Assembly (NCBI GenBank): GCA_004376295.1
Contig: SOJZ01000024.1
Span: 1 to 32,254 of the forward strand
DNA: 32,254 nucleotides
Reading direction: 5' to 3'
Source of the DNA: Candidatus Bathyarchaeota archaeon
GTDB lineage: Archaea; Thermoproteota; Bathyarchaeia; Bathyarchaeales; Bathyarchaeaceae
Part shown: positions 1 through 32,254 of the stretch, one piece after another
Numbering within the stretch: the first letter of the stretch is position 1
Layout: each line of letters opens with the position of its first letter
The notes under the pieces: generated by a model
The model's input: only the letters and a program-made list of their open reading frames with translations
Told to the model about the DNA's origin: nothing
Databases searched by the model: none
Made by a program: the position numbers and the translations under genes

Positions 1-2
1 CT

Positions 3-95
3 GCGCATACAAAACATTCTGCGAGGTTCTTGAGTAAGTTCAGAGCAATAGATTTCTTCGGAGAGAAAATGAGGTACAAACCTAAAGTTCGGTAA
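3..95 (+). CDS. Possible 3' end of a gene entering from the left edge
   Basis: The frame is open from the window edge to TAA at 93-95 and would encode about 30 residues with a basic C-terminus (ending YKPKVR). A second frame also stays open to a stop at about 35, so the choice is uncertain. No domain can be assigned to so short a tail. It would converge on the C_GCAxxG_C_C gene that ends at 126. Confidence 0.25.
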   Translation, partial: AHTKHSARFLSKFRAIDFFGEKMRYKPKVR

Positions 96-125
96 AAGCC
101 GCGAGGACAAATTCCATACTTGAAT

Positions 126-578
126 CTAAGGCTCATCAATTAAACTCATGAAAATTTCTATTGCACCATTGACAAAGTGACTACATACTTGTTTATGCAC
201 GTTCTTCTCTCTGAATTTTCTTATGCCCTCTATCGTGGAGAGATCACATCCTGACAGTTCTTTGCAGAGAATGCTTCCAAACTTCTTTTGAAATTGCTTG
301 AGGAATTCTACTACGGGATTGTATGTGTGTGCTCTCAGTTCCTCTGGACTGTTTCTACCGTATTTCAAGCCAAAACCCATGATGGCACCGCTTGCTGCTC
401 CACAAACATATCCTTGTCTCGAAATACCACCTCCGAAACCTGTGGCGATTTTTGGTATCAGATCACTATTTATCTTTAAAGCGTCCTTGGCTATTGCCAA
501 AAGCGTACTCTCTGCACAATTGTAGCCGCTTTTGAAATAAGATGAGGCCTTATCAACTATATCATTCATGTTTTCCAT
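126..578 (-). CDS. C_GCAxxG_C_C family putative redox protein
   Basis: This 150-residue protein matches the C_GCAxxG_C_C family, named for its cysteine pattern. Visible are an N-terminal GYNCAES, the signature CGAASGA near residue 59, and later cysteines in LCKELSGC and QVCSHF. The spacing suggests metal or disulfide redox chemistry in the cytoplasm; the substrate is unknown for the family. The glycine-rich stretch GFGGGISRQG precedes the signature, as is usual. A TATA-like ATTTATATT lies near 599-610, so the ATG at 578 would be almost leaderless; the ATG at 569 is an alternative start. It stands alone, separated from the next gene by an AT-rich repeat. Confidence 0.85.
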   Translation of the reverse strand: MENMNDIVDKASSYFKSGYNCAESTLLAIAKDALKINSDLIPKIATGFGGGISRQGYVCGAASGAIMGFGLKYGRNSPEELRAHTYNPVVEFLKQFQKKFGSILCKELSGCDLSTIEGIRKFREKNVHKQVCSHFVNGAIEIFMSLIDEP

Positions 579-666
579 ACAACGTCACTATCTGGTCAAA
601 AATATAAATCTTAGTGCACGCTTAGTGAAGTTTCTGAGTTTATACTTCATAGTTTTGTTGAGATTT

Positions 667-720
667 TATAAACTTCTAATTTTCTTTCTTTGTTAGAAAG
701 TTATAGACTTAGAAAGTTTC
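667..720. repeat. AT-rich intergenic repeat, copy 1
   Basis: This copy contains TATAAACTTCT followed by TTAGAAAGTTATAGACTTAG. The same order of blocks recurs at 5152-5200 with only small changes. It lies between the stop of the 43-residue ORF and the start of the C_GCAxxG_C_C gene. Confidence 0.55.
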
Positions 721-744
721 GTCTAACGCGTGTTTACAGAAAGA

Positions 745-876
745 CTATTTTTTCCCTTCGTGCCTTTTAGGAAGTGCAGCGTTCTTCTTCTGTTTCCTCT
801 TCATCTTCTTAGCCCTTTGCAACTGTCTATGCTGTTCCCGACCTGCAGCTTTCTCTTTCCTGCTTCTTCTAGCCAT
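745..876 (-). CDS. Small highly basic protein, 43 residues
   Basis: On the minus strand GGAGGTCAAG sits 2 nt before an ATG at 876, opening a 43-codon frame that ends with TAG at 745-747. The product starts MARRSRKEKAAG and is almost entirely Arg, Lys, Gln and Ala, with only two Leu and no aromatic residue, which suggests an RNA- or ribosome-binding peptide. A TATA-like CTTTTTAATG lies near 931-940, about the right distance for a short leader. I do not recognise the family. The strong Shine-Dalgarno site and the promoter spacing argue that it is real even though it is short; an RNA-binding role is inferred from composition alone. Confidence 0.6.
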   Translation of the reverse strand: MARRSRKEKAAGREQHRQLQRAKKMKRKQKKNAALPKRHEGKK

Positions 877-1027
877 ATCTTGACCTCCACTTTGCGGATA
901 ACACATGCATGCATACATACACATTAAAAAGCATTATGCGTACACGCTCTAGTCTAGTCAATACGACATACGAATAAAACCCAAATACAGAGAGACTGAA
1001 GGGAACAGAGAGGCTAGAGAGACTTAT

Positions 1028-1555
1028 TCACTGGGTTTTTCTTTCAGCTTTTGCTTTGGCGACTAATTCAATAAAAGATGTTTTAGCATCAGTATAGCCT
1101 TCTCGATCTGAACCGTACTTAACAGCTAACGACTTCTTCAATTCATGATACTCTTGAGCTACTTGTGGATGAGTGCGAAGGTAATCACGAAACAGCAAAT
1201 GTCTCTTCCAGAAATCACTTGTCAGTTCAACCATATGTAAATGATAGTGCTGTTCCTCTGGAGGATGACCTTTGCGGAAATAGCGTCTTTCCGGCATTGA
1301 ATCTTCGAACTCAGGAACGTATTCATAGCCAATTCTTTGCAGAGGTTCAATACACTGCTCAGCGTCTTTGAGATGATTAACAGCAACCATAATATCGACA
1401 GTTGGTTTTGCTCCTAAGCCCGGAACAGCGGTGCTTCCTATGTGTTCAATTCTCACAATTATGTGTTCTATAACATCTAGAATCAGACGTTTTTCCTTCT
1501 CATACAATATAGGCCATCTAGAGTCATAGTCCACAATCTTAACTGGTCGGCTCAT
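1028..1555 (-). CDS. GrpB-like (UPF0157) nucleotidyltransferase-fold protein
   Basis: The 175-residue product begins MSRPVKIVDYDSRWP and has the features of the GrpB/UPF0157 family: the WP after the first strand, RIEHIGSTAVPGLGAKPTVDIMV with the GS and DI residues of a nucleotidyltransferase fold, and the later HYHLHMV. Proteins of this family are often fused to dephospho-CoA kinases, and their reaction is not settled. The frame stays open to an upstream ATG at 1621, but that extension overlaps an AT-rich region carrying a TATA-like TTATAAAG about 45 nt before 1555. I therefore place the start at 1555. The gene is single. Confidence 0.85.
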   Translation of the reverse strand: MSRPVKIVDYDSRWPILYEKEKRLILDVIEHIIVRIEHIGSTAVPGLGAKPTVDIMVAVNHLKDAEQCIEPLQRIGYEYVPEFEDSMPERRYFRKGHPPEEQHYHLHMVELTSDFWKRHLLFRDYLRTHPQVAQEYHELKKSLAVKYGSDREGYTDAKTSFIELVAKAKAERKTQ

Positions 1556-1626
1556 TTCGCTAAACTCTGAACAGAAAAAGGCAATAAAAGTTTCTACTTT
1601 ATAATTAATTTGAAAAATCATAGACC

Positions 1627-1678
1627 TCTAAAATTCTTCTTTTATTTAGAAATCATAAAGTTATAAAAACAGAAACTT
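1627..1678. repeat. AT-rich intergenic repeat, diverged copy
   Basis: TTTAGAAATCATAAAGTTAT and flanking AT-rich sequence resemble the TTAGAAAGTCATAAACTT core of the better copies at 667 and 5117. The identity is lower, so membership is tentative. Confidence 0.35.
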
Positions 1679-1690
1679 GATCCCTCGCCA

Positions 1691-2158
1691 TTACTTTAAG
1701 AATACGTATCGTGCTATGCTGTACAATACTACGAGTAGTCCAACAACTATTGCTTCTATTGCTATAACCATCTGCCATGTAAGTGCGTAGCTGCCATAGA
1801 GATGGATTAAGTAGGCGAATAATACTAAGGCGACTCCTGATAGTATGTCAGCCAAGACTCGTCTCCTAGCTTTAACGATCCAAAGTTTAATGCCTGCCTC
1901 AAAGAAGTTGGATAATCCTATCAAAGTAAAGAATAATATCGCGCTGGAAACCAGTCCTTCAGATGGCCTAATCAAATGCTGTTCATCTGTCACCTGTTCG
2001 ATCCATGAACTAAAATCGGAGACTAAATTTGGGTTCGCTACGAAGACTATGCCTACTATTAAAATGAAAGCCCCGAAAGATACTAAGCCTAAGTAGTCTT
2101 TTTTTCGCAAGCCTGCACCAAAACAGGTCTCTCGTTCTCGAGTTGCCATAACCATCAT
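1691..2158 (-). CDS. Small integral membrane protein, function unknown
   Basis: The 155-residue protein has four hydrophobic segments: about residues 22-42, 68-88, 100-122 and 128-152. A charged N-terminus (ATRERETC) and a polar loop of about 25 residues separate the first two. No catalytic motif is visible and I do not recognise the family. The start could be the ATG at 2158 or the ATG at 2149; neither has a clear Shine-Dalgarno site. It lies just downstream of, and on the same strand as, the PH-domain membrane protein ending at 2325, so the two may act together at the membrane; this is only context. Confidence 0.7.
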   Translation of the reverse strand: MMVMATRERETCFGAGLRKKDYLGLVSFGAFILIVGIVFVANPNLVSDFSSWIEQVTDEQHLIRPSEGLVSSAILFFTLIGLSNFFEAGIKLWIVKARRRVLADILSGVALVLFAYLIHLYGSYALTWQMVIAIEAIVVGLLVVLYSIARYVFLK

Positions 2159-2324
2159 CTCGGTGTGAAGAATTTCGACTTTAGTCTTCTTAAATTTTGC
2201 CTATTACTCGGTCTAGCATGCGGGTTACAGGTCTGTTGCTCATGTTTGAAATTGACGTAATAGAGAGACTGGAATGGACAGAGGGGCTGAGGAGAGACTC
2301 ATTTCTAGAAATGATTTGCTTTGC

Positions 2325-2933
2325 CTATTTTTCTACAGCTTTCCTTATTTTGCGCAGCTCTGAGAGAATTTGCTGGTTTATATCCTTTGAAGGTTTGATT
2401 TCCGCTTCTGCTTCTACTGCTTCTGGCTTCATTCCTTTGACAAACTTCATTACAATGTCTTTTACTTCTTCGAAATTCTTTATGCCTAGAATTACTGCTT
2501 CTGCGACTTTTCCACCGCTACTGGTTGTTCCAGAGAAACCTGCAGTCTGTATTGAGAGTTTACCCAATCCAAAATGCCTGGAAACTGGACCTTGATAAAT
2601 GTTAACGTTAGTTATGCGGTTGTAGGGCACGAAGCTTTTTGTCTTCCACCATACTCCCTTTGTAACTGTGATTTTGTCGTCTTCAAGGACGTAGTGTATT
2701 GAAGAATGAAATTTAGGAATCCAGTATAGAACGAACCCGACAACGATAAGAAGTGGCACAAAAGATGATAGAGCGGCAGCCACAACTCTAATCTGCATCT
2801 CAAATGAAAGCATGACAAATGCAACAACTGGAATCATCCACCAAAGAAAGCCGCCGAACAACACGATCGCGAGATAAACCTGATAGAGTGTTTTAAGGTC
2901 TGAGTCTGCTCCGAATTCTCTTTCTACAGTCAT
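2325..2933 (-). CDS. Membrane-anchored bacterial-type PH domain protein (DUF304-like)
   Basis: Two membrane segments (about residues 20-45 and 50-72) are followed by a PH-like domain: YVLEDDKITVTKGVWW, then VPYNRITNVNIYQGPVSRHFGLGKLSIQTAG. That layout and the R-I-T-N-V and GLG motifs are typical of the bPH2/DUF304 group (YdbS-like). The C-terminal 40 residues are charged and probably helical (INQQILSELRKIRKAVEK). The domain likely faces the cytoplasm; the ligand is unknown. A 166-bp gap to the next minus-strand gene shows nothing notable. Confidence 0.8.
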   Translation of the reverse strand: MTVEREFGADSDLKTLYQVYLAIVLFGGFLWWMIPVVAFVMLSFEMQIRVVAAALSSFVPLLIVVGFVLYWIPKFHSSIHYVLEDDKITVTKGVWWKTKSFVPYNRITNVNIYQGPVSRHFGLGKLSIQTAGFSGTTSSGGKVAEAVILGIKNFEEVKDIVMKFVKGMKPEAVEAEAEIKPSKDINQQILSELRKIRKAVEK

Positions 2934-3049
2934 ATAAACGCAACTCTGCAGACGTATATTGATTTACGCTTTAAACATTTGGTGAGCACCATTTCTTATT
3001 TCGCATGAACAAAGCGAGTTGAAGCAGGAAAAACTCTACTGTCTCTGAG

Positions 3050-3090
3050 TTTCTATTTTCTAATTTAGTTAAAAGTTAGAAACTTTCTAG
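3050..3090. repeat. AT-rich intergenic repeat copy
   Basis: TTTCTATTTTCTAATTTAG is followed by AAAGTTAGAAACTTTC. It shares the TTTCTAA / TTAGAAA inverted half-sites of the family seen at 667, 5117 and 6165, and lies between the dimethylargininase-like gene and the PH-domain gene. Confidence 0.45.
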
Positions 3091-3118
3091 GTTCTCCTAG
3101 ATGCACACACACGTGCGA

Positions 3119-3886
3119 TTACCATATTATTGATAGGCATGTCAGAGCACCATCTCCTTTACGGAATTCTGAGGTGTCTAATTCCTTAACCGGAAAACCT
3201 TCCTTTTCTATGAGTTTCTTCGTCTTCGAGTAGCCCTTCGCCATCAAGATTGTTCCGTTTATGGCAAGACAGTCTGTAGCGTATTCCTCTCTTTCTGGAA
3301 CCACAATTTTCTTGTAGTCTCGCAGAATTTCCGTGTCAAAGTGTCCCTTTGAAAGTATGACATAGTTATCTCCGAGATAAGTGCACGCAGACTTTAGATG
3401 AAGCACGTTGTGGATCTTTACTGGAACTATCTCAAAGTTGCTGTTTTCCAGAATCTTCTTAAGCTGCACTATGGCTTGCAAATTAGTTCGAGTTGAGAGG
3501 CCTACGAAAACTCTGTCTTCAATTTTAAGAACGTCTCCGCCATCAATGGTTGCTGGCGGTTTGATATAATGCGTTTCTTTTAGTTTTTCCAGAACTTTGG
3601 CGACTTCAACTACTTCGTTAGCTCGTGATTTTATGCTCATATTGCAGATTACGGCTTTTTCCCCGAGTATCACGGCTGTGTCTTCTACAAAGCAGCTATC
3701 TGGAAGATTATTGTCGCCTTCTATCCAGACAAGTTCTAGTCCTGACTTCTGTAAAGCCTTGCAGTATTTTGCATGTTGTCTCTTTGCGGAATCAACGTCT
3801 ATCTTTTCATTTTTCGTCCGTACACACTGATCATATGAATCAGGTACAGGTCGAACAATGGCATATTTAGCTGAAGCTGCATTCAT
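3119..3886 (-). CDS. Dimethylargininase-like amidinohydrolase (DDAH family)
   Basis: The 255-residue protein fits the amidinotransferase/DDAH fold, whose members hydrolyse methylated arginine or arginine to citrulline. The acidic pair is in LPDSCFVEDTAV (near residues 61-72), TIDGGDVL is a second conserved block, the catalytic His is in VLHLKSACTYL (near residue 163), and the nucleophilic Cys is C250 in GALTCLSI at the C-terminus. Length and motif order match single-domain DDAH. An arginine deiminase or other citrulline-forming activity cannot be excluded from sequence. The ATG at 3886 is preceded by GTGATG. The gene is divergent from the TIGR04076-like gene, about 110 bp away. Confidence 0.85.
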   Translation of the reverse strand: MNAASAKYAIVRPVPDSYDQCVRTKNEKIDVDSAKRQHAKYCKALQKSGLELVWIEGDNNLPDSCFVEDTAVILGEKAVICNMSIKSRANEVVEVAKVLEKLKETHYIKPPATIDGGDVLKIEDRVFVGLSTRTNLQAIVQLKKILENSNFEIVPVKIHNVLHLKSACTYLGDNYVILSKGHFDTEILRDYKKIVVPEREEYATDCLAINGTILMAKGYSKTKKLIEKEGFPVKELDTSEFRKGDGALTCLSIIW

Positions 3887-3996
3887 GGTTTCATCACTTC
3901 AATTCTGTGCACATACAGCAGATATCTCTTTTTTATCAATTTTTCTTTCAAAAAATCTTATAATGATTCGTTTATATGTTGAGCTTGGTGATTTGC

Positions 3997-4260
3997 ATGC
4001 CATATGTTGTTGAAGTTACCGTAAAGAGTCAAAAGGGAAAATGTGCGTTTGGACATAAAGTAGGCGATAAAATTGTTTTCGATGGTAGATCGGTTAGAGG
4101 AGATATATGCTATAGTGCGCTTATGGTTCTGTTGCCAAAGATTTACGCTATGCGCTACGGAGTAGAGTTCCCATGGAGCGAAGATGGAGACGCAATATTT
4201 AATGCTTGCCCGGATCCAGAGAACCCTGTCGTATTCGAAATCCGACGTATTAGGAAATAG
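3997..4260 (+). CDS. TIGR04076 family protein
   Basis: The 87-residue product starts MPYVVEVTVKSQKGKC and contains GHKVGDKI, then IYAMRYGVEFPW and the C-terminal ACPDPENPVVFEIRRI, all hallmarks of the TIGR04076 family. Cysteines at CAFGH, ICYSA and ACPDP could bind a metal, but the function of the family is unknown. I choose ATG 3997 over the upstream ATG at 3976 because GGTG lies 6 nt before it and the family begins at this point. The AT-rich sequence near 3955-3980 is a possible promoter. Confidence 0.8.
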   Translation: MPYVVEVTVKSQKGKCAFGHKVGDKIVFDGRSVRGDICYSALMVLLPKIYAMRYGVEFPWSEDGDAIFNACPDPENPVVFEIRRIRK

Positions 4261-4298
4261 TTGTCAGCAAAAGCCTACATTTAACTCATAACGTTTTT

Positions 4299-5090
4299 TC
4301 AAAGGCGTGCACGCGAATTTTGAGGTCTTTTTCCAGTGATATAGAAACCACGTTTCTTAAATTGTTCAAGCAGATGCTTTGGATCTGGATCCCATTGACC
4401 CCACTTCCTACAGATGTGCTCCGTCCAACTGTAATTGTCGTAGGTGAAAGTTTCTTCACGATCACCTTCTAGGCGTATCTTCGCTTTTAGATTGCGATAG
4501 TAATCTTGGGCAAGATATCCGTCATCCATTTGCTGCATGGCTTTTGAAATCATATCTTGATCTATCTTAGGATATTTATCCTCAAAAAAAGTGAATTCCA
4601 TGGGATATCGAGGTCGTGTCGGCGGGTCTTCCGCTGGATAGCCCATCACTAATTGTACTAGGGGAAACACTCTCTTTGGCAGGTCATACTTTTTCGCGAT
4701 TTTTTCCGCTCTATATGGTGCACTTCCTAGTAAGCAGCTTCCAAGTCCCAGACTTCTTCCTGCAACAATCATATTCTCCGCCATCAAGGATGCATCTTGA
4801 ATGCCAAGGACCAATAATGCCAAATCATTCGTGATCAACTTCCAGTTTCTTCTAGTCATTATATGTTCGAATTTATGAGGATCAAGACAGATCGTAAACA
4901 AAAGCGGTGCTTTGTAAGGGTTCTGCTCTCCGTTTCGTGACAGTAGCACGCTGTAGGATTGATAAGCGAAAGGCGCTTGTTGACCGGCTTTAACAATTGT
5001 TTTTATCACTTCGTCAGAAGGCATTTCATTGGTATATTTTCGGATTGACTTGTGATCAAGCATTGTTTGAATAACAAGATTGTTCTTCAT
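4299..5090 (-). CDS. Nitroreductase family FMN-dependent oxidoreductase
   Basis: The 263-residue protein opens with MLDHKSIRKYTNEMPSDEVI, the FMN-binding R-x-S-x-R-x-Y motif of the NfsA/FRP type. It continues with QQAPFAYQSY, a central helix MAENMIVAGRSLGLGSCLLGS and VMGYPAEDPPTRPR, which mark NAD(P)H-dependent flavin reductases. The C-terminal tail of about 80 residues has the aromatic-rich WTEHICRKWGQWDP often seen in this group. The electron acceptor cannot be told. GGAGATGAT precedes the ATG at 5090. The gene is divergent from the TFS-like gene, with an AT-rich hairpin repeat between them. Confidence 0.9.
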   Translation of the reverse strand: MKNNLVIQTMLDHKSIRKYTNEMPSDEVIKTIVKAGQQAPFAYQSYSVLLSRNGEQNPYKAPLLFTICLDPHKFEHIMTRRNWKLITNDLALLVLGIQDASLMAENMIVAGRSLGLGSCLLGSAPYRAEKIAKKYDLPKRVFPLVQLVMGYPAEDPPTRPRYPMEFTFFEDKYPKIDQDMISKAMQQMDDGYLAQDYYRNLKAKIRLEGDREETFTYDNYSWTEHICRKWGQWDPDPKHLLEQFKKRGFYITGKRPQNSRARL

Positions 5091-5116
5091 ATCATCTCCT
5101 TCCCATATACAACAGG

Positions 5117-5197
5117 TTTCTAAGTTTCTACATTATAATTGAGTTAAATATAAACTTCTGAAATTTCTCTTTGCTTAGAAAGTCATAAACTTAGAAA
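5117..5197. repeat. AT-rich hairpin repeat, best copy
   Basis: TTTCTAAGTTT at 5117-5127 and AAACTTAGAAA at 5187-5197 form a perfect 11-bp inverted repeat. Between them lie TATAAACTTCT and TTAGAAAGTCATAAACTTAG, which also occur in the copy at 667-720. It occupies the intergenic space between the divergent nitroreductase and TFS-like genes and may include promoter sequence for the latter. Confidence 0.6.
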
Positions 5198-5231
5198 GCT
5201 AAGAGAGCATGATACGACTAAGTGAGTGTAC

Positions 5232-5558
5232 ATGAAGTTTTGCGATAAGTGCGGTTCCTATATGAAGAAGACTAGGGATGGTTTTGAATGTCGAAAGTGT
5301 GGAAACATGGTTCATGCTAGCACTGGAATTCAAACGGAGAACATGAAGAAGATAGAGCGTTCCAGTTCAATTTACGTAGTTGACAGTTCAGAAGATGAAT
5401 ACGTGAAAGTTTCTCAGGTATGTCCCAAATGTGGAAATGAGGAAGCATTCCAATGGTTCTCTGGAATCTCAGGTGAACACGCAGGTATTAGAAGAGAAAG
5501 AACCGTAGAGCACTTCAGATGCACGAAATGTTCACATTCATGGAGCAAGACTTCATGA
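5232..5558 (+). CDS. TFS/RPA12-like transcription factor with unusual C-terminal hairpin
   Basis: The 108-residue protein has two zinc ribbons: MKFCDKCGSYMKK...CRKCG at the N-terminus and CPKCGNEEAFQWF...RCTKCSHSW at the C-terminus. This is the layout of archaeal TFS, the TFIIS-like cleavage factor of RNA polymerase. In canonical TFS the second ribbon carries an acidic Asp-Glu pair about nine residues before the third Cys. Here the hairpin reads SGEHAGIRRERTVEHF, is about five residues longer and lacks that pair. It may therefore bind polymerase without stimulating cleavage; that is inference. ATG 5232 gives the family-typical MKFC start; a GTG two codons earlier is the alternative. Confidence 0.85.
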   Translation: MKFCDKCGSYMKKTRDGFECRKCGNMVHASTGIQTENMKKIERSSSIYVVDSSEDEYVKVSQVCPKCGNEEAFQWFSGISGEHAGIRRERTVEHFRCTKCSHSWSKTS

Positions 5559-5657
5559 GTGCATGCACCGATAATTTTATACGATAGTCTGGGCAATTGA
5601 TATGTAGTTATAAGATATATTACGATATCTGATATAAGATCTCGGGACGAACACTAC

Positions 5658-6077
5658 ATGCATGCACGCATGGAAGATCCAGAAGAAATCGTGGTTTCCG
5701 AAGCTTTCATAACATCTCTGGAAAGGAAGTTGAGTGATTATTCGGAACTTCTATCCCAAATACAAGATAAAGATTTGAGAAGCCTTTTGGAATTCATCTT
5801 CTTCTACCTTGTGGAGGAACCTAATGCGGCTCCTTGGAATAAAACCATAGCAAAACAATTTGACCTAGACACTGAAAACAAGACACTAAGAGATGACATA
5901 AGACGATTCCTCTATGCTGTAAGGTTGATAAAGGGCATTTCAATAGACAAGCAACTTATCGACAAAATTTGCCCACCGAGAAACTTCGATTCTGACAAAC
6001 TCATAAAGAAAACTGGAATTCTAATTCCCTCAAGAGGTGTTTGGTTACGTCAGAATAAAGACAAAAACCACGGTTAG
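5658..6077 (+). CDS. Conserved-looking hypothetical protein
   Basis: The frame of up to 139 codons encodes a charged, mostly helical protein (ITSLERKLSDYSELLSQIQDKDLRSLLEF) followed by a region that could be a winged helix (NKTIAKQFDLDTENKTLRDDIRRFLYAVRLI). I do not recognise a family. ATG 5658 lies in an alternating ATGCATGCACGC tract; the ATG at 5670 is an equally good start and neither has a clear Shine-Dalgarno site. TATA-like sequence is present near 5608-5616. It follows the TFS-like gene by 100 bp on the same strand. Confidence 0.55.
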   Translation: MHARMEDPEEIVVSEAFITSLERKLSDYSELLSQIQDKDLRSLLEFIFFYLVEEPNAAPWNKTIAKQFDLDTENKTLRDDIRRFLYAVRLIKGISIDKQLIDKICPPRNFDSDKLIKKTGILIPSRGVWLRQNKDKNHG

Positions 6078-6164
6078 ACAAAGGAGAAAATCAGCATTTT
6101 TATGCCTGTGTGCATTTGGTTTTGGACAAGATGTGACAATACATGCATGCAAAAATAGTTTAAT

Positions 6165-6219
6165 TCTTAGAAACTATATTTTTTCATCTAGTTTAGAAAT
6201 TAGAAACTTAGAAAGTTCA
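6165..6219. repeat. AT-rich intergenic repeat copy
   Basis: TTCTTAGAAACTATATTTTT and TTTAGAAATTAGAAACTTAG belong to the same repeat family as 667-720 and 5117-5197. The surrounding 265-bp gap (6078-6342) holds no convincing gene. Confidence 0.5.
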
Positions 6220-6342
6220 GTTGCACAAGGTTCAGAAGAATAGGCGTTCTGTTCACATATTTAAACACACCATGCAGACTAAGATGATGACGACGAATAC
6301 GAGTATGACATCTAAAAGCGTAAGGCGTGCACGGCTCTGTGT

Positions 6343-6534
6343 TTAAACCCATATTTTGGGAAAACAGATCTTGCAAATATATTTAGAACGATGTTTGTTT
6401 CGGTTACTCCAAGCTTTGTCATCAACAATTTCACGTTCACAAATCTTGCATCGTCGACCGTTTGAGGGTTTACGACCTGATTTCCTAATATGTACCAATC
6501 TCCATGGCATGTTGTACAACTCGGCTACGATCAT
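6343..6534 (-). CDS. Small zinc-ribbon protein
   Basis: The 63-residue basic protein has two CxxC pairs, RRCKICEREIV and KYICKICFPK, separated by about 20 residues, consistent with one four-cysteine zinc site. The N-terminal MPWRLVHIRKSGRKPSNG is basic and could contact nucleic acid. The family is not recognised. A TATA-like TTTATAAG on the minus strand near 6570 lies about 35-40 nt upstream of ATG 6534; an internal ATG (MPWRLV) is an alternative start. The same TATA region may also serve the divergent metallopeptidase gene. Confidence 0.6.
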   Translation of the reverse strand: MIVAELYNMPWRLVHIRKSGRKPSNGRRCKICEREIVDDKAWSNRNKHRSKYICKICFPKIWV

Positions 6535-6680
6535 TTCATTCGTGGGATTGTTAGCAGAAACAACGTCTACTTATAAATCTTGTCAAAAATGGATATCTTC
6601 TGGAGTTTTCGTTGTTACTACTGTGCGTGCGGAAAGGTTTTTAGGCTAGATATTCCGTATGTCATATTAGAGTCGATCAT

Positions 6681-7196
6681 ATGGATGAAACAGTTAGAAT
6701 GTCTAAGGCTGAGGTCTATCGTTCTAGGATCAATAAGGCGGAAGGTTTCAGCGAGGTTTGGGAGATAGTCAAGGACACCGTTGAAGATTCTTTAGGCGAG
6801 CATCGAAGGGGCATGATGCTTTTCTTAGACAATCTGCCTCTCCACCTTGGCGCGTATCATCCATTAGGCACGAACAACATAGTCTTGAACAGAACCCTTG
6901 TAGAAATTGTCGAAGCCGCCACAAAGTCAAAACGACTTGTCAACGCATTCGTCTACAGCTTGTTAGTCCATGAGTACTTACACGCTCTAGGACACGTCCC
7001 TGAGGCTGAAGTTCGTTCCTTAGTCTATAGAATCTCAAGGGAATGTTTTGGTGAGGACCACATAGTCACAAGGTTGGCTGAGAAAAGTCCGTGGGCTCTC
7101 CTGAGAGGCGTTCCGCTCAACCGGATAGAAGCCACTAGACGCGCCATGGAGATCGTAAAAGACTTTGAAAAACCAAACGAAAAATACATAATCTGA
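6681..7196 (+). CDS. Small HEXXH zinc metallopeptidase-like protein
   Basis: The 171-residue protein contains LLVHEYLHALGHVPEAEVR (near residues 94-112). HEYLH gives the two His ligands and the catalytic Glu of a zincin, followed by GH and then E within three residues. The following helix (EAEVRSLVYRISRECFG) could supply a Glu ligand, as in minimal gluzincins. No signal peptide or membrane segment is visible, so it should act in the cytoplasm. The N-terminal 60 residues are mixed helix and strand. Substrate unknown. The upstream AT-rich promoter region near 6565-6580 is shared with the divergent zinc-ribbon gene. Confidence 0.65.
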   Translation: MDETVRMSKAEVYRSRINKAEGFSEVWEIVKDTVEDSLGEHRRGMMLFLDNLPLHLGAYHPLGTNNIVLNRTLVEIVEAATKSKRLVNAFVYSLLVHEYLHALGHVPEAEVRSLVYRISRECFGEDHIVTRLAEKSPWALLRGVPLNRIEATRRAMEIVKDFEKPNEKYII

Positions 7197-7401
7197 GATA
7201 ACCATAGAGCTGCGCGCGCAATCTAAGGCACCGGCAAAGTCGAAATACGACCAATCTAATATTATTTTCAGAAAAAGACTGAGTTAAATCAAGGATGTGA
7301 ATGAATGAACATGCAAAACGAACCAAAATCTCAAAAACAGGCAAAAACGCAAGCTTTCAAAGAAAACTCTTCAAAAACTAATTCTTCACTACCTTTTGGG
7401 A

Positions 7402-7502
7402 TGGCGCGGGGTGCGGGATTTGAACCCGCGCGGCCCGTAAGGACCACAGGCTTAGCAGGCTTAGGCTCTATTCTGCCCCCTACCAGGCTAGGGCAACCCC
7501 GC
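7402..7502 (-). tRNA. tRNA-Ser(GCU) with a 12-nt intron at position 29/30 and encoded CCA
   Basis: The acceptor arms GCGGGGT and ACCCCGC pair fully, the discriminator is G as expected for archaeal Ser, and CCA is encoded at 7402-7404. The T arm is GCGGG-TTCAAAT-CCCGC and a class II variable arm (GGTCC TTAC GGGCC) is present. Read straight through, no anticodon stem forms. Removing AATAGAGCCTAA (7461-7472) gives stem CAGGC/GCCTG and loop CTGCTAA with anticodon GCU. The junctions form a bulge-helix-bulge: GGGC before bulge AG^A pairs with GCCT in the intron, followed by bulge AA^G, and flanking AGG pairs with CCT. The mature tRNA would be 86 nt without CCA. Confidence 0.93.
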
Positions 7503-7616
7503 TTTTCCAACTATTTTGTTTGAAGTTATTATCCTAAAAGCGTTCCTATCTATAAAGAAATAAAGTTCAGTGATGCATTAACTTTTTTATCAACCGCCAT
7601 TACATACTGAACTAGG

Positions 7617-7712
7617 GGGCCGGTCGTCTAGCATGGTTTGGACATCGCCCTTACGAATGCCAAGTATGAAGATAGGCGAAGGTCGCAGGTTCAAGTCCTG
7701 CCCGGCCCACCA
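7617..7712 (+). tRNA. tRNA-Val(UAC) with an 18-nt intron at position 37/38
   Basis: Acceptor arms GGGCCGG and CCGGCCC pair fully, the discriminator is A and CCA is encoded at 7710-7712. The D stem is GTCT/GGAC, the anticodon stem TCGCC/GGCGA, and the T arm GCAGG-TTCAAGT-CCTGC. The anticodon loop is CTTACGA after removal of AATGCCAAGTATGAAGAT (7656-7673), giving anticodon UAC. The bulge-helix-bulge at the canonical 37/38 site has three Watson-Crick pairs plus one A-G mismatch, and an inner ATGC/GTAT stem. A T-rich promoter sequence lies about 30 nt upstream. The 3' half is repeated at 9137-9200. Confidence 0.93.
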
Positions 7713-7765
7713 AGTTTTGAAATGTTCGTCAGAAGTTTGAACAAAAACTCGCACAAGATGCGCAC

Positions 7766-9070
7766 TCATGCAAAGACAAGATAGTCTTTGTCAAATCCAG
7801 ATTCGAGGCTAAGTTCGTCCTCTATTCGTTCAATAATTTCAGATCTGATAGCCGCGAAATGTTTTTCAAGAGGAGCTGAGGAAACATGAAATTCAACGAA
7901 ATCTAGATATTTTCTTTTTGTTGTGCTGTATGTTTTATACATTTCTTCATCGTAAATAACCAGACCGATATCTGTTATCAAAATTCTCATTTTGTCAGCG
8001 TGCTCGGACAACACGAGGATGATGTTTACATATTCGTGTATTGATGCAAAATGGCCGTCATTACCACGAATACCAATAGATGAATTAGGATGCTGTTTCG
8101 CAAGATCAAGAATAATGTTTGACAGTTTGTCAAAATCTCCATCGTAGTAAAATCGGATAGAAATAGGGTTCGGATACTCTGGAATATTAGTGTCTATTAT
8201 TTCTCCCCCAGCTCCCGCAACTAAATCCACGACATGCACTCTCATCTCATTTCTTTCTGCCCAACCATACCCCAGCGTAAAGCCATCGAGACGCTTTTCG
8301 AACTCGCCCTGCTCAACAACATAGCCGTTTCGTACTATGGGGGTAGCTTCAACGTAGAACATCTTCTCGGTTTTATGGATTTTGAAAATATCTGTAAAGT
8401 CCCTCATGACTACGTATAGGCGATAGAATCCATTATCTATGAACCCGAGTTTAACAAAGCCTGATGCAGGAATGAGCCCTTCAAGAAATCCTTCTTCTAT
8501 CCTATAAGGAACTACAACCCAGCCATCTAAAACTTTTATTACGTTTAAAAGTATGCGCCCTCCGCCATGGGGTTCTAAAGTGAACAACGCAACGTAGCCC
8601 CCTTCTCCGTAAGGACCCACATCTTTGTAATGCCAGCCGTAGCCTACTTTATACTTAAAAAACATTACTCCACTGAAACTCGTAGTAACTGGAGAAAACG
8701 AAGATAAGATGATAGGAATGAACGCACCAAGTGTAGTTATAAGTAAGAGAGTGAAAGGAGGTGTTTGTCTCTTAAACAAGGACAGTGCTTTTCTAAATTT
8801 TGAACTCACTTCGATTGAAGAAGCTTTTCTAGCCACCTTGTAGATGATTGCCCCAATATAGATTGTTATCACAGCCAAGATAATTCGATAAATCGACCAG
8901 ATATAACTAAATATCTCGTTCGCGTGATCTGGCGAGTCAAAGTATACGGCAACCTCGCTGAGTATGCGGAAGCCTCCGTACAACACTAGAGCAATAGCTA
9001 CAGCGATGAAAATCTTAACAGAATATTCAGCGACGCTTTTCTCCGTTGCACGCATCGCTCTTATCAGCAC
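7766..9070 (-). CDS. Membrane protein of unknown function, sole gene of the tRNA-Val element
   Basis: The 434-residue protein has three hydrophobic segments near residues 18-40, 57-80 and 103-127, then a large soluble part with many beta-strand-like stretches, including HGGGRILLNVIKVLDGW and RFYYDGDFDKL. No catalytic motif, integrase motif or known domain is recognised. The possible starts are GTG 9070 and ATG 9055; neither has a decisive Shine-Dalgarno site. The soluble region probably lies on one face of the membrane and may sense or bind something. Its position inside a tRNA-bounded element suggests horizontal acquisition. Confidence 0.8.
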   Translation of the reverse strand: MLIRAMRATEKSVAEYSVKIFIAVAIALVLYGGFRILSEVAVYFDSPDHANEIFSYIWSIYRIILAVITIYIGAIIYKVARKASSIEVSSKFRKALSLFKRQTPPFTLLLITTLGAFIPIILSSFSPVTTSFSGVMFFKYKVGYGWHYKDVGPYGEGGYVALFTLEPHGGGRILLNVIKVLDGWVVVPYRIEEGFLEGLIPASGFVKLGFIDNGFYRLYVVMRDFTDIFKIHKTEKMFYVEATPIVRNGYVVEQGEFEKRLDGFTLGYGWAERNEMRVHVVDLVAGAGGEIIDTNIPEYPNPISIRFYYDGDFDKLSNIILDLAKQHPNSSIGIRGNDGHFASIHEYVNIILVLSEHADKMRILITDIGLVIYDEEMYKTYSTTKRKYLDFVEFHVSSAPLEKHFAAIRSEIIERIEDELSLESGFDKDYLVFA

Positions 9071-9136
9071 CTAACATAAATTCTCTTATTTGTGATAATT
9101 AAAACTATGTTTTAGAACAGCGCAATTGGATGTTGA

Positions 9137-9200
9137 CCTTACGAATGCCAAGTATGAAGATAGGCGAAGGTCGCAGGTTCAAGTCCTGCCCGGCCAACCA
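9137..9200 (+). pseudogene. tRNA-Val 3'-half fragment (attachment-site copy)
   Basis: This is a copy of the tRNA-Val 3' half including the 18-nt intron and CCA. No matching 5' half lies upstream: the sequence before it (GCGCAATTGGATGTTGA) cannot pair with the anticodon or acceptor stems. It marks the right end of the inserted segment. Confidence 0.85.
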
Positions 9201-9286
9201 TGTGCACGATTTAAACGAGGCTGGTCTAGACGTGATTTTTGTTGAACTTTTATATTTCACAAAGGCTAACTGGAGATACGAGACAC

Positions 9287-9858
9287 ATGGACCTCAACAA
9301 AAACGGGTCCGTCATACGGCTCATGAAAAAGCTTGCTAAATCAAAACTTAGCGGGAATCACTTGGAAAATTAGAGCAACTTGCAGCAAAGATGGGAGTAG
9401 ACGAGAAACAGCTGCTTCAGCTTTACGTAGACACAAAAAACAATGCTTCCAAAAAGAAGTTCGCAACCGCATCATATTCAGAAAGAATCTTGCTACTGCC
9501 TCAGTGTCTACATTCACGAGACTGCCACGCAGAACTAAAAGAATATGGCTATGAATGCGTAGAATGCGGAAAATGTGGCATACCGGAGATAACTCATCAA
9601 GCCAAGAAGCCAAGCTACAAAGACGTATTCATCATACTTGGAGGATGTGTGGCTACAAAAATTCTTAGCAAAGGAAAACCGAAAGCTTGCCTAGGCGTAT
9701 CCTGCCTAAAAGAACTTGTACTCGGAAGCTTCGTCTGTGAAAAACTCGGAGTTGCAGCCCAAGGCATCGCTCTGCTCCGAGACGGCTGCGTTGAGACAGC
9801 GGTAAACTGGAAAAAAGTAAACAATGTTCTACGCCTAAACCTGACATTACATAAATGA
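9287..9858 (+). pseudogene. DUF116 family protein, interrupted by a single-base frameshift
   Basis: ATG 9287 has GGAG 11 nt upstream and a TATA-like TTTTATATTT at about 9248, and encodes a good N-terminus (MDLNKNGSVIRLMKKLAKSK) that runs into a stop 28 codons on. The next frame continues in register with SLGKLEQLAAKMGVDEKQLL and carries the full DUF116 body: LLLPQCLHSRDC, CVECGKCGIPE, IILGGCVATKI, KACLGVSCLKEL, GIALLRDGCVETAVNW. Restoring one G in the GGG at 9353-9355 would join them into one protein of about 190 residues. The conserved cysteines suggest a metal centre; the family function is unknown. An internal ATG at 9391 could give a shorter product. The 3' end overlaps the convergent DUF2110 gene. 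Confidence 0.85.
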
Positions 9859-10620
9859 GCCAACTAATCCCCGTATTTTCCTTGAGCTAAACGGTTCAAG
9901 AGTAGCGTCAGGAAGAAGAGATCCCAGTTTTGGTAGAATCCCTTTAGCATCTGTCCCCAATTTGCACAAAACAGCATGTTCAAGCAGTCCTAATGGTTCA
10001 ATTCTAATGATGTCACGAGCATGTTTCGACGCCCTTATTGCATGTTCAACCTTTGCCAAGGGCGCGCCTAAAACAATCAACCTATCAAGATTAGAACGTG
10101 CCCAACGTGTAATCTGGGAGAGGTGTGCCTCTGACAACTCAGCTTCGACATGTTTACTTTCAATGTCTATATCCTTAACAACTTTAACGCTCATGGGCAT
10201 GTTGTCACAGAAACAAAAAAGTTCAGTTAGTTGCAGAAGCGAAAGCTTTTTCCCATCAGCAAGCTGAGCCTGCAAGCTTTCTAGTGGAATTACAGCGTCA
10301 CAAGTTTGAGGAGAAAAAACACCTATATCCACATAAAGCTCCTCTTCGCTCTCACCAGAAGAAGAAACCCTCCCTCTTACAACAGAAAATTTTTTCAACT
10401 TATCAATAAAGGTCGGTGCCAACCCCATTTCCTTATCGAGTAAACGTAATGCCACGCCTTCATCTTCGCCAGAGACCTCTGTCTTAATCCACCCGCGATC
10501 TGTCTTACCAACGACCTCTAACTTAACTCTAAGTCCTCTGCATAGAGACGAAAATACGGGTTCAAACGCTTTAGAGGAGAAAGGACCATACACCTTTTGA
10601 AGCAACGTAACCGTAGGCAT
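9847..10620 (-). CDS. DUF2110 family archaeal protein
   Basis: The 257-residue protein fits the archaeal DUF2110 family (start MPTVTLLQKVYGPF; GWIKTEVSGEDE; LGAPLAKVEHAIRASKHARDIIRIEPLGLLEHAVLCKLGTDAKGILPKLG; C-terminal SSRKIRGLVGSFM). Function is unknown. Its start ATG overlaps the stop of the HD-domain gene (TGATG), and it lies in one minus-strand operon with HD protein and TFE, an arrangement I recall as recurrent in archaea. This suggests a role in transcription or RNA metabolism; that is inference from context. A TTG one codon upstream (10623) is a less likely start. Confidence 0.8.
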   Translation of the reverse strand: MPTVTLLQKVYGPFSSKAFEPVFSSLCRGLRVKLEVVGKTDRGWIKTEVSGEDEGVALRLLDKEMGLAPTFIDKLKKFSVVRGRVSSSGESEEELYVDIGVFSPQTCDAVIPLESLQAQLADGKKLSLLQLTELFCFCDNMPMSVKVVKDIDIESKHVEAELSEAHLSQITRWARSNLDRLIVLGAPLAKVEHAIRASKHARDIIRIEPLGLLEHAVLCKLGTDAKGILPKLGSLLPDATLEPFSSRKIRGLVGSFM

Positions 10621-11153
10621 CAAAGATCCCCAATCAAAGATGAAAACTCTTCATGCAGTTTTTGTATCCCTTTAACAGAAGGGTGTGTCTTGCCCAACTT
10701 TCTCGACTCTTTTCTAATGGTTCGTTCAATTGACACCCTTCGACACCCCTCGATTAGCTTGTCGGCGTAGGTTACAATTTTTTCTTCAAGAGTTTGTGGA
10801 AAGTAGCTTTTGATCGGCCAACCCCGTTTTCTCGCTTCGCTAACGGTTATTCCACCTCCCGCGTGGTGTTCAATGATGGATATAATAGAGTTGGGTAAAC
10901 CTAGTGACCTAGCTATATCTGCACCTATAATCGCATGATCAACACTATGCGTTCTTGAACGCCCAATATCATGTAGAAGAGCGCCGATATGAACAAGTTG
11001 CACATCGACATTTAGCTCCCTCTTCTCACAGGCTTTGGCGATTTGTATGGCAAGCGCCGCGACCGCTTTGCAGTGCCTTATAACCGCGTGGGAACATCCA
11101 CTCTGAGAAAGAAGTTTCAGCGCCATTTGTCTTGTTGGCAGTCGATCATTCAC
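10620..11153 (-). CDS. HDIG-domain phosphohydrolase-like protein (TIGR00295 type)
   Basis: The 177-residue protein has the HD superfamily ligands: RHCKAVAALAIQIA (first His), GALLHDIGRSRTHSVDHAIIGA (HD plus the following His), and IEHHAGGG. These bind metal in phosphohydrolases acting on nucleotides or related compounds. Length and motifs match the archaeal TIGR00295 group, whose substrate is unknown. The GTG start at 11153 overlaps the end of TFE by 8 nt, and the stop overlaps the DUF2110 start, so the three are translationally coupled. Confidence 0.85.
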   Translation of the reverse strand: MNDRLPTRQMALKLLSQSGCSHAVIRHCKAVAALAIQIAKACEKRELNVDVQLVHIGALLHDIGRSRTHSVDHAIIGADIARSLGLPNSIISIIEHHAGGGITVSEARKRGWPIKSYFPQTLEEKIVTYADKLIEGCRRVSIERTIRKESRKLGKTHPSVKGIQKLHEEFSSLIGDL

Positions 11154-11658
11154 TTAATTCCTTCCTCAACTGCTCAACCTTCTCAGCTAAAACCTTGATA
11201 ATTTTGCCATTTTCATAATGCATCAACAGTTTGTTGCATGTGGGACATCGGAAAACAAGTTCCATGGCGTCTTCGAAGGGAATTTTCTTACACCCCGGCG
11301 TGGAACAGTAGTAAAAGTCATGATCTTTTTCGTAGCCAAGTCTAGTTTGTAGTTTTTCGAGAACATGCCGTTTCTGATTCAAAATGAAGCCTTCAAGCTG
11401 ATCTGGTTGAAGCCTCCAGTGAAAAATGAACCAGCCTGTATTTTGGTCTCGGGACCTTCTTAAAGCTACGAGAGAACGGTCATAGAATCTGTAGAGAATT
11501 TTACGGACGATATTGAGCCGTATTTCTGTTTTGTTTGCGATTTGATCATCTGTAATTTCTTTAACCCCTTTAAGGACATCGATGATCCTAATAGCCTCTT
11601 CGTTACCAAATACTTCCGCAACTTTTGTCAGTGTTTTTTCGTCCAGAAATGACAGCAT
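11146..11658 (-). CDS. tfe: Transcription factor E, alpha subunit (TFE)
   Basis: The product has the N-terminal winged helix of TFE (LTKVAEVFGNEEAIRIIDVLK, ITDDQIANKTEIRLNIVRKILYRF, SLVALRRSRDQNTGWFIFHWRL), then a helical linker, the zinc ribbon CSTPGCKKIPFEDAMELVFRCPTC, and a C-terminal coiled segment. TFE stabilises the open promoter complex of archaeal RNA polymerase. I choose ATG 11658 because GAGG lies exactly 6 nt upstream. The frame also extends to ATG 11682, which would be a nearly leaderless start, given the TATA box near 11709-11716. It heads the TFE-HD-DUF2110 operon. Confidence 0.93.
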   Translation of the reverse strand: MLSFLDEKTLTKVAEVFGNEEAIRIIDVLKGVKEITDDQIANKTEIRLNIVRKILYRFYDRSLVALRRSRDQNTGWFIFHWRLQPDQLEGFILNQKRHVLEKLQTRLGYEKDHDFYYCSTPGCKKIPFEDAMELVFRCPTCNKLLMHYENGKIIKVLAEKVEQLRKELSE

Positions 11659-11708
11659 TGGAATCCTCTGCTCACAAGGCATAGACGTTGTAACATATAA
11701 TATATACG

Positions 11709-11716
11709 TATAAAGC
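11709..11716 (-). promoter_or_regulatory. TATA box of the TFE operon
   Basis: On the minus strand CTTTATAC lies in an AT-rich stretch. Transcription starting about 25 nt downstream would begin near 11686, just ahead of both candidate TFE starts. Confidence 0.55.
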
Positions 11717-11727
11717 CTTAAATTTCT

Positions 11728-12288
11728 TTACCAAAGGGGCTCAGAATCGTCAAATTTAACCATTTTCTTTCCATGTCTCTGAGGAAATATTCTTATTTTC
11801 GGTCTCTCAAATTCTTTTGACAGCTCTTCACCTTCGAAAAAACGGTCAAGAAAAACGGCTAAGCTTGAACACTCAGAATGAGGCTGATTTCCAACAGCTA
11901 CATTAAAGTCGGAAACTTTTTTGGAAAAAAATTCTGAAGGAACCTTTTGACTGCCAACTATGACTAACACGTCTTTTCCTGTAGCCTTAATGCGTTGCAG
12001 GGTATCACTCGTCTGAATATTTTCTCCATAAGCGGTGAGATGAACCACGAGACCCTTTTTCTTTTTCCAATCCCTTACAGCCTGTTTCCATGGCACTCCC
12101 ATTTCAAAGATGAAATGTCCACCCCAATTTTTTGTTACGCTTTCAATTTTTTCTTTAATTTTTTCATCGCGGACGTCTGCAAGAATCAGCTTTGAAGCAC
12201 CTAGGGCACGGGCTGTTAAAGCAACATGGGTGGTGAGTCTTTTGTCTCTGAGGCGATGCCCCCACCTCAAAACAATAACTTCCGGCAA
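11728..12288 (-). CDS. tRNA (cytidine(56)-2'-O)-methyltransferase (aTrm56)
   Basis: The 186-residue protein starts VIVLRWGHRLRDKRLTTHVALTARALGAS, diagnostic of archaeal Trm56, a SPOUT-class enzyme that methylates C56 in the tRNA T-loop using S-adenosylmethionine. LVHLTAYGENI, VLVIVGSQKVPSEFF and NVAVGNQPHSECSSLAVFLDRFFEG form the knotted cofactor site. The start is TTG 12288 with GGAG 8 nt upstream. It lies 46 bp before the TFE promoter on the same strand, with HflX upstream. Confidence 0.93.
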   Translation of the reverse strand: MPEVIVLRWGHRLRDKRLTTHVALTARALGASKLILADVRDEKIKEKIESVTKNWGGHFIFEMGVPWKQAVRDWKKKKGLVVHLTAYGENIQTSDTLQRIKATGKDVLVIVGSQKVPSEFFSKKVSDFNVAVGNQPHSECSSLAVFLDRFFEGEELSKEFERPKIRIFPQRHGKKMVKFDDSEPLW

Positions 12289-12339
12289 TTCTGTTTCTCC
12301 CTCTCTTCCTCTCTTTCAGTTGCTCCTCGTCCCATATAG

Positions 12340-13608
12340 TTAACTTGAAACATCTGTCGAAAACGCTCCGCCAAATTGCTCCACCTTTCCTTTAACTTTT
12401 TCTGCAAACCATGGACTAGACTCAAAAACAACGTTCATGCTGTCACCCTCATATTTGACGTGATGTACGTCGCTGTGGTTAAAAAGCCATGAAAGAAATG
12501 ACATTGATTCATCGGTTACGGGAAGCGAAAAGGATGCTTGAACATAATTCTTAAGGTAGGGCAACATTTCTTGTTTGAGCAGTTGAGTGTTGGTCTTATA
12601 AAGTGCCGAGATAGGTACAGGATTAGGTGCAACATCCTTTACAGCTTCAGTTCGACGTTGTATTTCGTCTGCTGACAGCAAATCAATCTTATTAAGCGCT
12701 GTTATGACAGGGACTCCTGTTGCCCCTATCTTCTGAATTGTGTCAAGACAGCAAGAAAGTTTTCTTTCAATCATTTCAAGAGACTCACTTACGTCAACAA
12801 CTAAAAGAATCAAATCCGAGAACATGGTTTCTTCAAGAGTCGACTGGAACGCTTCTATAAGCGTTAGAGGTAAACGATCAATGAATCCAACCGTGTCTGT
12901 TAACAAAATCTTCTTCTTTGAAATGTTTACCACCCGGGTTGTAGTAGAAACGGTGGTGAATAAGCCTGTGTCAACGGAAACCGTCTCCTCTGCGAGAGCA
13001 TTAAAGAGTAAACTCTTGCCCGCGTTAGTGTATCCCGCTAAGGAAACTGAGGAGAACCCTAATTCGAGCCTGCGAGCACGGTGCAAACGACGCTTCCTTC
13101 GTATTTTCTTCAGTTTTTCTTCTACGTAATGGATTCCCCGCCTTGTGGTTTCGTAGTAAATGTCTACTTCATATTTCCCCAGCCCCATAAAACCCGGCTG
13201 CTCGCTCATCCTAGCTAATTTTACCCTTTCTTTTGCACGAGGCAACTCATATCGCAACTTTGCTAGTTGGATTTGAAGCTTGGCTTCTGAGGTTGAGGCT
13301 CTTTGGGCAAAAATTTCGAGGATGAGTTGAAAACGGTCGATGGCTTCCACGCCGGTTTCCTTAGCTAGGTTGTAGGCTTGAACTGGCTTCAGTTCATTGT
13401 CAAATATCGTTTTTTCGATATTGTTTTGAGTAATCAACTCAGCAAGTTCTTCTACTTTGCCCCTACCAATCTGATAGCGAGGATTCGGTTTGGTGACTTG
13501 TTCGAGTGAGTCGACAACCGTGTAGCCTGCCGACTCAGCGAGGCTTTGAAGCTCGTCTAGGCTGGAGGGTTCGGATCGGAGTCTACGCTGGATTATAAGG
13601 ACTTTCGT
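12340..13608 (-). CDS. hflX: GTPase HflX, with no standard start codon in the expected place
   Basis: HflX is a ribosome-associated GTPase. The G domain shows GYTNAGKS, DTVGFIDRLP and NKIDLL; the N-terminal half has the HflX domain and its basic linker (KKIRRKRRLHRARR). The first in-frame standard start is a TTG at 13437, but family-like sequence continues upstream: QRRLRSEPSSLDELQSLAES and NPRYQIGRGKVEELAEL. The full reading reaches ACG at 13608, 10 nt after a strong AAAGGAGG. No ATG, GTG or TTG occurs between 13608 and 13437. Translation from the near-cognate ACG, or a sequence error, would explain this. The full product is about 422 residues, normal for HflX. The 5' end overlaps aMBF1. Confidence 0.88.
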   Translation of the reverse strand, partial: TKVLIIQRRLRSEPSSLDELQSLAESAGYTVVDSLEQVTKPNPRYQIGRGKVEELAELITQNNIEKTIFDNELKPVQAYNLAKETGVEAIDRFQLILEIFAQRASTSEAKLQIQLAKLRYELPRAKERVKLARMSEQPGFMGLGKYEVDIYYETTRRGIHYVEEKLKKIRRKRRLHRARRLELGFSSVSLAGYTNAGKSLLFNALAEETVSVDTGLFTTVSTTTRVVNISKKKILLTDTVGFIDRLPLTLIEAFQSTLEETMFSDLILLVVDVSESLEMIERKLSCCLDTIQKIGATGVPVITALNKIDLLSADEIQRRTEAVKDVAPNPVPISALYKTNTQLLKQEMLPYLKNYVQASFSLPVTDESMSFLSWLFNHSDVHHVKYEGDSMNVVFESSPWFAEKVKGKVEQFGGAFSTDVSS

Positions 13609-14126
13609 TCTTTTGTTGCCTCCTTTTTCTTTAGATGAATCAATTCTCCAAGAGTGATCTCTCGAGGTGAAGATGAAACCGTTGATGGAGCCTTGGGTTC
13701 TGAAGGTGGAACGAGTAGTTTTATCTTGAGTGTGTGTCCCAGTTTCTCTGCGAGCGCATGGTCTGGAGTCATCTTTCCGCTTTCAATTTTCCGAAGAACT
13801 GAAACTTTTTCTCCGATTTTTCTTCCCAAATCTTCATGGCTTAGTTCTAATTCTCGTCTTGCTTTTCTTATGCGTGCACCAAAGTCCTCTACAACTTCTA
13901 GGGTTTCGATAAGTGAAGGCGTTGACGGTTTTTTGATAGAAAGCTTGACCGGTTTGAGTATTTTAGCTGGTCTTTTTATGCGACGTACAGGCTGTGCTTC
14001 CCAGTGGACTGATCCTAGTTTGGCGCAGCCTCCGCAGACGATCATCTTGGCTCCTTCAATCATTGCCTTGAATGGTTTGCCTCTGATTCTGCGGCCGCAG
14101 ACTTCGCATCGGACTATGGCGGTCAC
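13593..14126 (-). CDS. Archaeal multiprotein bridging factor 1 (aMBF1)
   Basis: The 177-residue protein has an N-terminal zinc ribbon (RCEVCGRRI...VCGGCAKLG), a basic proline-rich linker, and an HTH_3 domain (IRKARRELELSHEDLGRKIGEKVSVLRKIESGKMTPD). This is the aMBF1/TIGR00270 layout, the archaeal form of eukaryotic MBF1, which associates with ribosomes. The C-terminal tail EATKERKSL overlaps the start region of hflX. The GTG start at 14126 is nearly leaderless relative to the TATA region at 14150-14160. Linkage of aMBF1 and HflX suggests co-expression of two ribosome-linked factors. Confidence 0.92.
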   Translation of the reverse strand: MTAIVRCEVCGRRIRGKPFKAMIEGAKMIVCGGCAKLGSVHWEAQPVRRIKRPAKILKPVKLSIKKPSTPSLIETLEVVEDFGARIRKARRELELSHEDLGRKIGEKVSVLRKIESGKMTPDHALAEKLGHTLKIKLLVPPSEPKAPSTVSSSPREITLGELIHLKKKEATKERKSL

Positions 14127-14149
14127 CCCAAACTGTTTTATCAGATCCT

Positions 14150-14160
14150 ATTCTTTATAG
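14150..14160. promoter_or_regulatory. Shared TATA region of divergent aMBF1 and PUA-protein genes
   Basis: TTCTTTATAG on the plus strand (CTATAAAGAA on the minus strand) lies about 25-30 nt from the aMBF1 GTG and about 30 nt from the PUA-protein ATG. One AT-rich core could serve both directions. Confidence 0.45.
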
Positions 14161-14184
14161 TTGTCGAATTGTAACGGTGAAAGC

Positions 14185-14664
14185 ATGTGTGATAAATCTG
14201 GTGATCTTCAAAAGATTAGGAGTATAGCGGATTATCAGTTTGGGAAGAGTGTTGGAGAGAAACTCTTTCCAGATAATGTTAAGATCGTCTATTCCAAGAG
14301 GACGGGAAGAATACGATATGTGTATTTGAGAAAGAAGCGGTTAGCCACTTTGCGACCCACCAATGGCCTTTTTTCTATAGCTATTGCGGGGGCTAAAAGG
14401 ATAATGGATCGTATGGATTCTCCGCGGTTGTGGGTTCGAGTTCAAGAAGAAGCCGTGTCGTTCGTTGCTAAAGGCAGGAGTGTCTTTGCCAAGCATGTAG
14501 TTGACGCTGATGATGAGATTCGTCCTCAAGAGGAAGTTATTGTTATAAATGCGAAGAGCGAAGTGTTGGCGGTTGGGAGAGCTTTGCTCACTGGAGAGGA
14601 GATGAAAGCGTTCAAGCGAGGCGTGGCGGTGAGGGTGCGGAGGGGTGTTGAGGAAGAAAGTTAA
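14185..14664 (+). CDS. PUA-domain RNA-binding protein
   Basis: The product from ATG 14185 is 159 residues. The C-terminal half is a PUA domain: RLWVRVQEEAVSFVAKGRSVFAKHVVDADDEIRPQEEVIVIN followed by EVLAVGRALLTGEEMKAF and GVAVRVRRG, as in archaeosine transglycosylase and related RNA-modification proteins. The N-terminal half (ADYQFGKSVGEKLFPDNVKIVYSKRTGRIRYVYL) is the pre-PUA region of stand-alone archaeal PUA proteins. It probably binds structured RNA, and no catalytic domain is present. GGTGA lies 4 nt before ATG 14185; a TTG at 14161 is the alternative start. The NAC gene follows 41 bp on. Confidence 0.85.
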   Translation: MCDKSGDLQKIRSIADYQFGKSVGEKLFPDNVKIVYSKRTGRIRYVYLRKKRLATLRPTNGLFSIAIAGAKRIMDRMDSPRLWVRVQEEAVSFVAKGRSVFAKHVVDADDEIRPQEEVIVINAKSEVLAVGRALLTGEEMKAFKRGVAVRVRRGVEEES

Positions 14665-14705
14665 TGAGGGTTATGTTAGAATAATGCTAAGTTGGAGGAT
14701 TTGCG

Positions 14706-15074
14706 TTGCGTAGGAAGAGAGTAAGTCCGAGAGAGGCGAAGCGGATGATGCAGCGTATGGGACTAAGTATGGGGGAGATGCCTGACGTTCAGGAGGTTAT
14801 CTTACGAACAAGCACAAAGGAAATAGTAGTAGAGAATCCGGAGGTTGCTGTGCTTGAGATGCACGGCCAGAGAATCTTCCAAGTTACTGGCGGGAAGATC
14901 ACTGAGAAAGAGATTGAGGTCGAGAAAGTAAAGAAGAAGAAAGCTGTCCCAGAGGAGGATATTAGACTTGTTGCGGATCAGACGGGTAAGAGTATGGAGG
15001 AGGCGCGGAGAGTGCTAGAAGAGACCGAGGGCGATCTTGCAAGAGCTATTCTCCTGCTCCAAACAACAGGATAG
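14706..15074 (+). CDS. nac: Nascent polypeptide-associated complex protein (archaeal NAC-alpha)
   Basis: The 122-residue protein has a basic N-terminal helix with the ribosome-binding RRKRVSPREAKRMMQRMG, the NAC domain (VQEVILRTSTKEIVVENPEVAVLEMHGQRIFQVTG), a charged linker, and a C-terminal UBA domain (IRLVADQTGKSMEEARRVLEETEGDLARAILLL). Archaeal NAC works as a homodimer at the ribosome exit tunnel. The start is TTG 14706, fixed by GGAGG 7 nt upstream. Confidence 0.94.
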   Translation: MRRKRVSPREAKRMMQRMGLSMGEMPDVQEVILRTSTKEIVVENPEVAVLEMHGQRIFQVTGGKITEKEIEVEKVKKKKAVPEEDIRLVADQTGKSMEEARRVLEETEGDLARAILLLQTTG

Positions 15075-15105
15075 AACAACAACTCTTCATATAGTTGAAT
15101 GCGTT

Positions 15106-15739
15106 ATGCATGAAATGAATTCGGGTTCCAAAATCGAAATCATAGACATAACTGAAAACAGCGAGTATGAGAGGTACCTCTACAAGTGTCTTGCACCAAC
15201 CTTTCAGAAAATACAGGAAGAGACGTGAATACTTAGAGGCTGCTATCCCTAAAGGTTTTCACAAAAAACTTTTGATTTTCCAAGTGCAAGTTGTTGGTCA
15301 AATCGAATATGCACCAGCAGAAGCGTGCGGTTACCCTATCACTGGCGATGACATCATTGTGATGAACTGTATTTGGGTGTTGAGAACAGCGAAAGGACGC
15401 AACCTTGGAAAGCAACTACTGACTGATATGATACAAAGCGAAAAGAAAGCGGTCGGCTTCGCCACAATAGGTTTAGAAAACCATTGGAGCCCATGGTTCA
15501 AAAAATGGCAGATGGAAAAACTTGGCTTCAAATCACTCGACTCAGTGAAAGTGATGCATAAAACAAAACACAAGGGAGAACGCTTCAGAATACACCTTAT
15601 GTGGTTACCAACAACCAAAAACGCAAACCCGCCTACGTGGGACAAGTCAAAACTCCTAGAAGGCGAAGACTTCTGCCTCGCTCACCCACTCTACCACCCA
15701 GGAAAACCAAAACTAAAAGAAATACTTGAAAAATGCTAA
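15106..15739 (+). pseudogene. GNAT-family acetyltransferase, interrupted by a +1 frameshift
   Basis: ATG 15106 (or 15115) opens MNSGSKIEIIDITENSEYER, CLAPTFQKIQEE and then hits TGA at 15226. The next frame continues at once with RREYLEAAIPKGFHKKLLIF and the acetyl-CoA region IWVLRTAKGRNLGKQLLTDMI, then HWSPWFKKWQMEKLGF. Removing one A near 15223 restores a 210-residue protein. The conserved order of both halves shows one original gene; the acyl acceptor is unknown. It could be a recent inactivation, a sequencing error or recoding. An AT-rich TATA-like stretch lies near 15087. Confidence 0.8.
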
Positions 15740-15848
15740 AATTCCCAAAGGACCAGATTATAGTTTCTAGATTCTAAGTTGAAGTTTTTCCCGAACACAT
15801 TTAAGTGGAGCTCCCCCCATGTAAGCCAAGCAATCTAGAGGTCTCACC

Positions 15849-16154
15849 TTGGGAAGAAGGAAGGTCAAAAGCGAGGAAGAAATCAAGAAAATGATGTTGC
15901 CTGTAGCCAACGATGTTCTAGGCATAGCAGAGAAAATGCTGGGGTATGATAGGATTATGGTGAAATGTCAAGACGGTCATGAACGTCTCTGCAGAATACG
16001 TGGAAAGATGAAGAGAAGAGCGTGGATAAGGCTGAGAGACATCGTTCTAGTCTCACCTTGGGACTTCCAATCCGACAAGCGAGGCGACATCATATGGCGA
16101 TACAAAAGAAACCAAGCCGAATGGCTAAGAAGAAAGGGATACCTGAAGATCTAA
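15849..16154 (+). CDS. eif1a: Translation initiation factor aIF1A
   Basis: The 101-residue S1/OB-fold protein shows the aIF1A pattern: a charged N-terminus, AEKMLGYDRIMVKCQDGHERLCRIRGKMKRRAWIRLRDIVLVSPWDFQSDKRGDI (in segments) and WRYKRNQAEWLRRKGYL. It binds the ribosomal A site and promotes start-codon selection. The start is TTG 15849 with GAGGT 6 nt upstream, and TTTAAG lies about 40 nt upstream as a possible TATA box. It is a single gene. Confidence 0.95.
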   Translation: MGRRKVKSEEEIKKMMLPVANDVLGIAEKMLGYDRIMVKCQDGHERLCRIRGKMKRRAWIRLRDIVLVSPWDFQSDKRGDIIWRYKRNQAEWLRRKGYLKI

Positions 16155-16228
16155 CGTAACAATGCATACCCGCAATCTATCTGGAAGGTTAATATTTTTT
16201 ACAGAATGCGTACACATCAAAGATGACA

Positions 16229-16257
16229 GTTTAGAAAGTTACAAAGTCAGAAACTAG
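16229..16257. repeat. Short copy of the AT-rich intergenic repeat
   Basis: GTTTAGAAAGTTACAAAGTC followed by AGAAAC repeats the half-site pattern of copies near 667 and 5117. It lies in the 155-bp gap between aIF1A and the MGMT-like gene. Confidence 0.4.
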
Positions 16258-16309
16258 AGCGTGCTGAAGGCTTGTTAAGAAAACTGAAAACTAATCTCAG
16301 GGAAAAACC

Positions 16310-16780
16310 ATGCCAAAAAGAAAAAGTTGGTCTGAAAAACTGAAAGATAACAAGGGTCTGCCAAAAGTAGAAAAAATCACTGACAAAATGAGCAAAAGAT
16401 GGGGTACAGGCACAGTAGTTATCCCAGCGCCAATGGAAGTCAATGAAATGATGAAAAGAGTGCCTGAAGGAAAAGTCATTACCATCGGTGACATTCGTGC
16501 CGCTCTTGCCAAAAAACACGGAGCAACTATTGGTTGCCCTCTAACCACAGGCATTTTCGCATGGGTTGCAGCTAACGCCGCTGAAGAAGAAAGACAAAAA
16601 GGTGAAAAAGACATTACGCCCTACTGGCGCACCTTGAAAACTGGCGGAGTGATAAACCCGAAATATCCTGGCGGAGTTGAAGCCCAAAAGAAACTTCTGG
16701 AAAAAGAAGAGCATAAAATAATTCAAAAAGGCAAAAAATACGTTGTTGCCGATTACGAAAAATCATTGGCAAAATTATAA
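16310..16780 (+). CDS. MGMT-like (alkyltransferase-like) protein lacking the PCHR motif
   Basis: The 156-residue protein has the alkyltransferase DNA-binding fold: VPEGKVITIGDIRAALAKKHGATIGCPLTTGIFAWVAANAAEE, then DITPYWRTLKTGGVINPKYPGG. True O6-alkylguanine transferases carry PCHR; this protein has GCPLTTG instead, with one cysteine nearby. It belongs to a recognisable group of MGMT-like proteins of about this length. It may bind DNA or have another role; direct alkyl transfer is unproven. The flanks are basic. The 276-residue unknown protein follows 19 bp on and is probably cotranscribed. Confidence 0.8.
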   Translation: MPKRKSWSEKLKDNKGLPKVEKITDKMSKRWGTGTVVIPAPMEVNEMMKRVPEGKVITIGDIRAALAKKHGATIGCPLTTGIFAWVAANAAEEERQKGEKDITPYWRTLKTGGVINPKYPGGVEAQKKLLEKEEHKIIQKGKKYVVADYEKSLAKL

Positions 16781-16799
16781 AATAGAAGTGTAACTTTCA

Positions 16800-17630
16800 T
16801 TGCGTTTCAAGATAAAGAATAAACTGAAAAAGACAGACTACAAGAGACTCGCAGAGTTTCTTAAAGACAACCCAAGTGTTTCAATTGAACTTTTTCCTAG
16901 TATGGATTTGGAGTTTTTATCAGCCAGTCCTGTAATGGTTGCTGTCGAAAGTTTCGGCTACAAGATAAACACAGAAATATCGTTTGAACAGCCGATAGGC
17001 TTTGAAATTCACGATGATTTAAAGCTCGATGACGAGATGCGTAGTGGTTTAACAGCAAATCGTAGAAACTTCAAATTATCGAAGATAGTTACAGAACCAA
17101 CCAACCTCAAAAAGGATCTTAACATAATCTTGAAGACCACAGAACGAATTATCAATCACATCTACAATAGACTTGGTGTACTGGTTGAACAAACTTTCAT
17201 GCTTAACTCTGAACAGTTAGATAGACAATTAGACATCGTGCTTAAAAGTGGAGAATTAGAAAAAAGAGGGGAAACCCCGAGACCTTTTGGCACAATTCAT
17301 GCAAATGGTTCAAAAGATGCTAAAGAACGCGCTGGCGACTTGATTCCGTTATACAAAGAACACGACAAGACATATCTATATGATGCCAAACGAGTGTATT
17401 TTCTTCTTCCCCACGATTTCGTGACTAAATTGCTTTGCTGTGATAATGCTACGATGATAAGGGAAGAGGAATTCGACAAAAGAGGCAAGGAAGTTCTGAG
17501 AGATTTAGTCTACAGGAAATATTTGAAGAAACATGAGACACTAGATGGAATCGTATGTTACTATGGCCTTAACGAAAAGACTCAACGATATCTAAAGAAA
17601 CATCTTGAGCACAAAACTCCTCGTCACTAG
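16800..17630 (+). CDS. Hypothetical protein, 276 residues
   Basis: I do not recognise this protein. It has a basic N-terminus (MRFKIKNKLKKTDYKRLAEF), a middle region with helices (DLNIILKTTERIINHIYNRLG), and a C-terminal part with two cysteines in LLCCDNATM and several Tyr-Lys-rich helices (RDLVYRKYLKKH). No membrane segment or signal peptide is seen. The start is TTG 16800 with only a weak upstream purine stretch. It follows the MGMT-like gene by 19 bp and may be in the same transcript. Base use looks like the surrounding genes. Confidence 0.65.
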   Translation: MRFKIKNKLKKTDYKRLAEFLKDNPSVSIELFPSMDLEFLSASPVMVAVESFGYKINTEISFEQPIGFEIHDDLKLDDEMRSGLTANRRNFKLSKIVTEPTNLKKDLNIILKTTERIINHIYNRLGVLVEQTFMLNSEQLDRQLDIVLKSGELEKRGETPRPFGTIHANGSKDAKERAGDLIPLYKEHDKTYLYDAKRVYFLLPHDFVTKLLCCDNATMIREEEFDKRGKEVLRDLVYRKYLKKHETLDGIVCYYGLNEKTQRYLKKHLEHKTPRH

Positions 17631-17637
17631 ATAGGCT

Positions 17638-17676
17638 GTTTCTAAGTTAGTTAAAAAAGTCATAAACTTGATAATT
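17638..17676. repeat. AT-rich intergenic repeat copy
   Basis: TTTCTAAGTTAG and AAAGTCATAAACTTG match the outer and inner blocks of the copy at 5117-5197. Confidence 0.45.
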
Positions 17677-17865
17677 CTATGCGCACGAACCCCTACAAGA
17701 CAGCCTGAGTCTACTCAAGAGAATCATCAACATTTCTTGCAGACATAGACCTTGACGCAACCCATCAACATTCAAACGAACCTTAATCATGTGTTACGCT
17801 GCCTGAAAACACAATCTCCAACAGCATCCAAGGCAAACCCAAAAAACAACTCTGACGTAAGCCAT

Positions 17866-17976
17866 GACCCCCCTAGGTAGGGGGGTCTATAAAGAGAGAG
17901 AATAAGGAACCGTAAAAAAAATTAGGGGGGGGGCTATAGGGGGGTCTAAAAAGAGAGAGATACACGCAAACAACGT
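17866..17976 (+). repeat. G-tract repeat element A
   Basis: A near-perfect palindrome (arms GACCCCCCTA and TAGGGGGGTC around GG, 17866-17887) is followed by TCTATAAAGAGAGAG, a spacer, a run of nine G, CTATAGGGGGG, TCTAAAAAGAGAGAGATACA and CGCAAACAACGT. The unit is thus present twice in tandem. An inverted, diverged copy lies at 27346-27441. The remaining sequence of the 370-bp gap (17677-17865 and 17977-18001) shows no gene. Confidence 0.8.
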
Positions 17977-18001
17977 AAAAAACACACGTGCACACAAAAA
18001 C

Positions 18002-18478
18002 CTAAAACTGTTTAAGAATATCCTCCTTCTCCATAACACAACCACAATAATGGCACCTCAAACACAAAGGCTCTCCACAATCCACATAGAACTTCGCCTC
18101 CACAGGCTCATCACTATTAGAAATACACGAAGGATTCGCACACCGCACAATCCCACGAATAACAGAAGGCAACTTAACCCGCTGCTTCTCCACAACCTTA
18201 TAATCCCGAATAATATTAATCGAAGCATGCGGAGCCAACAACGCAATCTTATCAACCTCCCTAGAATTCAACTCCCTACCCTCAACCTTAACCATATCCT
18301 TCACACCAAGATTCTTACTCGGAACATTCATCGCCACCGTAACAACACCCTTCGCATGACCAGTAATCCCCAAAATCCTAATGACATCCAACGCATGACC
18401 ACTCGTAATATGATCAATCACCGTACCATCCTTAATCTTCGACACCCACAAAGTCTTTCTAGTCATATCAACCACCAC
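18002..18478 (-). CDS. pyrI: Aspartate carbamoyltransferase regulatory subunit
   Basis: The 158-residue protein has the PyrI allosteric nucleotide-binding domain ([47 protein letters not shown]) and the C-terminal zinc domain with CANPSCISN and CLRCHYCG, the four cysteines that contact the catalytic trimer. It mediates feedback control of the first committed step of pyrimidine synthesis. Unlike the usual pyrBI operon, it is divergent from pyrB across a 74-bp spacer. ATG 18478 starts the longest frame; an ATG four codons on (MTRKTLW) is also plausible. Confidence 0.95.
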
Positions 18479-18531
18479 ACTGAAACCATATTAAGCGTAA
18501 CCGAGTAAAAGAGTTATTTATCACTTCCTAA

Positions 18532-19473
<942 letters not shown>

Positions 19474-19520
19474 TTTCAGCAAGTCTTCAAATTAAGAAGT
19501 GTAAAAGGAAGGAGACAACC

Positions 19521-21731
19521 TCAAACAAGGTATCGATGCCGATCCTGAAGCTCTCTCACTTTTCCCTTGTTCCACCCACTCACTGCTTGATAATAACCCG
19601 TTACTCTTGACCACCATTCTACATTTGAAGAGCCACAGTTTGGACATCGCTCATTAAGAGGTGATGTAACTCGCCCACAATCACTGCAGACCGTTAGGTC
19701 TTTTGTGTAGGCGTAGTAGCCTACATGAGTTTTTGTGGCTATTCTCTTAGTTAGTTTATAGAGCGCCTCAACATCTGGAGAAGCATCTCCAAGCCACACA
19801 TGAAGCATGTCCCCTCCATTCAAAAGTGGGAAAAACTTCTGCTCTATGTCTATTCTATCCAGCAAACTCACCTTAGCTCCAACATCCAAATGAGTCCCGT
19901 TACTATAATAAATAGGAACATCACTTTCCCGCTTGGCAAGCAAAAACCTAGCCTTTTTCACGTCTCCTTTAACAAGTTTCTCAGCTTTATCGCGATAAGC
20001 ATCTGTCAAAACGTCTGCTATCGCAAACGTTTGAGCCGTAGATTCAGCTGGCGTTCTGGCCAAAGCAAGCTTAAGGCCTGTTTTTTCTTCAAGCACCTCC
20101 TTGTACTTTTGCATCTCAAGAATCAATTTAACAAGAATCCTAATTGCCTCAGAATTCTCATGAAGTTGGTAGCCCGTATGCCACTGAGCCATCTCATTTC
20201 CGCCTACAATGCCTATCGTAAAGGTTAGCGCATCAAAGTCTACTGCTGAAGTTCCCTTTCTACCAGTTTTTGGGTCCAATGGACGTTGCGTCGCGAAGGG
20301 TATTCTCTTGTGTTTTGCCATGAGGTTCATCCACTTCTTTTTCATTTTAAATATTTCAACTGCAGAGTCCATTAATCTCCGGCTTTCTTCGAAGAGTTTC
20401 TCGTCTTCTCCATTAGCTTTATAGGCCATCCTTGGAAGGTTCAGACTCACAACCTGCCAACTCCCCATGGTAAAGTGTTTTCCATCGGTGAAGTAGAGCT
20501 TGTCTTCGAAGTCCGGGCTATCCTCCGGTGTTTCAACAAAGCAGTAAGCACAGCATTGGTAACATGAAACGCCCTTCCCATATCCTCTGTACGCTGGCAT
20601 CAAGTTGTCGAAGTAAGGTATTCCAAATTTAGCTACAACTTTGTGAACGTCAAGCCAGAAGTCGTCGTATTCAGGCTTGAAAAATTCAGGGCTCAAAGTG
20701 TTTTCTAGTTTTGGGAAATTGAAAGGCTTCCCCCAGTAGTCACCTTCATAAGCCACATCATAAAGTGCCTTAAACATGAGGCGAACTTCGTCCTCGTAGT
20801 CACCGTAGACATCAGGTCCAACTCGCCCCCTCGCTACAATGGGAACTTTTCTCCAGAGTTCTGGAACTCCAGGTTGCACCTGAATATTACTGAAGACGAG
20901 TTGTCCACCTCTAGCCACATAGGCCTGTGTATATTCAAAAAACATCATCTGCATCAGTTGTCTAACTTTCTTGTAGTTCAGTCCCCTCATATACGGCGCG
21001 AGGAAAACCAAAAAGTTGTAGAATCCCTCACCGCCGGCAAAATTTGTTTGTGCAGAAGCCAGAATTTTTGCTGTATGAAGCATTGCAACCTCTGGGTGCT
21101 TGGCGGGACCAGCAACGCTTGTTCTAGTGCCAATTCCATCTGGCATTAATCCGTAATAGAAGAAGTAGCGGAGATCCCAATCCTGGCAGAAGGGTCTTGT
21201 TCCAAAATATTCGAGATCGTGTATGTGCAGTTCTCCTGATAGGTGGGCGTCAGCGAGTTTCGGAGGCATTAGGAGCAGGTATTCTTCTTCGGAAACCCAG
21301 TCCGCCTTTCTTTTATGAGCGGTTTCAGGATTGGGTTGAAGATTTGCATTTTCCTTAGCTTTGAAGCCTTGTCCTACATCTATCAAATAGGAGTCGTAAA
21401 CTGGCGTTCCCACTCGCGTTAAAAGATTTCTGTAAAGGGTATACTCTGGTCTTTCCTTAGATCTGTCGAGCAAGATGTTGTTTACCATTTCCCTTATGAG
21501 CGGGCCACTTACAAACCTAAGCTTCAAATCAAAGATTCTTTTTTCAGCATCAATAGCTATTTCCCTAGCTTCTTCTCTACTTATTGGCCTCACATCATAG
21601 AATTCTTTGGCGAGTTTTGTCTCTGTTAGAAGCTGTCTCACGATAGCGTTTCGATTCCACGGCACGATAAAGCCATCGGTTCTCCTGACTTTCGGCTGAA
21701 CTTCTTTAAAAGTTGATTCGCCAGTTTCCAT
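19521..21731 (-). CDS. nrdD: Anaerobic ribonucleoside-triphosphate reductase, class III
   Basis: The 736-residue protein has an N-terminal ATP-cone (RRTDGFIVPWNRNAIVRQLL onward, about residues 15-105) and the glycyl-radical catalytic body (LADAHLSGELHIHDLEYF, VSLNLPRMAY). A zinc site CSDCG...CPNCG precedes RVTGYY, where G712 is the expected glycyl radical residue. It makes deoxyribonucleotides under anaerobic conditions and needs an NrdG activase, which is not in this window. It directly follows the glutaredoxin-like gene with no gap, so the two form an operon. The ATP-cone implies allosteric control by ATP and dATP. Confidence 0.96.
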   Translation of the reverse strand: METGESTFKEVQPKVRRTDGFIVPWNRNAIVRQLLTETKLAKEFYDVRPISREEAREIAIDAEKRIFDLKLRFVSGPLIREMVNNILLDRSKERPEYTLYRNLLTRVGTPVYDSYLIDVGQGFKAKENANLQPNPETAHKRKADWVSEEEYLLLMPPKLADAHLSGELHIHDLEYFGTRPFCQDWDLRYFFYYGLMPDGIGTRTSVAGPAKHPEVAMLHTAKILASAQTNFAGGEGFYNFLVFLAPYMRGLNYKKVRQLMQMMFFEYTQAYVARGGQLVFSNIQVQPGVPELWRKVPIVARGRVGPDVYGDYEDEVRLMFKALYDVAYEGDYWGKPFNFPKLENTLSPEFFKPEYDDFWLDVHKVVAKFGIPYFDNLMPAYRGYGKGVSCYQCCAYCFVETPEDSPDFEDKLYFTDGKHFTMGSWQVVSLNLPRMAYKANGEDEKLFEESRRLMDSAVEIFKMKKKWMNLMAKHKRIPFATQRPLDPKTGRKGTSAVDFDALTFTIGIVGGNEMAQWHTGYQLHENSEAIRILVKLILEMQKYKEVLEEKTGLKLALARTPAESTAQTFAIADVLTDAYRDKAEKLVKGDVKKARFLLAKRESDVPIYYSNGTHLDVGAKVSLLDRIDIEQKFFPLLNGGDMLHVWLGDASPDVEALYKLTKRIATKTHVGYYAYTKDLTVCSDCGRVTSPLNERCPNCGSSNVEWWSRVTGYYQAVSGWNKGKVRELQDRHRYLV

Positions 21732-22040
21732 CTACTTTCCTTCTAAAATGTGTAAGAGCTCACCGTTGATCCGCCCATTTTTGTCAAAAATTTCGTCTTC
21801 TCTATAAACGGTTTCTTCAACTTCCAGAGCGGGCGCCGAGAGAACGACTGCGTTTCTCATAACTAAATCGGCCATAACGTCCACGTTTTCTAGGTCTTTC
21901 TCCTCGAACTCTTTTTCTCTGCTCTTTAGCCATTCTTTAAGCATAGCACATCTGGGGCACCCACTAGATGTGTAAACCACGATTCTATCAGCTCGTGGCA
22001 CACACCCGAGAGAGCCAACGGAATATTTCAAAGAACCCAT
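21732..22040 (-). CDS. Glutaredoxin-like protein of the nrdD operon
   Basis: The 102-residue thioredoxin-fold protein has SSGCPRCAMLKEWLKSRE, a CxxC redox site, then APALEVEETVYRE where a cis-Pro is expected. It is the likely reductant for the reductase, or a thiol carrier for it; this is inferred from the stop codon abutting the nrdD start. I choose ATG 22040 because GAGGG lies 6 nt upstream; a GTG at 22058 opens the same frame. Confidence 0.87.
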   Translation of the reverse strand: MGSLKYSVGSLGCVPRADRIVVYTSSGCPRCAMLKEWLKSREKEFEEKDLENVDVMADLVMRNAVVLSAPALEVEETVYREDEIFDKNGRINGELLHILEGK

Positions 22041-22084
22041 GAGAATCCCTCGCAACACAAGGATGACATAAATGGAAGATAATT

Positions 22085-22100
22085 CTATTTTAAATTTTTA
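22085..22100 (-). promoter_or_regulatory. Probable TATA region of the glutaredoxin-nrdD operon
   Basis: On the minus strand AAAAATTTAAAATAG lies about 25-30 nt before a start site near 22070 and 45-60 nt before ATG 22040. The palindrome at 22109-22124 is just upstream. Confidence 0.4.
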
Positions 22101-22108
22101 GAGAAGTT

Positions 22109-22124
22109 GTATAAAATTTTGTAC
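22109..22124. promoter_or_regulatory. Candidate operator palindrome before the glutaredoxin-nrdD operon
   Basis: GTATAAAATTTTGTAC is a 16-bp palindrome with one mismatched pair. It sits immediately upstream of the TATA region of the glutaredoxin-nrdD operon and just after the stop of the winged-helix NrdD-like gene. An operator role is inferred from position; it could also be chance in AT-rich DNA. Confidence 0.4.
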
Positions 22125-22129
22125 GAAAT

Positions 22130-24439
22130 TCAAGTTGAAATTAACACATACGATACTCGGTTGCTTAGAGCTGAAATCTGGGCTGGATTCGAAAAAGGTG
22201 CCGGTAAATGCTTTGCTGAGACACGGCTGAAGCAAATAAGCATATTAACTGATCCGCATGACGGACATTTCGGCGGTATCCCATAAAAGGTTTTTTGGCA
22301 GTTAGCGCAATAAGCGAGGTTTCTGTTGTAAGCGTAAAGTCCAACTTTGTATTTCTTCACAATTTCTTTTGTGGTTGACAAGAGTTCGTCCGGGTCTTGC
22401 TTGGAATCAGCGAGTTGTATGATTGCGAGGTGGCTTCCCGGAGTTAGTTCGTGGAACTCTTCTTCAATACGTAATCGATCTTTCCAAGAAACTTTGTTTG
22501 TTAAAGGCACAGCAACCATGTCTGTGTAGAAAGGTTGTTCTCTGGTGCCTTGAACGTGAACCTTTGCCCAGCCGCAATGTTCTACATCCAGTTCTGCTAA
22601 CCTCTTCGCCGTGTTAGCGCTGGGCACCATAGAGAGAGCTACACGAGTTTCAGGCTTCTTCGCGTAACCTTGAACAGTTTTAGAAAGGTGTCTTACTGTT
22701 TCTTTAGCAAAACACATGGCTTCGGTATCCTCGTTTATAGCTTTCTCGAGAAATGACTCTACTGTTTCGTTTAGTCCGACAAAACTGACGAGGCGAGTAG
22801 CGTTTTCAAGCCTGAAATAGTGGTTGCCGTCGGCTTTCTGTGTAAGGAATGGAAGCAGTCCTTCTCTTGCGCGTTGCCTGAGTGTTCGATACTTTATTTC
22901 TAACGCACGGCACACCATCTCTAGTCGTTCATCTAAAAGCTTAAAGAATACGGGTTGACTTCCTTCGGCATCGTATGAAGCTCTTGGCAAATTTAGTGTA
23001 ACGCTGTCGATGCTTCCTGTTTGCAGTGTGTCGAGTTCCCAGTCTCCTTTCCAGTCGGCGGCAAATCTGCATCCCGTCGCGGTGTAAGAGGTATACTTTT
23101 GTTTTTTGGAGCATAAGTTTGCGAAGTATGGAGTACCTCTCTTGGCTGCAAGTTGGTGGGATTGAAAGAGAACATCCTCGCATTCTTTGTTTCTCAGCAC
23201 TTCTGGTCGTATTTTTACGATTAAACTTGGGTTGAAGACTGGTTTGTGCTTGTTGTCTTCAAACATCACTTCGAGAAGAAGAGAGGCAATGAGGCGACTT
23301 TTTTCAACGAAATCCCCATAGCGGTCAGTCTTCTTCCCGCCGGGTCCAATAGCCTTCCTTTTTTCTAGGAAGTCGGGAACAACAAGTTCTAAACCCAGCG
23401 ATGCTCCTATAGGAAAACCTTCATTTGACAAGGATTGATTAAGGTTGAAGACAAAGGTGCGTAGGGATTTCCGAATTCTCTCTTCTGAAAGACCTTGGGC
23501 GAATGGTGCCAAGAAAACGTTGAAGTAATCGAATGCTTGTTCTCCTGAAGTTTCTGTTGAGGCGATTTTGAGGACGTTGGATATTGTTGAAAGCGCGGAT
23601 TCGAGGCTTTTTGGAGGAAGGGATGACAGTCCTATGAGACTCGTTCTTCCAAGGTTTAGTCCGTGTTGGAGGAAGAAACGGAGGTCATGCATGAACTCGT
23701 TTGGTTTTAGAATCCAGTAGCCGAGGTTGTTGAGGTGGAGTCTTCCGGAGAGGTGGGCGTCGGCGATATCTCTGGGAAGCACATTTAGCAGAGTGTACTC
23801 TTCAAGTACTGCGTCGCCCGCTGCCTTGTGAACAGCTTCAACGCCTAAAGATGTGGTGCCTTTTGACCGTATTAGTTGGGTGACATCGTAGACTGGAAGT
23901 CCTAAACGTGTGAGTTTGTGTCGATATTCTTCGAGTCCTTTCTCTACTAGGACCGCGTTGACGAACTCTCGAATAAGTGGGGCTGTGAGATATTTTGTCT
24001 TGAATTCTGATAGGCGACCTTCGGTTTCTCGTGCAATCTTTTGTGCTAGGTCTATGGGGACGTTTGCTTCCCGGACGAGAGAGTCGATGATTTTGTTTCT
24101 GTCGAATTCTTCCATCGCCAAACGTGAAGTGCGGACGAGCATTTTCTTTTTTTTGAAGAAGTGTTTCTCGATGTGTTCGGTCATGTCGATGATTGTGCGT
24201 CCGAGGTCGGTTAGGCGGTATTTTTTTGCTTCCGCATCGGGTTCGATGAGGTCTGCTTTTAGAAGGTATTTGAGGTGGTATGCGAACCGGCCTGCATCTC
24301 TTGTGGGGTTTAGGCGTAGGATTTTCATGATTTCGGTGTAGGAGAGTGGTCCTCGGTTTAAGAGAAGGTTTAGTACTTTTAGTCTTATTGATGATGCGAC
24401 TGCTTTGAGTACTCTTAGGCCTGATCGTCTACGGGGCAA
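22130..24439 (-). CDS. Winged-helix / ATP-cone / NrdD-like fusion without the glycyl radical Gly
   Basis: Residues about 10-90 form a winged helix (VLKAVASSIRLKVLNLLL, LSYTEIMKILRLNPTRDAG, YHLKYLLKADLI). An ATP-cone follows (about 105-190), then a full NrdD-like body: DIADAHLSGRLHLNNLGYW, TATGCRFAADW, TLNLPRASYD. The C-terminal zinc site CANCQ...CPSCG is kept. At the radical site the active paralogue has SRVTGYY; this one has SRVSAKHL, so the essential Gly is Ala, and later conserved Trp is lost as well. It should not be a working class III reductase. Fusion to a DNA-binding domain beside nrdD suggests a nucleotide-sensing repressor. I place the start at TTG 24439 (GGAGG 8 nt upstream); TTG 24454 is the alternative. 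Confidence 0.9.
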   Translation of the reverse strand: MPRRRSGLRVLKAVASSIRLKVLNLLLNRGPLSYTEIMKILRLNPTRDAGRFAYHLKYLLKADLIEPDAEAKKYRLTDLGRTIIDMTEHIEKHFFKKKKMLVRTSRLAMEEFDRNKIIDSLVREANVPIDLAQKIARETEGRLSEFKTKYLTAPLIREFVNAVLVEKGLEEYRHKLTRLGLPVYDVTQLIRSKGTTSLGVEAVHKAAGDAVLEEYTLLNVLPRDIADAHLSGRLHLNNLGYWILKPNEFMHDLRFFLQHGLNLGRTSLIGLSSLPPKSLESALSTISNVLKIASTETSGEQAFDYFNVFLAPFAQGLSEERIRKSLRTFVFNLNQSLSNEGFPIGASLGLELVVPDFLEKRKAIGPGGKKTDRYGDFVEKSRLIASLLLEVMFEDNKHKPVFNPSLIVKIRPEVLRNKECEDVLFQSHQLAAKRGTPYFANLCSKKQKYTSYTATGCRFAADWKGDWELDTLQTGSIDSVTLNLPRASYDAEGSQPVFFKLLDERLEMVCRALEIKYRTLRQRAREGLLPFLTQKADGNHYFRLENATRLVSFVGLNETVESFLEKAINEDTEAMCFAKETVRHLSKTVQGYAKKPETRVALSMVPSANTAKRLAELDVEHCGWAKVHVQGTREQPFYTDMVAVPLTNKVSWKDRLRIEEEFHELTPGSHLAIIQLADSKQDPDELLSTTKEIVKKYKVGLYAYNRNLAYCANCQKTFYGIPPKCPSCGSVNMLICFSRVSAKHLPAPFSNPAQISALSNRVSYVLIST

Positions 24440-24476
24440 AACACTGTCCTCCAATAGGATTACTAGTGTTGTTTTA

Positions 24477-24487
24477 GTTTAAAAAAT
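24477..24487 (-). promoter_or_regulatory. TATA-like sequence upstream of the winged-helix NrdD-like gene
   Basis: TTTTTTAAAC on the minus strand is about 40-45 nt before TTG 24439, suitable for a short leader that carries the GGAGG site. Confidence 0.35.
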
Positions 24488-24579
24488 TGTAGTAGGCTTG
24501 GTTTTGTGTGTGCGTGTGATGGGTCTAGGTATAGAAGAGATTGACTTCACTTTCATAAAGTATTCATGAAATGAAACAT

Positions 24580-24612
24580 TTTCAGATAGTTCAAATGATT
24601 TGTTATCTGAAA
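24580..24612. repeat. 9-bp inverted repeat between the surface-protein gene and the NrdD-like gene
   Basis: TTTCAGATA (24580-24588) and TATCTGAAA (24604-24612) are perfect inverted arms with a 15-nt loop. The site is about 95 bp beyond the stop of the surface-protein gene. It has no T-run, so a classic terminator is unlikely; it may be a regulatory site. Confidence 0.4.
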
Positions 24613-24705
24613 CTGGTTATGTAAACATACCTTTTTTTGAAGAAGGTGACAAAGAGGAATGGTAGAGCCAAAAGAAATCCTGTTGGAGATACGTAACTTT
24701 CGTTC

Positions 24706-27114
24706 TCATTCTGGAGCCAAATAGATGATTTTTAGTTTAATCATTACAGCTACTATAGCGACCACTATTATTGGAACTACAATTAGGAGTAAGGTCGTTA
24801 GAGGTAAACCGCCCACACCACCATCTCCCGGAGCGGCTTCAGGCGTTATTGTTATTTCTCTTTGGCTTTCTCCGTCGGTGTATCCGCTCTTTGTTGCGGT
24901 CGCTTTGATGTTGACATTAAGTTGCGTAGTTGTTTGCGGCGCTGTGAAAGTAAATGCGGCGTTGCCGTTTGAATCGGTGACTTGGCTGGTTACAGAGAAG
25001 TCTCCACCACCATCTGACAATATTGTAACCTCTGCGTCTGCAACAGGGTTTGCGTTATATGTTACGCCAACAGTTATGGTTGATGAAGTTCTTGACTCAA
25101 CTGCGACAGGATTAGCAGTAATTTGAACATTGAGTGTTCCAGGGTTTACGGTTATTTCTACTTGATCTTCACCATCAGCATAACCAGTTTTTGTAGCTGT
25201 TGCAGTGATCATTACATTGAGTTGTGTGAAGGCTTGCGGAGCTGTGAAAACGACTGTGATGTTGCCGTTCGAATCAGTGATTCCGGTTTCTGCAGAGAAG
25301 TTTCCGTTACTATCAGACGATATAGTAACGAGAGCATTTGCAACAGGTTGCCCATTATAAGTGACATGGGCTGTAACCTGTGATGTTGCTTCGGATTCGA
25401 TTAAAGAGGGGTCAGCAGTAACTTGGACTAAGAGAGGTGGTAGGACTGCTAAATACTCGTGGTCGGAACCATCTGCGTAACCGTTTTTTGAAGCGGTTGC
25501 AGTTATTCTGATGTTAGTTATTTGAGTTACATTTGGTGGACTAAGCATTGTAACGAAATATCCAGTTGAGTTTGTAAAGCCAGATGAAGGCAAGAAACTT
25601 GCATGCATGTTCAATGCGTGGTCTAGTCTGCGCTTATGTACTGAGAATAGGGTGATATGTGCGTTTTCTACTGGGTTTGTTCCGTTTGTGATGTGGATTG
25701 TGATTGGAACTTGTTGAATATGGCCAACTGTGTAAGCGCTTGGGGTGATAGAGACGTCTAGTGATGTAAGGTTTTGAACACGTATGGTTATCACAGCAGT
25801 ATTGTTACTTTCACGGCCGAAATCGTCCATTACGGTGACGGTTGCGTTATAGGTTCCAAGTGAAGAATATTTATGAACAAAAATTGATAGTGTCGTCCAA
25901 TCGCTGTTACCTCCGTCTCCGAAATCGAAAAGGTATTTGTCGACACGTCTGTCGTCGCTTGAATTTGTGGCGATAAATGTGACAATTTGATTTGGAGGAA
26001 CCAATGTCTTGTCTGTCAGAAGCTTTGCTGTGGGGGGTGTGTTGATGTAGCCAATTGGAGCGGTTAAAAAGAATATGAAATCCAGATTAACTCCATTGCC
26101 ACCTACGGGGTTGCCTTTTCCAGTTGGGTTTAACGATATGTGGTAGGGTCCGCTTTCGTGGCCCCAGTAGTTGTATTCTGCACTAATGGTAGCGTTAAAT
26201 GAGACGCCCACATTCATACCGTATTCATTGCCGTAAATGTCGTTGTAATAAGCTACGTGATCCTTTCCTCCTTTGTAAAAAATTCCGATAGTGTTGTATG
26301 AAATGGAATTCCTAGTGATGTATGTGTTTGCTTGGCCTGTAATGTAAAATCCTTTGTTGTTTGCGGAAAGAATGTTGTTGACAATAACGAGACCGCTGTA
26401 AGCATTTGCGTCAAGTTGTATTCCGCTTTGCGTGTTAGACATCACAATGTTTTCTGTTATGCTTACTCCTGTGGTTGAGCTTCCGGTTAAGAGTATGCCG
26501 TTTTTATTCGAGCTTATTGTATTATTTTGTATGGTAACTTGATTGTTACCAGTTATGTAGACACCGCTCTCAAGGTTGTTGGCTATTTCATTGTATTTCA
26601 CTTCTGCTATGCTATTTTCTATGGTGATTCCGTTTTGAGAGTTATTGGTTATTTCGCAGTTTTCGATTTTCACGTTGCTGTTTTCTATGGTTATGGCGTT
26701 TTTTGCGTATTGTATACTACAGTATGTTAATGTAGAAGGTTCAGTTCCGTTAAACTTGATTGTGTTCCAATCTCCTGCTTTTGGTTGGTCTTTGTTTGAG
26801 GTAAATGTTATCGTGTTATTTTCTTCACCGATTGCAGAAAGACTTCCCCTCACATTTAGTGAAAAGTCTCCTCCAAATCTTACTTGAACTCCAGGCTCTA
26901 TTGTTAATGTGGCAGTTGGGTAAACGGTTATGTTTTTGGACACTGTAAATGGGCTATCTGTTAGCGTCCAAACGGTGTCTTGGGTAATGTCCCCTTCTAT
27001 GTAAGTTGCGCTTGCAGTAAAAATGAACAGTCTGTCTGCGAATGCTAATGCACTTACGGTTATGACTATTAAAAGACAGGATAGTTTCAACTTTTCTTTC
27101 AAGCGTTCACACAT
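24706..27114 (-). CDS. Large cell-surface protein: beta-helix, PKD and Ig-like repeats
   Basis: The 802-residue protein has a signal segment (LSCLLIVITVSALAFA, about residues 12-27) and a C-terminal membrane anchor (LTTLLLIVVPIIVVAIVAVM) ending in a short tail. Between them are parallel beta-helix repeats rich in N-x-I/V (NNSQNGITIENSIAEVKYNE and similar, about 125-315, NosD/PbH1 type), then a PKD domain (KYLFDFGDGGNSDWT, about 365-450). Two close Ig-like repeats of about 100 residues follow (VQVTADPSLIESE... and VQITANPVAVESR..., each ending TKxGYxDGExQxEIT), after one more divergent copy. Many N-x-S/T sites suggest glycosylation. It probably displays a binding or polysaccharide-active domain outside the cell. 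Confidence 0.88.
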   Translation of the reverse strand: MCERLKEKLKLSCLLIVITVSALAFADRLFIFTASATYIEGDITQDTVWTLTDSPFTVSKNITVYPTATLTIEPGVQVRFGGDFSLNVRGSLSAIGEENNTITFTSNKDQPKAGDWNTIKFNGTEPSTLTYCSIQYAKNAITIENSNVKIENCEITNNSQNGITIENSIAEVKYNEIANNLESGVYITGNNQVTIQNNTISSNKNGILLTGSSTTGVSITENIVMSNTQSGIQLDANAYSGLVIVNNILSANNKGFYITGQANTYITRNSISYNTIGIFYKGGKDHVAYYNDIYGNEYGMNVGVSFNATISAEYNYWGHESGPYHISLNPTGKGNPVGGNGVNLDFIFFLTAPIGYINTPPTAKLLTDKTLVPPNQIVTFIATNSSDDRRVDKYLFDFGDGGNSDWTTLSIFVHKYSSLGTYNATVTVMDDFGRESNNTAVITIRVQNLTSLDVSITPSAYTVGHIQQVPITIHITNGTNPVENAHITLFSVHKRRLDHALNMHASFLPSSGFTNSTGYFVTMLSPPNVTQITNIRITATASKNGYADGSDHEYLAVLPPLLVQVTADPSLIESEATSQVTAHVTYNGQPVANALVTISSDSNGNFSAETGITDSNGNITVVFTAPQAFTQLNVMITATATKTGYADGEDQVEITVNPGTLNVQITANPVAVESRTSSTITVGVTYNANPVADAEVTILSDGGGDFSVTSQVTDSNGNAAFTFTAPQTTTQLNVNIKATATKSGYTDGESQREITITPEAAPGDGGVGGLPLTTLLLIVVPIIVVAIVAVMIKLKIIYLAPE

Positions 27115-27345
27115 CCGAGGTTTAAGATCAAATTATCTTCTCGGAGATACTGAGTTTAAACATTATGAATTTGAAATAGAGTTTCACGATTAATTTGTTA
27201 CATGGCTAGTTATGCTTGAGAAAGAACTAAACGATTCTGTCATACCGTTGCTTCAGGCTTTCAAAAAGAGTCATATATCTTAGAAAGATTCAGTTAGTTT
27301 ACTCTTACTTTCTGTTTTTGAGTTGGTTCTTGGTTTGATTTTGTA

Positions 27346-27441
27346 ACGTTATTTGCGTGTATCTCTCTCTTATAGACCCCCCTATACCCCCCCTAATTTT
27401 TCTTATAGTTTCGTATGTCTCTCTCTTTAGACCCCCCCTAT
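27346..27441 (-). repeat. G-tract repeat element B (inverted relative to element A)
   Basis: Read on the minus strand this matches element A: TATAGGGGGGGTCTAAAGAG, a spacer, AATTAGGGGGGGGTATAGG, then GGGGTCTATAAGAGAGAGAT and ACACGCAAATAACG. It lies about 230 bp upstream of the surface-protein gene, in the same orientation as that gene. The rest of the 27115-27522 gap is AT-rich and has no supported gene. Confidence 0.8.
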
Positions 27442-27522
27442 AATTTTTTTAGTTTTTCACAGAGCTTGTTTTTGGTTGGTTTTTTGAAATTAAGCTTGGA
27501 AATGGTTTATCCCACGATAGGA

Positions 27523-27717
27523 TTAGATGGGAAAAGATACAAAAAGATATAGAAAGATAGGAAAAGATACGAAAAGATGGGAAAAGATATGGAAAGGTGA
27601 GCCAGTTTGCCCCTTAACAAAAGAGCCGAAAATCTCTATCTCTTTCACCTTATATTTTCCCTTCAACTCTTCCCTATGCTCTGCTAGAATGCTTTTTATC
27701 TCTTCAAGTGTTTTCAT
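27523..27717 (-). pseudogene. Truncated MNT-type nucleotidyltransferase (antitoxin fragment)
   Basis: From ATG 27717 the frame reads MKTLEEIKSILAEHREELKG and VKEIEIFGSFVKGQTG, the start of a minimal nucleotidyltransferase with its GSFVKG motif. The next expected element, the S-D-x-D catalytic aspartates, is missing. Instead the frame runs into the 10-bp tandem repeat, translating to Phe/Ser/Ile-rich repeats (SHLFVSFPI), and stops at 27523. A working MNT is about 100 residues, so this is a decayed copy. It follows the HEPN gene on the same strand. Confidence 0.7.
27531..27597. repeat. 10-bp tandem repeat, about seven copies
   Basis: Units such as GAAAAGATAC, AAAAAGATAT, AGAAAGATAG, GAAAAGATGG and GGAAAGG run head to tail with an exact 10-bp period. 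The array replaces the rest of the MNT coding region at the 3' end of the MNT fragment. Confidence 0.85.
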
Positions 27718-27764
27718 ATTCTTCACACATTGGATTAAAGAGTTAAATGAATTAAGCCTTAGCT

Positions 27765-28193
27765 TCACTCTAGCATGTTTTTGACCGTTAAGAGAAAACC
27801 TCTTGCTTTGTTTAAGCAGTATCTAGCATCTTTTTCGCTGCTTTCTGTTTCGAGTCCATAAAGTGTCTCATGCCTGTCTATTCTGATGGAGTTTAAGGTG
27901 TTGATTAGAGATCCGCTTAGTCGCCCGGTGTTCACGTATTTTTCCCTCAGATATTCAATTAGACAGACATGGCTCTTTTCAATGATTCCATCCTTGAACA
28001 ATATTGCTCTTGCCGCGTGGAACATGGTAGTATAGGCGAGAACTACTGTTGCGTCCAACAATCCGTGGTTGAATGCTCTCTCAGCCTCGTTCAACTTGGC
28101 TCCTGCAACCTCAATTGGTCTCTTACTTTTTGCTAAGTCTGGTCTTTCTCTTCTCAACAGTCTCTTTCTGAAGCATTCATTCAATCTCATCAT
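27765..28193 (-). CDS. HEPN-domain protein (putative toxin of an HEPN/MNT pair)
   Basis: The 142-residue protein is an all-helical HEPN domain: EAERAFNHGLLDATVVLAYTTMFHAARAILFKDGIIEKSH, LREKYVNTGRLSG, and RIDRHETLYG with the R-x4-6-H type motif (here seen as RIDRH). The C-terminus SSEKDARYCLNKARGFLL is typical. HEPN proteins are often RNases whose activity is blocked by AMPylation from an MNT partner. Its start overlaps the stop of the winged-helix MNT gene, so the two are coupled. A damaged copy of its 3' end is at 30972-31062. Confidence 0.83.
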   Translation of the reverse strand: MMRLNECFRKRLLRRERPDLAKSKRPIEVAGAKLNEAERAFNHGLLDATVVLAYTTMFHAARAILFKDGIIEKSHVCLIEYLREKYVNTGRLSGSLINTLNSIRIDRHETLYGLETESSEKDARYCLNKARGFLLTVKNMLE

Positions 28194-28738
28194 TTCACTA
28201 CCGGAAGGTTGCCTTGAAGCACGATGCTGTCAACTAATATTCTCTCATAGAACGCCTTGTCCTTTTTTGCTTTTTCTTCCCATTCGTGTGGGGTGTAAAT
28301 GAGGATGGTGACTTTTCTTTTTATTTTCTTCTCGAATTTGCTCAAGTTAAACCGTTCTGTTTTTCTCCCCACGATAAGCAGGTCCATGTCGCTTTCCGGA
28401 TCGTCTTTTCCTCGAGCGCAACTTCCATATAATATGATCGAAGAGTTTGGATAAGTATTCTTTAAGAAATCTATCAACGGCTTCGCGTGCATCATGAAAT
28501 AACTGAGTTTTATATACCTGAAGCTGAGGTTTTCCAGATTAGCCTTAAACAACACAAGGTTAGCTTTCCTACTCTTTATGAGAAACTTGCTTTCACTGTA
28601 GAAGTCGAGGAATCTCTTCGCTGTGCTTGGGCTTACATCGGCAAGTTTTGCTATTTCCCGTAGGTGGAAGTCGCGATATGGCTCTTTGAAAAAGACGACG
28701 AGAATGCGAAGTCCCGGATAGTGAAATGGGTTTTTCAT
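28190..28738 (-). CDS. Winged-helix MNT nucleotidyltransferase (putative antitoxin)
   Basis: The 182-residue protein combines an N-terminal winged helix (FHLREIAKLADVSPSTAKRFLDFYSESKFLI, about 22-55) with a minimal nucleotidyltransferase: SIILYGSCARGKDDPESDMDLLIVG, where GS and D-x-D (DMD) are the catalytic residues. In HEPN/MNT systems such a protein modifies the HEPN toxin; the winged helix could autoregulate the operon. The ATG at 28738 lies 12 nt past the end of the AbiEii-like fragment. The stop overlaps the HEPN start. Confidence 0.85.
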   Translation of the reverse strand: MKNPFHYPGLRILVVFFKEPYRDFHLREIAKLADVSPSTAKRFLDFYSESKFLIKSRKANLVLFKANLENLSFRYIKLSYFMMHAKPLIDFLKNTYPNSSIILYGSCARGKDDPESDMDLLIVGRKTERFNLSKFEKKIKRKVTILIYTPHEWEEKAKKDKAFYERILVDSIVLQGNLPVVK

Positions 28739-28750
28739 CGAACAATCGTT

Positions 28751-28957
28751 TCATCTATAGAACAAGTGTTCTCTTAAAAACCTTCCGCTCATGCTCGGTC
28801 CAACCAGATCGATGTCTACGGAGCCTACATATGAATTGTAGGTGAACACTGCCCAGTCACCGATTAGAGTGGGTGTGGGTCCGTGTAATGAGAGCCAGTC
28901 TAGAAGGTTAAGAAGGTTATTGTAGGATTCTTGAGCGAGGATTTTAGTTTGGCTCAT
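28751..28957 (-). pseudogene. AbiEii-like nucleotidyltransferase, N-terminal fragment
   Basis: The frame from ATG 28957 gives 68 residues: ESYNNLLNLLDWLSLHGPTP, TLIGDWAVFTYNSYVGSVDIDLVG, then stops. The G-x-W/T-A and D-I-D motifs are the start of an AbiEii/AbiGii-type nucleotidyltransferase, which is normally several times longer. The ATG overlaps the stop of the preceding AbiEi-like tail (ATGA), the layout of an AbiE operon. The downstream body is missing and the HEPN/MNT pair begins directly after. Confidence 0.7.
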
Positions 28958-29102
28958 TTGTGCCACATCTCTATGAATTCAACTGCTACATCTCTTCCCA
29001 CATCGCTGCAGAAAAGGTCTATGGCTGTCTGGGTGGGCGAACAGATTGAGAATTCTTCCACCGTTCTGGTCTGTTCCAATCTTAGAGCTGTTCCGAAAAT
29101 GT
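28954..29102 (-). pseudogene. AbiEi-like antitoxin, C-terminal fragment
   Basis: An open minus-strand frame ends at TGA 28954 and encodes about 49 residues: NYIFGTALRLEQTRTVEEFS, ICSPTQTAIDLFCSDVGRDV and AVEFIEMWHK. This resembles the C-terminal end of AbiEi-family proteins. It is preceded by an in-frame stop near 29103 and no start codon, so only the tail survives. The overlap with the AbiEii fragment supports a former AbiE operon. Confidence 0.55.
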
Positions 29103-29129
29103 AGTTTTATCCTATCCTATTTCTTGATA

Positions 29130-29137
29130 GGAACAGA
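29130..29137 (+). promoter_or_regulatory. TATA box of the vapBC-like operon
   Basis: TTTATAAG lies about 45 nt upstream of ATG 29180, and GAGGT is about 7 nt before that ATG. Confidence 0.5.
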
Positions 29138-29179
29138 TTTATAAGTAGTACTAACAATCTTTTACTTGAGGTAAAGCGT

Positions 29180-29407
29180 ATGCGACCCATCGTGAAGGTG
29201 ACCAGAAGAGGGCAAACCACGATTCCCGTGGAGTTTAGGGAGAAATTTGGAATTAAGGAGGGCGACGAGTTAGTGGTGGAATCCACCGAGGATGGGTTGC
29301 TGTTTAAGGTTATCCCTAGGCTTGAAGACTTGGCTGGCGTTTATGCAAAGTTTGGCAATGTGAAGGAGATCAAGCTGGAAATTGAGAAACTCAGAGAGGA
29401 GTACTAG
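29180..29407 (+). CDS. AbrB/SpoVT-type antitoxin (VapB-like)
   Basis: The 75-residue protein has the swapped-hairpin AbrB domain: VKVTRRGQTTIPVEFREKFG, IKEGDELVVESTEDGLLFKV. A C-terminal helix follows (VKEIKLEIEKLREEY) that would wrap the toxin. It should bind DNA as a dimer and repress its own operon. GAGGT precedes ATG 29180 and a TATA box is at 29130. The PIN-domain gene starts two bases after its stop. Confidence 0.9.
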   Translation: MRPIVKVTRRGQTTIPVEFREKFGIKEGDELVVESTEDGLLFKVIPRLEDLAGVYAKFGNVKEIKLEIEKLREEY

Positions 29408-29408
29408 C

Positions 29409-29807
29409 TTGAGGGAAGTTGTAGACACAAGATTTCTTATCGAACACTTCTACTCAGACCAAACTGAAACAAGGCGCAGAACATCGGAAAAACTAAGGGA
29501 ACTAACCAAGCGAAAAGAGGGTTTACTTCCAACGATAGTAATCGGTGAAACCATTCAGATGGTCTGTGAAAAAATAGGGAAAGAAGAGGCAGAGATTTGT
29601 TACCTATCACTCATAAGAAGCGGACTAGAAATCCAAGATCTAAATCAAAACATCGCAAAAGAAGCTGGATTGCTAAAATGTCGACATAGAAACATACCCA
29701 TGGGCGACTGCATAATTGCCGCAACAGCCACAATTAATAGAGCAAAAGTACTTTCAGATGATCCCCATTTCGATGCCATAAAAGAAATAAAACGTACATG
29801 GATCTGA
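29409..29807 (+). CDS. PIN-domain ribonuclease (VapC-like toxin)
   Basis: The 132-residue protein starts LREVVDTRFLIEHFYSD, where the first Asp is the conserved PIN metal ligand. TIVIGETIQ supplies the Glu, PMGDCIIAATA the second Asp, and KVLSDDPHFDAI the last acidic residues. Such toxins cleave RNA and are inhibited by the AbrB-type partner just upstream. The start TTG 29409 is fixed by GGAG 7 nt before it, inside the antitoxin gene's end; the frame itself is open further upstream. Confidence 0.9.
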   Translation: MREVVDTRFLIEHFYSDQTETRRRTSEKLRELTKRKEGLLPTIVIGETIQMVCEKIGKEEAEICYLSLIRSGLEIQDLNQNIAKEAGLLKCRHRNIPMGDCIIAATATINRAKVLSDDPHFDAIKEIKRTWI

Positions 29808-29885
29808 AAACTTTTCTAACATTTTTCTCATCCATACACAACTTTTGGTTTTATCTTGAAAATTTTGTCCAAACCCACTTCGCTA

Positions 29886-29914
29886 AAAACCGATAGTATC
29901 GCTGAAAACCGATA
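29886..29914 (+). repeat. Short direct repeat downstream of the vapC-like gene
   Basis: AAAACCGATA occurs at 29886-29895 and 29905-29914 with the palindrome CGATAGTATCG beginning inside the first copy. The 29808-30160 gap otherwise contains only a short relict frame (30050-30133). Confidence 0.35.
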
Positions 29915-30049
29915 CCACAGAACATCAAGACGATATCATTTGGGTGACTAATTGCATGCATGCAACAATTATGTAGAACAGCGAACAACAGGCAATTCTT
30001 AATGGAGCTTTGGTGGGCTTAGCCTACATCGTTAGCCAAGGAAAAATTC

Positions 30050-30133
30050 ATGCAAAAAATCAAGAAGGTAGCCGAGAAAACCGGGGAATCGGTAGGGCAA
30101 ATAATCGATCAGCTAATAGAAAAATACTTGTAA
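30050..30133 (+). CDS. Short fragment resembling the end of a helical antitoxin
   Basis: ATG 30050 has AAGGAAAA just upstream and reads MQKIKKVAEKTGESVGQIID, QLIEKYL and stop, 27 residues. The sequence looks like a ribbon-helix-helix type C-terminus. It is too short to name, and could be a relict of a larger gene. Confidence 0.25.
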   Translation: MQKIKKVAEKTGESVGQIIDQLIEKYL

Positions 30134-30160
30134 CGTTTGTAGGGTTGTGTAAAAGAGTTC

Positions 30161-30364
30161 TCATGCTGTTTTAAGCGTTCTGGCTTTGAAGTCAATTATG
30201 GTTATGCCTACAACTTCATTGTCTGTGATTCTGTATATGACTCCGTCTTCAACCTCTACGCTGTCTTTGGCTTCTCTTGGTTCTCCAAAGCTCATATAAA
30301 GGACGTCGGCTTCTTGGTCGTAGTCTAGGTTGATCTTTTCTAGGCTTATTGCAGCTTTCTCCAT
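30161..30364 (-). CDS. DUF2283 family protein (probable antitoxin)
   Basis: The 67-residue protein matches DUF2283: LDYDQEADVLYMSFGEPREA, VEDGVIYRITDNEVVGITII and DFKARTLK. Proteins of this kind are often the second gene of a pair with a small RelE-like or DUF4258-like protein. It overlaps the end of the 96-residue gene upstream by 19 nt, so the two are coupled. Antitoxin function is inferred from this context. Confidence 0.85.
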   Translation of the reverse strand: MEKAAISLEKINLDYDQEADVLYMSFGEPREAKDSVEVEDGVIYRITDNEVVGITIIDFKARTLKTA

Positions 30365-30636
30365 ATTATTTCGCCCTTAACTTTAGCTACATTAGAAGTG
30401 AAGTAGGCGGTTATAATAGCTTTTTCTTCACGGAGCTCACGATAGACAACCACAAGATATTTTGGTCCTATATGTAGTGCGGGATAAAACCTTAATGCTT
30501 TGAGCTCACTCCTTACTCCCTTAACCAACATATCAGGATTTTGAATAGTTTCAACTATGTTATGCGTGTAAGCTTTAACTTCTGGGTGTCTCGCAACTAT
30601 GTGATCAAGAACTCTCTTGGAAAGCTTTATTTTCAT
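30346..30636 (-). CDS. Small DUF4258/RelE-like protein paired with DUF2283
   Basis: The 96-residue protein reads MKIKLSKRVLDHIVARHPEV, IVETIQNPDMLVKG, LKALRFYPALHIGPKYLVVVYREL and AIITAYFTSNVAK. The H-I-x-x-R-H motif and the strand pattern resemble the DUF4258/BrnT-like nuclease folds that pair with DUF2283. I would call it a possible RNase toxin, not certain. GGTGA lies 7 nt before ATG 30636; an ATG at 30654 opens the same frame. It lies immediately upstream of the DUF2283 gene with overlapping ends. Confidence 0.7.
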   Translation of the reverse strand: MKIKLSKRVLDHIVARHPEVKAYTHNIVETIQNPDMLVKGVRSELKALRFYPALHIGPKYLVVVYRELREEKAIITAYFTSNVAKVKGEIIWRKLQ

Positions 30637-30756
30637 TACCTCGTCACCATTCATTTGCTGCTCCGTCTATTGTTGAAAACGTTGCTCATTAAGTATCTTT
30701 CAACATTTAAACATCATTGGAGCAGAGGCGTCTTCTCAGAAGTATTGCTGAACAGA

Positions 30757-30990
30757 GTGGTAAAAGCCGACTACGATTGGGAAGATCTTCAAAGGTTGGT
30801 CCGAAGAGGGAGTTTACCCTCACAGGAGGATGTACTGAAAGCAGTGCTCAAGAATTACGTGTTCTTAAAGGATTTGAATGGGCTCCTCCTTAGAATCGTG
30901 GGGGACTCCAAGGCACACGGTGAGAACGAACTTGTAGCTAGACTTCTTTCGGATTTGCGCGTGCGCTTTTCAGCCTTAGTTTCACTCTAG
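30757..30990 (+). CDS. Hypothetical protein or C-terminal relict
   Basis: From GTG 30757 the frame encodes 77 residues: VVKADYDWEDLQRLVRRGSL, PSQEDVLKAVLKNYVFLKDL, then a helical end (ENELVARLLSDLRVRF). The composition is protein-like, but the frame is open far upstream with poor sequence. Its last 19 codes overlap the HEPN-tail copy, so the present stop is borrowed from that unrelated sequence. It is probably a truncated gene. TTTAAAC at about 30706 could be a TATA box. Confidence 0.35.
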   Translation: MVKADYDWEDLQRLVRRGSLPSQEDVLKAVLKNYVFLKDLNGLLLRIVGDSKAHGENELVARLLSDLRVRFSALVSL

Positions 30991-31062
30991 CATGTTTTTG
31001 ACTGTTGAGAGAAAACCTCTTGCTTTGTTCAGGCAGTATTTAGCATTTTTTCGCTGCTTTCT
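30972..31062 (-). pseudogene. Duplicated, frameshifted HEPN gene 3' end
   Basis: This 91-bp segment matches 27755-27846 (the HEPN 3' end plus a few bases beyond) with about six substitutions and one missing base. The missing base breaks the frame. It encodes remnants of SSEKDARYCLNKARGFLL and KNMLE. It is in the same orientation as the intact gene, 3.2 kb away. Confidence 0.8.
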
Positions 31063-31174
31063 AGTCTGGTTTTGGATGTGTACTATTTTTGGCATAGTTT
31101 TTTCGTGTGGGTTTGGTTTTCGGAAATGATTTAAGGTTTGCTGCGTATGTTTGTTTGAGTCTGGTGGTTTAGAG

Positions 31175-31417
31175 ATGGAGTCTGTTGTTGCTATGCTTTC
31201 AAGGTTTGAGGAAAATGCGAAATGGCTTAGCAGTCACTATGAGGAGTTGAAGAAGAGGTTTGAGGACGAGTGGATTGCGGTTCTGAATAAAACTGTTGTT
31301 GATCATGACCGCGAGTTGGATAGGCTTGTTAAAAGGTTGCGTAAGAAGTATTTAGAGGCTTACAATGAGATTGCAGTGGAGTACGTTACTGCTAAAGAGA
31401 TAGAGCTGATACTCTGA
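31175..31417 (+). CDS. DUF5678-like small protein
   Basis: From ATG 31175 the product is 80 residues: MLSRFEENAKWLSSHYEELK, KRFEDEWIAVLNKTVVDHDR, ELDRLVKRLRKKYLEAYN. The N/AKWLSxHYEELKKxFxxEWIAV pattern is that of DUF5678, a family found beside small accessory genes in archaea. It is soluble and mostly helical. The frame extends to ATG 31151, but similarity begins here. A 41-codon frame follows 13 bp on and may be its partner or a relict. Confidence 0.65.
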   Translation: MESVVAMLSRFEENAKWLSSHYEELKKRFEDEWIAVLNKTVVDHDRELDRLVKRLRKKYLEAYNEIAVEYVTAKEIELIL

Positions 31418-31430
31418 AAAAGGGGATTTT

Positions 31431-31556
31431 TTGAGGATTCCCTGCTTTTTTAAGCCTGGAATTTTTGAAGCGGCTTATGTTGTTGTGAAGGCTGGATGTG
31501 ATTTTGTTTTAATAAGCGAGCTTTTTGATTTTGGAAGAGGCATTGACATAGAATAA
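31431..31556 (+). CDS. Short ORF after the DUF5678 gene, possibly a relict
   Basis: TTG 31431, preceded by AGGGGATTT, opens 41 codons: LRIPCFFKPGIFEAAYVVVK, AGCDFVLISELFDFGRGIDI, E, stop. The hydrophobic-strand pattern looks like protein rather than noise. It may be what is left of the gene that usually follows a DUF5678 gene. The function is unknown. The rest of 31557-31698 has only an AT-rich promoter-like stretch before the next gene. Confidence 0.35.
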   Translation: MRIPCFFKPGIFEAAYVVVKAGCDFVLISELFDFGRGIDIE

Positions 31557-31698
31557 CAACAAGGAGATATGGAAGCGGGATCAAGGAAGGCGCGATGTAT
31601 ATTTTTTTCCGATTACCTTAGTAAATTGAAATGTGATACTAAGGAAAATAGAAAAAAATATAATAGGGTGTTCGTTTCTCTTTTAAGCAGGTGGGAAA

Positions 31699-32254
31699 AT
31701 GGAGCGTGCTCTGGAGGCATTCGTTTCGCGAGAGATTCCGACCATATTCAGAAAATACTCCATCGTGGCTGTGAACGAGATCTTGCCTGGTCGAATCAGA
31801 GTTGACTTCCACCTTAGGGACCGGGACGGAACTGATGTGTTCGTGGATGTTTCCGCTCGAAAGATAGGGCGTACCAAATTCAGTGAGATACTCAATATGT
31901 ATGCGGCAATCTCTAACATTGAGCCTCCGTTAAGGAAGTTTGAGCTAATAGTAGTAGGTCCTGATGTAACTCCTTCTGTGAAGAAGGAGCTAGAGAAACT
32001 TCAGGTGAAGCTGCTTACCTATGAACAGATTGGTATAACGGGTCAGAAGCTTCGTGAAGTACGGGAACAGGGGCGGCGTCGGCGGCTGGAGGTCCAACAG
32101 CTGTCACCGGATGAAACCAGATTGGTTGTAAGGTGGGAGTCTGAAAAGAAAGCCTTGATCCGTGCTTCTGATGTGCAAGAGGCTTTAGACTGCACGGTTG
32201 ATTACGCCTATTTTTTGCTCCATGATCTTGAACGTAAACGCTGGTTAGAGCGGG
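31699..32254 (+). CDS. AbiEi-like antitoxin/transcription factor, cut by the window end
   Basis: ATG 31699 has AGGTGGG upstream and opens a frame that reaches the right edge (185 codons seen). The N-terminal domain has mixed alpha/beta form, FHLRDRDGTDVFVDVSARKI and NIEPPLRKFELIVVGPDV, reminiscent of a restriction-endonuclease-like fold. It continues into a winged helix: ALIRASDVQEALDCTVDYAY, FLLHDLERKRWLER. This domain order is found in long archaeal AbiEi-like proteins. The surviving tail at 28954-29102 could come from a related gene. An AT-rich stretch with ATATAAT near 31660 may be the promoter. Confidence 0.65.
   Translation, partial: MERALEAFVSREIPTIFRKYSIVAVNEILPGRIRVDFHLRDRDGTDVFVDVSARKIGRTKFSEILNMYAAISNIEPPLRKFELIVVGPDVTPSVKKELEKLQVKLLTYEQIGITGQKLREVREQGRRRRLEVQQLSPDETRLVVRWESEKKALIRASDVQEALDCTVDYAYFLLHDLERKRWLER

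Follow-up and report, generated by a model that had tools for sequence, protein, structure and literature searches.

To our knowledge, it is an open question how the supply of DNA building blocks is controlled in archaea without NrdR. The bacterial regulator NrdR is associated with paired boxes at RNR promoters, often also at its own gene, and occurs in connection with RNR genes of different classes; replacement of ATP by dATP in its ATP-cone confers DNA binding (PMC9110341). Our window (the whole stretch of 32,254 nucleotides that was analysed) lies on contig C24 of a 1.89 Mb Bathyarchaeia genome (G000), in which no full-length match to the NrdR model TIGR00244 was found. It carries a gene that joins a winged helix to an ATP-cone and a whole NrdD-like body (hereafter, the fusion). 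We consider it probable that this protein is a transcription regulator of RNR genes, a dead class III RNR with a winged helix that would bind promoter boxes, sense nucleotides and control nrdH-nrdD or nrdJ.

Domain architecture and catalytic residues

The single frame of the fusion encodes DUF7347 and HTH_5 (ArsR) domains at residues 15-90, an ATP-cone at 106-177 and an NRDD body at 206-745 (5.6e-94; Pfam), in agreement with the first-pass annotation, which had placed a winged helix, a cone and an entire NrdD body in one reading frame. The HTH_5 match scored 22.5 against a cut-off of 22 bits, and the N-terminal structure model, a low-depth model usable for the winged helix only, was that of an ArsR/SmtB winged helix (CzrA, CadC, HlyU; best E 2.5e-3). 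These predictions back the DNA-binding domain proposed at first reading. No reading was taken from the whole-protein AlphaFold model (five sequences; mean pLDDT 39). The fusion lacks an N-terminal zinc ribbon and has HTH_5/DUF7347 instead; its zinc site is C-terminal and part of the NrdD body. The four zinc cysteines (C716, C719, C730, C733), earlier described as intact, are indeed present in the window fusion and in 60/60 aligned Bathyarchaeia orthologues. When compared with the curated NrdD model (TIGR02487), the fusion scored 324.8, narrowly below the cut-off of 326.35. Homologues start at about the sixth codon of the window frame, so the TTG at 24439 is the likely start.

Table 1. Features of the fusion and nrd locus in window coordinates; promoter elements are predicted.
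Feature	Coordinates	Strand	Evidence or remark
wHTH-ATP-cone-pseudoNrdD fusion gene	22130..24439	-	ORF open to 24454, 774 aa
Winged-helix domain, residues 12-82 of the 774-aa frame	24209..24421	-	Pfam DUF7347/HTH_5, ArsR-like model
ATP-cone, about residues 105-192	23879..24142	-	Pfam ATP-cone 106-177
NrdD-like body, residues 205-710, C79-like Cys replaced	22325..23842	-	Pfam NRDD, catalytic columns
C-terminal zinc ribbon (C716, C719, C730, C733) and degenerate radical loop RVSAKHL	22133..22324	-	Alignment
Fusion-gene promoter element ACTACAATTTTTTAAAC, likely autoregulatory (predicted), over TATA region	24477..24493	-	Near-invariant in seven families
Box A GTACAAAATTTTATAC, upstream of nrdH-nrdD	22109..22124	-	Core TACARAATTTTAWAC exactly once in genome
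Box B TCTAAAAATTTAAAAT, may be BRE/TATA; centres of boxes A and B 22 bp apart	22087..22102	-	
NrdH-like glutaredoxin	21732..22058	-	Pfam Glutaredoxin 1.9e-7
Intact class III nrdD, Gly radical site and cysteines	19521..21731	-	TIGR02487 over cut-off
pyrB, convergent with the fusion/nrd cluster	18553..19473	+	Profile matches; commonest neighbour across Bathyarchaeia

Just upstream of the fusion, 24706-27114 (-) encodes an 802-aa protein that combines beta-helix, PKD and Ig-like repeats and has a hydrophobic helix at its C-terminus. Farther along, 27765-28738 (-) holds a HEPN protein and an overlapping nucleotidyltransferase, possibly a toxin-antitoxin system of the MNT-HEPN type or a Hailong-like pair.

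To evaluate catalysis, we aligned 61 Bathyarchaeia fusions with 16 ordinary NrdD proteins and counted 60 of the fusions, one damaged copy being excluded. The C79-like Cys (T4 numbering) was present in 16/16 ordinary NrdD versus 0/60 fusions, the window fusion reading KPNE where the enzyme has RPFC. The C290-like Cys was kept by all 16 enzymes versus 12/60 fusions (the window fusion among the 12), and the radical Gly by all 16 versus 5/60. The Tyr that follows this Gly in every ordinary NrdD is absent from the eight commonest letters at that column in the fusions. In the window fusion, the radical loop reads SRVSAKHL versus SRVTGYYQAVSGWN in the neighbouring NrdD (19521-21731), so that the glycyl radical motif RVxGY is missing (RVSAKHL; RVTGYY in the adjoining enzyme). 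The other two reading frames over the loop hold no Gly-Tyr version, which upholds the earlier statement that the degenerate site is not a frameshift; nor is the loss a local defect, chance or an assembly error, because 55/60 orthologues also lack the Gly. The expectation that all homologues lack the Gly holds for most copies only. Five of the 60 (four from family f10, one from f19) keep it with R after it, in two f30 copies the G precedes a K, and the f29 copies have lost the C290 region and the entire radical loop. Such G-retaining copies, together with the C290-like Cys of the window fusion and 11 others, could suggest a still-active or differently active reductase. We regard this as very improbable, considering that the C79-like Cys is lost in all copies, including the G-retaining ones, that the G is followed by R or K and never by Y, and that the tested f10 genomes have NrdJ and no NrdG. 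The fusion is, by these residues, near certainly catalytically dead, as the pseudoenzyme call had anticipated.

The gene is nonetheless under purifying selection. Relative to genome G066, dN/dS was 0.108 for the whole fusion (winged helix 0.031, cone 0.060, body 0.120) and 0.063 for the neighbouring nrdD. A decaying pseudogene, to which the variable C-terminal tail might point, is barely credible, since the frame is open in most genomes and the gene is near-universal in the class; the constraint refutes it. Across the 60 orthologues, 16/71 positions of the winged helix were at least 95% identical, and its most constrained part was the recognition-helix region, with a near-invariant DAGxFxYHL. 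The corresponding count for the ATP-cone was 35/88. Mean identity of the cone between families was 0.71 in the fusions versus 0.44 in ordinary NrdD, and that of the body, over the same genome pairs, 45% versus 49%. The winged helix and cone are therefore the best-conserved parts of the fusion, above the body, whereas for the cone the enzymes show the reverse. By these comparisons, constraint has shifted to the DNA-binding and nucleotide-binding ends of the protein.

Distribution, descent and partner reductases

Within the class, 245/257 genomes gave a match. The fusion itself occurs in ~198/225 genomes of Bathyarchaeia families f1-f24 (counted by hand from the match table, E below 1e-100), the remainder being mostly partial drafts, and families f25-f27 have ordinary NrdD only. 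The N-terminal 196 residues gave matches at 43-60% identity in many further Thermoproteota families. Among these, f29, f61 and f58 genomes carry archaeal amoA and are therefore ammonia oxidisers (AOA). In the tree, fusions and ordinary NrdD were separated by one branch (support 99). The fusions probably form an ancient Thermoproteota family that arose from a class III RNR through loss of catalysis and addition of an ArsR-type winged helix at the N-terminus. A literature search restricted to open-licence papers found no description of the fusion, which is not proof of novelty.

The fusion follows the RNR of the cell, not NrdD, and is kept while the RNR class changes. Class II NrdJ accompanies the fusion in genomes of f10, f13, f15 and f18 (up to 98% complete), which have no NrdD besides the fusion. 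No NrdJ was found in G097 (99% complete). NrdG exceeded its cut-off in 13/14 tested genomes with NrdD and in 0/10 nrdD-less Bathyarchaeia and 0/10 AOA/f71 genomes, all 20 of which carry the fusion. The window genome has NrdG too, as activase of its live NrdD. In 22/23 f29, 6/6 f61, 4/4 f58 and 1/1 f71 genomes (32/33 for AOA in total), nrdJ is the next gene downstream of the fusion and has the same orientation. In f18, too, the fusion precedes nrdJ, directly in G211 and with one opposite-strand ORF between in G209. In G068 (L067 4948-7300), a bacterial-type nrdD has replaced the archaeal gene in place, leaving a truncated nrdH remnant, and the fusion and the nrd promoter box are kept. The expectation that the fusion always sits next to an intact nrdD did not hold: across Thermoproteota it adjoins nrdD or class II nrdJ, or is convergent to pyrB. 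Its staying while the RNR class changes supports regulation better than constant nrdD adjacency.

An alternative is that the fusion acts on the live RNR at the protein level, as a dead regulatory or structural subunit within a mixed oligomer, and that its winged helix serves protein contacts. The NrdD family signal kept by the body and the proximity to nrdD in f1, f6 and f21-f23 would agree with such a role. We consider it improbable, however, because the fusion is kept in NrdJ-only genomes and beside nrdJ, a different RNR class, because the recognition-helix region is what the winged helix conserves most, and because promoter boxes are common to RNR genes (see below).

In f4 (e.g., G114:C9:97726-100253), a true bacterial-type NrdR adjoins a bacterial-type nrdD and the fusion is also present, which rules out NrdR and the fusion as mutual replacements. 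Retention of the fusion in f4, where a true NrdR accompanies nrdD, counts against the proposed control of RNR genes, as does the missing NrdJ of G097.

Two side observations concern neighbouring and partner genes. Adjoining the fusion, or divergent from it, is a gene for 423-427 aa with no assigned function (L088, L100 and related f18/f20 loci), and in f18 a fusion-type element lies between the two. NrdD/NrdJ frames of 1000-1270 aa were seen at G144:C8, G025:C9, L156, L157 and L161; in several of them the family match is split, a pattern expected of inteins.

Predicted promoter elements

A ACTMYAATTTTTTAAAC-type element upstream of the fusion gene was nearly invariant in seven families (f1, f10, f12, f13, f14, f20, f23), the fusion proteins that share it being only ~37-55% identical. 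An 18-bp pattern around it had its sole exact genome match at this promoter in G000, G066, G068, G008, G016, G020, G052 and G213. Upstream of nrdH-nrdD in f1 and f6, we found a box A and a box B whose centres are 22 bp apart and which overlap the start of the nrd promoter. The fusion-promoter element resembles the nrd box without being the same sequence; in G222, an exact copy of the element stands at the nrdD promoter. We note that the boxes are AT-rich, coincide in part with TATA-like sequence and had their borders first set by eye.

The exact core of box A occurred once per genome, at the nrdH-nrdD promoter, in G000, G066, G068, G052, G053 and G184. This bears on the idea of a regulator that acts more broadly in nucleotide metabolism, on pyrimidine genes or replication, and for which RNR would be one target or a mere neighbour. 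Since pyrB is the commonest neighbour of the fusion (38 counts within four genes, ~58 loci) and recurs in f35, f39, f46, f50, f52, f62 and f66, targets could include pyrimidine genes, and the f4 fusion beside a separate NrdR would fit as well. However, pyrB is usually convergent with the fusion and therefore shares no promoter with it, and AOA place the fusion with nrdJ; together with the single box core at nrdH-nrdD, this makes the wider role rather unlikely.

Used by itself in a one-box search, the fusion-promoter matrix missed most nrd promoters, and a two-box model was needed. The two-box matrix was trained on the f1 and f6 class III nrd promoters only and run on 577 control promoters and all other RNR promoters. 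Of 46 held-out RNR promoters, seven were in the top 1% of the controls (0.5 expected), one family each (f10, f12, f13, f15, f18, f21, f22), and five of them were class II nrdJ. The nrdJ promoters of nrdD-less genomes scored higher than other nrdJ promoters (p=2.4e-4; family means p=0.006). With this search, no match was found at the nrdD promoters of f25-f27, whose genomes have no fusion, and no box at nrdJ in f2-f5. By-eye comparison found no recognisable Bathyarchaeia box at the fusion-nrdJ leader of AOA, whose sequence differs. The results for f2-f5 and AOA count against the proposed control of RNR genes. The f29 fusion-nrdJ gap (L296-L313) holds a conserved block, AAAACTAGTTACGATCATTTTT...TTTTTGATC, in many copies as seen by eye, a possible AOA operator; GATC repeats also occur upstream of the fusion at these loci.

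The link to RNR genes drawn by the first-pass annotation is thus borne out in the adjacency to nrdD or nrdJ and in shared predicted boxes. Since the fusion adjoins a live RNR and shares likely control sites with it, it probably switches the RNR gene; such control is well supported as a reading of these sequences.

Proposed mechanism and comparison with known systems

We infer box binding, a nucleotide response, and repression rather than activation. The fusion would most likely be a dimer whose winged helices bind the AT-rich promoter boxes, and would control the RNR operon on which the cell depends, be it nrdH-nrdD or nrdJ. In many lineages this control would extend to the fusion gene itself, where the element overlaps the presumed TATA region and therefore suggests autorepression. 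The ATP-cone may read the ATP/dATP ratio, and the dead NrdD body may serve to hold the dimer together and perhaps to sense a second nucleotide. By analogy with NrdR, high dATP would favour repression and turn RNR expression down. A broader reading, which we hold to be fairly likely, is that of a pan-Thermoproteota nucleotide-sensing regulator that uses a complete dead class III RNR as its sensor and controls class II or III RNR; in AOA, an oxygen-labile enzyme family would then survive only as the switch of a B12-dependent RNR. The fusion is a specific candidate for control of dNTP supply across Thermoproteota, with predicted sites and cultured relatives (the ammonia oxidisers). If true, it would clearly illustrate how a metabolic enzyme can be kept whole as a transcription sensor, long after its reaction left the cell.

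Our fusion resembles three known systems in part. It shares with ArsR/SmtB repressors the predicted fold of residues 12-82, but these are small metal or redox sensors, whereas the effector part of the fusion is an RNR relative. With the class III RNR NrdD (TIGR02487/PF13597) it shares the body family, the ATP-cone and the C-terminal four-Cys zinc site; unlike NrdD, it has an added winged helix and has lost the C79-like Cys and, in most copies, the radical Gly. Like the bacterial RNR repressor NrdR, it has an ATP-cone joined to a DNA-binding domain, is linked to RNR genes of different classes and has paired promoter boxes, although the box sequence differs and boxes are not seen in every family. 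On these grounds the functional analogy with NrdR proposed at first reading appears sound. Its DNA-binding part is an ArsR-like winged helix in place of the zinc ribbon, its length is ~770 aa with a whole dead NrdD versus ~150 aa, and its boxes resemble TACAAAATTTTATAC and are spaced by about two helical turns, versus about three in NrdR. The fusion would thus work like NrdR but is not NrdR, and is best viewed as an analogue that was probably built independently.
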